64,000 nt of DNA from assembly GCA_018662005.1 (NCBI GenBank), contig JABJHA010000002.1, forward strand, positions 124,001 through 188,000, written 5' to 3'. The stretch's first letter is position 1, and every line of letters starts with the position of its first letter. This document shows positions 1-64,000 of the stretch, one piece after another. The stretch is from Rhodospirillaceae bacterium (GTDB lineage Bacteria; Pseudomonadota; Alphaproteobacteria; Rhodospirillales; JABHCV01). Below the pieces are notes generated by a model. That model searched no databases. It had not been told where the DNA came from and worked only from the letters and a program-made list of their open reading frames with translations. The position numbers were made by a program, and so were the translations under genes.

Positions 1-1
1 G

Positions 2-601
2 GGCGCAACCGGCCCTCATCAGCTCATCCCCTTTATGAAAGCCTTCAAGGACCAGTATCCCGAACCCCGGCTATCGCTTTTCCTTGATAACAGCGAAAAG
101 CTTCTGATTTCCCTGAAAGAACGCCATATCGATGTTGCCGTCCACTCAGCACCGCCGCGGGGCGAGGGTTTCGGAGTCATTCCCTTAAGCATCGATCCGG
201 TCGTCGTTTGCCTTGCCCCGGACCATCTTCTGGCAAAAAAGAAAGCGATCAAGCTGAATGACCTGATCGAGGAGACCCTGATTGTCAGAGAGAAGGCAAC
301 CTATATCCGTGGCTTGATTGACGACGCCTTGGCCAGGACCGGGCTGCAACCAGCAGACATTTTGGAAACTGACAGCTGGCAGGCGGTCCATGAACTTGTT
401 ATTGCCGGCCTTGGCGTCAGCCTGATGTCCGTTGCCGATGCCGGTTCGGATGACCGCATCGTGCGGGTGCCACTCAATGATCCGGCACTGGAAATCACCG
501 AATACCTGATCTTTGACCCCCAAAGGCGGCGTTTGAAAACGGTCAGGGCATTTCTTGACCTGGTCGAGAAAATAACCGGAGAACCCTGGTACACATTGTA
601 G
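2..601 (+). CDS. LysR-type transcriptional regulator, C-terminal part (cut by window start)
   Basis: The frame is open from the first bases of the window, so the N-terminal winged helix-turn-helix lies outside. About 199 residues remain and form the effector-binding domain of a LysR-type regulator: the opening stretch GPHQLIPFMKAFKDQYP, the segment ERHIDVAVHSAPP and a late segment VIAGLGVSLMSVADA are typical of the two lobes of this periplasmic-binding-like fold. An internal ATG at position 35 is not the real start, because the fold begins before it. The gene points toward the ferredoxin gene at 641 and is separated from it by 39 bases that hold a perfect palindrome. It may control that gene or the fdh operon, but the ligand cannot be told from the sequence. 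Confidence 0.85.
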   Translation, partial: GATGPHQLIPFMKAFKDQYPEPRLSLFLDNSEKLLISLKERHIDVAVHSAPPRGEGFGVIPLSIDPVVVCLAPDHLLAKKKAIKLNDLIEETLIVREKATYIRGLIDDALARTGLQPADILETDSWQAVHELVIAGLGVSLMSVADAGSDDRIVRVPLNDPALEITEYLIFDPQRRRLKTVRAFLDLVEKITGEPWYTL

Positions 602-609
602 TAGATTAG

Positions 610-626
610 TTTGTAATTATTACAAA
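610..626. promoter_or_regulatory. 17-bp perfect palindrome, possible operator
   Basis: TTTGTAAT and ATTACAAA form a perfect inverted repeat around one central T. It contains a T-N11-A core as seen in LysR-type binding sites. It sits between the LysR-type gene and the Shine-Dalgarno sequence (AAAAGGTG) of the ferredoxin gene. A role as operator is inference. Confidence 0.45.
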
Positions 627-640
627 AGGTGACGAGACTT

Positions 641-2701
641 ATGACCGGGGAAAACAACAAAATTCTTATCTGCGACTGTGACGCCAGTATGAGTCTGGAC
701 GCCAAGGCTCTTTCCAAGGCCCTTGATGACGCCCCGGTCTCCTCCCACACCAGTTTATGTCGGGCCCAGATTGAAAACCTGTCCAGGGAACTGGCGGGAG
801 ATACACCCGTTACTGTGGCCTGTACCCAGGAAGTGCCGGTATTCCTTGAAGCCATCGACGAGCAGGAAAAACCCCCGGCGGTGACGTTTGTAAATATCCG
901 CGAGCGCGCCGGCTGGTCCGGTGAAGGCAAGAAAGCAGGCCCAAAAATTGCTGCCCTGATCGCCGAAGCCGCCGTCCCGGTTAAACCGGCAATCAATCTG
1001 ACCCTTGAATCTAATGGATCCGTCTTGATCCTTGGGCGGGACGAAATGGCGCTAGGGGCGGCCATACGTCTGTCACAACGCCTTGATGTCACCCTGGTTT
1101 TTCAAAACACGACCAAGGAATCCGTCATGCCGCCAGCATTGATGGATTTTCCCGTGTTTTCGGGCGCCGTTGAGACCGCGAGCGGGCACCTGGGCAATTT
1201 CGAGATCGCTTTTTCAGCCCTCGCCCCCAGTCTGCCTTCATCAAAGGGCAACTACACATTTGGGCAACCGGGTTCGCCAAACCCGTTGAAGACCGATCTT
1301 ATTCTCGACCTGAGCGGGTCAGACCCCCTGTTCACCGGATCAGAGAAACGCGATGGTTATTTCAATCCGTCGACAAGCGATCCGGTCAGCATCGAACGCG
1401 CCTTGTTCGATCTTGCCGATATGGTCGGAGAATTCGAGAAACCCCGTTATGTGGACTATGACGGCGCCATCTGCGCCCATGGTCGCAATGGTATTCCCGG
1501 CTGCACCCTGTGCGTTGATCTGTGCCCGACCGGCGCCATTACATCAGCCGATGAGCGCGTCGCCATAGACCCCTATATCTGCGCTGGCTGTGGAAGTTGC
1601 GCCGGGTCCTGCCCGACCGGTGCTATCGAGTACGCCATGCCGGGTGGCGTTGATACCCTGGCGCGTCTGCGCACGTTGCTGGCAACGTATCTTAAAGCCG
1701 GAGGCAAGAATCCTGTCCTTATGATTCATGACCGGACATTCGGTGATGAAATGATCGCCACAATAGCCCGTTCCGGCAAAGGACTACCGGCAGGAGTTTT
1801 GCCTTTCCTGCTGAACGAGGTCACCCAGGCCGGAATTGATACCCTGCTTGCCGGCATCGCTTACGGGGCATCTCAAATTCTGGTTATGACGCCACCCCAC
1901 AAGCAGGACGAACAGGATGGCCTGAACCAGCAGCTCGCCACATCCAACGCTATTTTAAAGGGCCTGGGTTACGGGGAGGATCGCCTGTCCCTGATTGATC
2001 AGGCCGATCCCGAAAGTGTCGAAGCCCGCTTATATGCCCTGAGCCCGCCCGCATCCGTTGGCGCTGCAACCTTTATGGCACTGGGTAACAAGCGCCAGCG
2101 CCTGAACCAAATTCTCGAAAGTCTGCACGGCCAAGCGCCCGCCCCCGTTGATGTGATCGAACTGGAACAAGGCGCGCCATTCGGGGCCGTCGTTATTAAC
2201 ACCGAAGGCTGTACCCTTTGCCTGTCATGCGTTAACGCCTGCCCGGCAAAAGCCCTTAGAGACAACCCGGACGCACCGGAGCTGAAGTTCCAGGAAAGCA
2301 ATTGCATTCAGTGCGGATTGTGCAAAACCACCTGCCCTGAAAATGTCATCAGCCTGAACCCGCACATCGACTTCACGACGCTGAACGCCCAGGCGATAAT
2401 CTTAAAGAAGGAAGAGCCCTTTGAGTGTATCCGTTGCAGCAAGCCGTTCGGGGTCAGCTCGACGATTGAGAAGATGATCGAGAAAATGCGTGGCCACAGC
2501 ATGTTCCAGGACCCCAAATCCCTGGACCGGTTACGCATGTGTGACGACTGCCGGGTCATCGATATGGCCGAAGGGGAAGAGCACCCCTGGGCATCAAAAC
2601 AACGTGGCACGAAAACCACGGAGGATTATCTGAAAGAGCGCGAAGACCTGCGCCAGCAAGCCGCCGAAGCGATGGAAAATGACAGCCCTGATGATGATTA
2701 A
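641..2701 (+). CDS. large ferredoxin-like protein with four [4Fe-4S] motifs
   Basis: A 686-residue soluble protein likely moving electrons to or from the formate dehydrogenase system encoded opposite. Two CxxCxxCxxxCP motifs lie near residues 288-325 (GCTLCVDLCPTG and CAGCGSCAGSCPTG) and two more near 523-566 (GCTLCLSCVNACP and CIQCGLCKTTCP). Two extra CxxC pairs follow near residues 598 and 633 (ECIRC, MCDDC) and could bind another metal. No signal peptide or membrane segment is visible. The start at ATG 641 is preferred over the GTG at 629 because AAAAGGTG lies just upstream of 641. Large 4Fe-4S proteins of this kind are known beside respiratory fdh operons in proteobacteria. The gene ends in a 4-base convergent overlap with mobB. 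Confidence 0.8.
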   Translation: MTGENNKILICDCDASMSLDAKALSKALDDAPVSSHTSLCRAQIENLSRELAGDTPVTVACTQEVPVFLEAIDEQEKPPAVTFVNIRERAGWSGEGKKAGPKIAALIAEAAVPVKPAINLTLESNGSVLILGRDEMALGAAIRLSQRLDVTLVFQNTTKESVMPPALMDFPVFSGAVETASGHLGNFEIAFSALAPSLPSSKGNYTFGQPGSPNPLKTDLILDLSGSDPLFTGSEKRDGYFNPSTSDPVSIERALFDLADMVGEFEKPRYVDYDGAICAHGRNGIPGCTLCVDLCPTGAITSADERVAIDPYICAGCGSCAGSCPTGAIEYAMPGGVDTLARLRTLLATYLKAGGKNPVLMIHDRTFGDEMIATIARSGKGLPAGVLPFLLNEVTQAGIDTLLAGIAYGASQILVMTPPHKQDEQDGLNQQLATSNAILKGLGYGEDRLSLIDQADPESVEARLYALSPPASVGAATFMALGNKRQRLNQILESLHGQAPAPVDVIELEQGAPFGAVVINTEGCTLCLSCVNACPAKALRDNPDAPELKFQESNCIQCGLCKTTCPENVISLNPHIDFTTLNAQAIILKKEEPFECIRCSKPFGVSSTIEKMIEKMRGHSMFQDPKSLDRLRMCDDCRVIDMAEGEEHPWASKQRGTKTTEDYLKEREDLRQQAAEAMENDSPDDD

Positions 2702-3201
2702 GCTTTTTCCAGCTTGTTAAATGACAAAATAAAATCGGCGACGGCGCTGACATCATTCAAATCAATCAACGGCACACTTAAGCCCTCAATCGGGCCGTCA
2801 CTGGCAACGGCAATAATTTTATCGTCACCGGGGGCCAGTAATTCCTGTTCGTGATCGTGGCGGAAAACTTCCAGCTTGGCATGACTTTCGCGCTTGAAAC
2901 CTTCGATCAGCAACAAATCGACCGGTTCCAGTTTTTCAATGAGCTCCCCCAGCGTTGGTTCGGGGGCATCGCGCAGTTCACGGATAAGCGACCAGCGCCC
3001 GGCAGAGGCAACCATCACTTGCTTGGCGCCGGACTTGCGATGGCGGTATGAATCCTTGCCCGGTTTATCGACTTCAACATTGTGATGAGTATGTTTGATG
3101 GTCGAAACCCCGACCCCCCGGGCCGTTAATTCGGGGATCAGCTTAACCAGTAATTCTGTCTTGCCGCTGCCGCTCATGCCGACGATGCCAAAAATTTTCA
3201 T
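2698..3201 (-). CDS. mobB: molybdopterin-guanine dinucleotide biosynthesis protein MobB
   Basis: A 167-residue P-loop GTPase of the MobB family that assists MobA in attaching GMP to molybdopterin, giving the bis-MGD cofactor that FdhA needs. The N-terminus carries the Walker A motif GMSGSGKTEL (about residues 8-17), followed by the family segment STIKHTHH and the later LLLIEGFKRE. Length and motif order fit MobB proteins. It is the last gene of the minus-strand fdh run and its start directly abuts the stop of the MurD-like gene, so the two are almost certainly co-translated. No mobA is present in the window. Confidence 0.9.
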   Translation of the reverse strand: MKIFGIVGMSGSGKTELLVKLIPELTARGVGVSTIKHTHHNVEVDKPGKDSYRHRKSGAKQVMVASAGRWSLIRELRDAPEPTLGELIEKLEPVDLLLIEGFKRESHAKLEVFRHDHEQELLAPGDDKIIAVASDGPIEGLSVPLIDLNDVSAVADFILSFNKLEKA

Positions 3202-4530
3202 TTATTCCTCATCGTCTCTTATCCCGGGCAAGGCCTCGACCAATGAACAGAATGCGTCACCATCACCTGAACCGCAACCGGGTGCGAAAATAACCACATC
3301 CCACGCCCCTCCCTGTGCGGCTTGCACGGCTTTCTCTAAATTATCACACGGCCGGGTCCGAATGCTTCCCTCTAGGGCTTCGGCCAGATCCTTACCGGCC
3401 TGACCGAAAAGATAAGCTCCTTTGATGCGATCGGAAACTGCTTTAAGACCATCTATTGACCCGCCAATTTGATCACCACCGCCGATCCAGCAAATATCAT
3501 CATAACCCTGGAAACTGCTGGCCACGCAATCAAGGGATGTTGAGGCGGCATCGTTGATATAAAGAACGCCGTCAATTTTCCCGATCTCCTCGCGATGATC
3601 AACAAGGCCCGGAAAACTCTGAATGGCCGCCATCGCCGCGTGCGGCTCAACACCAAGGGCACGCACGGTGGCAAAGGCCGCGACCACGTTCGCCTGGGCA
3701 TGGGGTCCCGCGAATTGTCGGATCGATGATAAATCCATCACCACCACCGGCTCACCACCATCGAAACTGTCATAGAGCGCTCCATCCTGAACAAAGGCGC
3801 CACCCTTAATCACTTGTTTTGTTGAAATGGGGAACACCCGTTGTTCAGCGGCTTTCGATAATTTCTTAAAAATCGCCTGCGATGCTTTATCGTCAATACT
3901 GATGATGGCGGCCCGCGGTTCGGTCTGGCGATGAAAAATCTGCAAGGCTTCGGCACGCTTCATTGCGCTATCCATGTTCAACAGCACCGCAACATCGAAC
4001 GTGATGGAAACCGTATGGGCGACCCTGAAAGGCGTCATCTCGGCAACATAAACCCCTTCGACCCCAAGCGGATCGGTGTTCAAGGCGGACGTGCCGGACA
4101 ATCCCGCCATTTCCCCTTCACGGCCTGTAACCTGCAACAGGTAGGTGACAATCGCCGCCGTTAAGGATTTGCCGTAAGCACCCGATATTCCAACATAAGC
4201 CGCCTCGCGCTGGGTTCGCGCCAAAAGCTCGACATCGCAAATGACTTCCACATTCTGCTCAAGAGCCCGGGCTGCAAGATCTTTAGCCGCCGGATCGGTT
4301 TCCCATGCATGGGCGGAAACCACCAGCGTCGTGAACTGCCGAAGATCGTCTGCTGTGAAATCTTTAGTCGTGATGCCGCCTCCAGCGGCGTGTGCCCGAT
4401 TATCCGGGTCGCTATCCCACGTCGAAAGTTCGGCCTGTCCCGCGTGCAGGGCGCGGGCAGTATAAAGCCCGGCCTCATCAAGACCGTACAAGGCTACGGG
4501 GTAGCCGGCAAAAGGGAAGACATCTATCAA
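3202..4530 (-). CDS. MurD-like Mur ligase paralogue in the fdh operon
   Basis: A 442-residue protein with the length and domain order of MurD (UDP-MurNAc-L-Ala:D-Glu ligase): an N-terminal Rossmann domain (PVALYGLDEAGLYTARAL), a central ATPase with P-loop GISGAYGKS at residues 114-122, a GPHAQAN segment near 275-281, and a C-terminal domain with FPGLVDHREE and INDAAST near 306-331. It departs from true MurD at key places: the usual GTNGKST is AYGKSL, the usual NDSKATN is NDAASTS so the lysine is lost, and the region after LLN lacks the DHxDR motif. It lies between an HdrD/DsrK-like gene and mobB with no spacing, far from any dcw cell-wall gene. It probably ligates an amino acid or similar group to something other than UDP-muramyl peptide, perhaps a cofactor. 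The fold is secure; the substrate is unknown. Confidence 0.75.
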   Translation of the reverse strand: MIDVFPFAGYPVALYGLDEAGLYTARALHAGQAELSTWDSDPDNRAHAAGGGITTKDFTADDLRQFTTLVVSAHAWETDPAAKDLAARALEQNVEVICDVELLARTQREAAYVGISGAYGKSLTAAIVTYLLQVTGREGEMAGLSGTSALNTDPLGVEGVYVAEMTPFRVAHTVSITFDVAVLLNMDSAMKRAEALQIFHRQTEPRAAIISIDDKASQAIFKKLSKAAEQRVFPISTKQVIKGGAFVQDGALYDSFDGGEPVVVMDLSSIRQFAGPHAQANVVAAFATVRALGVEPHAAMAAIQSFPGLVDHREEIGKIDGVLYINDAASTSLDCVASSFQGYDDICWIGGGDQIGGSIDGLKAVSDRIKGAYLFGQAGKDLAEALEGSIRTRPCDNLEKAVQAAQGGAWDVVIFAPGCGSGDGDAFCSLVEALPGIRDDEE

Positions 4531-4533
4531 GAG

Positions 4534-5790
4534 TTAGTCATCGAGGTATTCGGCCACCAGTTCAGTGAGTCCCAGAACGGGAAGGTCCATCCCGAATTCG
4601 TCGATGGCCTCTTCCAGAACATTTCGGCAATTACCACAGGCCGTAACCAGCGCTTCGGGGCCCACCGCATCAAGTTGCTTCTTCTTGGCCCCAAATGATT
4701 TAATCCGCAATTCTTCGGCTCTTGAATTGGAACTGACGCCACCACCGCCGCCGCAACAAATATTGGCGACGCCATAATTTTCCATCTCGATGAAATTGTC
4801 ACTTACCATATGCAGAAGGTTTCTCGGTTCATCAACGATACCGCCCCGGCGGACGATTTGGCATGGATCATGGAAAGTGACCCGGCGTTGATCAAGCTCG
4901 CTTTTGGTTTTGATCCGGCCTTCACGGACAAGTTGGTCGAGCAACTCGAGAATATGAATAACTTCAAAATCATAATTCTTGCCGACAAGATTAGGGCCTT
5001 CCCAATTCAGCGCCGAATAGGCATGGCCACATTCCGGACTGACAACGTATTTGACCTGCAGTTTTTCAGCCGCATCAACGATACGCTGGACCAATGTTCT
5101 GGCGATTTCCTTGTCGCCCATCTGGATACCGACATTTGTTGCCTCATAAGCTTCCGTCGATATGGTCCAGGTCACACCGGCCTGTTTGAAAATGCGCGCC
5201 AGTGCACCGATCACTTCATAGAAGTTCAGAACTTCCATCGCTGACAGGATAATCATGTAGTCAACGCCGACCTTATTAAGTTCGATAGGGATGCCAACTT
5301 CTTCGGCTTGTTCGCCGACAATCTTGGCCATGATTTCAGGTTTAATACCAAGTGGGCGGCCAATTTCCAGCACCCGCTTGGCGGCTGCGTTCAGGCCTTC
5401 AGGCACCAGCCCTGCGGCGACCATCGCTTCACGGGATTTGCGCACAAGACCCGCAATGTCGATGCCCATAGGACAAACAATGGTGCAACGCCCACACAAG
5501 GTGCATGAATCATAAATCAGCTCTTCCCACTCTTTAAGCATATCTTCGTCGACTTCATCAGGAACCAGGCCAAACATCTTCTTGATGCCTGAAAGCGGAG
5601 CTTTATGGCGTTTGTAAACACGCCGCATGGGTTCCAGCTTCCATACCGGTGTGTAGCGCACATCGCCGGTCGTCTCATAAAAATGACAAGCCTGGGCACA
5701 CTGGCCACAATGAACACAAGAATCCAGATAGGCCGCGGCAGAGGCATCAATATTATTGACGAAAGTTTCGATAGCGGCTGAAACACTCAT
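4534..5790 (-). CDS. HdrD/DsrK-like Fe-S protein with CCG domain
   Basis: A 418-residue soluble iron-sulfur protein. Two classical [4Fe-4S] motifs lie at the N-terminus (CVHCGQCAQACHF near residues 26-38, CTLCGRCTIVCP near 96-107). The C-terminal half holds a CCG domain like that of heterodisulfide reductase HdrB/HdrD: DPC, then CC after 34 residues, then CGNC after 38 more. An upstream SPECGHAY segment looks like a degenerate first CCG repeat. Such modules bind a noncubane cluster that handles disulfide or thiol chemistry or passes electrons. The start codon overlaps the stop of the NarI/DsrM-like gene (ATGA), so the two probably form a membrane complex resembling DsrMK. Linkage to fdh suggests electron exchange with formate oxidation, which is inference. 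Confidence 0.85.
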   Translation of the reverse strand: MSVSAAIETFVNNIDASAAAYLDSCVHCGQCAQACHFYETTGDVRYTPVWKLEPMRRVYKRHKAPLSGIKKMFGLVPDEVDEDMLKEWEELIYDSCTLCGRCTIVCPMGIDIAGLVRKSREAMVAAGLVPEGLNAAAKRVLEIGRPLGIKPEIMAKIVGEQAEEVGIPIELNKVGVDYMIILSAMEVLNFYEVIGALARIFKQAGVTWTISTEAYEATNVGIQMGDKEIARTLVQRIVDAAEKLQVKYVVSPECGHAYSALNWEGPNLVGKNYDFEVIHILELLDQLVREGRIKTKSELDQRRVTFHDPCQIVRRGGIVDEPRNLLHMVSDNFIEMENYGVANICCGGGGGVSSNSRAEELRIKSFGAKKKQLDAVGPEALVTACGNCRNVLEEAIDEFGMDLPVLGLTELVAEYLDD

Positions 5791-6431
5791 GGCACGACTC
5801 CCCGGCGACCAAAGAAGGCGCCTGTATAGCCACGACTGAAGACAAAGGTAACCGCGTGCATCAGGCGGCTAAACGGGAAGTATATAAGCCAGATTTCGAC
5901 GCTCAGCATGTGAAGGGCGCGCAAACTGTCGTGACTTTCATCCAATGCAAGGCAGCCGGTCAACATGGCAAGGAACGTCAACCATGATGCAATATGATCA
6001 TCGGCATCGGAAATTTGAATCATCACCGGATCCGAGATGCGCCTGATCCACAGCAGGATCAAACCGGCAAAAGCAATTTCGGCGCTCAGGATAAAGCCCC
6101 AGCGCGGCATCGTCACCCAATCGAAGCCAACGACATTTTCTTTCAGGAACAACACATGTGGGGCCGCATAAATCAACAAGGCGAAAAGTCCCAGATGGAA
6201 CATATAGCCCGCGACCAGGTGATAGCGGGTACGGAAAGAAAAACCACCGTGGGGGACAAAGTGGAGGAATTGCCCCTTGATCGCACCCATCAGGGCCGAC
6301 GCACGAGGAATTGAAATATCCGGTTTACGGCCAAACCGGATGATACCGATAATCCGCCACAGGGCACCGAGGACAAAAACGCTTGATGCCAACACCCACA
6401 GCGGACCTTCTGTAATTTCAAGAAATGTCAT
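5787..6431 (-). CDS. NarI/DsrM-like cytochrome b membrane protein
   Basis: A 214-residue integral membrane protein with about five hydrophobic segments. Histidines suited to bind heme b stand in or near the membrane parts (FLHFVPHGGF, YHLVAGYMFHLGLF, RALHMLSVEIW, RLMHAV). This pattern is that of the NarI/DsrM family, which exchanges electrons with the quinone pool. It overlaps the following HdrD/DsrK-like gene by four bases and follows the formate dehydrogenase cytochrome subunit by 41 bases. Together with its neighbour it would be a second membrane module beside FdhABC. A Shine-Dalgarno-like AAGGACGAGG lies upstream of the ATG. Confidence 0.8.
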   Translation of the reverse strand: MTFLEITEGPLWVLASSVFVLGALWRIIGIIRFGRKPDISIPRASALMGAIKGQFLHFVPHGGFSFRTRYHLVAGYMFHLGLFALLIYAAPHVLFLKENVVGFDWVTMPRWGFILSAEIAFAGLILLWIRRISDPVMIQISDADDHIASWLTFLAMLTGCLALDESHDSLRALHMLSVEIWLIYFPFSRLMHAVTFVFSRGYTGAFFGRRGVVP

Positions 6432-6472
6432 TCGCCTCGTCCTTCTTTTCGTGACCGTTTTAATTTATGCGA

Positions 6473-7546
6473 TCATTCCGCTGGCATGTTGTCTGGTTGA
6501 CCAGCCTGCACGGCGCCTTCTACAACGTCCTCGCCTTCAGCCATCGCCTCTTCGGCCCACCAGCCGTGATGTTCCTGGGCCCACTTTTCATCGACATAAC
6601 CTTGTGTCATGCCTTCAAGCGCCCCTTCAACACCGATGGTGCCCAGATAGATATGAACAAGCGAGACGGCGATTAGAATAACCGCAGACCCGCCATGTAT
6701 CAGGTGCGCCAGTTGCAACTGCTGGACGCGCTCCGCCAGCCACGGGAAATCGAGCAATAAGCCTGAACCCGAAACCGCCAGCCCGGCAAAGAACAGCAAC
6801 CAGTACCAGAATTTTTCGCCCAGATTGTATTTCCAGCTTGGCGGATGCCCCTTGGAGAAGAAGCCGCCCTGCATCACCCAGGTCAAATCACCCTTCTGCC
6901 AGATATTATCCTTCAAATAGACGCCAAGCATGATGACCAGGGCGACAATAAAAAGTGGGCCCAGCAGGTTATGGGCTTGCATCGAGGCGCTGGCGACGGC
7001 TGACCAGGCGTCTTTGCCGATGATCGGCGAAATCACATAACGCCCGAACATCACAAACAGGCCACTGAAACCAAGCAGAATAAACAGGCTGGCAATAAAC
7101 CAGTGTATCCATCGTTCCGGTTGCGAGAACCGGGGAACCGCCCTGCCCGTTCGCCCACCCGTCATCTTGATGCGGCCATGAACAAGGAAGAACACGATAA
7201 CAAAAACCAGGGACACAAGGATTAATAGACCGCCCCAGTAGGAAAGTGGGCCATTTCTTAATGACCGCCACTCTTCCCCCGGCGTCTGAATAAGAACCTG
7301 CATCCCGCCCGGGGTGCCCGAAAGGTCAAAAGGCTGGCCACGACGCAGCTGGCGCCAGAAATCAGAATCGCTCTGATTGCCCAGGGTTTTTCCCGGAACA
7401 TTGCCACTCGTTTGCGCATAAGCCTGGGACTTAAGATCAAAAGACCCGGTCATTCCAGCGGCAAACACCCAGACAAACAACATCATGAAACACGCCATCA
7501 CGGTCAGGCGTTTGAAGGGCAGTCTTTTTTTCATCGACTTATTCAT
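6473..7546 (-). CDS. fdhC: formate dehydrogenase cytochrome b subunit (gamma)
   Basis: A 357-residue membrane subunit that anchors FdhAB on the periplasmic face and passes electrons to quinone. The first 40 residues look like a cleaved signal ending near SQAYAQ, followed by a periplasmic stretch and then a four-helix cytochrome b561-type core. Candidate heme ligands lie in RWIHWFIASL, QAHNLLGPLF and AHLIHGGSAV...SLVHIYLG. The C-terminal tail is acidic and soluble. It starts two bases after the stop of the small lipoprotein gene, within the fdh operon. Symbols for this subunit differ between species (fdhC, fdoI, fdnI). Confidence 0.9.
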   Translation of the reverse strand: MNKSMKKRLPFKRLTVMACFMMLFVWVFAAGMTGSFDLKSQAYAQTSGNVPGKTLGNQSDSDFWRQLRRGQPFDLSGTPGGMQVLIQTPGEEWRSLRNGPLSYWGGLLILVSLVFVIVFFLVHGRIKMTGGRTGRAVPRFSQPERWIHWFIASLFILLGFSGLFVMFGRYVISPIIGKDAWSAVASASMQAHNLLGPLFIVALVIMLGVYLKDNIWQKGDLTWVMQGGFFSKGHPPSWKYNLGEKFWYWLLFFAGLAVSGSGLLLDFPWLAERVQQLQLAHLIHGGSAVILIAVSLVHIYLGTIGVEGALEGMTQGYVDEKWAQEHHGWWAEEAMAEGEDVVEGAVQAGQPDNMPAE

Positions 7547-7548
7547 GG

Positions 7549-7854
7549 CTATTGTCTTCCCGACTGAGACCAGGCCCTGATACGCATGGATTGCAATTTC
7601 GCCCTGTTGATAGAAGCAGAGCCGGATATTTTCGCCCCACCAACCGGTCTGGAAGAGCCGGACTGATGAACCATACGGTTACGTAAACTGGCCAACTGAT
7701 TTCGGCTTAAGGTTTTGTCCGGATTTGATCCAAGAAATTTACCCGCTTGTAGGCTTAGCAAGCGTCCTTGTTCCTCATCGCGGCAAGCGCCAAGGGATAC
7801 GGCGATCAATGTCACCATTCCCAAGAACAGCACACGCTTATGCAAATCGGCCAT
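7549..7854 (-). CDS. small lipoprotein of the fdh operon, unknown function
   Basis: A 101-residue protein starting MADLHKRVLFLGMVTLIAVSLGAC. The hydrophobic stretch followed by LGAC is a type II signal peptide with lipobox, so the mature protein (about 79 residues, starting at Cys23) should be lipid-anchored in the periplasm. The open frame extends further upstream, but AAAGGAGCG lies just before the ATG at 7854 and the lipobox makes sense only from there. The mature part is basic, rich in Ser, Arg and Gln, and shows no known domain. It sits between fdhB and fdhC, so it may assist assembly or stability of the periplasmic enzyme. Confidence 0.7.
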   Translation of the reverse strand: MADLHKRVLFLGMVTLIAVSLGACRDEEQGRLLSLQAGKFLGSNPDKTLSRNQLASLRNRMVHQSGSSRPVGGAKISGSASINRAKLQSMRIRAWSQSGRQ

Positions 7855-7913
7855 ACTACAGTCGCTCCTTTGAGAAGGTGTCTGCCCCGTTCGTGCGAGG
7901 CAGACTTGCCTGC

Positions 7914-8510
7914 TCAACCTCCGCCTTTTTTCTCGTAGGCCGTTCCCCAACCCCAGGCACCCGAGCCGAAGCCGCGGGACACAACACGCTCCCGGTAAAT
8001 GTTGGAGACTTCATTGCCATCACCACCGAGCAAGGCCTTGGTCGCGCACATTTCTGCGCACAACGGAAGCTTTCCTGCGGCCAGGCGATTGGCGCCGTAT
8101 TTGGTTTTTTCGGCCAACGAGAAATCTTCTTCAGGGCCACCGTTGCAGAAGGTGCATTTGTCCATCTTGCCGCGCGAGCCGTAGCTGCCGGCTTGCGGGT
8201 ATTGCGGCGCGCCAAACGGGCAAGCGTAGAAGCAATAACCACAACCGATGCATAAATCCTTGGAATGCAAAACGACGCCCTGTTCGGTGTCGTAGATGCA
8301 ATCAACCGGACAGACCGCTATACACGGTGCATCCGAGCAATGCATACAAGCCACCGAAATGGATCGCTCGCCCGCCCTGCCGTCGTTAATGGTGACGACC
8401 CTGCGGCGGTTGATGCCCCAAGGAACTTCGTTAGCGTTTTTACAAGCCGTAACACAGCCATTACATTCGATGCAGCGTTCGGCGTCACAGAGAAATTTCA
8501 TACGTGCCAT
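7914..8510 (-). CDS. fdhB: formate dehydrogenase iron-sulfur subunit (beta)
   Basis: A 198-residue ferredoxin-type subunit that carries electrons from FdhA to the membrane cytochrome. It holds four cysteine groups for [4Fe-4S] clusters: CIECNGCVTAC near residues 13-23, CMHCSDAPCIAVCP, CIGCGYCFYACP, and the split set CTFC with a late CAEMC. This is the usual arrangement of FdhB/FdnH-type subunits without the C-terminal transmembrane helix, so attachment must be through FdhC. It starts 13 bases after the stop of fdhA with a strong GGGGAGCAAG ribosome site. No own Tat signal is present; export would be in complex with FdhA. Confidence 0.93.
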   Translation of the reverse strand: MARMKFLCDAERCIECNGCVTACKNANEVPWGINRRRVVTINDGRAGERSISVACMHCSDAPCIAVCPVDCIYDTEQGVVLHSKDLCIGCGYCFYACPFGAPQYPQAGSYGSRGKMDKCTFCNGGPEEDFSLAEKTKYGANRLAAGKLPLCAEMCATKALLGGDGNEVSNIYRERVVSRGFGSGAWGWGTAYEKKGGG

Positions 8511-8523
8511 TTTCTTGCTCCCC

Positions 8524-11391
8524 TTATGCTGCTTCGATGCGACAAAGTGTCACTTTGGATTCTTGCATTTGCGTCACCGAATCATAACCGTAGGTGCCGC
8601 ACATATTGGCCGCTTCACCAAGAACGTATGGATCCGTGCCTTCGGGATATTTATCCCTTAGATCTTTGCCCTGCCAATGGCCACCAAAGTGGAACGGCAT
8701 AAAGCAAACACCGGCGGCAACCCGATCGGTAATCATCGCCTTGATCAGAACCTTGCCGCCTTCAGGGCTATAAAGCCACATATCCTGACCGTCCCTGATA
8801 CCGGCGTTATTGGCATCGACCGCATTAACCTCACAGAACATTTCCTGCTGCAATTCGGCCAGCCACTTGTTGGAACGGCTTTCATCGCCGCCACCTTCGT
8901 ATTCAACAAGTCTGCCTGTGGTCAGGATGGTCGGGAACTTTTTCGAGAAATCCTGCTTTTGGATCGACTCGTAAAGGGTCGGCAGACGGTAGTTCCTGGT
9001 ATCCTTGTAAGTCGGATAATCAGGGACCAGATCACGCCTTGGTGTGTACAGGGGCTCCCTGTGGATGGGCACCGGGTCGGGGAATGTCCAGACCACGGTA
9101 CGGGCCTTGGCATTTCCAAACGGTGCGCAACCATGCTTGATAGCGACGCGCTGGATACCACCTGAAAGGTCGGTTTTCCAGTTGCTCTTGTCACCGACAC
9201 CCTTGGCCATGATAGCCTTTTCAGCCGCCGTCAGGTCCTTGTCCCAGCCCAGTTTCTTGAGCATCGCCATGGAGAATTCAGGATAACCATCCTTGATTTC
9301 CGAACCGACTGAATAAGATCCTTCGGCGAGAAGATTTTGACCGTCTTTTTCGACGCCAAAGCGGGCCCGGAAAGTCAGGCCACCTTCGGCCACCGGTTTT
9401 GACGGATCATAAAGAACAGGTGTTCCCGGATGACCCATTTCCGCCGTTCCCCAGCAAGGCCAGGGCAGACCATAATACTCACCATCGCAGGGGCCACCTC
9501 TGGCTTGCAAGGTGGTCCGGTCAAAGGTGACTTTGTTGGCCATTTGTTTTTTCATCCGTTCCGGCGACTGGCCGGTATAACCGATGGTCCACATTCCCCT
9601 GTTAAATTCGCGGGTAATGTCTTCGACAAAAGGTTCGTTACCGTTGACCTTGATGTTCTTGAACATCTCTTTGTCCATGCCCAGCTTCTTGGCAAACATG
9701 TACATGATTTCATGGTCGGGCTTGGATTCGAAAACCGGTTCAACGACTTTGTCACGCCATTGCAGGGAACGGTTTGACGCTGTCACCGAACCATAGGTTT
9801 CGAACTGTGTACAGGCCGGTAGGACGTAGACCCCGTCCTTGCGATCAGGAATGACCGCAGCAAAAGTTGGTACAGGATCAATGACCACCATCAGGTCGAG
9901 TTTTTCCATCGCCGTTTTCATTTCCGGCAGACGGGTCTGCGAGTTGACCGCGTGGCCCCAAAGCACCATCGCCCGAACGTTATCGGGTTGGTCGATGTTG
10001 TCCTTTTTCTCGAGCACGCCATCAATCCAGCGTGATACCGGGATGCCTTTTGATTCCATCAGTTTCTGGGTCGCAAAACGGCCCTTCAACCAGTTGTAAT
10101 CAGTCTCCCAGACACGCGCCCAGTGCTTCCATGAACCGGTTTTAAGGCCGTAATAACCGGGCAATGAATGGGACAGGATGCAGAAGTCGGTCGCCCCCTG
10201 AACATTGTCGTGGCCACGGAAAATATTGGCACCACCGCCCTGCTTGCCCATGTTGCCGAGGGCCAGTTGCATGATGCAGTAAGCGCGGGTGTTGTTGTTA
10301 CCATTGGTGTGCTGGGTGCCGCCCATGCACCAGATGAACGTGCCGGGACGGTTATTGGCCATGATCCGGGCGACGCGCTTCAACTGCGAACCCGGAACGC
10401 CCGTAACCCTTTCGGTTTCTTCAGGTGTCCATTTGTTGATCTCTTTGCGAACCTGGTCCAGGCCCCAAACGCGCTGGCGGATAAACTCTTTATCTTCCCA
10501 GCTGTTCTCGAACACATGCCACAGAATACCCCAGATCAAAGCAACATCCGTACCGGGGCGGAAGCGGACGTATTCATCAGCATGGGCCGCGGTGCGGGTG
10601 AAGCGCGGATCACAGACAATCAGCGCCGCATTGTTCTGTTCCTTGGCTTTAAGAAGATGCTGCAAGGCAACCGGATGGGCTTCGGCCGGGTTGGAGCCAA
10701 TCAGGAACATCGCCTTGGAATTATGGATGTCGTTGTACGAGTTGGTCATCGCCCCGTAGCCCCAAGTATTAGCAACACCGGCGACGGTCGTTGAGTGGCA
10801 AATACGCGCCTGGTGATCACCGTTGTTGGAACCCCAGTAGGCGTAGAACTTGCGGAACAGGTAAGACTGTTCGTTACTGAATTTGGCCGATCCCAGCCAA
10901 TAAACCGAATCAGGACCAGAGGTCTTGCGGATATCGAGCATCTTGTCGCCGATTTCGCCGATTGCCTCGTCCCAGGAAACCCGCTTCCATTTGCCGCCTT
11001 CCAATTTCATCGGGTATTTCAGGCGGCGCTCGTTATGGGCATGTTCGCGGACACTGGCACCCTTGGCGCAGTGGCTGCCAAGATTGATCGGGCTGTCGAA
11101 GTCCGGCTCCTGACCGGTCCAGACACCGTCTTCAACTTCGGCAATAACGCCGCAGCCGACAGAACAGTGGGTGCAAACCGAAGCAATGCGCTTGGCTTTG
11201 CTTGCCGTGGCCTGGGCAGCAGCCGGTTGAACGTGACCCAGTGTCGCCGCAGAGGCCAGCGCCACACCACCAGCCGTCAGGCCGGAGTTGCGCAGGAACG
11301 TGCGTCGATCAATTGCCCCGCCGATTGATCCGGCAAGGGCCTGACTGAGCCGTGAATTCTTTGATGTTCCGTTTGATTTTTTAATTAACAT
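8524..11391 (-). CDS. fdhA: respiratory formate dehydrogenase catalytic subunit, Cys type, Tat-exported
   Basis: A 955-residue molybdenum or tungsten bis-MGD enzyme that oxidises formate to CO2. A Tat signal is plain (DRRTFLR at residues 28-34, then a hydrophobic run to AQA), so it acts in the periplasm. The N-terminal [4Fe-4S] site uses C73, C76, C80 and C108. The metal ligand is Cys198 in ARICHS, followed by His199; this is the cysteine form of the selenocysteine motif, and no in-frame TGA is needed. The remaining sequence has the usual molybdopterin oxidoreductase domains, including the C-terminal dinucleotide-binding domain. Length fits FdhA of FdhABC enzymes. The small Tat protein gene lies 15 bases upstream and fdhB 13 bases downstream. 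Confidence 0.96.
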   Translation of the reverse strand: MLIKKSNGTSKNSRLSQALAGSIGGAIDRRTFLRNSGLTAGGVALASAATLGHVQPAAAQATASKAKRIASVCTHCSVGCGVIAEVEDGVWTGQEPDFDSPINLGSHCAKGASVREHAHNERRLKYPMKLEGGKWKRVSWDEAIGEIGDKMLDIRKTSGPDSVYWLGSAKFSNEQSYLFRKFYAYWGSNNGDHQARICHSTTVAGVANTWGYGAMTNSYNDIHNSKAMFLIGSNPAEAHPVALQHLLKAKEQNNAALIVCDPRFTRTAAHADEYVRFRPGTDVALIWGILWHVFENSWEDKEFIRQRVWGLDQVRKEINKWTPEETERVTGVPGSQLKRVARIMANNRPGTFIWCMGGTQHTNGNNNTRAYCIMQLALGNMGKQGGGANIFRGHDNVQGATDFCILSHSLPGYYGLKTGSWKHWARVWETDYNWLKGRFATQKLMESKGIPVSRWIDGVLEKKDNIDQPDNVRAMVLWGHAVNSQTRLPEMKTAMEKLDLMVVIDPVPTFAAVIPDRKDGVYVLPACTQFETYGSVTASNRSLQWRDKVVEPVFESKPDHEIMYMFAKKLGMDKEMFKNIKVNGNEPFVEDITREFNRGMWTIGYTGQSPERMKKQMANKVTFDRTTLQARGGPCDGEYYGLPWPCWGTAEMGHPGTPVLYDPSKPVAEGGLTFRARFGVEKDGQNLLAEGSYSVGSEIKDGYPEFSMAMLKKLGWDKDLTAAEKAIMAKGVGDKSNWKTDLSGGIQRVAIKHGCAPFGNAKARTVVWTFPDPVPIHREPLYTPRRDLVPDYPTYKDTRNYRLPTLYESIQKQDFSKKFPTILTTGRLVEYEGGGDESRSNKWLAELQQEMFCEVNAVDANNAGIRDGQDMWLYSPEGGKVLIKAMITDRVAAGVCFMPFHFGGHWQGKDLRDKYPEGTDPYVLGEAANMCGTYGYDSVTQMQESKVTLCRIEAA

Positions 11392-11406
11392 GCTGTTCTC
11401 TCCCCT

Positions 11407-11616
11407 CTAGAACCGGGCCAAGGAATAGTACGTGCGGACATGGTCGGTTTCCTGATAACCGCCAGTAGCTGAAGTCTTCGATTCGGCAGCTTCGCTGACC
11501 TTCGGTGCGGTGCCGACCGCGGCAACTGCGGCAGCGCCAGCCGACAGGGCGGCGCCTTTAAGGAATTCACGTCTGGGCAACCGTTCTGATTTGATTTCGG
11601 TTTTCTTCTTCGTCAT
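11407..11616 (-). CDS. small Tat-signal protein of formate dehydrogenase operon (FdhX-like)
   Basis: A 69-residue protein whose first half is a Tat signal (LPRREFLKGAALS at about residues 13-25, followed by an Ala-rich stretch) and whose short tail ends in YQETDHVRTYYSLARF. Small Tat proteins with this kind of tail stand directly upstream of fdhA in many proteobacteria and are thought to help assembly or export of the enzyme. Here it is 15 bases before fdhA and 66 bases after the chaperone gene. The ribosome site GTGGGAGAG precedes the ATG. The exact role is not settled from sequence. Confidence 0.8.
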   Translation of the reverse strand: MTKKKTEIKSERLPRREFLKGAALSAGAAAVAAVGTAPKVSEAAESKTSATGGYQETDHVRTYYSLARF

Positions 11617-11682
11617 CTTGCTCTCCCACTTTCATTCCGGTGAATGCCGGAAAAAATTAACGTTCCTTTGCGGCCCTGATCA

Positions 11683-12297
11683 TCAGGCCGCCATGTCAAA
11701 TGCCTGTTCTTCAATTTCCATCAACAACGTGCCAATCGTTCCAACCGGCACGTACAGTGATGCGTTTTCCGCCTCTTCAAGATCAGTGAAAAACATTGGT
11801 GCCCACGACAAAAGATGGGCTCTGAAAAATGATTGCTGACAGCCGTCGCCTTCCGGGCCGCGATGGCCCAGGATAAGCGTGTGCATGACTTCCAGCACGG
11901 TTGCGATGTGGTCTTCGGGTTCCGTTGCTTTCGGGTCACCCTGCAGCCCCAGGCGCGACATCTCGCCACGCAAGACGGCCAGCGGCTTGTCATAAAGCAG
12001 CCCGGTCAGGTAATGGGATGCATAAGGCAGCAGCTCGCCACCGGCGCCAACCCCGTAAAACAGCTTGGTGAATTCTTCTTCGATATCCTCAGGTGTCGCC
12101 TTCCTGGCAGCGGCAGATAAAGCGCCAAGAGCTTTTCCCATGGGGCTATCGTCGCCTTCAATGGAACGCAACATTTCGATGGTTTCAGGGGTCGGAGGTT
12201 TCGTGAGGAGGTTCGATAAAAGGGCATAGAAACGGGCGCGCAGAAGCTCGTCATCACCCTCAGCTTGTGAAATCTGGCCTCCCCGACCTTCATTCAT
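11683..12297 (-). CDS. TorD-family molybdoenzyme chaperone for FdhA
   Basis: A 204-residue, mostly helical cytosolic protein of the TorD/DmsD/NarJ family that binds the Tat signal of a molybdoenzyme and checks cofactor insertion before export. Recognisable parts are the N-terminal RARFYALLSNLL, the EEFTKLFYGVGAGGELLPYASHYLTG segment in the middle and the EPEDHIATVLEVMHTLI segment (the E-P-x-D-H motif of the family). The open frame runs further upstream to 12384, but GGAGGGG lies just before the ATG at 12297 and family members begin near there. Its position before fdhX and fdhA points to FdhA as client. Confidence 0.88.
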   Translation of the reverse strand: MNEGRGGQISQAEGDDELLRARFYALLSNLLTKPPTPETIEMLRSIEGDDSPMGKALGALSAAARKATPEDIEEEFTKLFYGVGAGGELLPYASHYLTGLLYDKPLAVLRGEMSRLGLQGDPKATEPEDHIATVLEVMHTLILGHRGPEGDGCQQSFFRAHLLSWAPMFFTDLEEAENASLYVPVGTIGTLLMEIEEQAFDMAA

Positions 12298-12501
12298 AAC
12301 AGCCCCTCCGAGGCTTTTCGTTATGGCTCGTTGTTCTTTTTTATTAAGACTAAAGTTATAGCAGAAAAACCGCCATTTATCCATGCATTTGGGAGGACTC
12401 TCGGCATCGAGTCAATTTTAATTATTGTAATGAACAGGAGGGGAGCAAGCTTAAAGTGCCATAAGCCCTTATAAAGACTATTACCTTAATTTTCTCTAAT
12501 A

Positions 12502-13029
12502 TTAATCTTTTCCACCATGCGGAACCGGCAGTTCGGCTTGCTCGGCCAATTGAGATGGCTCGTCATCGGCGTGTTCCGAGGATTCCTGCTCCGCAACAGG
12601 GTCTTCGCTTACAGCTTCATCTTCTGCCAGTTCCTCTTCAATTTCGGCTTCATCTTCCTCAACCAGTCCCTTGCCGACTTTGTACGCCGTCTCGACAACC
12701 ATTTCGACGATGCCGAGGGCCGAATAATCATCGTCATAATCATTGAGGCCATCAAGGTTGGCGAATACCGGGTTGCTGGTCCACAGTTTACGCAAAGCCT
12801 TCCGGGCCAGTTCCTCGGGCACATTCTCACCCAAAAAGCCCGTGTAATCGGAATCCCCGTCAAGAGACTCGATGGGCGGCAAATCGGCGACTACCTGCTC
12901 TTCCGTCGTTGCTACTTCATCACCTGAGCCATCAGGAAGCGCTTCGGCAAGCTGATCAGGTTCATCAACCTTGTCGGTGTCGGCCAGTTTGGTTTGTGAC
13001 CATCTGTTGATAAATGTTTTTTCAGCCAT
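12502..13029 (-). CDS. DUF3306 family protein, fdh-associated
   Basis: A 175-residue cytosolic protein beginning MAEKTFINRWSQTKL. DUF3306 proteins begin with a short FLxRWSxxK-type motif, contain a conserved middle block (here ESLDGDSDYTGFLGENVPEELARKALRKLWTSNPVFANLDGLNDYDDDY) and have a low-complexity acidic tail; all three are seen. The tail is very rich in Glu and Asp. The ATG at 13029 overlaps the end of the DUF3305 gene by eight bases, which is the usual coupling of these two families. They occur with respiratory formate dehydrogenases and may act in cofactor delivery or maturation, but no reaction is known to me. Confidence 0.82.
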   Translation of the reverse strand: MAEKTFINRWSQTKLADTDKVDEPDQLAEALPDGSGDEVATTEEQVVADLPPIESLDGDSDYTGFLGENVPEELARKALRKLWTSNPVFANLDGLNDYDDDYSALGIVEMVVETAYKVGKGLVEEDEAEIEEELAEDEAVSEDPVAEQESSEHADDEPSQLAEQAELPVPHGGKD

Positions 13030-13570
13030 TTTGCCTTCCGGGAGGTCTGCGTTCACCCCGCGCCTTACGGGGATCGTAGGCTTTGCGTTTGCGTTTCTTG
13101 AACGGCACATCAACATGGTGACGCTCGACAAATGCTTGCGCCCAGCCATGAATTATTTCCGGCATCTGGACACCTTCGACCCATTCATCGCCGCTCTCAT
13201 CATACCCTTCTGCCTCGAACGGGCAGAGTGTTGCCTCAAAAGCCGTTACTTCGTGTTCATGGGCGCCTTCTTCTTCGGGGCGCAGAACGACAAATACCTG
13301 TGGTGGTGACTGGCTGAGATTGACTTTGTAGCCTTCGGTTTCTCTGGGGAACAGTTCCAATTGCATCATGCCGGCGAAAAAATGGGTCCAGCCATCGCCC
13401 TCGCGCAACACTTGCCAGTCTTCCATATCCACTCCGCCGGGAATGACCCCGACCAGTTTCCATTCATGATCGGCCCAGCGGTTATCAATATCACGACGCT
13501 CAAGAACAACGCCGATATCCATGGTTCGGGGAATATCGTCTGCCTTTTGGGCGGGCGGTTGATCTGTCAT
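13022..13570 (-). CDS. DUF3305 family protein, fdh-associated
   Basis: A 182-residue cytosolic protein. The core (MDIGVVLERRDIDNRWADHEWKLVGVIP near residues 17-44, then WTHFFAGMMQLELFPRETEGY and a PPQVFVVLRP strand) matches the DUF3305 pattern, and the C-terminal part ends in a basic tail KKRKRKAYDPRKAR. It is the first gene of the minus-strand fdh run and overlaps the DUF3306 gene. AGGAAG precedes the ATG. Its constant company with formate dehydrogenase genes suggests a maturation or assembly role. No catalytic motif is visible. Confidence 0.82.
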   Translation of the reverse strand: MTDQPPAQKADDIPRTMDIGVVLERRDIDNRWADHEWKLVGVIPGGVDMEDWQVLREGDGWTHFFAGMMQLELFPRETEGYKVNLSQSPPQVFVVLRPEEEGAHEHEVTAFEATLCPFEAEGYDESGDEWVEGVQMPEIIHGWAQAFVERHHVDVPFKKRKRKAYDPRKARGERRPPGRQNG

Positions 13571-13593
13571 AAGTCTTCCTGCGCAGGGTTTAA

Positions 13594-13599
13594 ATTATA
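13594..13599 (-). promoter_or_regulatory. candidate -10 box of the fdh operon
   Basis: On the minus strand the hexamer TATAAT lies 24 bases upstream of the DUF3305 ATG, in an AT-rich stretch. No good -35 hexamer is found at the usual distance, so an activator may be needed. No FNR-type box is visible in this 176-base divergent spacer. Confidence 0.35.
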
Positions 13600-13746
13600 C
13601 CAATACTATCGGACCAGCATGTCCTGAATGTCAAACACACACCGCAATCCGTGCCCTGTCCATAGAAATCTATTTTATTAAAGTCATGTTTTGACTAGGC
13701 TTTGAAATGATTATCGCAAAACCAAAACCACCGAGGCTGCATTATA

Positions 13747-14046
13747 ATGTCTGATAATAATCCTGAATCCGAACAGGTTTCCCTCTCCAACCACATCATC
13801 AATCTGGCCAATGACGCTATGGGCGATGGCCACGCAGCAGAAGACGTTGCTGAAAGTTTGCGTCACGCGGCGGCTAATTTTTCAGCTTACGCTTTTTTCC
13901 GCTCCGAACAGTCACCCAAGGACCCAAATCATACGGTCGAAAGCTTTATTTCGCTGTTTGAGTATTATCTTGATGCCCACAAACCGGAAGATTCAAGCGG
14001 TCAAGGCTTGATGCAAACCATAGCCCAGGCCAAGGAGGAATTATAA
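13747..14046 (+). CDS. small DUF3144-like protein
   Basis: A 99-residue helical cytosolic protein. The segment LSNHIINLANDAMGDGHAAEDVAESLRHAAANFSAYAFF resembles the FIxLAN...VSxxLxYAAARFNAY core of the DUF3144 family of small proteins of unknown function. It begins 176 bases from the divergent fdh operon and ends 121 bases before the LivK-type binding protein gene. A GAGG precedes the ATG at modest distance. A short CCACAA/TTGTGG hairpin follows the stop (14061-14077) but lacks a clear T-run. The family call is from memory of the pattern. Confidence 0.6.
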   Translation: MSDNNPESEQVSLSNHIINLANDAMGDGHAAEDVAESLRHAAANFSAYAFFRSEQSPKDPNHTVESFISLFEYYLDAHKPEDSSGQGLMQTIAQAKEEL

Positions 14047-14167
14047 TTTTACCTAATTTTCCACAAAAGCGTTGTGGGGATTGTTTAATTCCAGTAATTT
14101 GGTACGAGAAGACATATTAAAAAACAATACGAATGCAAAAAGCCCTAAAACAGGAAGGAAAATCAGG

Positions 14168-15328
14168 ATGAAATCGCTTTTCAAAAAGGCCGGGCTCACG
14201 GCCCTTGTCGCGGCTAGCGCCATTGGCTTGGTAGCAAGCAATGCAAAGGCCGCAGAGCCCATCAAGATCGGCTCGTTTCTAGCCGTTACAGGTGGCGCGT
14301 CATTCCTTGGCGATCCGGAAAAGAAAACCCTCGATATGTACGTCGAGAAAATCAACGCCGAGGGTGGCGTTCTTGGCCGCAAACTTGAACTCATTGTTTA
14401 TGATTCCGGCGGCAATCCAAAAAAAGCCGTTCCCTTCGCCAAGCGTTTGATCAACGACGATAAGGTTGACATTCTTCTCGCCGGTTCGACCACCGGGGCG
14501 ACCATGGCAGTTATTCCCATCGTCGAAAAAGCGGGCATTCCCTTCATTTCCTTTGGCGGAGCCGGCGTCATTATCAATCCGGTCAAAAAATGGGTCTTCA
14601 AGACACCCCATACGGACACATTGGCCGTTAAAAAAATCTACACAGACATGAAAGCCCGTGGCATTTCCAAGGTCGGCTTGCTTTCAGGCAGTGGTGGATT
14701 TGACAAGTCCTGCCGCAAGAACGTTCTCGCCCTGGCCGCAGGCGCCGGCATGAGCGTTGTCGCCGATGAGACCCATGGCAAGGGTGACACCGACATGACC
14801 GCCCAGATCACCAAAATCAAAAACGCCGCTGGTGTACAAGCCATGCTGTATTGCGGTTTTGGCGGCGCGACATCGATTGTCGCCAAGAACTTCAAGCAAC
14901 TGGGTGTCAGCATTCCTCATTACCAGACGCACGGTTCAGCATCCAAGTCCTTCATCAAGAACGCCGATGGCGGTGCTGAAGGCGTTCGCCTTCCGGCAGC
15001 GGCCCTGGTTGTTGTCGATGCCTTGCCTGACAGCCATCCGCAAAAGAAAGTCGCTAGCGCTTACAAAAAAATGTACGAAGCAAAAGCCGGTAGTGAAATT
15101 TCATCCTTTGGCGGACACGCCTATGATGGCCTGATGCTTGCTGTTGAAGCGATCACCCGGGCAGGTTCGACCGACAAGGCCGCCGTTCTGGCCGAACTCG
15201 AAAAGACCAATAACTTCATTGGTGTTGACGGCATCTACACGATGTCCCCGACCGATCACTTGGGTCTCGACGAAGCTTCTTTCGTCATGGTCGAAGTTAA
15301 GGGTGGCGACTGGAAGATGCTTAAATAA
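14168..15328 (+). CDS. periplasmic binding protein of branched-chain amino acid type ABC transporter (LivK-like)
   Basis: A 386-residue solute-binding protein. The ATG at 14168 is preceded by AGGAAGG and starts a clean Sec signal (MKSLFKKAGLTALVAASAIG, cleavage likely after NAKA). The mature part starts EPIKIGSFLAVTGGASFLGD and keeps the family plan of the Peripla_BP_6 type (INAEGGVLGRKLELIVYDSGGNP, SGGFDKSCRKN, GTDTD-like and FGGHAYDGLML segments). It is followed by a terminator-like hairpin and then the two permease and two ATPase genes. Proteins of this class also carry aromatic acids and amides, and the neighbouring arylacetate genes make an aromatic ligand possible, but this is a guess. 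Confidence 0.88.
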   Translation: MKSLFKKAGLTALVAASAIGLVASNAKAAEPIKIGSFLAVTGGASFLGDPEKKTLDMYVEKINAEGGVLGRKLELIVYDSGGNPKKAVPFAKRLINDDKVDILLAGSTTGATMAVIPIVEKAGIPFISFGGAGVIINPVKKWVFKTPHTDTLAVKKIYTDMKARGISKVGLLSGSGGFDKSCRKNVLALAAGAGMSVVADETHGKGDTDMTAQITKIKNAAGVQAMLYCGFGGATSIVAKNFKQLGVSIPHYQTHGSASKSFIKNADGGAEGVRLPAAALVVVDALPDSHPQKKVASAYKKMYEAKAGSEISSFGGHAYDGLMLAVEAITRAGSTDKAAVLAELEKTNNFIGVDGIYTMSPTDHLGLDEASFVMVEVKGGDWKMLK

Positions 15329-15350
15329 ATCTTCGCACTTTGTAGATAAT

Positions 15351-15387
15351 GGCTCCCTCATTTCCGTATGGGGGAGCCACTTTTTTT
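15351..15387 (+). terminator. terminator-like hairpin after the binding protein gene
   Basis: GGCTCCC at 15351-15357 pairs with GGGAGCC at 15372-15378, followed by seven T. It sits in the 77 bases between the binding protein and LivH genes. It likely stops most transcripts so that binding protein is made in excess over the membrane parts. Confidence 0.75.
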
Positions 15388-15405
15388 ATGGCATAATTTT
15401 ATCCC

Positions 15406-16281
15406 ATGTACGCAGAGTTCTTACAGTTTCTGTTTTCAGGCATTACTGTCGGCGCCATTTACGCCCTCGTCGGCCTTGGCTTTGCGATTATTTATAATGC
15501 CAGTAACGTCATCAATTTTGCCCAGGGCGAATTTGTCATGCTTGGCGGCATGGGCACGGTCTTTTTTATTGGTCTGGGATTACCCATGCCAATCGCCGTT
15601 TTGCTCGCCATTGCACTGACAGTGGTTGTTGGCTTCGGTCTTGAAAAATTAGCCGTTGAGCCAGCCCGCGACGCCCCCATCGTCACCTTGATTATCATCA
15701 CCATCGGGGCTTCCATTTTCCTTAGGGGAGCTGCCCAATTGGTCTGGGATCGCAACTTCCACAGCGTGGACTCGTTTTCAGGTAGTGACCCGATCATGGT
15801 CGCGGGCGCATCGATCCTGCCGCAAAGTTTATGGATTCTTTGCAGCACGGTCGTCATCGTTATTGCCTTGCACATGTTCTTTACCCGCTCCATGACGGGC
15901 AAGGCGATCATCGCCACATCCCACAATCCGCTGGCCGCCAAATTAATGGGTATCGACACATCCATGGTCCTGCTGATGAGCTTCGGACTGTCGGCCCTGC
16001 TTGGCGCCAGTGCCGGCATCCTGATCGCACCCATATCGCTGACCTACACGGGCGTCGGCATCATGCTGGGCCTGAAAGGGTTTTGCGCTGCGGTACTGGG
16101 CGGGCTTGGCAAACCCATGGGTGCGATTGCCGGGGGGTTGCTTGTCGGCATCAGTGAAGCCATGACTGCAGGCTATATTTCTTCGGCCTACAAGGACGCG
16201 GTCGCCTTCATCATCATTCTGGCCGTTCTGTTCCTGATGCCCAACGGCCTGTTTGGCGGACGCGGGACCGAACGGGTATGA
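15406..16281 (+). CDS. livH: branched-chain amino acid type ABC transporter permease LivH
   Basis: A 291-residue inner-membrane permease with about eight hydrophobic helices. The N-terminus FLFSGITVGAIYALVGLGFAIIYNASNVINFAQGEFVMLGG is the hallmark of LivH, and the later part has the GKAIIATSHNPLAAKLMGID cytoplasmic loop that contacts the ATPases and a LKGFCAAVLGGLGKPMGAIAGG segment. No strong ribosome site is visible before the ATG, which fits lower expression than the binding protein. The stop overlaps the livM start by four bases. Confidence 0.92.
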   Translation: MYAEFLQFLFSGITVGAIYALVGLGFAIIYNASNVINFAQGEFVMLGGMGTVFFIGLGLPMPIAVLLAIALTVVVGFGLEKLAVEPARDAPIVTLIIITIGASIFLRGAAQLVWDRNFHSVDSFSGSDPIMVAGASILPQSLWILCSTVVIVIALHMFFTRSMTGKAIIATSHNPLAAKLMGIDTSMVLLMSFGLSALLGASAGILIAPISLTYTGVGIMLGLKGFCAAVLGGLGKPMGAIAGGLLVGISEAMTAGYISSAYKDAVAFIIILAVLFLMPNGLFGGRGTERV

Positions 16282-17222
16282 ACGCTTTATCAAAACCTGA
16301 AACCGGCGGCATCCTCAGTCTGGCTCTTATCATTGCCATCCTGCCATTCTTCCTGCCCAACAGTTTTTATTTTGACGTCGTCATTCTGGTTGGCATCAAC
16401 GCCATCGTCTGTGTGGGCCTAAATCTGTTGATCGGTTATGCCGGTCAGATCAGCCTGGGACATGCCGGTTTTTTTGGCCTAGGGGCATATTTTTCCGGCA
16501 TTCTGGTGAGCAACCATGGTTGGTCGCCGATCGTCGCCTTGATATCGGGGGCGCTGTTTGTCGGTCTCCTCGCCTATATTCTCGCCCGCCCGGTAATGAA
16601 ACTGCGTGGCCATTATCTGGCCATGGGTACGTTGGGGATGGGTATCGTTATCTCGATTGTCCTCAACCAGGAAGGCGATTTGACCGGCGGCCCCGATGGT
16701 ATGCCGGTCGCCGGTTTTTCCATTTTTGGCTGGGAACCGGGAAATGAGCTGACCTGGTACTGGATGGTTAGCGGTCTGTTACTGATTGCGGTGTGGATGG
16801 CCCTAAACCTGATTAATTCACCCGTTGGCCGGGCCCTGCGCGCCGTCCATGGGTCGGAAGTGGCGGCTTCTGTCGCCGGTGTTGATGTGGCCCGTTACAA
16901 ATCCCTGGTGTTTGTCGTCTCCGCCGTATTCGCCAGTATCGCGGGTTCCCTGTATGCCCATTATTCCGGCTTCCTGACGCCCTCGGAGGCCGATTTTTTC
17001 CACTCCATCGAGCTCGTAACCATGGTCGTGCTGGGCGGCATGGCATCTGTTTTCGGTGCTGTTGTCGGGGCTGCCGTGCTGACCCTGCTGCCCCAACTGC
17101 TGACCGTTTTTCATGACTACGAAATGCTGGTGTTCGGGGCGGCGATGATGATCACCATGATCTTCATGCGGCGCGGCCTGGTGCCAACCCTGCAATCCGC
17201 TTTCAACAGGTGGCGCAAATGA
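16278..17222 (+). CDS. livM: branched-chain amino acid type ABC transporter permease LivM
   Basis: A 314-residue inner-membrane permease pairing with LivH. Typical LivM segments are seen: VGLNLLIGYAGQISLGHAGFFGLGAYFSG, LRGHYLAMGTLGMGI, SPVGRALRAVHGSEVAASVAGVDVARYKSLVFVVSA (coupling loop) and LVTMVVLGGMASVFGAVVGAAVLTLLP. Start and stop each overlap the neighbours by four bases (ATGA), so translation is coupled through the operon. Confidence 0.92.
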   Translation: MNALSKPETGGILSLALIIAILPFFLPNSFYFDVVILVGINAIVCVGLNLLIGYAGQISLGHAGFFGLGAYFSGILVSNHGWSPIVALISGALFVGLLAYILARPVMKLRGHYLAMGTLGMGIVISIVLNQEGDLTGGPDGMPVAGFSIFGWEPGNELTWYWMVSGLLLIAVWMALNLINSPVGRALRAVHGSEVAASVAGVDVARYKSLVFVVSAVFASIAGSLYAHYSGFLTPSEADFFHSIELVTMVVLGGMASVFGAVVGAAVLTLLPQLLTVFHDYEMLVFGAAMMITMIFMRRGLVPTLQSAFNRWRK

Positions 17223-17989
17223 GCATGCTTCGCGTCGAAAACCTGAACATGTCTTTTGGTGGCGTTCACGCGGTTGAAGACATGAGCTTTAGCGTCAATC
17301 CGGGCACCATTCATTCCATCATCGGCCCGAACGGGGCCGGAAAAACAACTCTGTTTAATTTAATCACCGGTGTTTACAGCCCAAGTTCGGGGCAGGTTTT
17401 CTTCAACGACCGGGACATCACCAACGTCCCCACCTATGAACTCGCCAGGCACGGCATATCGCGCACGTTCCAGAACTTGCAGATATTTTTCAATATGAGC
17501 GCCGTTGATAATGTCATGGTCGGCAATCACCTGAAAACAGACAGCCGATTTCTACCGGGCCTGTTTGGTTTGGCTTCGATCAAACGCGGCGAACGTGAAT
17601 GCCGTGAGCGGGCCGAACAAATCATGTGTGATGTGGGGCTTGAAAAGTTTATTGGCAGTGACGCAGGCTCCATGCCTTATGGCGCCCTAAAGTGGCTGGA
17701 AATTGCCCGCGCCCTGGCCAGTGAGCCGGGCATCCTGTTGCTCGATGAACCGGCGGCCGGCCTGAACCCTTCAGAAACCAGCGAAATTGACGATCTGATC
17801 AAGCGGGTCGCTGAAAAGGGCATTACGGTCATTCTGGTTGAGCACGACATGAAACTGGTGATGGGTGTGTCCGATCACATCCTGGTTCTCGACAGCGGTC
17901 GTAAACTGGCCGAAGGCACGGCCGAGGAAATCCGCAAGAACCCAGATGTCATCGAGGCTTATTTGGGCCACAGGCGGGGTGCTCGCTAA
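17219..17989 (+). CDS. livG: branched-chain amino acid type ABC transporter ATPase LivG
   Basis: A 256-residue ABC ATPase. Walker A is GPNGAGKTTL near residue 37, the Q-loop region FQNLQIFFNMSAVDNVMVG follows, and Walker B is ILLLDEPAAGLNPSE. The signature motif is altered: where LSGGQ-type residues stand, the sequence reads MPYGALKWLEIARAL, a form common in LivG (YGxQRxLEIARAL). The ATG at 17219 is chosen over 17210 because AGGTGG lies five bases before it and it gives the ATGA overlap with livM. It directly precedes livF. Confidence 0.92.
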   Translation: MSMLRVENLNMSFGGVHAVEDMSFSVNPGTIHSIIGPNGAGKTTLFNLITGVYSPSSGQVFFNDRDITNVPTYELARHGISRTFQNLQIFFNMSAVDNVMVGNHLKTDSRFLPGLFGLASIKRGERECRERAEQIMCDVGLEKFIGSDAGSMPYGALKWLEIARALASEPGILLLDEPAAGLNPSETSEIDDLIKRVAEKGITVILVEHDMKLVMGVSDHILVLDSGRKLAEGTAEEIRKNPDVIEAYLGHRRGAR

Positions 17990-18694
17990 ATGTTATTGGA
18001 AATCCGAAATCTCTCAAGCCGGTACGGTCGCATCCAGGCCCTTCACAGCATTGATGTTGATGTTGATGAAGGCGAACTGGTTGCCCTTGTCGGCGCCAAC
18101 GGGGCTGGCAAAACAACCCTGCTTCGCACCATATCGGGCGTTCAACCGCCCAGCGAGGGAACCGTCACGCTGGCGAACAGGGATATTACCACGTTTTCGT
18201 CTTCCCGGCGGGTCAAGTTAGGCGTTGTCCAGGTGCCCGAAGGGCGACAGGTGTTTGGCCCCATGTCGGTGGAGGATAACCTGCTGCTCGGTTCCTATAC
18301 CCGGGAGCGTGCGGAAGCCGCGCGCACCATTGAGGAAATGTATGCCCGCTTTCCAATCCTTAAGGAAAAGCGCCACCAGATGGCCGGAACCTTGTCAGGT
18401 GGCCAGCAACAAATGTTGACCATGGGTCGCGCCCTGATGGCCAAACCGCGCATTCTGTTGCTCGATGAACCCAGCATGGGGCTGGCGCCGCTTCTTGTTG
18501 ACGAGATTTTTGAAATTGTCAGCCAGCTTCGCAGCGCCGGGACGACCATCTTCATGGTCGAACAGAACGCCTTCATGGCCCTGGAAATTGCCGACCGGGC
18601 TTATGTGCTGGAAGCCGGACACGTCACCCTGTCGGGGACCGGCGAGGAACTTTTATCCAACGAGAAAGTCATCGAAGCCTATCTTGGTATTTAG
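17990..18694 (+). CDS. livF: branched-chain amino acid type ABC transporter ATPase LivF
   Basis: A 234-residue ABC ATPase, partner of LivG. It has Walker A GANGAGKTTLLRTISG, the LivF-type VPEGRQVFGPMSVEDNLLLG Q-loop region, the signature LSGGQQQMLTMGRALM and Walker B ILLLDEPSMGLAP. It starts on the base after the livG stop. The stop codon TAG lies inside the left end of the MITE-like repeat at 18691, so the element either inserted exactly at the gene end or supplied the present stop. Confidence 0.92.
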   Translation: MLLEIRNLSSRYGRIQALHSIDVDVDEGELVALVGANGAGKTTLLRTISGVQPPSEGTVTLANRDITTFSSSRRVKLGVVQVPEGRQVFGPMSVEDNLLLGSYTRERAEAARTIEEMYARFPILKEKRHQMAGTLSGGQQQMLTMGRALMAKPRILLLDEPSMGLAPLLVDEIFEIVSQLRSAGTTIFMVEQNAFMALEIADRAYVLEAGHVTLSGTGEELLSNEKVIEAYLGI

Positions 18695-18960
18695 AGCATT
18701 TCCGGGATAATATGAACCACTCTGACCATGTTATTTTGTTTCGTGGCTAGGAGCGTGTTGCGACCCGATGCCTGCGCATCGGGTAAGGCGCGCGACAACG
18801 TCACGGGACAAAAGAACGTGGCCTTCGGTGGGGCATACCGGCCCGTCGGGGGCGTTGCGGCCCTTGCCCGATGCGATGGCATCGCGCGGCAGGCCGCGCC
18901 TACCCGAGCAAACCGATCTGTCCCATCAGAGTGTTTCATATTAGCCCGGAAATGCTCTAA
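18691..18960. mobile_element. 270-bp MITE-like element with 35-bp terminal inverted repeats
   Basis: The first 35 bases (18691-18725, beginning TTAGAGCATTTCCGGG) and the reverse complement of the last 35 (18926-18960) agree at 33 of 35 positions. The inside is GC-rich, codes for nothing and has several hairpins, for example CCCGATGCctGCGCATCGGG near 18772. It fills nearly all the space between the convergent livF and paaK genes and provides the livF stop codon. No transposase is present, so it would be a non-autonomous element. The folded RNA could serve as a terminator for both sides. Confidence 0.75.
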
Positions 18961-18963
18961 GAC

Positions 18964-20283
18964 TTAATCTTTCGGCCGCATGTCGCGGACACGCACCGCC
19001 TTGCCTTCGGAACGTGGCACCTCGCCCGGGGCCAGGACGACCGCCCTGCATGTCACCCCGACCCGGGATTTGATGACATGCTCGACACTTTTTCCAATGT
19101 CATCGTAGCCGCTTGGTTCTATATGCGGGCTGGCCTCAATTTCAACGCTCAGGGTGTCCATATTGCCTTCGCGCTGAAGGACCAGTTGATAATGGGGTTC
19201 GATGCCCGGTTGGCCAATCAGGAAGGCCTCGACCTGAGACGGATAAACGTTGACGCCGCGAATAATCAGCATGTCATCATTGCGCCCGGTAATGCGCATA
19301 ATGCGCGAATGGGTACGACCGCATTCGCACGGCGCACTTTCCAGCCGCGTCACATCGCGGGTGCGGTAGCGGAGCATCGGCTGTGCCCACTTGGTCAGGG
19401 TCGTAATAACCAGTTCACCAACCTCGCCCGTGGGCAGCACATCACCGGTTTCGGGGTCGATGGTTTCAAAGAGGAAACAATCTTCCCATCCATGCAGGCC
19501 GTTGCGCGCTTCGATACACTCAGCCGCCACACCCGGCCCCATGATTTCAGACAGGCCGTAAATATCGACGGCCTTGATGCCCAAGCGCTCGTCCAGTTCA
19601 TGGCGCATGGCCTCGCTCCACGGTTCGGCGCCGAAGATGCCGACGGCGAGCGGTAATTTTTTGATATCAACGCCTGAACGCTCCGCCATTTCAGCAATAT
19701 TGAGTGCGTAGGACGGGGTCGCGCACAACACCCGCGCGCCAAAGTCTTCAAGCAAGACAATCTGGCGTTCCGTAAAGCCGCCCGATACCGGCGTTACCGT
19801 ACAGCCCAGCGCTTCGGCCCCGTAGTGAGCGCCAAGACCGCCCGTAAACAGCCCGTATCCATAGGCGTTATGAACCATGTCATCGGGCAAGGCGCCGGCG
19901 CAGGCCATGGACCGGGCCATCAGTTGCGACCAGATATCGACGTCGCCTTTGGTGTAGCCCACGACAGTCGGCTTGCCGGTGGTGCCTGAGGATGCGTGAA
20001 CCCGCAGCACTTCCTCGCGGGGCACGGCGAACATGCCGAAGGGATAGTTGTCACGAAGATCGTCTTTGACGGTAAAGGGGAATTTTCCGAAATCGTCCAG
20101 GGACTGAAGATCATCAGGCGTGACCCCGGCGTCGGCGAAACTTTTTTTGTAATGATCGACATTTTCATAAGCGTGGCGAACAATCTTCTGCAGCTTTGTC
20201 AGCTGCAGGGCCGCCAATTCATCGCGCGTCATGGTCTCTATTTCGGGATTATGCATATGCGTCCGGTAGGTTGTTTCACTCAT
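18964..20283 (-). CDS. paaK: phenylacetate-CoA ligase family protein (PaaK/PadJ-like)
   Basis: A 439-residue AMP-forming acyl-CoA ligase. It has the ATP-binding motif RVHASSGTTGKPTVVGYT, the middle block YGLSEIMGPGVAAEC, the MLRYRTRDVTR segment with the hinge region, and the C-terminal GRNDDMLIIRGVNVYPSQVE typical of phenylacetate-CoA ligases. It activates phenylacetate or a ring-substituted relative to the CoA thioester. Its start overlaps the stop of iorB by eight bases, as in many ior-paaK pairs. In this operon its product would be the substrate of the PadB-like molybdoenzyme, while IorAB would yield the same thioester directly from arylpyruvate. It is the last gene of the 15-kb run. Confidence 0.9.
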   Translation of the reverse strand: MSETTYRTHMHNPEIETMTRDELAALQLTKLQKIVRHAYENVDHYKKSFADAGVTPDDLQSLDDFGKFPFTVKDDLRDNYPFGMFAVPREEVLRVHASSGTTGKPTVVGYTKGDVDIWSQLMARSMACAGALPDDMVHNAYGYGLFTGGLGAHYGAEALGCTVTPVSGGFTERQIVLLEDFGARVLCATPSYALNIAEMAERSGVDIKKLPLAVGIFGAEPWSEAMRHELDERLGIKAVDIYGLSEIMGPGVAAECIEARNGLHGWEDCFLFETIDPETGDVLPTGEVGELVITTLTKWAQPMLRYRTRDVTRLESAPCECGRTHSRIMRITGRNDDMLIIRGVNVYPSQVEAFLIGQPGIEPHYQLVLQREGNMDTLSVEIEASPHIEPSGYDDIGKSVEHVIKSRVGVTCRAVVLAPGEVPRSEGKAVRVRDMRPKD

Positions 20284-21730
20284 TTTCTTGTCCCCTTTTC
20301 CCCTGTTTCCCGCACTCTTTGTCCGGATCGTGACGGGCCTGATCCAGTATTCTGTCTACTTCTATTTTCAATGCCGCCGGATCGTTTGCAAGTTTGTCGC
20401 CCCAATTGGCAAACAGCTCATCCAACTTTTCCATACCCCTTGCCCGAACACCCCCGTAGCCACGTGCAAGGACTGCCAGTTCTGCCGTGGCAACGGACAA
20501 TTCGGGTGCCACTTTCATGGTTTCCCGGACGACCGCCAACCAGCGTTCAATGGCCTTTTGTTCATACTGATAACGATAAGTCCTCGGCCGCCATAGGCGC
20601 AACCCGGCAAGCACCTTAAGCGCCCCAAAACCAAAAACTGTTGTCGTCGATAAACGCAGAGCCAGACCAGAGGTTGAGCGGGACGAATGCCCCTTCATCA
20701 CCTTTTTGCCAACAGCAGATGGCAACAGGCTGGCGAATTCTTCACGCCCGGGCTTAAGAAACTCTGTCACCGTTAGCGGGGCCGCTTCATCAACACCGAT
20801 TTCCGCGCGGATGCGGGACAATCTTCCGGGCCGGGTTTTAAGTTGGGCGACGCGGATGACATCTTCATACATCATCCAGGAACCAAGCCTGCGAGCCACC
20901 TCAACGGCAAGGCCACCCGTTGCTTCTGCGAACGGCTTCAAGCGGCTCAAAAACAGACGAACGTAAGTTTCATTCTGATAATCGAGAAGGTTGGCGCAGG
21001 CATGAGCGGTCATATCGCGCAGGGGCGCAGGCACTGTGTTGATCTCATTTTCAAATCCAGCCGGGGCCGCGCTAAATTGCAGTAAGGTGCTTGTTGCTTC
21101 TGTCGGCTTTGACGTGCGGGCACGCTTAAACCCTGCCGCAAAATCCTCAAGGCTTGCCTCTACAGCGACACCCTTGATGCGGATCGCCGTTTGATAATCC
21201 TGCTCGGCCATGGGCAGGATTCCCGATCCTGCAATGGCCCCAAACATGGCGGCGTTTCCGGGACCACCTGCCTTTGTACTGAGGCTGTCAAGATCAAGCC
21301 GGGCCACATCTTTGGCCGCACCCTCAAGGGCTTCGAGAAGAACATCGCTGGCAAGTGCGCCATCCCCGGCCACGGATTTTTCGACCATACTGTAGATACG
21401 ACTGGTCGCGCTGAGCACCGTTGTGCGTTTCGTAATTAGGCCATTTTCAAGGGCGCGGGCTGCTTCCAGCGGTTCCATGGCGATCATCAGGTCAAGACCG
21501 TCCGCATCGGGAGACAAACAGAAGACCGGTTTATCCGGGCAGTCCGCTTGAGGATACATTTCAAAATAATAGGTGGTCGCACCAGTTCGCTGGGCGACGC
21601 CGGGAATAGATGTCATTTGGCCTGGGTAGCCAGCGTGACGGGCCGCTTCGGCCAGCCATTCCGCCAGCACCCCACCGCCCTGACCGCCGAGCGCCGCAAT
21701 CTGCACACATAAGGGTTCTTTGGCGCTCAT
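20276..21730 (-). CDS. iorB: indolepyruvate ferredoxin oxidoreductase beta subunit, long form
   Basis: A 484-residue protein whose N-terminal 190 residues are the gamma-type domain of 2-oxoacid oxidoreductases (QIAALGGQGGGVLAEWLAEAARHAGYPGQMTSIPGVAQRTGATTYY). The remaining 290 residues form a helical extension found in long IorB proteins (ends with ELAVLARGYGGVRARGMEKLDELF), often called a DUF6537-like part. The ATG at 21730 is chosen because it overlaps the iorA stop (ATGA). With IorA it decarboxylates arylpyruvates to arylacetyl-CoA with reduction of ferredoxin. The C-terminal extension has no known function. Confidence 0.88.
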   Translation of the reverse strand: MSAKEPLCVQIAALGGQGGGVLAEWLAEAARHAGYPGQMTSIPGVAQRTGATTYYFEMYPQADCPDKPVFCLSPDADGLDLMIAMEPLEAARALENGLITKRTTVLSATSRIYSMVEKSVAGDGALASDVLLEALEGAAKDVARLDLDSLSTKAGGPGNAAMFGAIAGSGILPMAEQDYQTAIRIKGVAVEASLEDFAAGFKRARTSKPTEATSTLLQFSAAPAGFENEINTVPAPLRDMTAHACANLLDYQNETYVRLFLSRLKPFAEATGGLAVEVARRLGSWMMYEDVIRVAQLKTRPGRLSRIRAEIGVDEAAPLTVTEFLKPGREEFASLLPSAVGKKVMKGHSSRSTSGLALRLSTTTVFGFGALKVLAGLRLWRPRTYRYQYEQKAIERWLAVVRETMKVAPELSVATAELAVLARGYGGVRARGMEKLDELFANWGDKLANDPAALKIEVDRILDQARHDPDKECGKQGKRGQENE

Positions 21731-23880
21731 GACGCCCCCATCAATTTCAGCACTTTCATGTTCAATGCCGCCTTCCAGCGCTGCAAAGTACTGGCGTTGA
21801 CGGTGCCCTTGGCCTTGTAGAACGACGGGCACAATTGTGCCGCGTGAGCATTTTCCCCACACAGATTACAGGCCGCGCAGTTATTGTCGACATGTGCCGT
21901 CGGCCCGTCTTTCAAAGGGTCCGTGGCGGGCTTGAGGGTCAATGACGGGCATCCGTTCATGCGCATACAGGAATGATCGCCCGTGCAAATTTCCGCGTCC
22001 ACACCGTAACGGGCATTGCGTACAGACAATCCGGAACCAAGAGCCTTCGCCTGGAGCGCATTGCCGCGGCGTTTTTTGGCGAGCATACATTCATTGCCTG
22101 ACATGATCACCCGAAGGCCCTTGCCGCGGGCATCCAGGGCTTCTTCCACGGCCGCTCGGGTGCCCTTGATATCATAGGAATCCACATGCCTGATCCACTG
22201 GACTCCGATGCCCCGCAGCACTTTCTCGATGCTGATCTGAACAGGTTCACCAATGGGCGTGGCCCCGGTTGACGGCAGATGTTGCTGACCGGTCGCCGAT
22301 GCGTAGCCGTTGTCGAGAATAATCAGGACCGCGTCCATGCCCTGCCACTGGGCATTGATCGCCCCGGTGGCAAGCCCGTTATGCCAAAACGCCCCGTCAC
22401 CCATAACCGCAATGGCTGGCTGATCCAGCGACCCTGCGATAGCGCCGCTGCTGGCCAGACTAAGGCCATAACCCAAAACCGTATTGCCCATATTAAAGGG
22501 CGGCAAGGTGGCGAAAGTGGAACAGCCGATATCCATGGAAATATGCAAAGGCCCGCGCTCAGCCATGATCAGTTTGAAGGCCGTAAAGATTGGCCGTTCC
22601 GGACAGCCCGTACAAAAGCTGGGCGGACGCGGTGGCAGGGGCTTTCCCGGTTTGTTTTCACGGGCAACGCTAACGCTTTTTTCAATAGCGCTGTTGAAAT
22701 CCTTTGTTTTGTTGGCAATCGTTGTATCGCTAAGCGAACTTAAGTATGTGGCGATCCCGGCGCGAACCACCGGAGTCACATATTCGCCGGTCGTGGGAAT
22801 GACGTTCTTGCCATAAACAACGCAGCGCATGTCCGCCTGTTGAATGATTGAGCGGATCTGCTCTTCGATGAACGCCGGGTGGCCTTCCTCGACAATCAAC
22901 ACACTGTCCTTGTCTTCCAGAAAGCCGATAATTTCTTCAGGCACCAACGGGTGAACGATGTTGAGAACCAGCAATGGAATATCAGAATTGCCGAACACAT
23001 CGCCGTGGCCAAGCCGCGACAGGGCCCGCATGACGACCCCATACGTCCCGCCTTGCATAATAATGCCTTGACGACCGCCCTGACCCTTGAAGACTTCGTT
23101 AAGCCGGTTGCTCTGGATATAACGCCGGGCGGCAGGCAGGCGCTCTTCGACCTTGGCCTTTTCCTGGACGTAGGTGGCAGGTGGCAGGACGATGCGGGAT
23201 GAATCAAAATTTGCCGACAGCGGTGCGTTCAGCCTTTTGCGCAATGCCGGGCGGTTCTCCTTACAGGTAAAACTGCCGGTCATATGACAGGCCCTAATGC
23301 GCAAGGATAAAAGAACAGGAAGATTGCAGGCTTCAGATAACTCGAAAGCGTGTTCGGTCATATTGACGATCGTTGGCATGTCATAGCGCGGGTCAATCAG
23401 CGGCATCGATGATTTAAGCGCCGTCGCGTGGGTGCGCTCCTGAATAACGCTGGCCCCCTCCCCGTAATCATCGCCGATGACAACCACCGCCCCACCCTTG
23501 ACCCCGGCCGAGGCAAGGTTGGAAAGCGCGTCGGAGGCCACATTTGTGCCGACAATGGATTTCCATGTCACCGCGCCCCGTATGGGGTAATGAATTGATG
23601 CGCCAAGCATCGCCGCAGCCCCGGCTTCGGACGCAGACTGTTCAAAATGTATGCCGTAGGGTTCGAGCACACTGTCGCGGGCATCGGCGAGCACGTCCAT
23701 CAGGTGCGAAACAGGTGCGCCCGGATAGCCGCCAACGTAAGAAACACCGGCTTGTAGCAACGCCTTGGTGACCGCTAAAATCGCCTCGCCGTGAAATTCA
23801 TCGCCTTGCCCAAGCAGCAGTTTCTCTGCCTCACGGGCAAAGGAACGCTCCCTGGTAATGGCTTTCAAGGCGGAACTCAT
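21727..23880 (-). CDS. iorA: indolepyruvate ferredoxin oxidoreductase alpha subunit
   Basis: A 717-residue thiamine-diphosphate enzyme. The N-terminal pyrimidine-binding part has GYPGAPVSHLMDVLAD and AAAMLGASIHYPIRGAVTWKSIVGTNVASDALSNLA; the pyrophosphate-binding part has CTGCPERPIFTAFKL and VMGDGAFWHNGLATGAINAQWQGMDAVLIILDNGYASATG. The C-terminus carries a cysteine region for Fe-S clusters (CTGDHSCMRMNGCP, then CAACNLCGENAHAAQLCP), which departs from the plain CxxCxxC form. Expected reaction: indole-, phenyl- or hydroxyphenylpyruvate plus CoA to the arylacetyl-CoA. The stop and start of the neighbours touch or overlap on both sides. Confidence 0.92.
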   Translation of the reverse strand: MSSALKAITRERSFAREAEKLLLGQGDEFHGEAILAVTKALLQAGVSYVGGYPGAPVSHLMDVLADARDSVLEPYGIHFEQSASEAGAAAMLGASIHYPIRGAVTWKSIVGTNVASDALSNLASAGVKGGAVVVIGDDYGEGASVIQERTHATALKSSMPLIDPRYDMPTIVNMTEHAFELSEACNLPVLLSLRIRACHMTGSFTCKENRPALRKRLNAPLSANFDSSRIVLPPATYVQEKAKVEERLPAARRYIQSNRLNEVFKGQGGRQGIIMQGGTYGVVMRALSRLGHGDVFGNSDIPLLVLNIVHPLVPEEIIGFLEDKDSVLIVEEGHPAFIEEQIRSIIQQADMRCVVYGKNVIPTTGEYVTPVVRAGIATYLSSLSDTTIANKTKDFNSAIEKSVSVARENKPGKPLPPRPPSFCTGCPERPIFTAFKLIMAERGPLHISMDIGCSTFATLPPFNMGNTVLGYGLSLASSGAIAGSLDQPAIAVMGDGAFWHNGLATGAINAQWQGMDAVLIILDNGYASATGQQHLPSTGATPIGEPVQISIEKVLRGIGVQWIRHVDSYDIKGTRAAVEEALDARGKGLRVIMSGNECMLAKKRRGNALQAKALGSGLSVRNARYGVDAEICTGDHSCMRMNGCPSLTLKPATDPLKDGPTAHVDNNCAACNLCGENAHAAQLCPSFYKAKGTVNASTLQRWKAALNMKVLKLMGAS

Positions 23881-25467
23881 CTATGCGTTACCCCAACCAG
23901 GTTTACCACCCGCCCCGCCGCCGCCGGCACCTCGTTCGGGCGTGTGATTAATGGCGTAGCCCTGATTATAGGATGCTTTTGTCACCAACATATATTTCAT
24001 CCACCAACCGGCGACCAACGCACAAATTCCGGCCAGCACACCGACAACAGGTGCGGCCCCGACAAAAATGTAACCACTGGCAATCAGGATGATCGGCAAC
24101 AAATGACCAAGCAAGCTTATGGGTGTGCTCATTCTTTTAATGACCTGCAACGCTTCATCGGGTGCGGAGGTATTCAGGACTTTCCGGTAGGTGCGCCAAC
24201 TGCGCAACCTGAGAACCAGAAGCACCGCCAATACCGTGGTCAATCCGGCGTAGACGGGCGGCGGCAGGAAACCGACGGCGACCAGTAACCCCGTACCTTC
24301 ACACAAGCCACTGGTCATGATCAGCCTGACGATGGCGGGGGTGCGCCAGACAGGGATCCCCTTGCTTGCTTTAAGAAGGCGGGCCTGACAATACAGGAAG
24401 CCCATTGCGACCACGGCGGCGACGCCCAAAAGTATTTCTGTACCAAACCATCCGGCGACAAGCGCCAGCGGGAACAACAACCCAGCAACCATGGATTCAC
24501 GGCTCATCCATGATGTTTGCGGATTGAAAAAGACATTCAGAGGGGCCCGCCATGGCCTGCCCGTTTCAAGCCAGACCAGGAACAATCCCGCGCCGACAAA
24601 GGCCAGGGCCAGCAGCACATACGAAAACGATAGAGGCGCATAAAACGACACAAACGCAATCGCCGCCAGCAAGCCGCTACCGGTACCGCCGCCGATAAAG
24701 TTTCCAGCCGCCCGCCAGTCCCAATGTTGCTGCAACCACGGTGCGGCCCCGCCGACGTTTCCGATACCGGTGGAAAACAACGACGGTGCTTCCGCCTCAT
24801 CATCGGTCTCGTCATTATTCTTTCGTTTCCAGATATAATGAAAGCCGGGATTTGTCCCAAGCTCCTCGTGCATACGAAACGTTCTATGGGTATCCAGTAA
24901 TTTCGAGACGTTACTGTCCGGATCTTTCAGGTCGCCGAAATGCAAAGCTCCGGCGATGCAGGAATTAACACAGGCCGGGCTGGCTTCATGATCGATGCCG
25001 GGTGTCAGGCCCTTTGCAAGTCCATCGTCAACCCGGTCCGAACAGAAGGTGCATTTCTGGGCCACCCCCAGACGCGCCGGATCTTCACGGCGGGCTTCGT
25101 TTTTCATTTGCCCGCCGCCGCCATAGGCGAAGGTTGGTCCGTTGACCTTGTAGCGGGCCTGATAGGGACAGGCGACGGCGCAATAGGCGCAGCCGATACA
25201 GAGATCGTAATCAATGGTGACGATGCCGTCGGCGCGCTGGCCCGTCGCCGTTGACGGGCAGACATGCATACACGGCGGGTCTTCACAGTGCATGCAGCCG
25301 ACCGGAACAAAAACCCGCTTCACATCGGGATAGGCACCAACTTCAAGATCAAGAACCTTGCGCCACTGAACGGAAGGCGGTGTGGCGTTGGTATGTTTGC
25401 ACGAAGCCGTGCATGTCTGGCAACCGACACAGCGCTCAAGATCGGCGACCATTCCCCAACGGGTCAT
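23881..25467 (-). CDS. fused Fe-S and membrane-anchor subunit of molybdoenzyme (PadC-PadD-like fusion)
   Basis: A 528-residue fusion. Residues 1 to about 200 form a DmsB-type ferredoxin with four cysteine groups (CVGCQTCTASC, CMHCEDPPCMHVCP, CIGCAYCAVACP, CTFC plus CVNSC). From about residue 255 on there are eight or so hydrophobic helices of DmsC type. The pair with the molybdopterin subunit at 25464 matches the three-part phenylacetyl-CoA:acceptor oxidoreductase (reported sizes about 93, 27 and 26 kDa), with the two small subunits joined here. No Tat signal is seen, so the Fe-S part would face the cytoplasm. It overlaps the next gene by four bases and ends in a Gly-rich tail. Confidence 0.82.
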   Translation of the reverse strand: MTRWGMVADLERCVGCQTCTASCKHTNATPPSVQWRKVLDLEVGAYPDVKRVFVPVGCMHCEDPPCMHVCPSTATGQRADGIVTIDYDLCIGCAYCAVACPYQARYKVNGPTFAYGGGGQMKNEARREDPARLGVAQKCTFCSDRVDDGLAKGLTPGIDHEASPACVNSCIAGALHFGDLKDPDSNVSKLLDTHRTFRMHEELGTNPGFHYIWKRKNNDETDDEAEAPSLFSTGIGNVGGAAPWLQQHWDWRAAGNFIGGGTGSGLLAAIAFVSFYAPLSFSYVLLALAFVGAGLFLVWLETGRPWRAPLNVFFNPQTSWMSRESMVAGLLFPLALVAGWFGTEILLGVAAVVAMGFLYCQARLLKASKGIPVWRTPAIVRLIMTSGLCEGTGLLVAVGFLPPPVYAGLTTVLAVLLVLRLRSWRTYRKVLNTSAPDEALQVIKRMSTPISLLGHLLPIILIASGYIFVGAAPVVGVLAGICALVAGWWMKYMLVTKASYNQGYAINHTPERGAGGGGAGGKPGWGNA

Positions 25468-28205
25468 GAGGCTTTCTCCACCACGCTGATGGAAGCGCGC
25501 ACCAGATCAGCGCCCGAGCCTGTGGAATCGGTTAAATCCAGCAGCATCGGCGTCAGCTTGTTCATGCTCGGCACATCGAAGGTTTTGGCAAGCGGTGTCG
25601 CCCAGTGATCAAACTGTCCGATCATGACCAGGGTATCGGGGCGTACGCCCTGCCTAAGAATGGCCCGACCCCGTGTCGTGTTCAGGGGCGAGGCAATCTC
25701 GACAAGATCACCCTGAGCGATACCCAGTTCAGCGGCCCGACCGGTGTTCATGATGACCCCGCCATGACCGGCGATGTTGGAGGCGACTTCGCGGATCATC
25801 TGAATATCGGCATTGCCGCCCCAGGCGTATTGCATGGAGCGCGAGGTCACCAGCCAGAAGGGGAAATCGTTAATGTCGATATCAAAATTTTCTTCAAGAA
25901 CCCGCTCCCAAAGGGCGGCGAGGTCCTGCCAGACAGGCAGGGGTTCGTACTCATCAAGCTGGGCGTCCCACCAACTGATGCCACTTTCATGAAGCCGGTT
26001 GGCCAGCTGCTTGCCGATCCTGTAGAGGCCTTCCTGGTAGGGCATTTCAAAGCGCAAGCCCTGATCTTCCAGTTCCGGGTACAGGTACCAGTTCAAACGC
26101 TCGTAAGGGATCGTCTTCAGTCCGTGTTCAAGATAATAGTCCAGACCGTCCTGATTTTCCCCGTCAGACATTTCAATACTGGCCGCCCGGCAGACCGCGT
26201 CCCAGATTTCCTCGACCGAGTGTTCCTGCCCCTCATCCAGCGAACAGTCGACCACATCGCTGATCAGCCGCACACCGGCAGCGCCGCGGTTGATAGCATT
26301 GTTATAGGCTTCCAGAAGCCCTGTGCGTTTGGCAAGTTCCGTGGCGATCCAAGTGAAATCCTTGGCCTCGCCTTGCGTCTCGACGACGGGTTGGCGCAAG
26401 GCGAAACCCTGATGATCCCAGTATTGTTCAAAGTACTTGGTGCCGCCGATTCGGATCAGCTGAAGGCTTTCAAGGTCGGTGCATTCAGGCAACAGGATGT
26501 CGGCCATGTGGTTTGTTTCATCCGGTGTGTAGGCAAAACACACCGTAAAAGGGAACCGGGATACCGTGTCGGCAATGGAGTCCGTATCCCAGAACGAGAT
26601 CACCGGATTGGTCCGGTAAACAAACCAGACATCAGGCAACGTCGGTTCAGGCCAATTTTCCGGTGTTTGGTTTTGCAACATCCAGGCGATATGGGTTGGC
26701 CCCAGCGCCTGGCTCCACGGCGAGTTGGCGACCAGCGGAATAAGGGTCCGGTTGGCATTGCGCACATCGGGTCTTGATGTCCAGTTTTCCTTGTCCGTCG
26801 GGTTCATGGGGTATTCCATAAACCCGTCGCGGGATGGTTTGACACTGGCCTGGCGCGAAGTGGCAGGTCGGTTCAGGCGCACCGTTGTGCCCAGCGTTCC
26901 CCCGGGAACTTCAAGAGCGCCGACCAGACAGGCCAATAAGGTGCGGGCCCAGCAACAGTCAAACCCGCCCCAGCCGTTGTTGACGGTTTTGCCGAGCGTA
27001 ATGGCGACTGGCCTGAACGGCAGTGTGCGTCCTTCAATTTCTATGGTCTCGCCGATGTGGGCGTGTTCAAGATATTCCAGGGCAATACGGCGGATGGTTT
27101 TAACCGGCACGTCACAAATGTGAGAAGCCCATAACGGACTGTAGGGTTCGGTATGCTCAACCAGTTTTTCCCAAGCCGTCTGACAGCGTTCGTTTTCGTG
27201 GACCCATTCCTTGCCATCAGCACCTTCTTCAACGCCGTGTTCAACCAGAAACGCTGCCTCCAGCACCGGGTCCGCACCCGGCGTATCAAAGGGCACCGGC
27301 TTGTTTGTATTGGCGTCCCAGATTAACGGTTTGCGGGTTTCGGGATCGCGCATGTAATAGCCAAACTTGCCAAGCAGATAGGGCGAGGAGGTTCGGTGCT
27401 TGATGAAATCAAGATCAAGCTCTTCCCATTTACGCTCATGAAGAAGGACATGGATCATGGCCATCAGGAATGCCGGATCGCTTTTCGGGCGGATCGGCAC
27501 CCATTCGGCTGAACAGGCCCCAGTGATCGAAAGGTGTGGTTCCAGTTGTACCCGCTTCATGCCCCGGGCACGCCCATCGGCATGACGTTTGACCCCGCAG
27601 ACGCCGCCAGATGCTTCAACGTTGCTGCCAAAGGAAAGCAGGTATTCGCAAAGCGGTGTATCAGGGGCAACCGTGAAGGCGCGATGCCAGAATTCGCCGT
27701 ACAGATGTTCGGAATGGTAACACTTTACCCCTTGTCCACTGCCGAAGCCTGCATCAATGGGCCCCCAGGCGCCAAGAAAAGCCGGGAAGGTTCCCATGTA
27801 GGATGTCGGTGTACCGCCACCGCCGAAACTGGCGGCAACACGGGGGTATCCGGATTCATCTTTTAGTCCCTTAGCCCGACATTCGTTCAGATTTTCAGCG
27901 ACAAGATCAAGCGCCTCGTTCCATGAAACCGGGACAAACCCCGGATCTTCATCCGGACCTTTTTTCGGGTTTGTCCGCTTCATCGGGGTTTTGATGCGAT
28001 GAGGGTTATAGGTTTTTTGTATAAGCCCGTATGCCTTAACGCAGACTTTACCGGCAGCCGGATGCACGGTGGCTGAGTCAAAGTTTGGTTGAACCTCAGT
28101 CGCCACTCCGTCTTCAACCCCGACGCTCAGCAGGTCGGGGCCGGAAACGCACTGGTAACAGTAGGTCGGAACGTCGCGACGCGTCTGCGGATCTTTCTTG
28201 CTCAT
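25464..28205 (-). CDS. padB: molybdopterin oxidoreductase, PadB-like phenylacetyl-CoA:acceptor oxidoreductase large subunit
   Basis: A 913-residue DMSO-reductase-family enzyme without Tat signal, hence cytoplasmic, as expected for a CoA-ester substrate. The N-terminal cluster site reads CYQCVSGPD: C16, C19 and C55 are present but the usual third cysteine is missing, with Asp24 nearby. Cys162 in GVKCYHSEH stands where the metal-binding Cys or Ser usually lies. Middle segments (ITLGKTVNNGWGGFDCCWARTLLA, WFVYRTNPVISFWDTDSIAD) and the C-terminal LVTSRSMQYAWGGNADIQM follow the family order. Expected reaction: phenylacetyl-CoA oxidised by four electrons to phenylglyoxylate with release of CoA, electrons going to quinone through the fused subunit. 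The PadB identity rests on family resemblance plus the ior, kor and paaK neighbours. Confidence 0.72.
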   Translation of the reverse strand: MSKKDPQTRRDVPTYCYQCVSGPDLLSVGVEDGVATEVQPNFDSATVHPAAGKVCVKAYGLIQKTYNPHRIKTPMKRTNPKKGPDEDPGFVPVSWNEALDLVAENLNECRAKGLKDESGYPRVAASFGGGGTPTSYMGTFPAFLGAWGPIDAGFGSGQGVKCYHSEHLYGEFWHRAFTVAPDTPLCEYLLSFGSNVEASGGVCGVKRHADGRARGMKRVQLEPHLSITGACSAEWVPIRPKSDPAFLMAMIHVLLHERKWEELDLDFIKHRTSSPYLLGKFGYYMRDPETRKPLIWDANTNKPVPFDTPGADPVLEAAFLVEHGVEEGADGKEWVHENERCQTAWEKLVEHTEPYSPLWASHICDVPVKTIRRIALEYLEHAHIGETIEIEGRTLPFRPVAITLGKTVNNGWGGFDCCWARTLLACLVGALEVPGGTLGTTVRLNRPATSRQASVKPSRDGFMEYPMNPTDKENWTSRPDVRNANRTLIPLVANSPWSQALGPTHIAWMLQNQTPENWPEPTLPDVWFVYRTNPVISFWDTDSIADTVSRFPFTVCFAYTPDETNHMADILLPECTDLESLQLIRIGGTKYFEQYWDHQGFALRQPVVETQGEAKDFTWIATELAKRTGLLEAYNNAINRGAAGVRLISDVVDCSLDEGQEHSVEEIWDAVCRAASIEMSDGENQDGLDYYLEHGLKTIPYERLNWYLYPELEDQGLRFEMPYQEGLYRIGKQLANRLHESGISWWDAQLDEYEPLPVWQDLAALWERVLEENFDIDINDFPFWLVTSRSMQYAWGGNADIQMIREVASNIAGHGGVIMNTGRAAELGIAQGDLVEIASPLNTTRGRAILRQGVRPDTLVMIGQFDHWATPLAKTFDVPSMNKLTPMLLDLTDSTGSGADLVRASISVVEKAS

Positions 28206-28209
28206 TGAA

Positions 28210-28608
28210 CTATATCTTTTCGGCTTTTGCCTTAAGCCGTTGTTCCAGTTTTGACATCTCTACAACAAAACGCACATGGGTACACTTGGCGACCTGTTCA
28301 ATATCATCTTCGGCGGTGACCTCGAAAGTGATCAGGCGGCCTTCAACGGATTTGATGGTTGTTGAAATATTCACCGTCATGTTCAGAAGGGTTGCCCCCA
28401 TATGATCGATCTCGACCCGGGTTCCAACGGAGTCTTCGCCCGCGTCCAGATGTTCGAGCAACAGATCACGGCAACAGATTTCGATATCCTGAACGAGCTT
28501 GGGCGTCGCATAGACGCGCAGCGCATCGCCCATGAAATCAATGGTGCGCTCTTTATCGATGCTAATCTGACGGCGGCTCTGCACGCCTGCCTTGAGTGAA
28601 TCTTTCAT
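28210..28608 (-). CDS. FlK-like hotdog-fold acyl-CoA thioesterase
   Basis: A 132-residue hotdog protein. Compared with the fluoroacetyl-CoA thioesterase FlK, Thr35, Glu43 and His69 stand at the same spacing (8 and 26 residues apart) as the FlK catalytic residues Thr42, Glu50 and His76. The tail segment STTIKSVEGRLITFEVTAEDD also fits that family. The ATG at 28608 is chosen because CGGAGAAT precedes it. It lies four bases before padB and 122 bases after the 2-oxoacid oxidoreductase genes. It may hydrolyse a stalled or toxic CoA ester of the pathway; the natural substrate is unlikely to be fluoroacetyl-CoA. Confidence 0.75.
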   Translation of the reverse strand: MKDSLKAGVQSRRQISIDKERTIDFMGDALRVYATPKLVQDIEICCRDLLLEHLDAGEDSVGTRVEIDHMGATLLNMTVNISTTIKSVEGRLITFEVTAEDDIEQVAKCTHVRFVVEMSKLEQRLKAKAEKI

Positions 28609-28730
28609 TTGGTATTCTCCGGTGACGTCCTGAATAATTGTTAGCCTATTGAACAATCTATTTCAGGTAATCATGTACGACAATACTTATTTGAGCGTCC
28701 GGTAGGTGTTTTTCGATAGATTTAGTGCCG

Positions 28731-29291
28731 TTAGCTTGCGACGGCGGATTCGGGAACGTCTTTGCCTTCAGCCATACCGTATCCTTCGGCGAGAGCCTCC
28801 AGATTAAGGGTCAGGAATTTGCTGGGGACCATGGCCCGGACAGCTTCTTCCAAAAAGGCGTAGGAGCAAATATCGCCAAGGCTGATCAATGCCCCCAATG
28901 AAATGATATTGGCAACACGCTCGTTGCCCAGTTTCAGGGCGGTTTCGCTTAAGGGCAGATGATAGACGCTATAGGCCCCGGAGGGTGGTTCGGGGACGTG
29001 GCGTGTGTCGGCGATGACGATGCTTTGCTCTTTAAGCAACGGCAATGAAATATCGAGCGCGTCCTGATCCAGCACAATCAGATAATCCAGTGATGTGACC
29101 AGCGGATAGACGGCGACCCCTTCGCTGACGACAAGATCTGAACGGCTGAGGCCACCACGCGAGGTCGGCTCATAACTTTGTGATTGGGCAATGCGCTTAT
29201 CAGCCAGATTTAGCGCGTAGGCAAGAATCTTGGCCGAAAGCTGCAACCCCTGCCCACCTGAACCGCTGAAACGAATTTCATAATCCTGCAT
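28731..29291 (-). CDS. korC: 2-oxoacid:ferredoxin oxidoreductase gamma subunit (KorC-like)
   Basis: A 186-residue gamma subunit. It begins EIRFSGSGGQGLQLSAKILAYA and has SQSYEPTSRGGLSRSDLVVSEG, the standard core of this subunit, which forms part of the CoA-binding interface. Size equals the small gamma subunit of phenylglyoxylate dehydrogenase (PadE), but the same is true of 2-oxoglutarate enzymes. It starts three bases after the beta-subunit stop. As part of the arylacetate operon, oxidation of arylglyoxylate to aroyl-CoA is the favoured role; 2-oxoglutarate or branched 2-oxoacids remain possible. Confidence 0.85.
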   Translation of the reverse strand: MQDYEIRFSGSGGQGLQLSAKILAYALNLADKRIAQSQSYEPTSRGGLSRSDLVVSEGVAVYPLVTSLDYLIVLDQDALDISLPLLKEQSIVIADTRHVPEPPSGAYSVYHLPLSETALKLGNERVANIISLGALISLGDICSYAFLEEAVRAMVPSKFLTLNLEALAEGYGMAEGKDVPESAVAS

Positions 29292-29294
29292 GGC

Positions 29295-30137
29295 CTACTT
29301 CCCCGAACCGGCTTGAACGGATTTTACGTGGGCACGATACAGAGCCCCGTATTCAGGCCGCTCGGTTTCGGCAAATACGCCGGTTTTCATGTGATTGGGG
29401 CGGAACGGTTCGTCGACGGCATTGCCGTAAAACTCAGGGCGCATACTGCCCTTTTGGCTGAGAATCATTTCAGGAGAATCGCCAAGATCATTCTTACGGC
29501 CGAAAATCTCGGTACAGTCGGAAATCACCTCGACAAAAGAAAAGCCGTCATGGGCAAGGCCCTGTCGCAGAAGATTTTTCAATGACGGGGTCTGCAAGGT
29601 CACTTCGCGACCGACAAACCCGGCCCCCGCCGCCACCGCCAGATCACAGGCGTTGAAGACGGGCTCGATACTTCCTGTCGGTGAGGTGGTCGTGTAGCGC
29701 GTCTGGCTGGTGGTCGGCGACGCCTGACCGCCGGTCATGCCGTAGACTTCATTATTCAGCATCATGCAGGTCATGTTCAGATTACGCCTACAAGCGTGGA
29801 TCAGGTGATTGCCGCCAATGGCCAGACAGTCGCCATCACCGGTAATGACCACCACTTTCAGGTCGGGTCTGCTTAAGGCCAGGCCGGTGGCGAAAGCCAG
29901 CGGGCGACCGTGGGTGACATGGAATGTATTAGCGTCCACATAAGCACCGATGCGTCCCGAACAACCGATCCCCGAAACAATGGCCAGTTTATCATTGCTA
30001 ATTTTCAGCTCATGGACGGCCCACAGCAAAGCCCGCAGGGCTATGCCATGGCCGCAGCCGGGACACAGGAAGTGCGGGAACATATCTTCACGCAGGTAGT
30101 CACGGATGTTGAAGGATTCCGGACCTTGTTCACTCAT
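29295..30137 (-). CDS. korB: 2-oxoacid:ferredoxin oxidoreductase beta subunit (KorB-like)
   Basis: A 280-residue thiamine-diphosphate-binding subunit. Family marks are FPHFLCPGCGHGIALRALLWA, the SGIGCSGRIGAYVDANTFHVTHGRPLAFATGLAL block and the TPP motif GDGDCLAIGGNHLIHACRRN ending in NNEVYGMTGGQASPTT. Only the CPGC and C.C residues usual for KorB are seen; there is no ferredoxin domain, so electrons must leave through another subunit, for example the ferredoxin tail of the 31283 gene product. It is two bases from the alpha-subunit gene. Confidence 0.88.
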   Translation of the reverse strand: MSEQGPESFNIRDYLREDMFPHFLCPGCGHGIALRALLWAVHELKISNDKLAIVSGIGCSGRIGAYVDANTFHVTHGRPLAFATGLALSRPDLKVVVITGDGDCLAIGGNHLIHACRRNLNMTCMMLNNEVYGMTGGQASPTTSQTRYTTTSPTGSIEPVFNACDLAVAAGAGFVGREVTLQTPSLKNLLRQGLAHDGFSFVEVISDCTEIFGRKNDLGDSPEMILSQKGSMRPEFYGNAVDEPFRPNHMKTGVFAETERPEYGALYRAHVKSVQAGSGK

Positions 30138-30139
30138 GC

Positions 30140-31279
30140 TCAGATTACCTCCTCAATTTTTTCGAGGATGGCCACAGGATCAATAACCTCGCCATCGATC
30201 CGGTTGATGCCGACGGCAGTCTGTTTGGGGCCCATCAGGCGTTCGATTTCCAGGATCAACTGACCGGCATTCATTTCAGGGACGATGATGTGCGTGGCCT
30301 TTTTCGATGCCGCCCTAAACGCCGCTTCTGGAAACGGCCAAAGGGTGATGGGACGGAACAGGCCAACTTTAAGACCTTTTTCGCGCGCCTGTTGCTGAGC
30401 CCGAGCGGCGGCGCGGGCACTGATGCCAACCGTCACAAGGATAACTTTGGCGTCCTTGCAGTCGATTTCTTCAAAGGAGGCAATATCCGCCGCGTGATGT
30501 TCCAGCTTGCCAAGACGGCGGGTGACCATGGCCTCAACCTGCTCTGGGTCTTGTGTCGGAAAGCCGCTTTCTGACGTGGTCAGCCCGGTGGTATGGGCCC
30601 GGTATCCATCACCGGGATGAGCCATCGCAGGCACCATGTCCTTGGTTTTTTGATAAGGCAGGAATTCGGCGCTGGGGCCGCTCGCCCATTTCCGTTCAGC
30701 CTGCTCAATGGATTCAGGACTCGGCAATTCCACGGTTTCGACCAGGTGGCCGATGACCTCATCAAAAATCACCACAACCGGTACCCGCAGGGTTTCGGTC
30801 AGCCAGAAGGCGCGGATCATTTCCTGATAGATTTCCTTGACCGAACACGGTGCCAGCACGATCACTCCATGGTCACCGTGGGTGCCCCACCTGGCCTGCA
30901 TGATATCGCCTTGTGCGGGACGGGTCGGGAGGCCAGTGCTGGGACCACCGCGCATGACATTGACCACGACGCAGGGAATTTCAGCACCCGCGGCATAACC
31001 AATATTTTCCTGCTTTAGGGAAAAGCCCGGCCCGCTGGTTGCCGTCATCGCTTTTGAGCCACCCATGGAAGCCCCAAGAATTGCCCCCATGGAGGCAATC
31101 TCGTCTTCCATCTGAATGAAAATGCCATCGACCTTTGGCAATTCAAGCGACATTTTTTCGGCAATTTCCGATGACGGCGTGATCGGATAACCGGCAAAAA
31201 AGCGGCAGCCGGCGGCGATCGCGCCCATGGCGCAGGCATGGTTGCCTTGTAAATTCTGAAGGTGGCCGGTTGCTCTCAT
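30140..31279 (-). CDS. korA: 2-oxoacid:ferredoxin oxidoreductase alpha subunit (KorA-like)
   Basis: A 379-residue alpha subunit. Signs are GNHACAMGAIAAGCRFFAGYPITPSSEIAE at the N-terminus, QMEDEIASMGAILGASMGGSKAMTATSGPGFSL, and VMRGGPSTGLPTRPAQGD. The C-terminal third is the transketolase-C-like part (VGISARAAARAQQQAREKG...FRPITLWPFPE). It lacks the N-terminal gamma domain of the fused archaeal form, as the gamma subunit is encoded separately. The gene follows the IorB-ferredoxin fusion by three bases, so the two oxidoreductases are translated from one message. Confidence 0.9.
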   Translation of the reverse strand: MRATGHLQNLQGNHACAMGAIAAGCRFFAGYPITPSSEIAEKMSLELPKVDGIFIQMEDEIASMGAILGASMGGSKAMTATSGPGFSLKQENIGYAAGAEIPCVVVNVMRGGPSTGLPTRPAQGDIMQARWGTHGDHGVIVLAPCSVKEIYQEMIRAFWLTETLRVPVVVIFDEVIGHLVETVELPSPESIEQAERKWASGPSAEFLPYQKTKDMVPAMAHPGDGYRAHTTGLTTSESGFPTQDPEQVEAMVTRRLGKLEHHAADIASFEEIDCKDAKVILVTVGISARAAARAQQQAREKGLKVGLFRPITLWPFPEAAFRAASKKATHIIVPEMNAGQLILEIERLMGPKQTAVGINRIDGEVIDPVAILEKIEEVI

Positions 31280-31282
31280 GGT

Positions 31283-32185
31283 TTAAGCGCTCATTTTCTG
31301 TGCTGATGGTCTGATCACGTCGATGGCAAAATCCGGGCACAGCCATTCGCAGACCCGACACCCCGTACAGCGTTCCGGGTGGGTCAACTCGACAAGTTGT
31401 TCCGCGTCCAGTGCAAGACAGCGTTCCGGGCACATCTTGACGCAAATATCGCAACCCTTGCACCACTCCCGGGTTAGGCGAAGTTCAAAATCATCAGTGG
31501 TCTGAATTTCCGGAACAATGGATTTGATCTGCGGGGCAAGCGGTTCGGAAACGGTTTCGTTTTTCGCCCGTTCGGCCCAGGCCCGCCCATCAAGAAAGGC
31601 CTGACGATTGATTTCGATGGTTTTTGGTGGCACGAAATCCGAAATCACCTGTAACCATTCATCGGTTTCAAAATCCAGCGCCGTTGACAGGGTTCCAAGC
31701 AGCACCGTGTTTGATGCCCGCAGATTGCCAAGTTCAGAAGCCATCGTCGTCGCGTCTAATGCCAACCCGTTGGCGACCTCGGCGACGATTTGCTCAGGCG
31801 TTTCCTTTGAATAAATCTTGTCCGCTCCACGCTTGCGATTAAGGCAGGCAAAGGGCGGCACGATATGCTGGGTGTCGGTGATATAGGTGCCGTTTGTCGG
31901 CTCAAGATAATTTAGCCAGCGCAGGCCTTCTGCCCATTCAAGAGACAACAGGACATCGGCTTCACCGGCCGGGATCGTCGGTGACCAGACCTGCTCGCCA
32001 AAACGGACGTGACTGAAGACTGAGCCGCCGCGTTTGGCCATTCCATGAACTTCGCTTTGTTTGACCTGATAGCCATTCATCTGGCACAGCGTCGCCAACA
32101 CCTTGGAGACCATGATGACGCCCTGGCCGCCGACACCGACGATCAATACGTTCATCGTTTTTACTTCGGATGCCTGATTTCTCAT
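31283..32185 (-). CDS. IorB-like gamma domain fused to a two-cluster ferredoxin
   Basis: A protein of up to 300 residues. The first part is a gamma/IorB domain (MNVLIVGVGGQGVIMVSKVLATLCQ, SEVHGMAKRGGSVFSHVRFG). The C-terminal 70 residues form a ferredoxin with two [4Fe-4S] motifs (CKGCDICVKMCP and CTGCRVCEWLCP). It would be the partner of the IorA-like protein encoded just upstream, and its ferredoxin may also serve KorAB. Start choice is open: ATG 32185 lies 21 bases after the previous stop with a GAGA-type site; ATG 32155 gives the typical MNVLIVG beginning but a weaker ribosome site. Confidence 0.83.
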   Translation of the reverse strand: MRNQASEVKTMNVLIVGVGGQGVIMVSKVLATLCQMNGYQVKQSEVHGMAKRGGSVFSHVRFGEQVWSPTIPAGEADVLLSLEWAEGLRWLNYLEPTNGTYITDTQHIVPPFACLNRKRGADKIYSKETPEQIVAEVANGLALDATTMASELGNLRASNTVLLGTLSTALDFETDEWLQVISDFVPPKTIEINRQAFLDGRAWAERAKNETVSEPLAPQIKSIVPEIQTTDDFELRLTREWCKGCDICVKMCPERCLALDAEQLVELTHPERCTGCRVCEWLCPDFAIDVIRPSAQKMSA

Positions 32186-32206
32186 GGGGTTCTCTGCTTT
32201 ACAGAC

Positions 32207-34030
32207 TTAATGAACTTCGGCTTCAAGCGGACGGATGCTGTCAGCGGGACAAACCTGTGCACAAAGCGAGCAACCAATACAGGCGTCCTGATCGATTTTG
32301 ACCTTGTGATGACCATCGTACCATTCATCAGACCAGGACAGGGCCGGGCAGCCGAGGTTCATACAGGACTGACAGGCGACACAGTTTTCCGAAACGACCG
32401 TCAGGGACGGCCCCTTGACCTTGATCGGGTCAAGTACACAGGGACGATCAGAAATAACAACGGAAACGCCCTTGAATTCGGCCGCCTCGCGGAATGTCTG
32501 GTACATGGCAGCGACGTCATAGCTGTCGATTTTTTTAATCCACGTCACACCAATGGCGCTGATCAGTTTCTCAAAATCAATGCGATGGGTTTCTTCTCCC
32601 CGCAGGGTCTTCCCCGTCGCCGCGTGGTTCTGGCCGCCGGTCATGGCGGTGATGTGGTTGTCGAGCAGGATCACCGTAATATCGACTTCGTTATAAACCG
32701 CATCAATCAGTGCCGGGATCCCCGAATGCAGGAAGGTCGAATCACCGATGGTCGCAATGATCGGCTTGGTTTCCAGACCAGCCTTGGCGACACCGATGGC
32801 ATTGCCGATACTGGAGCCCATGGAAACACAAGTATCGATGGATTTCAAAGGCTCGACAGCGGCCAGGGTGTAGCAACCGATATCCCCCATGACACGACCG
32901 TTCATGGCCCGGATCGCCATGTAACCCGAGGTATGGGGACAGCCGGCACAAAGCACCGGTGGCCTGGGTGTGATCCGCTGATCATGGGCCGGGGCCAGAT
33001 CGCGTTTTTCCAGAACACCAGCCGCCTCCAAACCCTGACGAACAATTTCAGGAGAAAATTCACCGACACGGGAGAAATATTTTTTCCCTTCAACGGCAAA
33101 GCCCATAACCTTGACTTCGTCTTCAACGACGGGCTCAAGTTCTTCGACAATCAAAACCCGGTCAACGGACTTGCAGAAATCGGCAATCAGTTTTTCAGGT
33201 AAGGGATAGGAGGCGCCCAACTTTAGAATGCTTGCGTCGCTTATGGATTCCTTAACGTAGGCATAGGACGTGGCCATGGTGATGATGCCAATATCCTTGC
33301 GGCCTTTCTCCCATTTATTGATGCCCGAAGTGGCGAAATGTTCCTTCAGTTTTTCCTCGCGCTCGATCAATAGCGGATGACGAGTACGCGCATTGTTGGG
33401 CATCATGACGTTCTTGGAAGGATTATCGACAAAACCCTTTGATGGTTTTTCCTGGCGCTTACCCACTTTGACCGTACTGCGGGTATGGGACAGGCGGGTT
33501 GTTGAACGGACAATAACCGGGGTATCAAAGTCTTCGCTCAGATCAAAAGCCAATTTTGTATAATCGAGCGCTTCCTGGGCGTCGGAAGGTTCCAGACATG
33601 GAACCATGGCGAACTTTGCAAAGATCCGTGAATCCTGTTCATTCTGTGAAGAATGAATACCCGGATCATCACAAACGATAAGAACCAATCCACCGTTGAC
33701 GCCAATGTAAGTAACCGACATCAGGGCGTCCGAAGCCACATTCAGGCCCACATGCTTCATGGACGTCATCGCCCGCACTCCTGCGAAAGACGCACCAATA
33801 GCGACATCGCAGGCGACTTTTTCATTGGTAGCCCATTGCGCCTCAACATCCTCGCTGGGGTACTTGGACAAATTTTCCATAATTTCGGTGCTTGGCGTTC
33901 CTGGGTACGAAGAGCCCACTCTGACACCGGCTTCCCACGCGCCACGCGCAAGCGCCTCGTTACCCGTCATCGGGCGCTGGCTATCTTTCTTACTGCTTTT
34001 TTTCGTCGTCTGCTTCACAAGATCATCCAT
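32207..34030 (-). CDS. second IorA-like 2-oxoacid ferredoxin oxidoreductase alpha subunit
   Basis: A 607-residue thiamine-diphosphate protein of the IorA family, clearly different from the 717-residue IorA at 21727. Typical parts are GSSYPGTPSTEIMENLSKYP, AIGASFAGVRAMTSMKHVGLNVASDALMSV, PPVLCAGCPHTSGYMAIRAM, and the TPP motif GDSTFLHSGIPALIDAVYN...LLDNHITAMTGGQNH. The C-terminus has a cysteine group CVACQSCMNLGCPA and a complete CIGCSLCAQVCP motif. The ATG at 34030 begins MDDLVKQ; the frame is open a little further upstream without a better site. It is the first gene of the 15-kb run and lies 126 bases from the FNR-type box. Confidence 0.88.
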   Translation of the reverse strand: MDDLVKQTTKKSSKKDSQRPMTGNEALARGAWEAGVRVGSSYPGTPSTEIMENLSKYPSEDVEAQWATNEKVACDVAIGASFAGVRAMTSMKHVGLNVASDALMSVTYIGVNGGLVLIVCDDPGIHSSQNEQDSRIFAKFAMVPCLEPSDAQEALDYTKLAFDLSEDFDTPVIVRSTTRLSHTRSTVKVGKRQEKPSKGFVDNPSKNVMMPNNARTRHPLLIEREEKLKEHFATSGINKWEKGRKDIGIITMATSYAYVKESISDASILKLGASYPLPEKLIADFCKSVDRVLIVEELEPVVEDEVKVMGFAVEGKKYFSRVGEFSPEIVRQGLEAAGVLEKRDLAPAHDQRITPRPPVLCAGCPHTSGYMAIRAMNGRVMGDIGCYTLAAVEPLKSIDTCVSMGSSIGNAIGVAKAGLETKPIIATIGDSTFLHSGIPALIDAVYNEVDITVILLDNHITAMTGGQNHAATGKTLRGEETHRIDFEKLISAIGVTWIKKIDSYDVAAMYQTFREAAEFKGVSVVISDRPCVLDPIKVKGPSLTVVSENCVACQSCMNLGCPALSWSDEWYDGHHKVKIDQDACIGCSLCAQVCPADSIRPLEAEVH

Positions 34031-34127
34031 TGCGCCCCGCCACTGGCAAAACCAAATTACCAAAATCGTTATTGGAGATATCTAAAGAAATTCAACGGCA
34101 ACCCCCAGCATTGCCGACAGATTTATT

Positions 34128-34133
34128 GTTGTA
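34128..34133 (-). promoter_or_regulatory. candidate -10 box of the arylacetate operon
   Basis: TACAAC on the minus strand. If it is the -10 hexamer, transcription would start near 34121 and the FNR-type box would be centred at -41.5, the standard position for class II activation. This geometry is the main support. Confidence 0.45.
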
Positions 34134-34155
34134 ACCGAGCCTACTAAACCGAGGC

Positions 34156-34169
34156 TTGATTTGGATCAA
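34156..34169. promoter_or_regulatory. FNR/FixK-type binding site
   Basis: TTGATTTGGATCAA matches the FNR consensus TTGATNNNNATCAA at every fixed position. It lies upstream of the first oxidoreductase gene (start 34030) and so predicts induction of the ferredoxin-dependent, oxygen-sensitive pathway under low oxygen. FixK or another Crp/FNR family member could also bind it. Confidence 0.75.
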
Positions 34170-34187
34170 TCTAAAATTAATAGTGGG

Positions 34188-34202
34188 CTCAGTTTAACTG
34201 AG
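34188..34202. promoter_or_regulatory. 15-bp perfect palindrome, possible operator
   Basis: CTCAGTT and AACTGAG flank one central T. The site lies 18 bases from the FNR-type box on the aldolase side. It could bind a pathway-specific regulator; no regulator gene is adjacent. Confidence 0.4.
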
Positions 34203-34374
34203 TGAGCGGGGCGTTGTCAGGCAAAATCAGACAGCGCTTTTAAAATCACCCTGTGTTAGCAAAATCCTCGAACAGCGGCATATAAGAAAAGAACTCGTAG
34301 TAGGGTTGGTTAAAGAAAACCAGATGATCGTTCAAATCAATCCTCTTGCCACATCCTATGAGCGCGCCCTAGGT

Positions 34375-34380
34375 TATAAT
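34375..34380 (+). promoter_or_regulatory. candidate -10 box of the aldolase gene
   Basis: A perfect TATAAT lies 28 bases before the ATG of the aldolase gene. No matching -35 is seen at 16-18 bases upstream. The leader would be about 22 bases and includes the CAGGAG ribosome site. Confidence 0.4.
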
Positions 34381-34408
34381 CACGTCGTTACAACAGGAGT
34401 TTTGGACT

Positions 34409-35152
34409 ATGCCGCAGCCTCAATTAGTGGAAGACCCATTTGGCGAACAACGTATCGACATGGCGGCGGCATTCCGCTGGACAGCGCGCCTGAACATGCA
34501 CGAGGGTATCGCCAATCATTTCAGCCTTGCCGTGTCCGATGATGGCTCGAAATTTCTGCTCAACCCATACGGTCGGCACTTCTCGAAGATGCGGTCTTCT
34601 GATTTATTGCTAATCGACGCCAATGACCCGGCGATGGGTGAACGCGACGACATCGACCCCACGGCCTGGTGCATTCACGGGGCCATGCACAGGAACAACC
34701 CGGGTGCCCGCTGTATCATGCATGTGCATTCAAAATACGTCACCGCACTGGCCAGCCTCAAAGACAGCTCGATGCCGCCCATCGACCAGAACACCATGCG
34801 TTTTTATAACCGCATCGCCGTTGATGAAGGGTTTGACGGCATGGGCATGGACGATGAAGCCGAACGCCTGAGCACCGTCATGGGCAACAAGCGGCTGGCG
34901 ATCATGGGTAACCACGGCGTTATGGTTGTCGGCAATTCCGTCGCCGAAGTTTTCGACGAGATGTATTACTTTGAACGGGCCTGTGAAACCCTGATTACGG
35001 CCTTGTCCACGGGCCGCGAGTTGCGTATCGCTTCACCCGAAGTAGCCGAAAAAACGGCCCAGCAATTCGAGAACTATCCCGGGTTCGCCGAACGTCACCT
35101 GGCCGCCCTGAAAGATATCCTCGACAGTGAAGAGCCCGATTACCGGGACTAG
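34409..35152 (+). CDS. class II aldolase/adducin family protein
   Basis: A 247-residue cytosolic protein of the zinc-dependent class II aldolase/adducin family. The likely metal histidines are in CIMHVHSKYVTAL and in NHGVMVVGNSVAEVFDEMYYFERACET; an early GIANHFSLAV segment fits the substrate-binding loop. Proteins of this type cleave or decarboxylate small phosphorylated or carboxylated sugars, but many members act on unknown substrates and this one lacks clear specificity marks. CAGGAG precedes the ATG. It stands alone on the plus strand and its end overlaps the convergent exporter gene by four bases. Confidence 0.85.
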   Translation: MPQPQLVEDPFGEQRIDMAAAFRWTARLNMHEGIANHFSLAVSDDGSKFLLNPYGRHFSKMRSSDLLLIDANDPAMGERDDIDPTAWCIHGAMHRNNPGARCIMHVHSKYVTALASLKDSSMPPIDQNTMRFYNRIAVDEGFDGMGMDDEAERLSTVMGNKRLAIMGNHGVMVVGNSVAEVFDEMYYFERACETLITALSTGRELRIASPEVAEKTAQQFENYPGFAERHLAALKDILDSEEPDYRD

Positions 35153-36144
35153 ACCTTTCGCGGCCTGACCAAAGCCAATGCAGCGAGCATGATCGCCAAC
35201 GAGACCCATATCCAGTACGAGTGCTTCTCGTCAAAAATCAAGACGCCCCAGAAAACGCCCGAAAACGTCACCACATAGGCAGTCTGACTGGCGAAAACCG
35301 GTCCGGCGTGAGTGATTAAAAATATAAACATGCTGTAAGCGGTGACGCTTAGGATCGCCATCCCGACAATAGCCCATTCCACCGTTCCCCATGGCCAAGT
35401 CAGGGGAACGAAAGTGCCCGTTGCAATCACAAACGGCGTTGTGATGACGGTTGCGGCAATAAACAGGCCACCGGCCACCGTCGTCGAGCTGACATTGCTG
35501 GGCATGTGCAAGGCGACAACCATATTTTCGCCCGCATAACAAACTGAAGCGATCAAAGCCGCCAACACCCACGGCACGGCAGTCCGGTCAGGTAAACTTG
35601 CATCAGGCCCGACCAGCAACAGAATTGAAAGGCAGCCAAAGATAACGCCCAGAATTCGACCAAGCTGGAACTTTTCGATGCCGAAGAAGGCCGCGGCAAC
35701 AAAGGTCAGCAACGGCACGGTGGCCACGGTGATTGACAGAATCCCCGGCGAGACCCTTGAGGCGGCATAAAAAAACAAAATCCCCGGAATCACTGAACCC
35801 AACATGCCACAGGCCATATAAAACAGGATATTTTCCCGTTTCATGGGCAACCTTCGGCGGGTCACCACCATCACCGTGATCAGGGCAATAGCACCAATCG
35901 TTGACTGCCAGTAATTAATTCCCAGCGGATGGCCACCGCCATCAGCGGCAATTTTGGCAAGCGAAAATGTCGCCCCCCATATCACCCCCATAACCAGCAA
36001 CAGCATCCACGCCTGGGCGCGGCCAAGGGTGCTTTTACTTAAATCAGGTTCAATAATTTCTTCTGGCGAAAGAAAGGCGGCGCTGACCGCCTGTTCCGCA
36101 ATTTCAGGGCCGTAGGTCCGTGATGTATCTGGCTTATCTTCCAC
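35149..36144 (-). CDS. EamA-type (DMT) membrane transporter
   Basis: About 331 residues with ten hydrophobic helices in two EamA repeats (VMGVIWGATFSLAKIAADGG, then a second repeat beginning near VLAALIASVCYAGENMVVALH). This is the drug/metabolite transporter superfamily, usually exporters of amino acids or metabolites, sometimes importers. An unusual hydrophilic N-terminal stretch of about 45 residues precedes the first helix. The GTG at 36144 is favoured because AGGACGG lies upstream; the frame is open to a TTG at 36192. It follows the PhnD-like gene by 93 bases on the same strand. Confidence 0.78.
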   Translation of the reverse strand: MEDKPDTSRTYGPEIAEQAVSAAFLSPEEIIEPDLSKSTLGRAQAWMLLLVMGVIWGATFSLAKIAADGGGHPLGINYWQSTIGAIALITVMVVTRRRLPMKRENILFYMACGMLGSVIPGILFFYAASRVSPGILSITVATVPLLTFVAAAFFGIEKFQLGRILGVIFGCLSILLLVGPDASLPDRTAVPWVLAALIASVCYAGENMVVALHMPSNVSSTTVAGGLFIAATVITTPFVIATGTFVPLTWPWGTVEWAIVGMAILSVTAYSMFIFLITHAGPVFASQTAYVVTFSGVFWGVLIFDEKHSYWIWVSLAIMLAALALVRPRKV

Positions 36145-36237
36145 GGCCCACCGTCCTGAAACATATACTTTAGAAAATTCAGATTTGACCAATATGCCCT
36201 ATTATCCATTCGGTCAAGGACTCCTGAAGGTATGAAT

Positions 36238-36996
36238 TTACGTCATAGCCCGCACGTATTGGGACAACGGCACGAAGACAAAACCGGCAAGCCTGAGAGA
36301 CCGCCTAGCAGCTGCCAGTGTGCTGTCTTCAAACGCATTCTTTACAGCCCTGGTCATGGCCTTGACGTCCGCTTCAGCCAGATCGGCCCTGGTGATATAG
36401 GGCAGGCCCGGAGCAGGCGGGCTTTGCTCGAAAACCTGCGTGCCCACCAGTCGTTCGGGTTCAACATCACTGATCAATGCATGGGTAACGCAATCAATGG
36501 CGGCTATATCGGCCCGGCCTTCCCGGACAAGGTCGATGCTTTTTGCGTGACTGCCGCTGACAACAAGTTCGCTTGAGCCATCGACAAAATCACGCAATAC
36601 CCGCCAACCCGAAAAAGAGTCCATGCCGTTTAGCGCGATCCGGGCGGGCAATGCGGCGGAAAGATTTTCATAGATCGCGCCGGTTCGGGCAATGAACAGG
36701 CTTCGATAGTACGCCCCTTCGCAGCCGGGTGCTTCGTAACATGGTGTGCCCAGCAATTGCACCTGACCCTCCAGTTTGTGGATTAATGGAAAGCCGCAGG
36801 TCTGGGCAAAAAACAGGTTTGGGGCCTGCCAAATATCATAAGGATCGGCATCCGATCTATTCAGATCGACCGGTATATTGGAAAAACCCTGTGCCTGGAA
36901 ATGCCCCTTTAGACCAACCCACCATGCTTCCTGGGCGGGGTGAAGGGCCGGAAAATCGTACATACCCAGATAGGCCTGTTGGTCATTCATGGGCAT
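36238..36996 (-). CDS. PhnD-like substrate-binding protein without signal peptide
   Basis: A 252-residue protein with the PhnD/phosphonate-binding fold pattern: LGMYDFPALHPAQEAWWVGLKGHFQAQG, then CYEAPGCEGAYYRSLFIARTG, LNGMDSFSGWRVLRDF, and a GRADIAAIDCVTHAL loop. No hydrophobic leader is present, so unlike transport PhnD it should remain in the cytosol or act as a sensor. The ATG at 36996 is preferred (AGAGGAAA upstream) over a GTG at 37017. It is divergent from the HD-domain operon across 86 bases, which links it to that operon. Ligand unknown; a phosphonate or small anionic compound is plausible. Confidence 0.7.
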   Translation of the reverse strand: MPMNDQQAYLGMYDFPALHPAQEAWWVGLKGHFQAQGFSNIPVDLNRSDADPYDIWQAPNLFFAQTCGFPLIHKLEGQVQLLGTPCYEAPGCEGAYYRSLFIARTGAIYENLSAALPARIALNGMDSFSGWRVLRDFVDGSSELVVSGSHAKSIDLVREGRADIAAIDCVTHALISDVEPERLVGTQVFEQSPPAPGLPYITRADLAEADVKAMTRAVKNAFEDSTLAAARRSLRLAGFVFVPLSQYVRAMT

Positions 36997-37082
36997 GGTG
37001 CATTTTCCTCTGGTCACGGCGACTATTTGAGCACATTATTTTTCCTAACAACAGAAATGTCCATCATCAGGGGAGCAAGATC

Positions 37083-37661
37083 ATGCCGGAATACGTAAAC
37101 TGGACACGCATGGAAGACGGCGTACAGGAAGACTGGAATCTTCTTTTTGAGCTTGAAGAGCAAGCCAACGCCGATCTTGTTGAACGGGTTCTAACTCACC
37201 TGAAGCTGCTAGATGTTAATTGGGGTGGCTATCGCATCAATCGCTATCAACATTCCCTGCAATCGGCGACCATGGCCGAGCGTGATGGCTGCGATGAGGA
37301 AATGGTTGTGGCCGCCCTGCTGCACGACATGGGCGACATTATCTCACCTTATAATCATAGCGAATTTGCCGCCGCAATCCTGCGTCCTTATGTGTCGGAA
37401 AAAACCTACTGGATCATCAAGCATCACGGTCTTTTCCAAAGCTACTATTATAATGAATATCTTGGCGGTGACCCTGGCGCCCGTGATCGCTTCAAAGACC
37501 ATCCCCATTATCAGGCGTGTGTAGATTTTTGCCATAAGTATGATCAAAACGCCTTCGACCCCGATTATGACACCTTGCCGCTGGAGCATTTTATACCGGC
37601 GGTCAAAAGGGTGTTCTCCAGACAAACCGAAAGCCATCTGGAACTGGCTCCGGCCGAATAA
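37083..37661 (+). CDS. HD-domain protein, PhnZ/TmpB-like mixed-valent diiron oxygenase candidate
   Basis: A 192-residue HD-domain protein. The region INRYQHSLQSATMAERDGCDEEMVVAALLHDMGD is very close to PhnZ. Metal ligands by this comparison are H57, H81, D82, H92, H114 or H115, and D154; the spacing H57 to H81 equals that in PhnZ (24). PhnZ and its relative TmpB are diiron oxygenases that cleave the C-P bond of hydroxylated phosphonates; TmpB releases glycine betaine. Where PhnZ has Glu27, this protein has Tyr50, so the substrate should differ. AGGGGAGC precedes the ATG. The gene leads an operon with an MttB-like gene 21 bases downstream. An ordinary phosphohydrolase role cannot be excluded. 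Confidence 0.7.
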   Translation: MPEYVNWTRMEDGVQEDWNLLFELEEQANADLVERVLTHLKLLDVNWGGYRINRYQHSLQSATMAERDGCDEEMVVAALLHDMGDIISPYNHSEFAAAILRPYVSEKTYWIIKHHGLFQSYYYNEYLGGDPGARDRFKDHPHYQACVDFCHKYDQNAFDPDYDTLPLEHFIPAVKRVFSRQTESHLELAPAE

Positions 37662-37682
37662 TAAAAGGTGGGAGGCAAACCT

Positions 37683-39221
37683 GTGGCAAAACGAACCCGA
37701 GCACGTGCGAGAACCGGGAACCGAAGAGAAAGCGGCGAAAGTTTTCAGCAACTACCCTTCAGGCAACCACAAAACCCCTATCAGCCATTTAATATTATTT
37801 CCGACGATGAAGTTGAAGCGCTGCATAACAAATCCCTTGATGTTCTCGAAGAGCTTGGTATCAATTTCCTGCTTGAAGAAGCACGCGATATTCTAAAAGC
37901 CGCCGGTGCCGATGTTCGCCCTGGCGATCCCTGCGTACGCTTTGATCGGGGGCTGATTGAAGCATCCATTAAAACCACACCCAAACAGTTCACCGTACAC
38001 GCTCGTAACCCTGCCTATAATATGGAGTACGGTGGAAATTATACGGCGTTCTGCCTGGTCGGCAGCCCGCCCAACGCCACCGATATGGACAACGGTCGCA
38101 GGCAGGGGAGCTTTAATGACTACTGTGATTTTATTCGTCTTGGCCAAAGCCTGAATATCGTCCATCAGATCGCCGGGTATCCGGTCGAACCGACCGATAT
38201 TGCTCCCCCAATTCGTCATCTCGTTGCCGAACAGGCGCTGATAAAGCTGTCCGACAAAATCGGTTTCGGATATTGCCTGAACCGCCAACGGATCAGGGAT
38301 TCCATTGAAATGGTTCGCATTGGCCGCAACATCAGCGAGGAGCAACTGAAGAACGAACCTTCGATTTTCACCGTCGTCAACGCCAATTCACCACGCCAGT
38401 ATGACGTCGCCATGTTAAGCGGCATCATCGAAATGGCGCGCATGAACCAGCCGGTCATTATTACCCCGTTCACGTTGGCCGGCGCCATGGCCCCGGTAAC
38501 AATGATTGGCGCTATCGTCCAGCAAAATGTTGAAGCGCTTGCCGGCATCGCCTTTTTGCAGATGGTCAATCCTGGCGCCCCGGCACTGTACGGAGGTTTT
38601 ACCTCAAACGTCGACATGCGCACCGGCTCGCCGGCATTCGGCACCCCTGAATATTCCAAGGCGGTTTTGATCGGCGGCCAACTGACACGGCGCTATGACA
38701 TTCCGTATCGCTCATCAAATGTCAACGCATCAAATGCGCCGGACGCGCAGGCGACTTACGAGTCACAAATGTCACTATGGCCCTGCATGTTGGCCCACTG
38801 CAACATGGTCAAACACGCTGTGGGATGGCTTGAGGGCGGCCTTGCCGCATCATTTGAAAAAGCCATCATTGATGCCGAAATGCTGCAAATGATGTCCGAG
38901 TTCATGAAACCGCTCACCGTCAATGACGATGAAATGGCCATGGAGGCGATGCGCGAAGTCGGCCCCGGCGGCCATTACTTCGGCTGCGCCCATACCATGG
39001 AACGTTACGAAAATGCCTTTTACACCCCAATTCTGTCTGATTGGAGCAATTTTGAGAATTGGCGTGATAAGGGTTCCATTGATGCCACCACGCGGGCCAA
39101 CACAATCTATAAGAAATTGCTTGAGGACTATCAGCAACCGCCCATGGACAAGGCTATAGAAGATGAGCTGGACGCCTTTGTTGAGCGTCGCATCGCCGAG
39201 GGCGGGGCCAAAGAAGATTAA
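37683..39221 (+). CDS. MttB-family (non-pyrrolysine) trimethylamine methyltransferase-like protein
   Basis: A 512-residue TIM-barrel protein of the MttB superfamily. The frame is continuous without any in-frame TAG, so it is a non-pyrrolysine member; known examples of this kind demethylate glycine betaine, carnitine or proline betaine. Seen segments: ISDDEVEALHNKSLDVLEELGI at the start, NGRRQGSFNDYCDFIRLGQSL, TPFTLAGAMAPVTMIGAIVQQNVEALAG and GPGGHYFGCAHTMERYENAFYTP at the end. The GTG at 37683 is chosen because GGAGG lies seven bases upstream. No cognate corrinoid protein gene is in the window, so either it lies elsewhere or the enzyme works differently. The stop overlaps the aminotransferase start. 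Confidence 0.85.
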   Translation: MAKRTRARARTGNRRESGESFQQLPFRQPQNPYQPFNIISDDEVEALHNKSLDVLEELGINFLLEEARDILKAAGADVRPGDPCVRFDRGLIEASIKTTPKQFTVHARNPAYNMEYGGNYTAFCLVGSPPNATDMDNGRRQGSFNDYCDFIRLGQSLNIVHQIAGYPVEPTDIAPPIRHLVAEQALIKLSDKIGFGYCLNRQRIRDSIEMVRIGRNISEEQLKNEPSIFTVVNANSPRQYDVAMLSGIIEMARMNQPVIITPFTLAGAMAPVTMIGAIVQQNVEALAGIAFLQMVNPGAPALYGGFTSNVDMRTGSPAFGTPEYSKAVLIGGQLTRRYDIPYRSSNVNASNAPDAQATYESQMSLWPCMLAHCNMVKHAVGWLEGGLAASFEKAIIDAEMLQMMSEFMKPLTVNDDEMAMEAMREVGPGGHYFGCAHTMERYENAFYTPILSDWSNFENWRDKGSIDATTRANTIYKKLLEDYQQPPMDKAIEDELDAFVERRIAEGGAKED

Positions 39222-40423
39222 TGACTGACCTTAGCAACGTACTGGACAGCTTCCAGCCATCGGCGATCAGTGTCATCTTCACGTTGACCAGTCGGCTTAA
39301 GGAAGAAGGCCGTGACATCATCGACCTGAGTATCGGCGAGCCGGATTTCCCAACCCCGGACCACGTCAAGCAAGCCGCCATTGACGCCATCAACGCCGAC
39401 TTCACCCGCTACACACCGGTCGATGGCATCAGCACCCTTAAAGAGGCCATCAGCAACAAATTTCAGCGTGATAACAATCTCGAATATGGCCCCGACCAGA
39501 TCGTTGTCGAGGCGGGTGCAAAGCCGCTGCTGTTCCATGCCATGCAGGCCATCCTGAACCCGGACGATGAGGTCATCCTGCCGGTGCCGTGCTGGGCATC
39601 CTATACCGGCATGGTGTTGCTCGCCGGTGCCAAACCAGTGCCGGTTCCCTGCCGTGAGGACAGGCATTTTAAATTACAAGCCGATGATCTGGAAAGTGCC
39701 ATCACAGACCAGACCCGCCTCATTTTGCTTAACTCACCAAGCAATCCAACCGGTGCGGCGTATAACGCAGATGAATTGAAAGTCCTGACCGATGTCCTGA
39801 TGCGACACCCGCAGGTGTGGATCATTGCCGATGATATTTACGAGCATATCGTATTTGACAATTTTGCCTTCACCACACCGGCCCAGATTGAGCCCGCTCT
39901 TTATGACCGCACACTAACCATCAACGGCGCTTCCAAAGCCTATTCAATGACCGGCTGGCGCATTGGTTACGCGGGCGGCCCGAAGAAGCTGATTGCTGGC
40001 ATCACCAAGGTGCTGTCCCAAAGTGTCGGCAACCCCTGCTCGATCAGCCAAGCCGCGGCCGTTGCCGCCCTTGAAGGACCACAGGATTATCTTGGCGAAC
40101 GGGCGGCCTTGTTCAAAGAGCGCCGCGATTTTCTTGTTGAACGACTGAACACCTTCAATGGCCTTACATGTCACGCGCCGGAAGGGGCTTTTTACCTGTT
40201 TCCATCATGTAAGGGACTGATCGGCGGCCACACCCCCGAAGGGGCGACAATTAACAGCAGCACTGATCTTGCCAGTTACCTGCTGGAAAGTGCCGGTGTC
40301 TCCGTGGTGCCCGGTGCGGCGTTTGAATTCGATCCCAATATCCGGATCTCCTACGCCACCTCAATGGACAATCTGGAAATCGCCTGTGACCGGATGGAAC
40401 AAGCCTGTAGAGAGATCACCTGA
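39221..40423 (+). CDS. class I aminotransferase (AspC-like)
   Basis: A 400-residue PLP enzyme of the aspartate aminotransferase fold type I. Expected parts are present: DLSIGEPDFPTPDHV near the start, VVEAGAKPLLFHAMQAIL, LNSPSNPTGAAYN, the IADDIYEHIVFD segment, and the PLP lysine in TINGASKAYSMTGWRIGYAGG. Specificity cannot be told; aspartate, aromatic or small amino acids are possible. It overlaps the MttB-like stop by one base (TAATG) and precedes the DddP-like gene by 16 bases, so it belongs to this operon. Confidence 0.9.
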   Translation: MTDLSNVLDSFQPSAISVIFTLTSRLKEEGRDIIDLSIGEPDFPTPDHVKQAAIDAINADFTRYTPVDGISTLKEAISNKFQRDNNLEYGPDQIVVEAGAKPLLFHAMQAILNPDDEVILPVPCWASYTGMVLLAGAKPVPVPCREDRHFKLQADDLESAITDQTRLILLNSPSNPTGAAYNADELKVLTDVLMRHPQVWIIADDIYEHIVFDNFAFTTPAQIEPALYDRTLTINGASKAYSMTGWRIGYAGGPKKLIAGITKVLSQSVGNPCSISQAAAVAALEGPQDYLGERAALFKERRDFLVERLNTFNGLTCHAPEGAFYLFPSCKGLIGGHTPEGATINSSTDLASYLLESAGVSVVPGAAFEFDPNIRISYATSMDNLEIACDRMEQACREIT

Positions 40424-40439
40424 ACAAAGGAACCCTTCC

Positions 40440-41693
40440 ATGCCCATCAATGCCGCCGATGCTGTTTATAACAAGGGTGCGCCACGCCAACATGGCGCCA
40501 TGGAATTCAGCGACTGCCCGGTTGATTTGGACAGTGTTCGCCTGTACCGGCTTGGCCGGATACGTGACGAATTAAGAAAAAAGGATTGTGGAGGTGCCTT
40601 GCTGTTCGATCAGGTCAACACACGTTACGCCACCGATTCGACGAATATGCAAATCTGGTGCTCCCATTACGAAACGCGCTGTGTCTTCATCGCCACGGAC
40701 GGCCCGGTGGTTTTGTTCGATTACTCCAACCTGCCCCATCTGGCCGCAGAATTGCCGACCATCGACGAATACCGGGTGATGCCATCATTCTATTATTTCG
40801 CCGCCGCAGAATACGGCCACGAGCGGGCCAGGGAATTTGGCAACCAGATCGCCGATTTGATGAAACAGCACGGGGCGGGCAACAAGCGACTGGCCGTTGA
40901 CAGGCTTTCGCACATGGGCACCGATGCCATTCGTTCCCACGGCATTGAACTTTTTGATGGTTTGGAAATTACCGAACAGGCCCGCATGATCAAAAGCGCC
41001 GACGAACTTGTGCTGATGCAACGAGCCATAGAGGTGTGCGAAACCGGCATGAAAGCCATGCACGACGCCATGGTTCCCGGCATTACCGAAAACGCCTTAT
41101 GGGCAAAACTGCATGAAACAAACATCGCCCTGGGTGGAGAATGGATTGAAACCCGCCTGTTATCATCCGGGCCACGCACCAATCCGTGGTTTCGCGAATG
41201 CTCCATGCGCCCTATTGAGCCCGGCGATATGGTCAGTTTCGATACCGACCTGGTCGGCCCCTATGGCTATTGCGCCGACATATCGCGTTCCTGGCGTTGC
41301 GGTGATGGCAAACCTGATGATGAACAACGCCGCCTGTACGCCAACGCTCATGAACAACTTCATCATGACATGGCATTGCTGAAACCGGGAATGAGCTTCC
41401 GTGAGGTCATTGAAAATGCCTGGCCTATTCCTGACGAGTTTATGTCCAACCGTTACACATGCCTGCTTCATGGGGTCGGACTGGCCGATGAGTATCCGTC
41501 CCTTAAACACCGCATCGATTTTGAAAAGAAAGGCTACGACGGATACCTCGAGGAAGGGATGACCGTTTGCGTCGAATCGATGATCGCCAGCGAAGGTGGC
41601 CGCGAAGGCGTCAAACTTGAAGAACAGGTGTTGATTACCAAAGACGGGGCCAAAGCCATGTCATCCTACCGCTTCGAGGAAGACTGGCTTTAG
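40440..41693 (+). CDS. dddP: DddP-like M24-family metalloprotein (candidate DMSP lyase)
   Basis: A 417-residue pita-bread (M24 peptidase fold) protein. Against the DMSP lyase DddP the six metal ligands fall at identical spacing: D268, D270, D280, H344, E379 and E394 here versus D295, D297, D307, H371, E406 and E421 there. The catalytic Asp377 of DddP corresponds to D350 and Tyr366 to Y339. Neighbouring segments GGEWIETRLLSSGPRTNPWFRE and FDTDLVGPYGYCADISRSW also agree. DddP cleaves dimethylsulfoniopropionate to dimethylsulfide and acrylate. The operon context (HD oxygenase, MttB-like methyltransferase, aminotransferase) is not that of known DMSP loci, so a related substrate is possible. AAAGGA precedes the ATG. 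Confidence 0.75.
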   Translation: MPINAADAVYNKGAPRQHGAMEFSDCPVDLDSVRLYRLGRIRDELRKKDCGGALLFDQVNTRYATDSTNMQIWCSHYETRCVFIATDGPVVLFDYSNLPHLAAELPTIDEYRVMPSFYYFAAAEYGHERAREFGNQIADLMKQHGAGNKRLAVDRLSHMGTDAIRSHGIELFDGLEITEQARMIKSADELVLMQRAIEVCETGMKAMHDAMVPGITENALWAKLHETNIALGGEWIETRLLSSGPRTNPWFRECSMRPIEPGDMVSFDTDLVGPYGYCADISRSWRCGDGKPDDEQRRLYANAHEQLHHDMALLKPGMSFREVIENAWPIPDEFMSNRYTCLLHGVGLADEYPSLKHRIDFEKKGYDGYLEEGMTVCVESMIASEGGREGVKLEEQVLITKDGAKAMSSYRFEEDWL

Positions 41694-41701
41694 CAAATTA
41701 A

Positions 41702-44128
41702 TTAGCCCCGCATTCGTTCGGCGTCAGGATCAAAAAGCGGTTCGCTTAACAGTTTTGCGGGGCGTTTGACGCCCAGGATTTCGATCTCGAAGCCGTCACT
41801 CCCGTCTGCCAGACCAACAGGGATATAGCCAAGCGCCACCGATTGATCCACATGGTGGCTAAAGCCGCCAGATGTGATCCAGCCGACCACATCCTCCCCG
41901 TGCCAGATCGGTTCGTCGCCCAATACGTCGGCGTCATCGGCGTCAATGGTAAAGGTGACAAGCCGCCGTTCAGGCCCATCGGCCTTTTCACGGGCCGCAG
42001 CCTCGCGGCCTATAAAGTCGTTTTTACCCAGATCGATAAAGCGTCCCAGCCCGGCCTCGAAGGGTCCATAGACGGGCCTGTATTCCGTCGCCCAACCGCC
42101 GAACCCTTTTTCAAGACGCAGGGAATTCAGGGCACGACTGCCAAATAATTTCAGTCCGAATTCTTCACCCGCCTGCATCAGCAAATCGAATATCTGGGCC
42201 TGGTATTCAGGCTTCATCCAGATTTCATATCCCAGATCGCCGGTAAAGGTCAGGCGTCCGACAAGCGCCGGATACATACCTAAATCCATCTCACCTATAG
42301 ACATGAAGGGAAAAGCGGCCGTCGAGACATCCGTAGCGGTAACCTTGGCCAGTAATTCCCGGGATTTCGGCCCGGCGATCGACAAGCCAACAAGACCAAG
42401 CGACAACGCCTCTATGTGCACGTCGCTTCCCTGGCTGTGCACTTTGAACCAGCGCATGTGGTATTCTTCGGCGATGCCGGAACCAAAAACCATAAAGGTT
42501 TCACCGTCAAGATTAGCAACCGTAAAATCACCGATCAGCTTGCCCGCCTCGTTCAGCATGGGCGAAAGCAGGACGCGGCCCGGTTTGGGCAGCCGGTTGG
42601 CGAGAACCTTTGAAATCCAGGCTTCGGCATCGGGGCCGGTGACACGGTATTTGGCGAAAGACGACGTTTCCATCATGCCAACCGCCGATCGCACCGCCGC
42701 ACATTCTGCCTTAACCGAAGCCCAGGCGTTGGAGCGTTTGAAAGTCGGGGTTTCGTAAGGGGTTTCGCCCTCTGGCGCGAACCACTGGGCACTTTCCAGG
42801 CCGTATGCGGAACCGAAAACCGCATTATTCTCTTTCAGGCGATCATAGACTGGCGTCACGCGCAGGGGCCGACCGGCGGGGCGTTCCTCGTTAGGATAAA
42901 CGACCGAAAAACGGTTTGAATAATTTTCACGCACCTTGGCGTTGGTATAGGCCATGGTCGTCCAGTCACCGTAACGCGAAACATCCATCCCCCATACATC
43001 GAAACCCGGATCGCCGTTAACCATCCATTCCGATAACGCCAGCCCGACGCCGCCGCCCTGGCTGAACCCGGCCATCACCGCACAAGCGCACCAGTAATTC
43101 TTCAGCCCCCGGACAGGGCCAATGATGGGATTGCCATCGGGTGCAAAAGTGAAGGGGCCGTTGATAATCTGCTTGATGCCCGCATTTTCAAAGGCCGGGA
43201 AGTGAGAAAAACCAACTTCCAGTGATGGCGCGATGCGATCAAGGTCGGGTTGCAGCAGTTCGTGGCCGAAATCCCAAGGAGTCTCGCGTTCAGCCCAGGG
43301 CACACAGGCTTTCTCGTACGTGCCCATAAGCATACCTTTGCCTTCCTGGCGCAGATAAAGTTCACCTTCAAAATCGATAGCGTGCTTGATCTCCTCGCCC
43401 TTGGCCTCGTTATGGGCGGTCACCTCTGCCATTTCCTCGGTCAGCAGGTACATGTGTTCCATCGCCAGAATGGGCAACTCCAGCCCGACCATGCGCCCGA
43501 CTTCGCGCGCCCACAGGCCACCCGCGTTGACCACATGGTCGGCGTGAATGGTGCCTTTGTCGGTGACCACATCCCAGGTGCCATCCGGACGATGCTGCAA
43601 GTCTTCAACCTTGGTATGACGATAGACTTCCGCACCGCCCACACGTGCCGCCTTGGCAAAGGCGTGTGTCGTGCCCGAGGGATCAAGATGGCCTTCCGTC
43701 GGGCTCCACATGGCGCCAACAAAATGCTTCTTGTCCATCAGCGGAAAAATGTCGGCCGCCTCGTCGACGGAAATAATGTCCATCTCCTCGCCAAGATATC
43801 GGGCGCGGGCGCGCGCCATCTTCAACCAGTCGAGACGTTCCTGGGTTCCCGCCAGCATCACACCACCGGTCAGATGAAGGCTGCAGGATTGCCCGGAAAT
43901 TTCCTCAATTTCCTTATAAAGCTCAATGGTATAGCGCTGGAGTTTGGCAACGTTAGGGTCGCCGTTAAGGGTATGAAAACCGCCTGCCGCATGCCAGGTC
44001 GAGCCTGATGTCAGCTCATCGCGCTCCAGCAGCACAACATCTTTCCAGCCTGCTTTCGTCAAATGATACAGAACGCTGCAACCAACGACGCCGCCGCCAA
44101 TGACGGCGACTTGCACATGATCTTTCAT
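41702..44128 (-). CDS. dimethylglycine/sarcosine dehydrogenase-like flavoprotein with GcvT domain
   Basis: An 808-residue two-part enzyme. Residues 1 to about 370 are an FAD-dependent DAO domain (VAVIGGGVVGCSVLYHLTKAGWKDVVLLERDELTSGSTWHAAGGFH); the His in STWHAAG is the usual covalent FAD site. From about 430 a GcvT/aminomethyltransferase part follows with its C-terminal beta barrel, which would pass the removed methyl group to tetrahydrofolate. Such enzymes N-demethylate dimethylglycine, sarcosine or related methylamines. It is the last gene of the minus-strand ABC transporter run and converges with dddP at eight bases, so it probably handles the imported methylated compound. Confidence 0.88.
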   Translation of the reverse strand: MKDHVQVAVIGGGVVGCSVLYHLTKAGWKDVVLLERDELTSGSTWHAAGGFHTLNGDPNVAKLQRYTIELYKEIEEISGQSCSLHLTGGVMLAGTQERLDWLKMARARARYLGEEMDIISVDEAADIFPLMDKKHFVGAMWSPTEGHLDPSGTTHAFAKAARVGGAEVYRHTKVEDLQHRPDGTWDVVTDKGTIHADHVVNAGGLWAREVGRMVGLELPILAMEHMYLLTEEMAEVTAHNEAKGEEIKHAIDFEGELYLRQEGKGMLMGTYEKACVPWAERETPWDFGHELLQPDLDRIAPSLEVGFSHFPAFENAGIKQIINGPFTFAPDGNPIIGPVRGLKNYWCACAVMAGFSQGGGVGLALSEWMVNGDPGFDVWGMDVSRYGDWTTMAYTNAKVRENYSNRFSVVYPNEERPAGRPLRVTPVYDRLKENNAVFGSAYGLESAQWFAPEGETPYETPTFKRSNAWASVKAECAAVRSAVGMMETSSFAKYRVTGPDAEAWISKVLANRLPKPGRVLLSPMLNEAGKLIGDFTVANLDGETFMVFGSGIAEEYHMRWFKVHSQGSDVHIEALSLGLVGLSIAGPKSRELLAKVTATDVSTAAFPFMSIGEMDLGMYPALVGRLTFTGDLGYEIWMKPEYQAQIFDLLMQAGEEFGLKLFGSRALNSLRLEKGFGGWATEYRPVYGPFEAGLGRFIDLGKNDFIGREAAAREKADGPERRLVTFTIDADDADVLGDEPIWHGEDVVGWITSGGFSHHVDQSVALGYIPVGLADGSDGFEIEILGVKRPAKLLSEPLFDPDAERMRG

Positions 44129-44202
44129 CGGTATTTCCCTTACCCCTCGCGATGTCTTTTTGCCGTTTCACCTGAGCATTAAGTGATGTCACATGGTGGA
44201 TT

Positions 44203-46332
44203 TTAAGGTTCCGCCGCGCCGGCAGTGGGAACGGAATGTTGATCAGAAACCTTAATCACCGGTTCAACCTCGCGAAGTTCATCCATAGGTATATGGCAGG
44301 CAATGCCATGGCGATCTGCGTTAAACTGCACGGGTGGCGGTTCGTTGTCGCAGATTTCGCCGATCCTGCGTTGGCAGCGGGTCGAAAACGGGCATCCCTT
44401 CGGCGGATTGAGCGCGCTGGGCAGGTTGCCTTCCAACACGATGCGCCGTTTCGTGACTTCCGGATCGGCGATCGGCACGGCCGACAGCAGCGCCTCGGTA
44501 TAAGGATGATAGGGCGGGCTGAACACTTCGTCGGTGGTGCCACGCTCCACCAGCAGGCCCATATACATGACGACGACCCGGTCGGCCAGATACCTGACGG
44601 CGCTCAAGTCGTGGCTGATAAACAGCAACGTCGTCTGGTTTTCGCGCTGGATATCGGTCAGCAGTTCAGTAACGGCGGCGGCCACCGATACGTCAAGCGC
44701 CGAAATCGGTTCGTCGGCAATGACCATGGCCGGGTTGCCGGCAAACGCCCGGGCGATACCGATGCGCTGCTTCTGCCCACCGGAAAGTTGCCGCGGCTTG
44801 CGGATGGCGAAATCACGCGGCAGCTTAACGACATCAAGCAACTGCAGGACTCTTTCCTGGATTTTGACAGGATCGGTCTCGACACCGAATTTCTTGATCA
44901 CCCGGCCGATTTGGGCACCGATGGTTAAGCTGGGGTTGAGGGTGTCGTTGGGATTTTGGAAGACCATCTGCAAGTTGCCTAGCTGACCCGGCGTACGGCT
45001 TTGCACCGGCAGATCACCAATATTGACGCCGCCCATAAGGACTTCGCCATCGGTCGCCTGTTCCAGGCCCATCAGGACCTTGGCGAAGGTTGACTTGCCG
45101 CAGCCCGACTCGCCGACGATAGCGACGGTTTCGCCGCGCCCGGCGCGGAAGGTTATATCCTCGTTGGCTTTGACGTGGCGCACACCTTCACCCGAAATCA
45201 TTGCCGCCATTGAGGTGTCGCGGACCTCGTAATATTTCTGCATGGCATCGACTTCAAGCACCGTCTCGCCAATTTCCGCCGGTGGCTTCGCCTCGCTCAC
45301 GGAAATCAACGCATCGTGGTCGATGCTGTTCCACAATTCGCAGCGGACCCGGTGCGCCGAATCTTCGTCGGTGTGGACAGCGGTCATTTTTACCAGTTCA
45401 TTATCACAGGTTCCGGCCTCGAAGAAATCACAGCGCGGACCGAAGTAGCAACCGGTGGGACGTTCGTGCGGCAGCGGCAACTGCCCGCGGATGGCCTTCA
45501 AGGGACGTGCGTTCTTGTCGGCATGGGGCAGTGGAATACAGCCGAACAGCCCGTGCGTATAGGGGTGCTTGGGCCAGGAAAAGATCGAATCGATGTGTCC
45601 TTCCTCGACCACCTCGCCGGAATACATGACGCAGATGCGGTCGCAGACCTCAAGCATCAAACCCAGATTGTGTGAAATATAAAGCAGCGACGTATTGAAC
45701 TTTTTGCTCAATTCGGCGATTAACTCGACGATGCCCGCCTCGACGGTGACATCAAGCGCCGTCGTCGGTTCATCCAGCAGCAACAACGACGGGCTCGACA
45801 ACAGCGCCATGGCGATTACCACACGCTGCTGCTGGCCGCCTGAAATCTGGTGCGGGTAGGCATCCATGACCCGCTCGGGGTCGGGCAAGTGGACATCGCC
45901 AAGCATTTGAACACTGCGCTTGAAGGCCTCGTCACTGGATGCGCCCTCATGAGTCATCGGCACTTCCATCAACTGGCTGCCGATGGTGAGTGACGGATTG
46001 AGCGCCGCCATCGGCTCCTGGTAGATCATGGCGATTTCCGAACCGCGAATATTTTGCAGTTCTTCACTGCTAAGGGTCGCCATGTCGCGGCCCTTGAACT
46101 TGACGGTGCCGCCGACGATATCGCCGTTGCCGCCCATATAACGCATGATCGCCATGGCCACGGTCGACTTGCCGCAGCCCGACTCACCGACCAGTCCGAT
46201 GCTTTCACCCGGGGCCAGGGTCGCGGAAAAGTCGACAACGGCGGGAATTTCACCGGCTCGGGTGTAATAGGACAGACACAGGTCCTCTATTTCCAGGACC
46301 GGGCCATCGTAACTGTTTGCAGAATCTGGCAT
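44203..46332 (-). CDS. peptide-type ABC transporter, fused double ATPase (DppD-DppF type)
   Basis: A 709-residue protein that joins both ATPases of an oligopeptide/dipeptide-type importer. The first half has Walker [13 protein letters not shown] and signature [15 protein letters not shown], the second [12 protein letters not shown] and [15 protein letters not shown]. Each half has the HPY motif of Opp/Dpp ATPases ([24 protein letters not shown]) and a Cys-rich extension such as [15 protein letters not shown]. It starts three bases after the second permease stop. Together with two permeases and the binding protein it makes a full importer. Confidence 0.93.
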
Positions 46333-46335
46333 AGC

Positions 46336-47229
46336 TTAATCCCTCAGTGAAACTTCACGCAAGCCGTCGGCGAGCAGGTTGAAGCCCAAAATCAACGATG
46401 AAATAGCGATGCACGGAAAGATCGTCATATGCGGGAAGATCATTGCCATCTTCCGCGTTTCATTGATCATGCCGCCCCAATCCGGGTCTGGCGGCGGCAG
46501 ACCAAGTCCCAGGAACCCCAACACGCCGATGGTGATGATGACGTAGCCTAAGCGCAGACAGGCATCGACGATCAGCGGCCCGCGCGCGTTCGGCAAGATT
46601 TCCACCAACATAATATACATGGGGGATTCACCGCGCGTCTGGGCGGCGGCGACGTAATCGCGGTTTCGCAGGTCGAGCACCAGTCCGCGAACGATACGCA
46701 TGATGCCTGGGGCGCTGGCGAAGGTGATGGCGATGATGATGTTGATGCCGGAGGAACCGATGGTGGCAATGATGATGATGTAGAGGACAAGCACCGGGAA
46801 CGACAGGATGATGTCACTGATACGGGACAGTAAGATATCCCACCAACCCAGATGATAGCCAGCCGCCAGCCCCATCAGAATGCCCAGCGTATAGGCGCAT
46901 AGCGTCGCCAGCGGCGCATAGAACAAGACCGTTTGAGAGCCAAAGATAATGCGCGACAGAATATCGCGGCCAAGATGATCAGTGCCGAGCCAGAAGGTGC
47001 CGCCCTGGGCGTAGACGGTGCCGGGTTTGGCCATGGGTTGCAGGGTGGCCAGCGGATCGAAGGGGGCAATGAGCGGTGCCAGGATGGCGATGATGACCCA
47101 GAACAGGACCAATAGGGCACCGACCATGCCGGGTGTGCTTTCACGCAGCAGTGCAAAGGACTTGAGCGCACGCATAAAGGCGGCTCCTGGGGTCGGCGCT
47201 GGGGTGACGGTTTCGACGATATCTGTCAT
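46336..47229 (-). CDS. peptide-type ABC transporter permease (DppC-like)
   Basis: A 297-residue inner-membrane permease with an N-terminal cytoplasmic arm and about six helices. Seen are LGTDHLGRDILSRIIFGSQTVLFYAPLATLCAY and the coupling region FASAPGIMRIVRGLVLDLRNRDYVAAAQTRGESPMYIMLVEILPN with the EAA-type motif. The C-terminal part has LGFLGLGLPPPDPDWGGMINE, typical for DppC/OppC. GGAGGATG precedes the ATG. It lies 13 bases after the DppB-like stop. Confidence 0.93.
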   Translation of the reverse strand: MTDIVETVTPAPTPGAAFMRALKSFALLRESTPGMVGALLVLFWVIIAILAPLIAPFDPLATLQPMAKPGTVYAQGGTFWLGTDHLGRDILSRIIFGSQTVLFYAPLATLCAYTLGILMGLAAGYHLGWWDILLSRISDIILSFPVLVLYIIIIATIGSSGINIIIAITFASAPGIMRIVRGLVLDLRNRDYVAAAQTRGESPMYIMLVEILPNARGPLIVDACLRLGYVIITIGVLGFLGLGLPPPDPDWGGMINETRKMAMIFPHMTIFPCIAISSLILGFNLLADGLREVSLRD

Positions 47230-47242
47230 CTTTCATCCTCCC

Positions 47243-48175
47243 TCAGGTGAAGCGAATTCTGGGGTTAAGATAGGTATAACCGATGTCGGCGATGGTCTGG
47301 CTGGCGACGGCGACGAACACGGCGACCATGGCACAGGCCTCGATAACGAAGATATCCTGATTGAGCGATGCCTCCAGCAGCAAGGCCCCAAAGCCTTTGT
47401 AGGCGAAGAAGAATTCGACAACGATAACCCCCGACAGCAACCAGTTGATCTGCAGCATAATCACCGTGAAGGGCGCGATCAGCGCATTCCTGAGCGCGTG
47501 CTTCATGATCACCTGTCTGTACGGCAGGCCCTTTAGCACGGCGGTGCGGATATAGTGGGTGGTCATCACTTCAGCCATAGACGCCCGCGTCATCCGCGCG
47601 ACATAGCCAAAATCATAGATAATCAGCACCATTACCGGCAGAATCATTTGTTTGACATCGAAGCCGCTGGTCATTGACGACGTGCCCGGCAGCCATTTCA
47701 GGCCGAATACGAATATGGCCGACAAAAGGACGGTGCTGGCGAATTCCGGAACTGATGTGGTGATGATCGAGCCTATCGAAATGACGCGGTCCAGTCTGGA
47801 GCCCTCGCGCATGCCGGCCAACACGCCAAGAATGAGCGATAGCGGGATCATGATGGCGAAGGTCCAGAACCCCAAGATCGCCGTGTTCCACAGACGCGGC
47901 CACAAAACTTCGGATACCGGCACCCTGAAGCGCACGGAATCGCCAAATTCCCCGCTCAGGAAATTACCCAGCCAAGACCCATACCGGTACCACAACGGTT
48001 CGAAATAGCCGTGTCTTTCAAGCCACAACTGACGCGCTTCTTCAGATGAATAGGGCCCCAGAACCTTGGTCGCGACGTTGCCCGGCGAAAACTCGAGCAA
48101 CATGAACAGCAACATCGACACCACCAGCATGGTCAGTATCATAAAACCTATACGCTTGCTGATCATAATCAACAT
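47243..48175 (-). CDS. peptide-type ABC transporter permease (DppB-like)
   Basis: A 310-residue inner-membrane permease of the DppB/OppB type with about six helices. It shows the N-terminal helix ISKRIGFMILTMLVVSMLLFMLLEFSPGN, the RYGSWLGNFLSGEFGDSVRFRVPVSEVLWPRL segment of the family and a coupling loop MTRASMAEVMTTHYIRTAVLKGLPYRQVIMKHALRNALI. AAGGA lies ten bases before the ATG at 48175. Between it and the binding protein gene is a strong hairpin. Confidence 0.93.
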   Translation of the reverse strand: MLIMISKRIGFMILTMLVVSMLLFMLLEFSPGNVATKVLGPYSSEEARQLWLERHGYFEPLWYRYGSWLGNFLSGEFGDSVRFRVPVSEVLWPRLWNTAILGFWTFAIMIPLSLILGVLAGMREGSRLDRVISIGSIITTSVPEFASTVLLSAIFVFGLKWLPGTSSMTSGFDVKQMILPVMVLIIYDFGYVARMTRASMAEVMTTHYIRTAVLKGLPYRQVIMKHALRNALIAPFTVIMLQINWLLSGVIVVEFFFAYKGFGALLLEASLNQDIFVIEACAMVAVFVAVASQTIADIGYTYLNPRIRFT

Positions 48176-48221
48176 GAGGATGTTATCCTTAGTCTCAACC
48201 GTCGTAACAGGACACCGCGCT

Positions 48222-48252
48222 CACCGGCATTTCTTGTAAAGAAATGCCGGTG
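48222..48252. repeat. 12-bp perfect stem-loop between binding protein and permease genes
   Basis: CACCGGCATTTC at 48222-48233 pairs perfectly with GAAATGCCGGTG at 48241-48252 around a 7-base loop. On the transcribed (minus) strand no T-run follows, so it is more likely a stabiliser of the binding-protein mRNA than a terminator. A T-run follows only in the plus direction. Confidence 0.7.
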
Positions 48253-48278
48253 GCGCTTTTTGATGCTCGAAAATCAAG

Positions 48279-50003
48279 TCAGGAATCAATCCAGACTTTG
48301 TTCCATTGGTGATAGTTGGTCGGGTGAATTCCTAAATTCTGGACCTTGTCACTGGCCGCCGTCATCACCGAACGGAAGTACGGCTGGATCATGATGGCGT
48401 CGTCCTGCAGGCGTTTTTCAACCTTCGCCATAATTTTATGGCGCTTGTTGATATCCACCGTCGATTCTGCCTGGGTCAGCAAGTCATCAAATTCCTTGCT
48501 GGAATACTTGGCTTCGTTCCACGGCACACCGGTGCGGTAAGCGACGCCGAGCAACATGGTGCCAAGTGGCCTATGCGTCCACACCGTCAGGCTGAAGTCC
48601 GCCTTGTCCCAGACATCCCAATACTGTGCAGCAGGCATGACATTAACGTTCACGTTGATTCCTGCTTCGGCTAGATTCTGCTTCAGCACGATAACCTGAT
48701 CCGTCTCCCACTGGCCATTGGTGTTGCCGACATTACACGTAATGTCGAGACCACCGCCATGTCCGGCATCAGCCAAAAGCTGTTTGGCCTTGCCAACATT
48801 GCGCTTGATCTTGGGTAGCGGCGCGTAATCGGGCTGGCAGCCACAAACATGGTGATTTTCTGCAACCATACCACGGCCCTGGTGAGCGGTTTTCAACATC
48901 TGCTCGTTATCGGCAGCCAGTTGCATCGCCTGACGCACCCGAATGTCTTTATAGGGCGCTCTTTCGGCCTGGATACGCATGCAGCCGGTTTGTGCCGTCG
49001 TTACCTCATGCACCTTAACGCCCGGCATGGTCTCGGCGGCGCCGAGCAGCGTCAGGTCGAGCACATACATAGTATCGACCTGGCCCGAAGCGAGTGCCGC
49101 AAGGGAAGCGGCAGAGTCCTGCCCGGTGTCGATGTAGTGAATTTCATCAAGGAGTGGGTCTTCGCCCCAATACTTGAAACCACCACCACGGCGTTTCAGG
49201 ATCGCAATTTCACCAACCCTGAATTCGGCCAGCGTATAAGGACCGGTGCCAAGATCAGGTGTCTTGGTAATGTTGGCACCTTTTTCGGCAAAGCTGCGAT
49301 GCATGATAACAGCCGGGTAATGGTACATTTTTTCGGGGATCGACAGATCCGGCGAATTCAGGTGAATGCGAACGGTGTAAGTGTCAACCTTCTCGACAGA
49401 GCCTTCGATCATACGCTTGACCTTGATCGCCTTGCCGTCTTTGTCCTTACCGTCTTCTTCCTTAAGCATGGTGTTGAGCATACCGACCATGGAAGAGCCG
49501 ACATTAGGGTCGAGCCAGCGCTTGATGTTGACGATGACATCGTCGGCGGTCAACTCGTCGCCGTTACCAAACTTGACGCCTTTGCGAATATGGAACGTCC
49601 ATGTTTTCAAGTCATCTGAGGGCACCCATTTTTCAGCCAGATAGGGCCGGGTCACGTTATCGGAACCGGTGATCGTCAGATATTCAGCCATCTGCCGCGT
49701 GACGTTGGATTTTTCAACCCAGTCATAGACTGCCGGGTCGGACATGTCCTGAACCTGCATGGCGCAACGGATGGTGCCGCCTTTTTTCGGGGTCGCGGCT
49801 TCGGCGCTGGAAATCAGGCTTGGAAGTTCATTGCTGAATGTATCGGTAAATGAATAAGCGGCGGCGGCGCTAAGTCCCAGAAGCGTGGTTGTGCGCAGGA
49901 ATTCCCTGCGGTCCACTTCGCCTTTTAGAAATTTGTTCTTGAGGTCCGCTACTCTTGGGTGTACGCGACCCTGTTTTTCATGGTCCATCTTTGTCTTCGT
50001 CAT
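48279..50003 (-). CDS. Tat-exported family 5 solute-binding protein of the peptide-type ABC transporter
   Basis: A 574-residue SBP_bac_5 protein. The ATG at 50003 follows a strong GGAGGGGAG site. A Tat signal is visible at about residues 31-57 (VDRREFLRTTTLLGLSAAAAYSF), so it is exported folded. The mature part starts near EAATPKKGGTIRCAM and keeps family segments such as LAEKWVPSDDLKTWTFHIRKGVKFGNGDELTADDVIVNIKRWLDP and VRQAMQLAADNEQML. Ligand is unknown; the operon ends in a methylamine-type dehydrogenase, so a quaternary amine, betaine or small peptide is plausible. It is the first gene of its operon. Confidence 0.9.
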   Translation of the reverse strand: MTKTKMDHEKQGRVHPRVADLKNKFLKGEVDRREFLRTTTLLGLSAAAAYSFTDTFSNELPSLISSAEAATPKKGGTIRCAMQVQDMSDPAVYDWVEKSNVTRQMAEYLTITGSDNVTRPYLAEKWVPSDDLKTWTFHIRKGVKFGNGDELTADDVIVNIKRWLDPNVGSSMVGMLNTMLKEEDGKDKDGKAIKVKRMIEGSVEKVDTYTVRIHLNSPDLSIPEKMYHYPAVIMHRSFAEKGANITKTPDLGTGPYTLAEFRVGEIAILKRRGGGFKYWGEDPLLDEIHYIDTGQDSAASLAALASGQVDTMYVLDLTLLGAAETMPGVKVHEVTTAQTGCMRIQAERAPYKDIRVRQAMQLAADNEQMLKTAHQGRGMVAENHHVCGCQPDYAPLPKIKRNVGKAKQLLADAGHGGGLDITCNVGNTNGQWETDQVIVLKQNLAEAGINVNVNVMPAAQYWDVWDKADFSLTVWTHRPLGTMLLGVAYRTGVPWNEAKYSSKEFDDLLTQAESTVDINKRHKIMAKVEKRLQDDAIMIQPYFRSVMTAASDKVQNLGIHPTNYHQWNKVWIDS

Positions 50004-50389
50004 AACTCCCCTCCCTAGGCTTGTTTTTGATGCTTTCATTAAAGAAGCTCTATGTAGACGTAGGACAGGTGATCGCATCGTTAGTTTATCTAACTTAAAC
50101 GATCCTGAATTTAAGAACTTCTCCCGTTTTTTTTATAATGATAATGCTTTGTTACGTATCAGGGCATGATAACCCTTCAACCGCATTATTCAAGGTTACA
50201 TATATTTTTCACAGCATTATCAATTGCGACCTTGCCATCCTCAACAGGCACGGAGAAATATAATATTCCCATTGCGACAATCCTTATTCCCTACCCGTCC
50301 TGCATTATCATCGTTGATAACAAAGATTGCGAGTGGGGATAGTATTGTGATCTCTGGTCACGTTTTTACACTGTCTTGCCAAAAAAATT
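50004..50389. other. 386-bp AT-rich spacer before the binding protein gene
   Basis: No gene is seen. It should carry the promoter of the minus-strand transporter operon and the end of the catabolic operon above 50390. Notable items are an 8-T run on the plus strand near 50132 (A-run on the transcribed strand), and a small stem TTATCA-TCGT-TGATAA at 50305-50320. No clear -10/-35 pair could be named on the minus strand. Confidence 0.6.
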
Positions 50390-51346
50390 CTATTGGGCCT
50401 TAACAACAACTTCATGCCCTGCTTCCTCTGTTTCCGTATCGATCATTTCTGGCGGGAAGCCAGGGGCACGCAAGTCCATCTCGCAAGCATCTTCAAGGCG
50501 TTTGACGATCATCGATGACCAGGCCCGTGATCCGTATTTTTCCTGCCCCTGTTTAAAAATGTCGAGCACCTTGGGGGAAATTTCAAGGGGAACCCCGGCC
50601 CGCTCTGCTACGCTTTGGAACAGCGTCATATCCTTGATTACAAGATCCATGGTGAAGTTGATATTGTAGCTGCCATTGAGAATGACCTGACTTTCAGTTT
50701 CATGTACGAAGGAGTTGCCAGAGGATATGCGGATCGCTTCAAACGTCGTGCTCATATCCATACCGGCCTTGGCAGCGGTCATCATGGCCTCGCCCAGCGA
50801 CACCAGATGCACAGACGCCAGATAATTGGTCACCACTTTCAACACCGACGCAGAGCCCAGGGGGCCAGTATGAAGAATACGCCTACCCATGGCGCTGAGT
50901 GCTGGCAAGGCGCGCTCGAAGGCGGCGCGTTCACCACCCGCGAAGATGGCGATGTTCCCCGTCGCGGCCCTGTGACATCCACCTGATACCGGCGTGTCCA
51001 TGGGCGTCGCCCCCGTGGCGATGACCTTTTCGGCCAGGCGCTTAACTTCGGCCTCGTCAGTGGTGCTCATCTCGAGCCAGATTTTCCCCTCCCCCAACCC
51101 GGCAAGGATACCGTCTTCGGCCTCCATAACGGCGGCGCTGGCTGCCGGGGACGGTAAACAGGTGATGATCATGTCAACCGCTTCGGCCATTTCCTTCGGG
51201 CTTTCAGCCCAAGTGGCGCCGTCGTCCAGAAACGGTTGGGCTAAATCCCGATCAAGATCGCGGACCGTCAGATCAAAGCCATTCCGCAGCAAACTTCCGG
51301 CCAATTTACCACCGACATTGCCAAGCCCGATGAAACCAATTTTCAT
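50390..51346 (-). CDS. 3-hydroxyisobutyrate/6-phosphogluconate dehydrogenase family oxidoreductase
   Basis: A 318-residue NAD(P)-dependent beta-hydroxyacid dehydrogenase. The start MKIGFIGLGNVGGKLAGSLLRNG is the family Rossmann motif; DTPVSGGCHRAATGNIAIFAGG is the substrate-binding block and the catalytic Lys lies in LKVVTNYLASVHLVSLGEAM. The ATG at 51346 is chosen because AAGGAGAAC precedes it; the frame is open upstream into the next gene. It probably oxidises a small hydroxyacid or tartronate-semialdehyde-like compound made by the enolase-superfamily enzyme upstream. Confidence 0.87.
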   Translation of the reverse strand: MKIGFIGLGNVGGKLAGSLLRNGFDLTVRDLDRDLAQPFLDDGATWAESPKEMAEAVDMIITCLPSPAASAAVMEAEDGILAGLGEGKIWLEMSTTDEAEVKRLAEKVIATGATPMDTPVSGGCHRAATGNIAIFAGGERAAFERALPALSAMGRRILHTGPLGSASVLKVVTNYLASVHLVSLGEAMMTAAKAGMDMSTTFEAIRISSGNSFVHETESQVILNGSYNINFTMDLVIKDMTLFQSVAERAGVPLEISPKVLDIFKQGQEKYGSRAWSSMIVKRLEDACEMDLRAPGFPPEMIDTETEEAGHEVVVKAQ

Positions 51347-51356
51347 GATGTTCTCC

Positions 51357-52544
51357 TTAAAGAGGGTCTTCCGACATTTCCAGGTGCAGTTTGTCGTCTG
51401 TATAAGGGTTGGCCAAGGCGACCTCCTCATTCAACTCGACACCCAGTCCTGGGTCTGTGGGTGGAATGACGTAACCATCTTCCCACTGGATTGGTTTTTT
51501 CAGAATTTCAGCGTGAAACCCGCCCCATTGCTGAATGCTTTCCAGGATCAGAAAGTTTGGCGTGCAGGTGCTGATTTGAATGTTTGCAGCCCCTTCGATC
51601 GGCCCGCAATAAAGATGCGGTGCGATCTGTGCATAGTAAGTTTCGGCCATGCCCGCGATTTTCTTGGCTTCCAGAATGCCACCGCAACGGCCCAGCGCCA
51701 GTTGCAGGATCGAGGCTGCCTGATCTTCCAGTACCCGGGCGAATTCATACTTTGTCGTCAGCCGTTCGCCGGTTGCAATCGGGATCGTCGTTTGACGGGC
51801 GACGCGACCCATCTCAGAGGTGTTTTCCGGCGGCGTCGGCTCTTCAAACCAAAGTGGATCGTAAGGTTCCAACTGGCGCGCCAATCGAATGGCGCCCGCT
51901 GTTGTGAATTGACCATGGGTGCCAAACAACAGATCGGCCCGGGTTCCAACGGCCTCACGAATTTTCTTCACAAATTCAACAGAGCGGGCAATGTCATCAA
52001 GCGAGGGCTGACGGGGATCGTAAACACTGTAGGGTCCAGCCGGATCAAACTTCACCGCCGTAAAGCCTTGCGATACGTATTCCAGGGCGCGCTCGGCGGA
52101 GCGATCCGGATCGGCGTAGAAGGTCGTCGCATCCTCGTCCTCGTGCGGGTACAGATAGGTGTACGAACGGAGCCGGTCACGCACCATACCGCCCAAAAGC
52201 TCGTAAACGGGCTTGTCGACATCCTTTCCGATAATGTCCCAACACGCCATTTCGATGCCGCTTAGAACACCCATCACCGAAACATCCGGCCGCAAGGTGT
52301 ATCCGGCCCCGTAAACATTTCGCCACAAGCGTTCGATCTTGAAGGGATCGTGGCCAATGACATGACGGGCGCACACATCTTCAATCATTTTGGCAATAAC
52401 GTGGGGGCCGAAGGTCGCCGCGTAAACTTCACCGACACCTTCAATGCCGCTATCGGTTACCAGCTTCAGGAAGATGAAATAGCGACCGCCAAAATGTGGT
52501 GGTGGATTCCCAACGACAAACGTTTTGACTTCAATAATCTTCAT
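51357..52544 (-). CDS. enolase superfamily dehydratase/racemase (mandelate racemase group)
   Basis: A 395-residue enolase-superfamily enzyme. The N-terminal capping domain carries RYIFIFLKLVTDSG-like residues (FIFLKLVTDSGIEGVGEVYAATFGP), and the barrel has AVKFDPAGPYSVYD, LLFGTHGQFT, LWFEEPTPPE, IPIATGERLTTKYEF and IAPHLYCGPIEGAAN, which give the metal ligands and a late His as base. The pattern fits acid-sugar dehydratases (galactonate type) more than mandelate racemase itself. The end lies over the ribosome site of the downstream oxidoreductase, so they are coupled. Substrate not assignable. Confidence 0.85.
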   Translation of the reverse strand: MKIIEVKTFVVGNPPPHFGGRYFIFLKLVTDSGIEGVGEVYAATFGPHVIAKMIEDVCARHVIGHDPFKIERLWRNVYGAGYTLRPDVSVMGVLSGIEMACWDIIGKDVDKPVYELLGGMVRDRLRSYTYLYPHEDEDATTFYADPDRSAERALEYVSQGFTAVKFDPAGPYSVYDPRQPSLDDIARSVEFVKKIREAVGTRADLLFGTHGQFTTAGAIRLARQLEPYDPLWFEEPTPPENTSEMGRVARQTTIPIATGERLTTKYEFARVLEDQAASILQLALGRCGGILEAKKIAGMAETYYAQIAPHLYCGPIEGAANIQISTCTPNFLILESIQQWGGFHAEILKKPIQWEDGYVIPPTDPGLGVELNEEVALANPYTDDKLHLEMSEDPL

Positions 52545-52562
52545 ACTCTTAACCCTTACCGG

Positions 52563-53642
52563 TCAAAAAACAATCACGTTACGCAGGGCCTCGCCGCGCC
52601 TCGCCGACGCGATGGCTTCATTGATATCTTCCAGTGGGTAGCGTCCCGAAATCAGCTCATCCAGCTTCAGGCGACCCTGCTGGTACAAGGTGACGAGATA
52701 GGGAATATCAATCTGGACCCGGCCGGAGCCCATCTTGGAGCCCAGAATGCGCTGGCTTTGATCGGCGATGTTGCCGGGCTCGAATTCAGACATCACACCA
52801 TTTTCCGGCATCCCCACCAGAACCACCGCCCCCGTTGATCCCATCAGGGCGTAGGCGCTATTGATGGCGACGATGGAGCCAACCGTAACAAAGACATAAT
52901 CGGCACCGCGTCCACCGGTCAACGCCCGAACCTGACTGACAATATCTGCATCGCTTGCGTTGATCGCGTGAGTTGCGCCAAATTCCTGCGCCGCTTTCAG
53001 TTTATCTGCTGAAACGTCAATGGCGATAATGGTCGCAGCCCCACTGATCCTGGCCCCTTGCACACTGTTAAGGCCAACGCCACCGGTGCCGATAACAACA
53101 ACACTGCTGCCTGTTTCAACCGCTGCCGTATTAACCACGGCGCCAAAGCCCGTGAGCACCCCGCAAGCCAGCAATGAGGCGCTATCCAGGGCGACACTGC
53201 GGTCGATGGCGACGGCCTGAGAGTCGTGGACAACAACATATTCCGCAAATCCGCCGGTCCTGAGACCATGCTTCAGGACATCGCCATTAGCGGTTGAAAG
53301 CGGGCTTTGCTGATCAAGATGAAAAGTCGTCTCGCAAGCCACCGATGCCCCTTGTGAACAGTAGTGACAATGCCCGCAGGAGCGGATCAGGGTGACCACC
53401 ACATGATCACCCGGGGTCATGCTTTCGACACCATCGCCGACACTCTCGACAATTCCTGCTGCTTCATGCCCGTATACGGCGGGAAGATCACCGCCCCAAC
53501 CACCGTCCATAAAAATGATATCACTGTGACAGATGGCGCAGGCGGCAAGTTTGACTAGGACTTCACCCGGCCCCGGTGAGGCGATCGCGACGTCTTCGAT
53601 TTGAAGAGGATCGCCAAACTTTCGACAGACAGCAGCTTTCAT
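52563..53642 (-). CDS. zinc-dependent medium-chain alcohol dehydrogenase
   Basis: A 359-residue MDR alcohol dehydrogenase, class III-like group. Catalytic zinc residues lie in CAICHSDI and YGHEAAGIVESVGDGV, structural zinc in the Cys set CGHCHYCSQGASVAC, and the NAD site in VVVIGTGGVGLNSVQGARISGA. Its long FHLDQQSP insert resembles the aryl-alcohol and formaldehyde dehydrogenase subgroup. It lies 18 bases before the enolase-superfamily gene and 51 bases after caiD, so it may act on an alcohol from either pathway. Confidence 0.88.
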   Translation of the reverse strand: MKAAVCRKFGDPLQIEDVAIASPGPGEVLVKLAACAICHSDIIFMDGGWGGDLPAVYGHEAAGIVESVGDGVESMTPGDHVVVTLIRSCGHCHYCSQGASVACETTFHLDQQSPLSTANGDVLKHGLRTGGFAEYVVVHDSQAVAIDRSVALDSASLLACGVLTGFGAVVNTAAVETGSSVVVIGTGGVGLNSVQGARISGAATIIAIDVSADKLKAAQEFGATHAINASDADIVSQVRALTGGRGADYVFVTVGSIVAINSAYALMGSTGAVVLVGMPENGVMSEFEPGNIADQSQRILGSKMGSGRVQIDIPYLVTLYQQGRLKLDELISGRYPLEDINEAIASARRGEALRNVIVF

Positions 53643-53693
53643 TTATTTGTTCTCCCTCCCTACCTGCATAATCTTTTTTTGTTCCTGTTGGTA

Positions 53694-54479
53694 TTATTTT
53701 CCCTTCCACACAGGCTCGCGCTTTTCAGCAAAAGCCAATGACCCTTCCTTGACATCCTCACTGCCATAAAGAATATCGACGGTTGGCAGTTTACGGTTTG
53801 TCACCTGCGACAAGGCTTTATGAAATGTCATGCCTTCGGTTTCACGGGCGACTTCCTTGATGGCGGCGAAAACCAATGACGGCCCGGATGCCAGAAGGTC
53901 GGCAACTTCACGGGCTCGCTCCATCAGTAAATCCTGCGCGACAATTTCATTAATCAAGCCCCAGTGCAGGGCTTCGGGGGCATCCATCCAGCGACCGGTG
54001 AATAAAAACTCCATAGCCACATGATAAGGAATGCGCTTGGGCAATTTAATCGTCGCAGCATCCGCGACCGTACCCGCCTTGATTTCGGGCAGGGCAAAAC
54101 GCACATGATCGGCGGCGATGATAATATCGGCTGATAAGGCAATCTCGAAGCCGCCACCAACCGTCATGCCATTCAGTGCGGCGATCACCGGTTTGTTCAG
54201 GTTCGGCAATTCCTGCAAGCCGCCAAAGCCGCCTACACCGTAATCGGAATCCGGAACTTCACCTTCGGCGGCTGCCTTCAAATCCCAACCGGCCGAAAAA
54301 AACTTGTCTCCGCCACCGGTGATAATGGCCACCTTCAAGTCGGGGTCATCGCGAAAGGATGCAAAGACTTCGCCCATTATACGGCTCGTCGCCACATCGA
54401 TGGCGTTTGCCTTTGGCCTGTCGATGGTGACTTCAAGAACAGCGCCGCGGCGCTCAACCTTAATCGCATCTTCTGTCAT
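53694..54479 (-). CDS. caiD: carnitinyl-CoA dehydratase-like enoyl-CoA hydratase (CaiD)
   Basis: A 261-residue crotonase. The block KFFSAGWDLKAAAEGE, then GGFGGLQEL and the C-terminal EGSLAFAEKREPVWKGK agree closely with CaiD. The two catalytic glutamates are E112 (GGGFEIALSAD) and E132 (FALPEIKAG), at the positions of E. coli CaiD Glu111 and Glu131. The enzyme hydrates crotonobetainyl-CoA to L-carnitinyl-CoA. With the acyl-CoA dehydrogenase and ligase next door it completes entry of gamma-butyrobetaine and crotonobetaine into carnitine degradation. Confidence 0.85.
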   Translation of the reverse strand: MTEDAIKVERRGAVLEVTIDRPKANAIDVATSRIMGEVFASFRDDPDLKVAIITGGGDKFFSAGWDLKAAAEGEVPDSDYGVGGFGGLQELPNLNKPVIAALNGMTVGGGFEIALSADIIIAADHVRFALPEIKAGTVADAATIKLPKRIPYHVAMEFLFTGRWMDAPEALHWGLINEIVAQDLLMERAREVADLLASGPSLVFAAIKEVARETEGMTFHKALSQVTNRKLPTVDILYGSEDVKEGSLAFAEKREPVWKGK

Positions 54480-54480
54480 C

Positions 54481-56520
54481 TTATTTCTCCAGTCTTATAA
54501 GGGCGTCCACAGCAACCGCCCCGTCAGATTTGACGATAAGCGGGTTGATATCCAGTTCGATTAATTTGTCTGCGTGATCAAGGGCGAATTTCTGAACCCC
54601 GATCACCGCATTGATAACAGCGTCCAGGTCAGCCGTCGCCTGACCCCTGTGCCCCAGTAGCAGGGGGGCTGCCTTCAGCGACAGGATGGACTGCCTGATC
54701 TCATCGGCCTCTGCTGGTATTAATATGATGCAGGAATCGCGAACAATTTCCGCCAGGATACCACCAAAACCAACAAGCAAATGCAGACCAATAACCGGAT
54801 CACTGGTAACCCCGATGATCAATTCGCAAAGCGGGTTTTCGCTCATCCGTTCAACAAGAACGCCCTCGCCCTGATTAAAAAGATCAGTGGCCGCAGCGCG
54901 CACGTCGGCCTCGTTTGAAATACCCAGGCGCACCGCGTTCTGTTCGGTTTTATGGACAAGTTCCGCCCCGACAGCCTTGAGTACAAGTGGATAGCCCAGC
55001 GCCTGACCCGCCGCCACGGCTTTGTTAACGGAGCCACACATGCGGCCTTCTGGAATTTCAATGCCGTATTCAGCCAGTCGTTGCTTGCTTTGCCATTCGT
55101 TCAATGTTCGCACATCGTTTGAAGATAGTGGTCCGGGCAGGTGTTGGAATGGCTGGGCCGAACGGGGTGAACCCAACTTGGCCGCGGCGCTGATCGTCGC
55201 CATGGCGTCATCGATTCCTGACAAGGGGGTGATGCCCATTTCCAACAGACCCGTCACCACCCGCTCAGGCATATTTTCAGGCAAGGTCGCCAAAACGGCG
55301 GCGCGGCTCCCGGTTTCGTCAGCCGCCGCTTTCAGGGCGCGAAGGGATACATGCCATTCATCGTCACTGCCACTTTCTTCGCGGGGGAAATCCAGAACAA
55401 TAATATTCAGGTCAAAACCGCTCTTCATCACCGCCGTGAACGTCGCCCCCAGACGCTCCTCATTGGCCCAGTCGAACATGTGATAATCAAACGGGTTGGA
55501 AACCGTGACCAGTTCATTGACGGTTTTCCCGATGCGTTCGCTGTCGACTTTCGTGAAGGGGCGGAAGTTAATGCCCCGGTGCGCCCCGACATCTGAAATC
55601 AGGGCCGCCTCGCCGCCTGAACAGCTCATGCTGACAACGCTGTTACCGGCAAGCGGCCCGCCAACGTGAAGCAGCATCAGGGTTTCGAGAAACCGGGACA
55701 GGGTATCAACCCGGGCGATCCCCAACCGGCCAAAATAGGCATCCATGACCACGTCACTACCCGAAAGAGAAGCCGTGTGACTAAGGGTCAGGCGGGCCCC
55801 ACCTTCGGATTTGCCGGATTTAATGGCAACCACAGGAACGCCCTTTGCGTGAGCTTTTTCCATAACCGCCGCCAGCGCTTGCGGATCACTAATCCCTTCC
55901 ATGTGAAGGCCAATGGCGGTGACACGCGGATCATCAAGAAAGGCCTCGATCAGGTCCGGCACGGTAACGACGGCCTGATTGCCAACCGTCGCCATGTAAG
56001 CAATGGGCAAGCCGCGCCTGTTCATGGTCAGATTAATGGCGATGTTGCTGGACTGGGCCAGTATGGCAACACCGCGCTCAACCCGTTTTCCGCCATGGAC
56101 GTCCGGCCAAAGCAGGGCGCTGTCCAGATAGTTGATCAAGCCGTAGCAATTAGGGCCAATAACCGGCATCTCGCCCGCCGCCTTTATAAAGGCGTTTTGC
56201 AAATCTTCGCCTTCCTCGCCGGTCTCTTTAAAACCCGAGGCAAAAGCCGTCGCCCCGCCTGCACCCATGGCGGCAAGAGATTCAATCACCTCAATCGTCT
56301 GGTTGCGATTGACGCCGATGAAGGCCGCGTCAGGGACACCGGGAAGCGCTTCCACATCGGCAAAGCACTTGTGGCCGTGAATGTCACTACGCTTGGGATT
56401 TATCGGCCAAAGAGCGCCAGCGTATCCAGCCCGGTCGCATTGCTCAACCACCGCTTCGGCAAAGTGGCCGCCGAAGACGGCTATCGATCGCGGGCGCAGG
56501 AGCCGGGATAAATCCATCAT
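54481..56520 (-). CDS. ADP-forming acyl-CoA ligase family protein (acetate-CoA ligase type)
   Basis: A 679-residue fused protein: a CoA-binding Rossmann domain (LLRPRSIAVFGGHFAEAVVEQCDRAGYAGALWPINPK), two succinyl-CoA-ligase-like domains with SCSGGEAALISDVGAHRG, and a C-terminal ATP-grasp domain from about residue 460 (AEYGIEIPEGRMCGSVNKAVAAGQALGYPLVLKAVG). It makes an acyl-CoA from acid, ATP and CoA giving ADP. In this operon the likely acid is gamma-butyrobetaine, crotonobetaine or carnitine, a job that CaiC (AMP-forming) does in enteric bacteria. The start overlaps the acyl-CoA dehydrogenase stop by one base. Confidence 0.87.
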   Translation of the reverse strand: MMDLSRLLRPRSIAVFGGHFAEAVVEQCDRAGYAGALWPINPKRSDIHGHKCFADVEALPGVPDAAFIGVNRNQTIEVIESLAAMGAGGATAFASGFKETGEEGEDLQNAFIKAAGEMPVIGPNCYGLINYLDSALLWPDVHGGKRVERGVAILAQSSNIAINLTMNRRGLPIAYMATVGNQAVVTVPDLIEAFLDDPRVTAIGLHMEGISDPQALAAVMEKAHAKGVPVVAIKSGKSEGGARLTLSHTASLSGSDVVMDAYFGRLGIARVDTLSRFLETLMLLHVGGPLAGNSVVSMSCSGGEAALISDVGAHRGINFRPFTKVDSERIGKTVNELVTVSNPFDYHMFDWANEERLGATFTAVMKSGFDLNIIVLDFPREESGSDDEWHVSLRALKAAADETGSRAAVLATLPENMPERVVTGLLEMGITPLSGIDDAMATISAAAKLGSPRSAQPFQHLPGPLSSNDVRTLNEWQSKQRLAEYGIEIPEGRMCGSVNKAVAAGQALGYPLVLKAVGAELVHKTEQNAVRLGISNEADVRAAATDLFNQGEGVLVERMSENPLCELIIGVTSDPVIGLHLLVGFGGILAEIVRDSCIILIPAEADEIRQSILSLKAAPLLLGHRGQATADLDAVINAVIGVQKFALDHADKLIELDINPLIVKSDGAVAVDALIRLEK

Positions 56521-57683
56521 TATCCGCCGATAGGCCGCAATAGTTCGCGCGAGATGATGTGGCGCTGGATTTCACTGGTTCCATCCCAAATACGCTCGAC
56601 CCGGGCATCCCGCCAGAAACGTTCAAGCGGCAGGTCGCTCATCAACCCCATGCCGCCATGAATCTGGATTGCCTCATCGGTTACACGAGCCAGCATTTCA
56701 GTGGCGTAGAGCTTGGCCTGGGATATGGCAAGATTGGCGTCGACACCCTGATCGAGCTGCCAGGCTGCGGCCAGGGTGAGAAGATCGGCAGCGTCGATTT
56801 CGGTAATCATGTCAGCCAGTTTGAATGACACACCCTGAAACTTGCTGATCTGCTGGCCGAACTGTTTTCGTTCCGTCGTCCAGTTCAAGGCCAAATCGAA
56901 AGCCCGGCGTGCGCGCCCGACCGAAAACGCCGCCACAGAAAGCCGGGTCGCGACGAGCCAGGTATTGGCCACTTCAAAGCCGCCGCCTTCTTCCCCCAGC
57001 ATCTGGTTTGAGGGCACCCGGCATTCATCAAAATTCAAAATACAATTATGATACCCACGATGCGAGACCGACTGGTAACCATCGCGGATTTCAAAACCGG
57101 GGGTTCCCCGATCAACCAGAAAGCATGATATTTGCTTGCGCGTGCCCCGCGACGTTTCATCTTCGCCGGTGGCCACGAAAACGATGATAAAATCGGCAAT
57201 GTCTGCATGAGAAATGAAATGCTTGGTGCCGTTAATGATCCAGTCATCGCCGTCTTTGCGAGCCACAGTTTTCATACCACGCACGTCAGAACCCGCATCA
57301 GGTTCGGTCATCGCCAAGGCGTCAATTTTCTCTCCCCTGACACACGGATCAAGATAACGGGCGCGCTGCTCGTCATTACAGGCGCACAGGATGTTGGATG
57401 GTCGTCCCCAGAATGTGGTTAAGGCCATGGAGGCCCGCCCCAATTCCCGCTCAAGCAAGGTGAAGGTCAGGTGATCGAGGCCACCGCCGCCAAATTCTTC
57501 CGGAATGTTGGCCGCGTAAAACCCCAATTCCAGAACCTTGTTTTGAATTTCCCGGCCCATGTCGGGCGGCACCTGTCCGGTTCGTTCGACTTCTTCCTCC
57601 AACGGGTAGAGTTCTTTTTCAACAAAGGCGCGGACCGTGTCCACGACCATTTCCTGTTCATGGCTTAATCCGAAATCCATCAC
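56520..57683 (-). CDS. acyl-CoA dehydrogenase, probably gamma-butyrobetainyl-CoA or related
   Basis: A 387-residue FAD-dependent acyl-CoA dehydrogenase. Family signs are ALAMTEPDAGSDVRGMKTVARKDGDDWIINGTKHFIS (FAD/substrate binding), TTERKQFGQQISKFQGVSF and IQIHGGMGLMSDLPLERFWRDARVERIWDGTSEIQRH. At the position where many family members have catalytic Glu (YEGTS), this protein has Asp367 (WDGTS), so activity or the base position may differ. Set between a CdhA-like and an acyl-CoA ligase gene, it most likely oxidises gamma-butyrobetainyl-CoA to crotonobetainyl-CoA. Confidence 0.85.
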   Translation of the reverse strand: MMDFGLSHEQEMVVDTVRAFVEKELYPLEEEVERTGQVPPDMGREIQNKVLELGFYAANIPEEFGGGGLDHLTFTLLERELGRASMALTTFWGRPSNILCACNDEQRARYLDPCVRGEKIDALAMTEPDAGSDVRGMKTVARKDGDDWIINGTKHFISHADIADFIIVFVATGEDETSRGTRKQISCFLVDRGTPGFEIRDGYQSVSHRGYHNCILNFDECRVPSNQMLGEEGGGFEVANTWLVATRLSVAAFSVGRARRAFDLALNWTTERKQFGQQISKFQGVSFKLADMITEIDAADLLTLAAAWQLDQGVDANLAISQAKLYATEMLARVTDEAIQIHGGMGLMSDLPLERFWRDARVERIWDGTSEIQRHIISRELLRPIGG

Positions 57684-58669
57684 CAGTCCCCTTTTTGAAG
57701 ACGCGCTTTGTACTGTCCCAGCACTTCACCCGCCCCGTAATTTTGGCTTTCAAGTCCCTGCATGACCGAAACCAGACAATCATCGCGCAGACGTTCCAGT
57801 TCGCGAATGGATGTGTCACCCGCCTGTTCGTCGGACTGCCTGGCAATCTTGTCGATCAAGTCGTCGGTCAAGTCCGGGACATCCATCAGCTTGGTCCACG
57901 GCAACTTAAGAGTTGGGCCGAATTGCTCCATAAAATGTCGCATTCCGCCGGTTCCACCGGCAACCCGGTAGGTCATGAAGGTTCCCATAAATGCCCACCG
58001 CAGACCGGGACCGAAGCGCATGGCATCGTCTATTTCTTCGGCCGTGGCGACATCGTCGTTGATCATCCACAGGGCTTCTCGCCACAAGGCTTCCATCAGG
58101 CGGTCGGCGATGAAGCCATCAATTTCCTTGCGAACATGCAAGGGCCGCATACCAATGGAGGTGTAAAATTCCATTGCCCGCTCTTTGGTTTCCGGTGATG
58201 TCAAATCGCCGCCGCAAATCTCGACAAGCGGCATCAGATAAACCGGGTTGAACGGATGACCGACGACAAATCTTTCAGGGCCCTTGATGCCCGCCTGAAT
58301 ACGAGAGGGAAGCAAGCCTGACGTTGAAGAGCCAATGATCACTTGCGGATCAAGCACCTGACAGAGCTCTGCCAGAACGGAAATTTTCAAATCCTCGCGC
58401 TCGGGCAAACTTTCCTGAACAAAATCTGCGGCCCCACCGACTTCACCAATACTGCCAGCAAAGCGAATCGTACCTTCGCCGGGCAGTGAAGAAGGAGAAA
58501 TTTTCTGATATGCGCGGCGGGCGTTTTCCAGAACCTCGGTGGTTTTCTTCTCATTCTCCGAATCGGGATCGAAGACAACCACATCCAGCCCGTTAAGCAG
58601 GCAGCGAGCCGCCCAACCAGCGCCGATAACCCCGCCGCCTAGCAATCCAACCGTTTTAATTTTGTTCAT
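57680..58669 (-). CDS. cdhA: L-carnitine dehydrogenase (3-hydroxyacyl-CoA dehydrogenase fold)
   Basis: A 329-residue NAD-dependent dehydrogenase. The N-terminal Rossmann motif is VGLLGGGVIGAGWAARCLLNG; catalytic His lies in VVGHPFNPVYLMPLVEICGG; the long FGPGLRWAFMGTFMTYRVAGGTGGMRHFMEQFGP segment is seen in L-carnitine dehydrogenases and not in fatty-acid 3-hydroxyacyl-CoA dehydrogenases. It converts L-carnitine to 3-dehydrocarnitine. The start overlaps the cdhC stop and the end overlaps the acyl-CoA dehydrogenase start, both ATGA type, so these genes are one unit. Confidence 0.88.
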   Translation of the reverse strand: MNKIKTVGLLGGGVIGAGWAARCLLNGLDVVVFDPDSENEKKTTEVLENARRAYQKISPSSLPGEGTIRFAGSIGEVGGAADFVQESLPEREDLKISVLAELCQVLDPQVIIGSSTSGLLPSRIQAGIKGPERFVVGHPFNPVYLMPLVEICGGDLTSPETKERAMEFYTSIGMRPLHVRKEIDGFIADRLMEALWREALWMINDDVATAEEIDDAMRFGPGLRWAFMGTFMTYRVAGGTGGMRHFMEQFGPTLKLPWTKLMDVPDLTDDLIDKIARQSDEQAGDTSIRELERLRDDCLVSVMQGLESQNYGAGEVLGQYKARLQKGDW

Positions 58670-59565
58670 TGTGTGCGCTTCGTTATTTCAAGTTTCTGGC
58701 GCACTTCATCCGGGCCAATAACCTTGACGTTCATGTTTTCAAGAAGCGTCGTAGCGCGCTCGACCAAGCCAGCGTTAGATGTCTTAACCCCCTTGGACAG
58801 GTAGATATTGTCTTCCAGTCCGACTCGCACGTTGCCGCCAGCAAGGGTTGCCATGGCGACAAAGGGGATTTGCATACGACCAATTGAAAACGCCGAAAAG
58901 ACAGCCTTTTCCGGCAAGGCATTGACCATCGCCATAAACGTATTTGGATCATCGGGCGCGCCGTAGGGAATGCCCATGCAGAGCTGGATCATCACCGGAT
59001 CATCAATCAGGCCTTCCTTGATCAAATCCTTGACCATGACGATGTGACCAAAATCGAAAACTTCCAGTTCCGGTCGCACCCCCATGGCTTTCACCTGTGC
59101 GGCCATGGCACGCAAGGTGTCGGGTGTGTTGGTCATCACATAATCGCCACCGGCGGCAAAATTCATGGAACCACAATCGAGCGTACAGATATCGGGCAGC
59201 AGGTTGGCGACATGAGTAAGGCGTTCGGTGGCCCCGGCCATATCAGTGCCCGCATCATTGAGCGGCAAAGGTGTTTCAGCACCGCCAAGCACAAGATCGC
59301 CGCCCATCCCCGCCGTCAGGTTGATCACCGCATCAACATCGGCGGAACGAATACGATCAACGGTTTCCTTAAACAGTTCAGGGTCGCGCGCGCCCTTTCC
59401 GGTTTCCGGATCACGAACATGGATATGAACGATGGCGGCACCGGCCTTGGCCGCGTCAATGGCCGAGTCCGCAATTTCCTGCGGGGTCACCGGCACATGT
59501 TCACTTTTATCGGCGGTGTCACCGGCACCGGTGACGGCGCAGGTCAAAAATACTTCCCAGTTCAT
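58666..59565 (-). CDS. cdhC: dehydrocarnitine cleavage enzyme (BKACE/DUF849 family, CdhC-like)
   Basis: A 299-residue BKACE-family enzyme. Zinc-binding HxH is seen in AAIVHIHVRDPETGKGARDP, and VINLTAGMGGDLVLGG and LELEVFDFGHIVM-like (PELEVFDFGHIVMV) parts follow the family. With acetyl-CoA it cleaves 3-dehydrocarnitine to acetoacetate and betainyl-CoA. The ATG at 59565 is chosen as GGGGAGGATG precedes it. It is the first gene of the minus-strand carnitine operon and diverges from the cdhR-like regulator across a short spacer with a direct repeat. Confidence 0.86.
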   Translation of the reverse strand: MNWEVFLTCAVTGAGDTADKSEHVPVTPQEIADSAIDAAKAGAAIVHIHVRDPETGKGARDPELFKETVDRIRSADVDAVINLTAGMGGDLVLGGAETPLPLNDAGTDMAGATERLTHVANLLPDICTLDCGSMNFAAGGDYVMTNTPDTLRAMAAQVKAMGVRPELEVFDFGHIVMVKDLIKEGLIDDPVMIQLCMGIPYGAPDDPNTFMAMVNALPEKAVFSAFSIGRMQIPFVAMATLAGGNVRVGLEDNIYLSKGVKTSNAGLVERATTLLENMNVKVIGPDEVRQKLEITKRTQ

Positions 59566-59623
59566 TATCGCATCCTCCCCATTTGATTTAGTGGTCAAGT
59601 CTATTGCCCACGCGCCTGCGCTT

Positions 59624-59662
59624 TGATACATTTTTCGACAATATGATACCTTTATCGACAAA
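59624..59662. promoter_or_regulatory. direct repeat at the cdhR start, candidate regulator binding site
   Basis: TGATACATTTTTCGACAAT at 59624 and TGATACCTTTATCGACAAA at 59644 agree at 16 of 19 positions and start 20 bases apart, about two helical turns. Tandem sites at this spacing suit AraC-family dimers. The second copy covers the proposed regulator ATG at 59643-59645 and beyond, suggesting autoregulation and control of the divergent cdhC operon. Confidence 0.5.
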
Positions 59663-60614
59663 TAATCTGACTGAACATCTTGGTTTTCTGCTTTTGCCGA
59701 AATTCAGCAGCCTGTGTCTGGCCAATGCCCTGGAACCGCTCAGGGCCACCAATCTTATTGCCGGGCGTCCGCTTTACCGATGGAGCCTGTATTCCCCTGA
59801 CGGCGAAGACGTGGTCAGTTCCAGCGGAATCACGACCGGGCCGATCAAACCCCTGAATGAAGCCCGCGATGTAGACGCTCTTTTTGTGGTTTCCAGTTAC
59901 GACTACAGACGTCAGATATCCAAGCCACTACTCAGAGATCTGGTCAGCCTGTCCCGGCACATCCCCACTCTTGGTGGCCTTGATACGGGAAGTTTCGTCC
60001 TTGCCGAGGCGGGTTTGCTTGATGGTTACCACGCCACCATTCACTGGCAAGAATTGGCAATTTTTGAAGAAGCCTTTCATGATGTTAGCCCTGTCAGCGA
60101 TCGTTTTGTCATTGACCGCAATCGAATCACCGCTGGTGGAGCAACAACAACCCTTGATCTGATGCTTCATCTCATTCGCGCAAGCAACGGCGAAGCCCTG
60201 CGGTTGGAGGTAGCGGCCTTATTTATTTACGATGGAACCCACGTCGCCGAAGAACCGCAACGCCCGCCGCCACCCATAGACAGTTTGCCTTTTCCCGCCG
60301 ACATGGGGCCGGTTATCGCACTCATGGAAACCAATATCGAAGCGCCCCTGAAGATCGGTGAAATTGCCCGCCGTCTTGGCCTGTCACAAAAGAAACTTGA
60401 ACGCCGGGTCAGGCGTATCCTCAACACAACACCGGTCGCCTATTATCAACACATTCGCCTGTCGGCAGCACGGTCCATGGCTTTGGAAACCGTTATGCCC
60501 ATTTCTGAAATAGCCGTGCGAACAGGGTTTTCCTCAGCCAGCGCCCTGACTCGCGCCTTTGCCCGGCATTTTTCCATCACCCCAAGTGATTTAAGGCGAC
60601 GAGCCCTGCTATAG
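59643..60614 (+). CDS. cdhR: GlxA/CdhR-type AraC-family regulator with amidotransferase-like sensor domain
   Basis: A 323-residue regulator. The first 200 residues are a DJ-1/GATase1-like domain (HLGFLLLPKFSSLCLANALEPLRATNLIAGRPLYRWSLYSPDG, GGLDTGSFVLAEAGLLDG); the C-terminal 100 residues are two AraC helix-turn-helix motifs (IGEIARRLGLSQKKLERRVRRI and ISEIAVRTGFSSASALTRAFARHF). This layout is that of CdhR, the carnitine-responsive activator of Pseudomonas. The start is uncertain: no ribosome site is visible before the ATG at 59643, and the direct repeat overlaps it. It ends in a 6-base convergent overlap with the thioesterase gene. Confidence 0.83.
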   Translation: MIPLSTNNLTEHLGFLLLPKFSSLCLANALEPLRATNLIAGRPLYRWSLYSPDGEDVVSSSGITTGPIKPLNEARDVDALFVVSSYDYRRQISKPLLRDLVSLSRHIPTLGGLDTGSFVLAEAGLLDGYHATIHWQELAIFEEAFHDVSPVSDRFVIDRNRITAGGATTTLDLMLHLIRASNGEALRLEVAALFIYDGTHVAEEPQRPPPPIDSLPFPADMGPVIALMETNIEAPLKIGEIARRLGLSQKKLERRVRRILNTTPVAYYQHIRLSAARSMALETVMPISEIAVRTGFSSASALTRAFARHFSITPSDLRRRALL

Positions 60615-61070
60615 ATTTGCGACGCTGCGACCGGCCCAATCGGGAAGTTCCGCAACACACGCTTGCCTAAGCGACGCCTGGGCCTCATCAGACATCGCTG
60701 CTGTTTTTCCGGCGCGGGTATCAAAATGCAGGCCTAAGCATTCAAAAGTCGCCCGTTGCACCCCATCCACATGCATCACATGGGCAATACGAAGGCGCTT
60801 GGCGTCAAGGCCAAGAACAAGTGATTCAATTTCCATAACCGCCGGGGCGCGAACTTCCTGTAAATACCGGACATGCGTTTCGACGGTGTAGAGAGCAGCC
60901 CCCGTGCGCTCAAAATAAGGAACGCCAATATCGAAATGCTCCTGAAGCGCCCATGTGGCATTGCTGAAAGGAACAAGATAATAGGCTTCGTTTAAATGCC
61001 CGTAAGCATCAAGCCAGATATCCTGCACGGGTTCTGAGTGCAGCTGTAAACCACCGGCATAAGAACTCAT
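60609..61070 (-). CDS. cdhB: betainyl-CoA thioesterase-like hotdog protein (CdhB-like)
   Basis: A 153-residue 4HBT-type hotdog thioesterase. The N-terminal active site DAYGHLNEAYYLVPFSNATW has the Asp-GH-N arrangement of the family, followed by VETHVRYLQEVRAPAVMEIESLVLG and HVMHVDGVQRATFECLGLHFD. In carnitine-degrading pseudomonads the CdhB thioesterase releases glycine betaine from betainyl-CoA, and the nearby cdhA and cdhC homologues support the same role. Here it is on a separate operon behind the AruI-like gene, 12 bases downstream. Confidence 0.82.
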   Translation of the reverse strand: MSSYAGGLQLHSEPVQDIWLDAYGHLNEAYYLVPFSNATWALQEHFDIGVPYFERTGAALYTVETHVRYLQEVRAPAVMEIESLVLGLDAKRLRIAHVMHVDGVQRATFECLGLHFDTRAGKTAAMSDEAQASLRQACVAELPDWAGRSVANL

Positions 61071-61082
61071 TTAATGATCCTA

Positions 61083-62699
61083 TCAATTTTCAGAAAACAC
61101 AGACTGCCTGACATCAATAAGCCAAACCCCGGATCCATCCTGCGCTTGCCGCACGTCAGCAGCCAGATCATCCAGCCCACCGGGGCGCAGATAGTGTACG
61201 CCGTAAGCATCGGCAAGCTTTTCAAAATCAGGATTGTGTAACTCGACGCCGGTCTTCTTAATGCCTCTGGCTACCATATCATCACGGATTTGGCCAAAGG
61301 CCGAGTTGTTCCACATGATGATTGTTAGGTTGAGATCAAGCTCAACGGCGACAGCCAGTTCCTGAAGGGTAAATTGGAAACCGCCGTCCCCGGCAAGGGC
61401 CACCACCGGTGTTTCCGGGGACGCCAGTTTGGCGCCAATTGCCGATGGCATGGCGATACCCAGGGTGCCAAAACCACGCGGATGAAACCATGACTTGGGC
61501 CGCGCCGCGGGGAAAATTTCATTGCCCGAGTAGGCAATCTGGGTCATGTCCGTAAAGACCGTCGCCGTATCGGGCAGCGCCCCATGCACAGCCAGCAAAA
61601 CCCGCCGATGGGTTTGCCGAAGCTCTGTTTCATTATCAGCGGCGACTTTGCGCATACCACGGACCCGCTCTTCCATGCCCCTGACATCATTCGCCTTCTT
61701 GTCCGACAACGAGTCCGCCAATGCGCCAAGCGCCGTAGCCCCGTCACCGATCAGGCCAATGGTGGGAACGTACTGGGCGTTGACTTGTTCAGGGTCGATA
61801 TCGACACGCACCAGTGCATCCGGCAAAGAAAGACGATCAACCCAACTGTCCGTTTCGGCTAACTCAGTGCCGACAGCGAGCACGACATCGGCCTCGGCCA
61901 GAAGATTCTGGGTCTCCTCGTGGGCTAACATGCCCGGCAAGTGAAGAGAATGGTCATGTGCCAAAAGGCCCTTCCCGGCGACCGTGGTGATAACCGGCGC
62001 TCCAAGGAGTTCGGCCAGTCGGGCCAAATCATCTGCCCCACCCCCATCGGAACCCCGAGCGCCACCACCGGCGATAATGACAGGCATTTTGGCCTCGGCA
62101 AGCATGGCAGCGGCGCTGGACAATCCCGCCGGATCAAGGGTCGGTTTGGATGCCCGTGGCCCGGGCTGCCAATCCTCATCAACTTCCATGGCCACCACAT
62201 CAAGCGGTATCTCTATATGTACGGGACGTGGACGAGCGCTTTCAAAGACGGTGAACGCCTTATCAATCAAACCCGGCACTTCTTCGGGCGACATAGCGGT
62301 TGCCGAAAAAGCGCATAGCTGTTCGGTGACGCTGCGCTGGTCGACTATTTCATGCAAGCGGCCAAAGTTATCATCCAAATCGGCGGTTTTACGCACTGTC
62401 GATATAACCAGCATGGGCACGGAATCCGAATACGCCTGACCCATGGCCGTGGCGATATTGGTGACGCCGGGTCCGGTAATAACGAAGCAGACGCCCGGAC
62501 GCCCACTGATACGGGCGTATCCGTCGGCCATGAAACCGGCACCCTGCTCGTGACGCACCAACACATGTTGGATGGGACTGTTCGACAGGCCGCGGTAGAG
62601 ATCCAGCGTATGAACACCGGGAATGCCAAACACAGTATCAACGCCGCGGCGCTCCAACAATCTGACCAGTGCCTCACCGCATGTTTGTTTTTGTGTCAT
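61083..62699 (-). CDS. thiamine-diphosphate decarboxylase, AruI-like
   Basis: A 538-residue enzyme of the acetolactate synthase/benzoylformate decarboxylase fold. The N-terminal block DTVFGIPGVHTLDLYRGL, then RHEQGAGFMADGYARISGRPGVCFVITGPGVTNIATAMGQAY with catalytic Glu, and the TPP motif GDGGFQFTLQELAVAVELDLNLTIIMWNN are clear. Among known relatives the GIPGVHTLDLYRGL start resembles 5-guanidino-2-oxopentanoate decarboxylase (AruI). It has a full length and no separate regulatory subunit gene nearby. Its place between a TMADH-type flavoprotein and CdhB suggests a 2-oxoacid made from a methylated or guanidino compound. Confidence 0.83.
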   Translation of the reverse strand: MTQKQTCGEALVRLLERRGVDTVFGIPGVHTLDLYRGLSNSPIQHVLVRHEQGAGFMADGYARISGRPGVCFVITGPGVTNIATAMGQAYSDSVPMLVISTVRKTADLDDNFGRLHEIVDQRSVTEQLCAFSATAMSPEEVPGLIDKAFTVFESARPRPVHIEIPLDVVAMEVDEDWQPGPRASKPTLDPAGLSSAAAMLAEAKMPVIIAGGGARGSDGGGADDLARLAELLGAPVITTVAGKGLLAHDHSLHLPGMLAHEETQNLLAEADVVLAVGTELAETDSWVDRLSLPDALVRVDIDPEQVNAQYVPTIGLIGDGATALGALADSLSDKKANDVRGMEERVRGMRKVAADNETELRQTHRRVLLAVHGALPDTATVFTDMTQIAYSGNEIFPAARPKSWFHPRGFGTLGIAMPSAIGAKLASPETPVVALAGDGGFQFTLQELAVAVELDLNLTIIMWNNSAFGQIRDDMVARGIKKTGVELHNPDFEKLADAYGVHYLRPGGLDDLAADVRQAQDGSGVWLIDVRQSVFSEN

Positions 62700-62725
62700 G
62701 ATTCATTCCAGCTTTAAGCAAAAAA

Positions 62726-64000
62726 TTATAAATTCAATCCCAGGGCACGGCCTTCATAGATGGCCGCGACGGCCAGCCTTGGTGACACGCAGTCGCCAAT
62801 GGAATGAACCTCTAAATCACCTTCACCAAGGTCGTCAATAACTTTGCTTTCAGCGACATTGGTGGTAGCCAGAACCAGTGCATCTGCTTTGATGAATTCT
62901 TCCGAACCATCGAGCAGATTTCGAACGGTGCCGCCTTCGTCTTGCCAGTCAATCAGGGCCGACTCGGTCATCCACAAAGCGCCATTCCTCTTCAATTGCT
63001 CGCGCAATGTTCCGTCTGCCGCCGTTCGCACAATCCATTTTCCGACCATAGCAGCGCCGGTGACGATGATCACCTCGTGTCCCTGCAAAGCCAGATGCAA
63101 TGCCGTACCGCCACCGCGCCAGTCGCTGGTGTCATCAACGAGCAGGACCTTTTTGCCGGGTCTTGCAGCATTTCCCATGATGTCTTCCACTGACCAGACA
63201 TTGGCTTTGTTGACACCCGGCAGCTCATCAATACCCGGAATACCGCGCTGAAAACCGGTTTCTGCTGGCAATGAACCCGTCGCGACAACCACACAATCGG
63301 CCTCGTAGCCATCGATCTCGTCTGCCTCCACATAGGTATGGTATTTGATCTGCACCTGAAGTTTCTCCAGTTGGCGTCCATACCACTGAATCAATTCGAT
63401 AATCTGTTCGCGGCGCGGCTGCATTCCGGCCAGACGGAACTGACCACCCAGTTCCCCCGATGCCTCAAGCAAGGTCACCCGGTGCCCGCGTTCTGCCGCC
63501 ACGCGTGCGCACTCAAGACCGGCAGGGCCACCGCCAACAACCAGAATGTGGCGCGGGGTATCTGCAGGTGTAAAGCGATCTCCGCCCCATTCAAATTCCC
63601 GACCTGCCGATGGATTGACCAGACAGGATATCCAGTAATCCCGGGAACGCCGCCCCCAGCACATCTGATTACACGAGATACAACCGCGAACGTCTTCATC
63701 ACGACCTTCCCTGGCCTTGTTAGCCAGATGCGGGTCGGCGATTTGTCCACGCACAAGACTGACCGTGTCGGCCTGCCCTGCGGCAATAACATAGTTGGCG
63801 TTCTCCGGGGTTCGGATATGGCTTTCGGCCTGAATGCGCGTGTGTTTAACCACCTGTTTGAGAGATTCAGCCAAAGGTACGCCAAGTTTTTCACCAAAAA
63901 AGAATGTCGGCATCAATTCGGCAAAATCGAAATAGCTGGCCGTGCCGCATGAAATATAATCGACCAGTGCCCGCTCGTCATGATAGGCAGCGATTTCCTG
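62726..64000 (-). CDS. TMADH-type NADH:flavin oxidoreductase, C-terminal part (cut by window end)
   Basis: About 424 residues of a larger protein; the frame stays open to the last base, so the start lies outside. The visible start is the end of an old-yellow-enzyme FMN barrel (VDYISCGTASYFDF..., DTVSLVRGQIADPHLANKAREG), followed by a [4Fe-4S] site CISCNQMCWGRR with a fourth Cys in SCLVNPSAG, and then FAD and NAD domains (HILVVGGGPAGLECARVAAERGHRVTLLEASG, VLLVDDTSDWRGGGTALHLALQGHEV). This is the plan of trimethylamine and dimethylamine dehydrogenases and of 2,4-dienoyl-CoA reductase. Next to carnitine genes, demethylation of a methylated amine is the favoured role. Confidence 0.88.
   Translation of the reverse strand, partial: QEIAAYHDERALVDYISCGTASYFDFAELMPTFFFGEKLGVPLAESLKQVVKHTRIQAESHIRTPENANYVIAAGQADTVSLVRGQIADPHLANKAREGRDEDVRGCISCNQMCWGRRSRDYWISCLVNPSAGREFEWGGDRFTPADTPRHILVVGGGPAGLECARVAAERGHRVTLLEASGELGGQFRLAGMQPRREQIIELIQWYGRQLEKLQVQIKYHTYVEADEIDGYEADCVVVATGSLPAETGFQRGIPGIDELPGVNKANVWSVEDIMGNAARPGKKVLLVDDTSDWRGGGTALHLALQGHEVIIVTGAAMVGKWIVRTAADGTLREQLKRNGALWMTESALIDWQDEGGTVRNLLDGSEEFIKADALVLATTNVAESKVIDDLGEGDLEVHSIGDCVSPRLAVAAIYEGRALGLNL

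Follow-up and report, generated by a model that had tools for sequence, protein, structure and literature searches.

A window of 64,000 nucleotides from a Rhodospirillaceae genome (the whole stretch of DNA analysed) carries the operon of a formate dehydrogenase, FDH3. Its genes follow in the order TorD-like chaperone, fdhA, fdhB, fdhC, TmcC-like, DsrK-like, a MurD-like gene that we refer to as MurDL, and mobB (Table 1). MurDL starts 3 nt past the stop codon of the DsrK-like gene, and its own stop codon abuts the ATG of mobB. The N-terminus of FdhA contains the sequence RRTFLR, by eye the twin-arginine motif of a Tat signal. Relatives of the convergently transcribed multi-4Fe-4S protein adjoin many other FDH3 loci. 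Between fdhC and fdhB lies a small open reading frame (7549-7950), the inner part of which, judged by eye, resembles a short lipoprotein; a comparable reading comes after fdhB in locus L189. The window contains a further gene pair of molybdoenzyme type (23881-28205), encoding proteins of 528 and 913 residues with partial matches of 33% and 27% to FdhB and FdhA.

Table 1. Genes of the FDH3 operon and features of MurDL, in window coordinates.
Feature	Position	Strand	Basis
Convergent multi-4Fe-4S protein, 690 aa	629..2701	+	Pfam
mobB, abuts MurDL	2698..3201	-	MobB profile 160.7 bits (cut-off 76.2)
MurDL, 442 aa from a TTG, probably a MurD paralogue without ligase activity	3202..4530	-	ORF, TIGR01087 profile, active-site alignment
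MurDL third (C-terminal) domain, residues 309-442, relaxed in the window copy	3202..3606	-	Alignment, dN/dS, domain profile
MurDL residues 185-199, site of the deleted DHxDRHG...K stretch (His183 and carbamylated Lys198 of E. coli MurD)	3934..3978	-	Alignment
MurDL P-loop GISGAYGKS, residues 114-122, retained in the window copy	4165..4191	-	Sequence, alignment
DsrK/TmcB-like iron-sulphur protein, CCG domain	4534..5790	-	DsrK 251 bits, below cut-off of 400
TmcC-like membrane anchor	5787..6431	-	Profile match below family cut-off
fdhC, formate dehydrogenase gamma subunit (cytochrome b)	6473..7546	-	TIGR01583 above cut-off
fdhB, FDH3 beta subunit	7914..8510	-	NF038355 331.5 bits, above cut-off of 240
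fdhA, molybdenum catalytic subunit	8524..11391	-	Profile matches
TorD-like chaperone	11683..12384	-	Pfam and NCBIfam matches

The initial annotation had described a full-length Mur ligase fold with a P-loop, packed between the DsrK-like gene and mobB. This is confirmed by the NCBIfam profile search, in which TIGR01087 (murD) aligned to residues 12-421 of MurDL with an E-value of 2.7e-49. The score of 168.5 bits is below the curated cut-off (211.95), whereas the MurD encoded in the dcw cluster of the same genome reaches 362.2 bits. The Pfam model Mur_ligase_M also stays below its cut-off (17.6 versus 24 bits), and the solved structures nearest to MurDL by sequence are MurDs (3lk7, E 4.8e-21). 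An AlphaFold model of MurDL (two sequences) had a pLDDT of 37 and was not used. The host genome has a complete dcw cluster, and the place beside mraY and ftsW is occupied by its own murD, not by MurDL. The two proteins are 35% identical. As a diverged paralogue, MurDL is separate from the MurD that its host encodes in dcw.

The TTG start codon assigned to MurDL is backed by conserved N-termini among relatives. It is shared by all three MurDL-bearing genomes of the genus (window position 4530; L036, 15365; L037, 9407) and may keep the amount of MurDL low.

Distribution of MurDL and its linkage to FDH3

Alphaproteobacterial samples comprising 60 relatives, 303 genomes of the order and 386 genomes of the class were searched, and genomes with double matches as well as short frames were then inspected. 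This gave 12 MurDL genes: G000 (the window), G001, G003, G030, G183, G081, G078, G079, G640, G484, G572 and G649. The counts are lower bounds, as the class search gives at least those among the best matches listed and the order search used a threshold of E ≤ 1e-30. A canonical TIGR01087 match above cut-off is present in all 12 hosts, and MurDL is therefore not a true MurD in a genome lacking its dcw copy. The canonical match of G649 is a fragment lying at the end of a contig, and that of G183 was seen with no further dcw genes nearby. Several further double MurD matches were rejected as MurDL: G060, G242 and G681 have two dcw clusters each, the dcw copies of G080 and G490 are split over contigs, and the matches in G306, G579 and G676 are, judged by their ranges only, complementary pieces of a single gene.

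In 11 of the 12 loci MurDL lies inside an FDH3 operon, so that the tie between a diverged MurD paralogue and formate dehydrogenase genes, claimed from the window, holds among the relatives. Two operon layouts occur. The first, TorD-FdhA-FdhB-FdhC-TmcC-DsrK-MurDL-MobB, is that of G000, G001, G003 and G183. In the second, TorD-FdhA-FdhB-FdhC is followed further on by MurDL (G030, G078, G079, G081, G640, G484 and G572; the contig of G079 begins inside fdhA). DUF6352 precedes MurDL in five loci of the second layout (G030, G078, G079, G081 and G640) and was not found at those of G484 and G572. In G649, MurDL and FDH3 are on separate contigs and MurDL has other neighbours, which makes this genome a natural test of whether its role needs operon linkage. 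The truncated MurDL of G649 (L146, 10599-11561) is located beside a gene resembling, by eye, exonuclease III.

The FDH3 beta subunit (NF038355 above cut-off) was found in 58 of the 386 class genomes and in 85 of the 303 order genomes. MurDL is present in five of the 58 FDH3-containing genomes of the class but in none of the 328 others (Fisher p 6.6e-5), and in seven of the 85 but none of the 218 others in the order (p 1.1e-4); both tests ignore shared ancestry, which overstates their significance. All 12 MurDL genomes have FDH3: the beta subunit is above cut-off in the five class and the seven order members, and fdhB was detected by tblastn in G003, which belongs to neither sample. G002, from the same genus as the window's genome, has neither MurDL nor FDH3.

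The reverse does not hold. A MurDL profile detected no further member in 56 class loci around FDH3 (one being the FDH3 contig of G649, with that of G305 left out and some loci truncated where their contig stops). The order has 78 FDH3 genomes without MurDL, and 20 loci taken from these gave no further member either. Since most FDH3 operons seen have no MurDL, FDH3 in general does without it.

The initial annotation had proposed counting linkage with mobB and the HdrD-like gene as well as with fdhA, and among the MurDL loci only the fdh link proved general. mobB occurs in four of the 12 MurDL loci, and also in six of the 56 class loci, where no MurDL is linked. TmcC and DsrK likewise occur in four MurDL loci and were not found in the other eight; the pair is absent from all 56 class FDH3 loci, while G005, a member of the family to which the window's genome belongs, combines FDH3 with TmcC-DsrK in the absence of MurDL. 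Linkage of MurDL with mobB and the DsrK-like gene is thus confined to a single operon type, and a role of MurDL in serving the DsrK-like protein was rejected on the distribution of TmcC-DsrK. The FDH3 operons with this pair (window 4534-6431; L235, 766-2666), seen in the four MurDL loci and G005, represent an unusual wiring of formate dehydrogenase. TmcC and DsrK are electron modules, the family models of which derive from sulphate reducers.

Other small families accompany FDH3 in the class. A biotin/lipoate-ligase-like protein (PF16917) was found at 21 of the 56 loci, DUF6352 at 22 and DUF6505 at 16 (example: L038, 10008-13547), and several genomes combine a high-scoring PF16917 copy with a second, lower-scoring copy elsewhere. 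PF16917 matches of at least 118 bits, a line set after the scores were known, occur in 18 of 24 MurDL-free genomes, which were hand-picked, versus one of the 12 MurDL genomes. The idea that MurDL replaces the FDH3-linked PF16917 protein was dropped because, within the same order, FDH3 genomes without MurDL mostly have no PF16917 protein either (present in one of 26 chosen).

Active-site residues, third domain and selection

The 12 MurDL sequences were aligned with 59 canonical MurDs and MurD of E. coli. Among the canonical genes, 56 have mraY or ftsW adjoining, and neither was seen beside the other three. We take His183, Lys115, Asn138, Gly73, Thr321, Ser415 and Phe422 to be functional-site residues of MurD. 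Carbamoylation of Lys198 is described as stabilising Mg and called essential for MurD activation in one source (PMC4816537), and Asp182, Lys348, Ala414 and Leu416 are placed near D-Glu, and Lys319 near ADP, in another (PMC8788868).

His183 and Lys198 are retained in none of the 12 MurDL proteins versus all 59 canonical MurDs. The same contrast is seen for Asn138 (0/12 versus 59/59) and nearly so for Gly73 of the UDP loop (1/12 versus 59/59). Lys115 of the P-loop remains in four members (G000, G001, G003 and G030) and is lost in eight. The loss of hallmark residues reported for the window copy was confirmed by the alignment: DHxDR is deleted, NDSKATN has become NDAASTS, and GTNGKST has become GAYGKSL. 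Two of the five D-Glu site positions are kept in this copy (Thr321 and Ser415), with Lys319 replaced by Ala, Lys348 by Ile, and a gap at Phe422. From 87 columns that are near-invariant in canonical MurDs, 33 are retained by at most two of the 12 MurDL proteins. On the other side, 33 columns in common with canonical MurD are retained in at least 11 of the 12, and domain 1 keeps Gly12, Leu13 and Gly17 of the GLxxxG loop as well as Asp35.

Eight of the 12 proteins end after domain 2 and have no C-terminal domain. Their longest frames correspond to 304-340 residues, or 304-320 when counted from the conserved start, and a profile of the C-terminal domain detected no separate piece anywhere in these eight loci. 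All 12 frames are open, and the eight shortened ones stop at about one position. With the Mg-binding residues and the carbamylated lysine lost throughout, and the ATP site and third domain lost in most members, Mur-type ligation is not credible. MurDL is most likely a ligase-dead MurD pseudoenzyme, to judge from these residues.

The gene is nevertheless kept by purifying selection, which is strongest in the middle domain. Using the Nei-Gojobori method (own script), we obtained dN/dS values for MurDL of 0.166 (G000/G001), 0.088 (G000/G003) and 0.090 (G001/G003), compared with 0.111, 0.153 and 0.190 for dcw murD of the same pairs; dS is near saturation in the pairs with G003. The truncated pair G484/G572 gave 0.105, while two more truncated pairs were saturated and yielded no ratio. 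Other operon genes mostly have lower values than MurDL (0.022-0.110 for G000/G001). Domain by domain, G000/G001 gave 0.158 for the first, 0.075 for the middle and 0.229 for the third, with overall ranges of 0.068-0.075 for the middle and 0.22-0.23 for the C-terminal domain. The most relaxed domain is the third, the one that relatives have lost.

Origin of MurDL

For the first MurD tree, 98 rows were reduced to 78 (12 MurDL, E. coli and 65 others picked for diversity); six of these with wrong N-terminal extensions were dropped afterwards, and 16 more before the all-column tree. When all columns were used, the 12 MurDL proteins formed one clade (bootstrap 100, not settled; SH-aLRT 98), which branches within the alphaproteobacterial MurDs and stands clear of the host's dcw copy. 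On columns filled in 93% of the rows, mostly from domains 1 and 2, support was 96. After masking of the active-site columns MurDL split in two, although a single clade was not rejected (p-AU 0.349). The Mur ligase tree proposed in the initial annotation sets MurDL apart from the host's dcw MurD. In the all-column version the short G183 protein is sister to the full-length group of the window, which implies at least two losses of the third domain.

The FdhA tree was sensitive to sampling. As long as all MurDL-free loci came from the class, the MurDL-linked FdhAs formed one clade, suggesting a clean single gain of MurDL with this clade. Addition of 20 order loci undid this picture: the MurDL-linked FdhAs then need two changes, with G030 standing apart (25 far loci and one fragment were left out of this wider tree). 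Across 11 loci, distances between MurDL proteins follow those between FdhAs (Mantel r 0.815, reached in 0 of 5000 permutations). One origin followed by losses would be the simplest reading of these trees. The split under masking and the two changes in the FdhA tree indicate that FDH3 operons may also have captured MurDL more than once.

Possible roles of MurDL

We favour, with a probability of about 0.6, the view that MurDL is a domesticated, ligase-dead MurD paralogue that acts as an accessory protein of FDH3, most likely in its assembly or maturation, and joins no amino acid. Co-occurrence with FDH3 together with purifying selection points to such an accessory role. Because FdhA carries the twin-arginine motif, its cofactor is presumably loaded before export, the stage where accessory proteins act. 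MurDL would then work in the cytoplasm during loading and folding of FdhA, beside the TorD-like chaperone. Domain 1, in which GLxxxG and Asp35 survive from the former nucleotide pocket, could bind a ligand or a partner, and the middle domain, being the most constrained, may act as a scaffold for binding and not as an ATPase. Like the TorD/NarJ-type maturation proteins, MurDL is encoded by a dedicated gene in a molybdoenzyme operon and might share their role, but it is of a different family and has no Pfam match to theirs. Descriptions of TorD-fdh operons exist (PMC4464133).

Co-occurrence and operon position would also suit a structural part of the mature FDH3 complex, either a subunit or an adaptor for the electron module. 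We regard this as unlikely, as the catalytic complex is presumably exported, judged from the Tat motif of FdhA, while no signal is seen by eye at the N-terminus of MurDL, and as the electron modules that accompany MurDL vary (TmcC-DsrK in four of the 12 loci, not found in the others).

A more specific and distinctly doubtful version of an assembly role is that the MurDL scaffold, captured perhaps repeatedly, is a cofactor-handover protein, with its old UDP-binding domain holding the guanine-dinucleotide end of bis-MGD, or a region of FdhA, while FdhA is loaded. If true, this would explain the mobB neighbour in one lineage and why the ATP site and the third domain are dispensable.

Lost catalytic residues, a lost or relaxed C-terminal domain and a patchy distribution are also what one would see in a decaying duplicate that has no function and is carried along by the operon. 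This is improbable in view of dN/dS values of 0.09-0.17 for the whole gene, 0.105 for the truncated pair and about 0.07 for the middle domain. Twelve open frames, the eight short ones with about the same end, and 33 canonical columns retained in at least 11 members speak against it as well.

We give very little credence to the proposal of the initial annotation that MurDL is an active ligase adding an amino acid to a different molecule, for instance molybdopterin or a cofactor that serves the HdrD-like protein. The window copy does have the full Mur ligase architecture, a P-loop, two D-Glu site residues by alignment (Thr321 and Ser415), and mobB and the DsrK-like gene as neighbours in its operon type. 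However, His183 and the carbamylated lysine are gone from all 12 proteins, the P-loop lysine and the C-terminal domain from eight, and the linkage to mobB and DsrK extends to just four of the 12 loci. We know of no amino-acid-bearing bis-MGD. A regulator or sensor tying the supply of cell-wall precursors (UDP-MurNAc-peptides) to formate oxidation, as descent from MurD and the conserved GLxxxG and Asp35 of domain 1 might suggest, is just as improbable, with the UDP loop (Gly73 kept in one member) and Asn138 lost and no DNA-binding domain detected by Pfam in the window copy.

With canonical MurD, for example that of E. coli, the favoured accessory protein shares homology over its whole length, three domains in the window copy, and GLxxxG and Asp35. 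It differs in scoring below the family cut-off, in lacking His183, the carbamylated lysine, the UDP loop and most of the D-Glu site, in having no C-terminal domain in eight of 12 cases, and in its location in FDH3 operons instead of dcw. Coenzyme F430 synthase (CfbE) is a Mur ligase reused for a cofactor; its model, with a cut-off of 250 bits, scored just 18.3 bits on a 58-residue stretch of MurDL. MurD2, like MurDL, is a form of MurD that departs from the classical reaction, but it is described as an active ligase with a few differences in Glu-site residues (PMC8788868), whereas MurDL has lost its catalytic residues and lies among FDH3 genes. A description of MurDL was not found in the open-access library searched, which covers few subscription papers. 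Annotation pipelines should avoid the name MurD for such proteins.

Mur ligases are textbook essential enzymes. MurDL has shed the active site and then a domain, and yet is under selection beside a respiratory molybdoenzyme, which suggests a route from a cell-wall enzyme to a metabolic accessory protein. The intermediates, full-length proteins with a P-loop and truncated ones without its lysine, allow this loss of function to be traced. MurDL would be an unstudied factor of FDH3, a class of enzyme relevant to the chemistry of formate and CO2.
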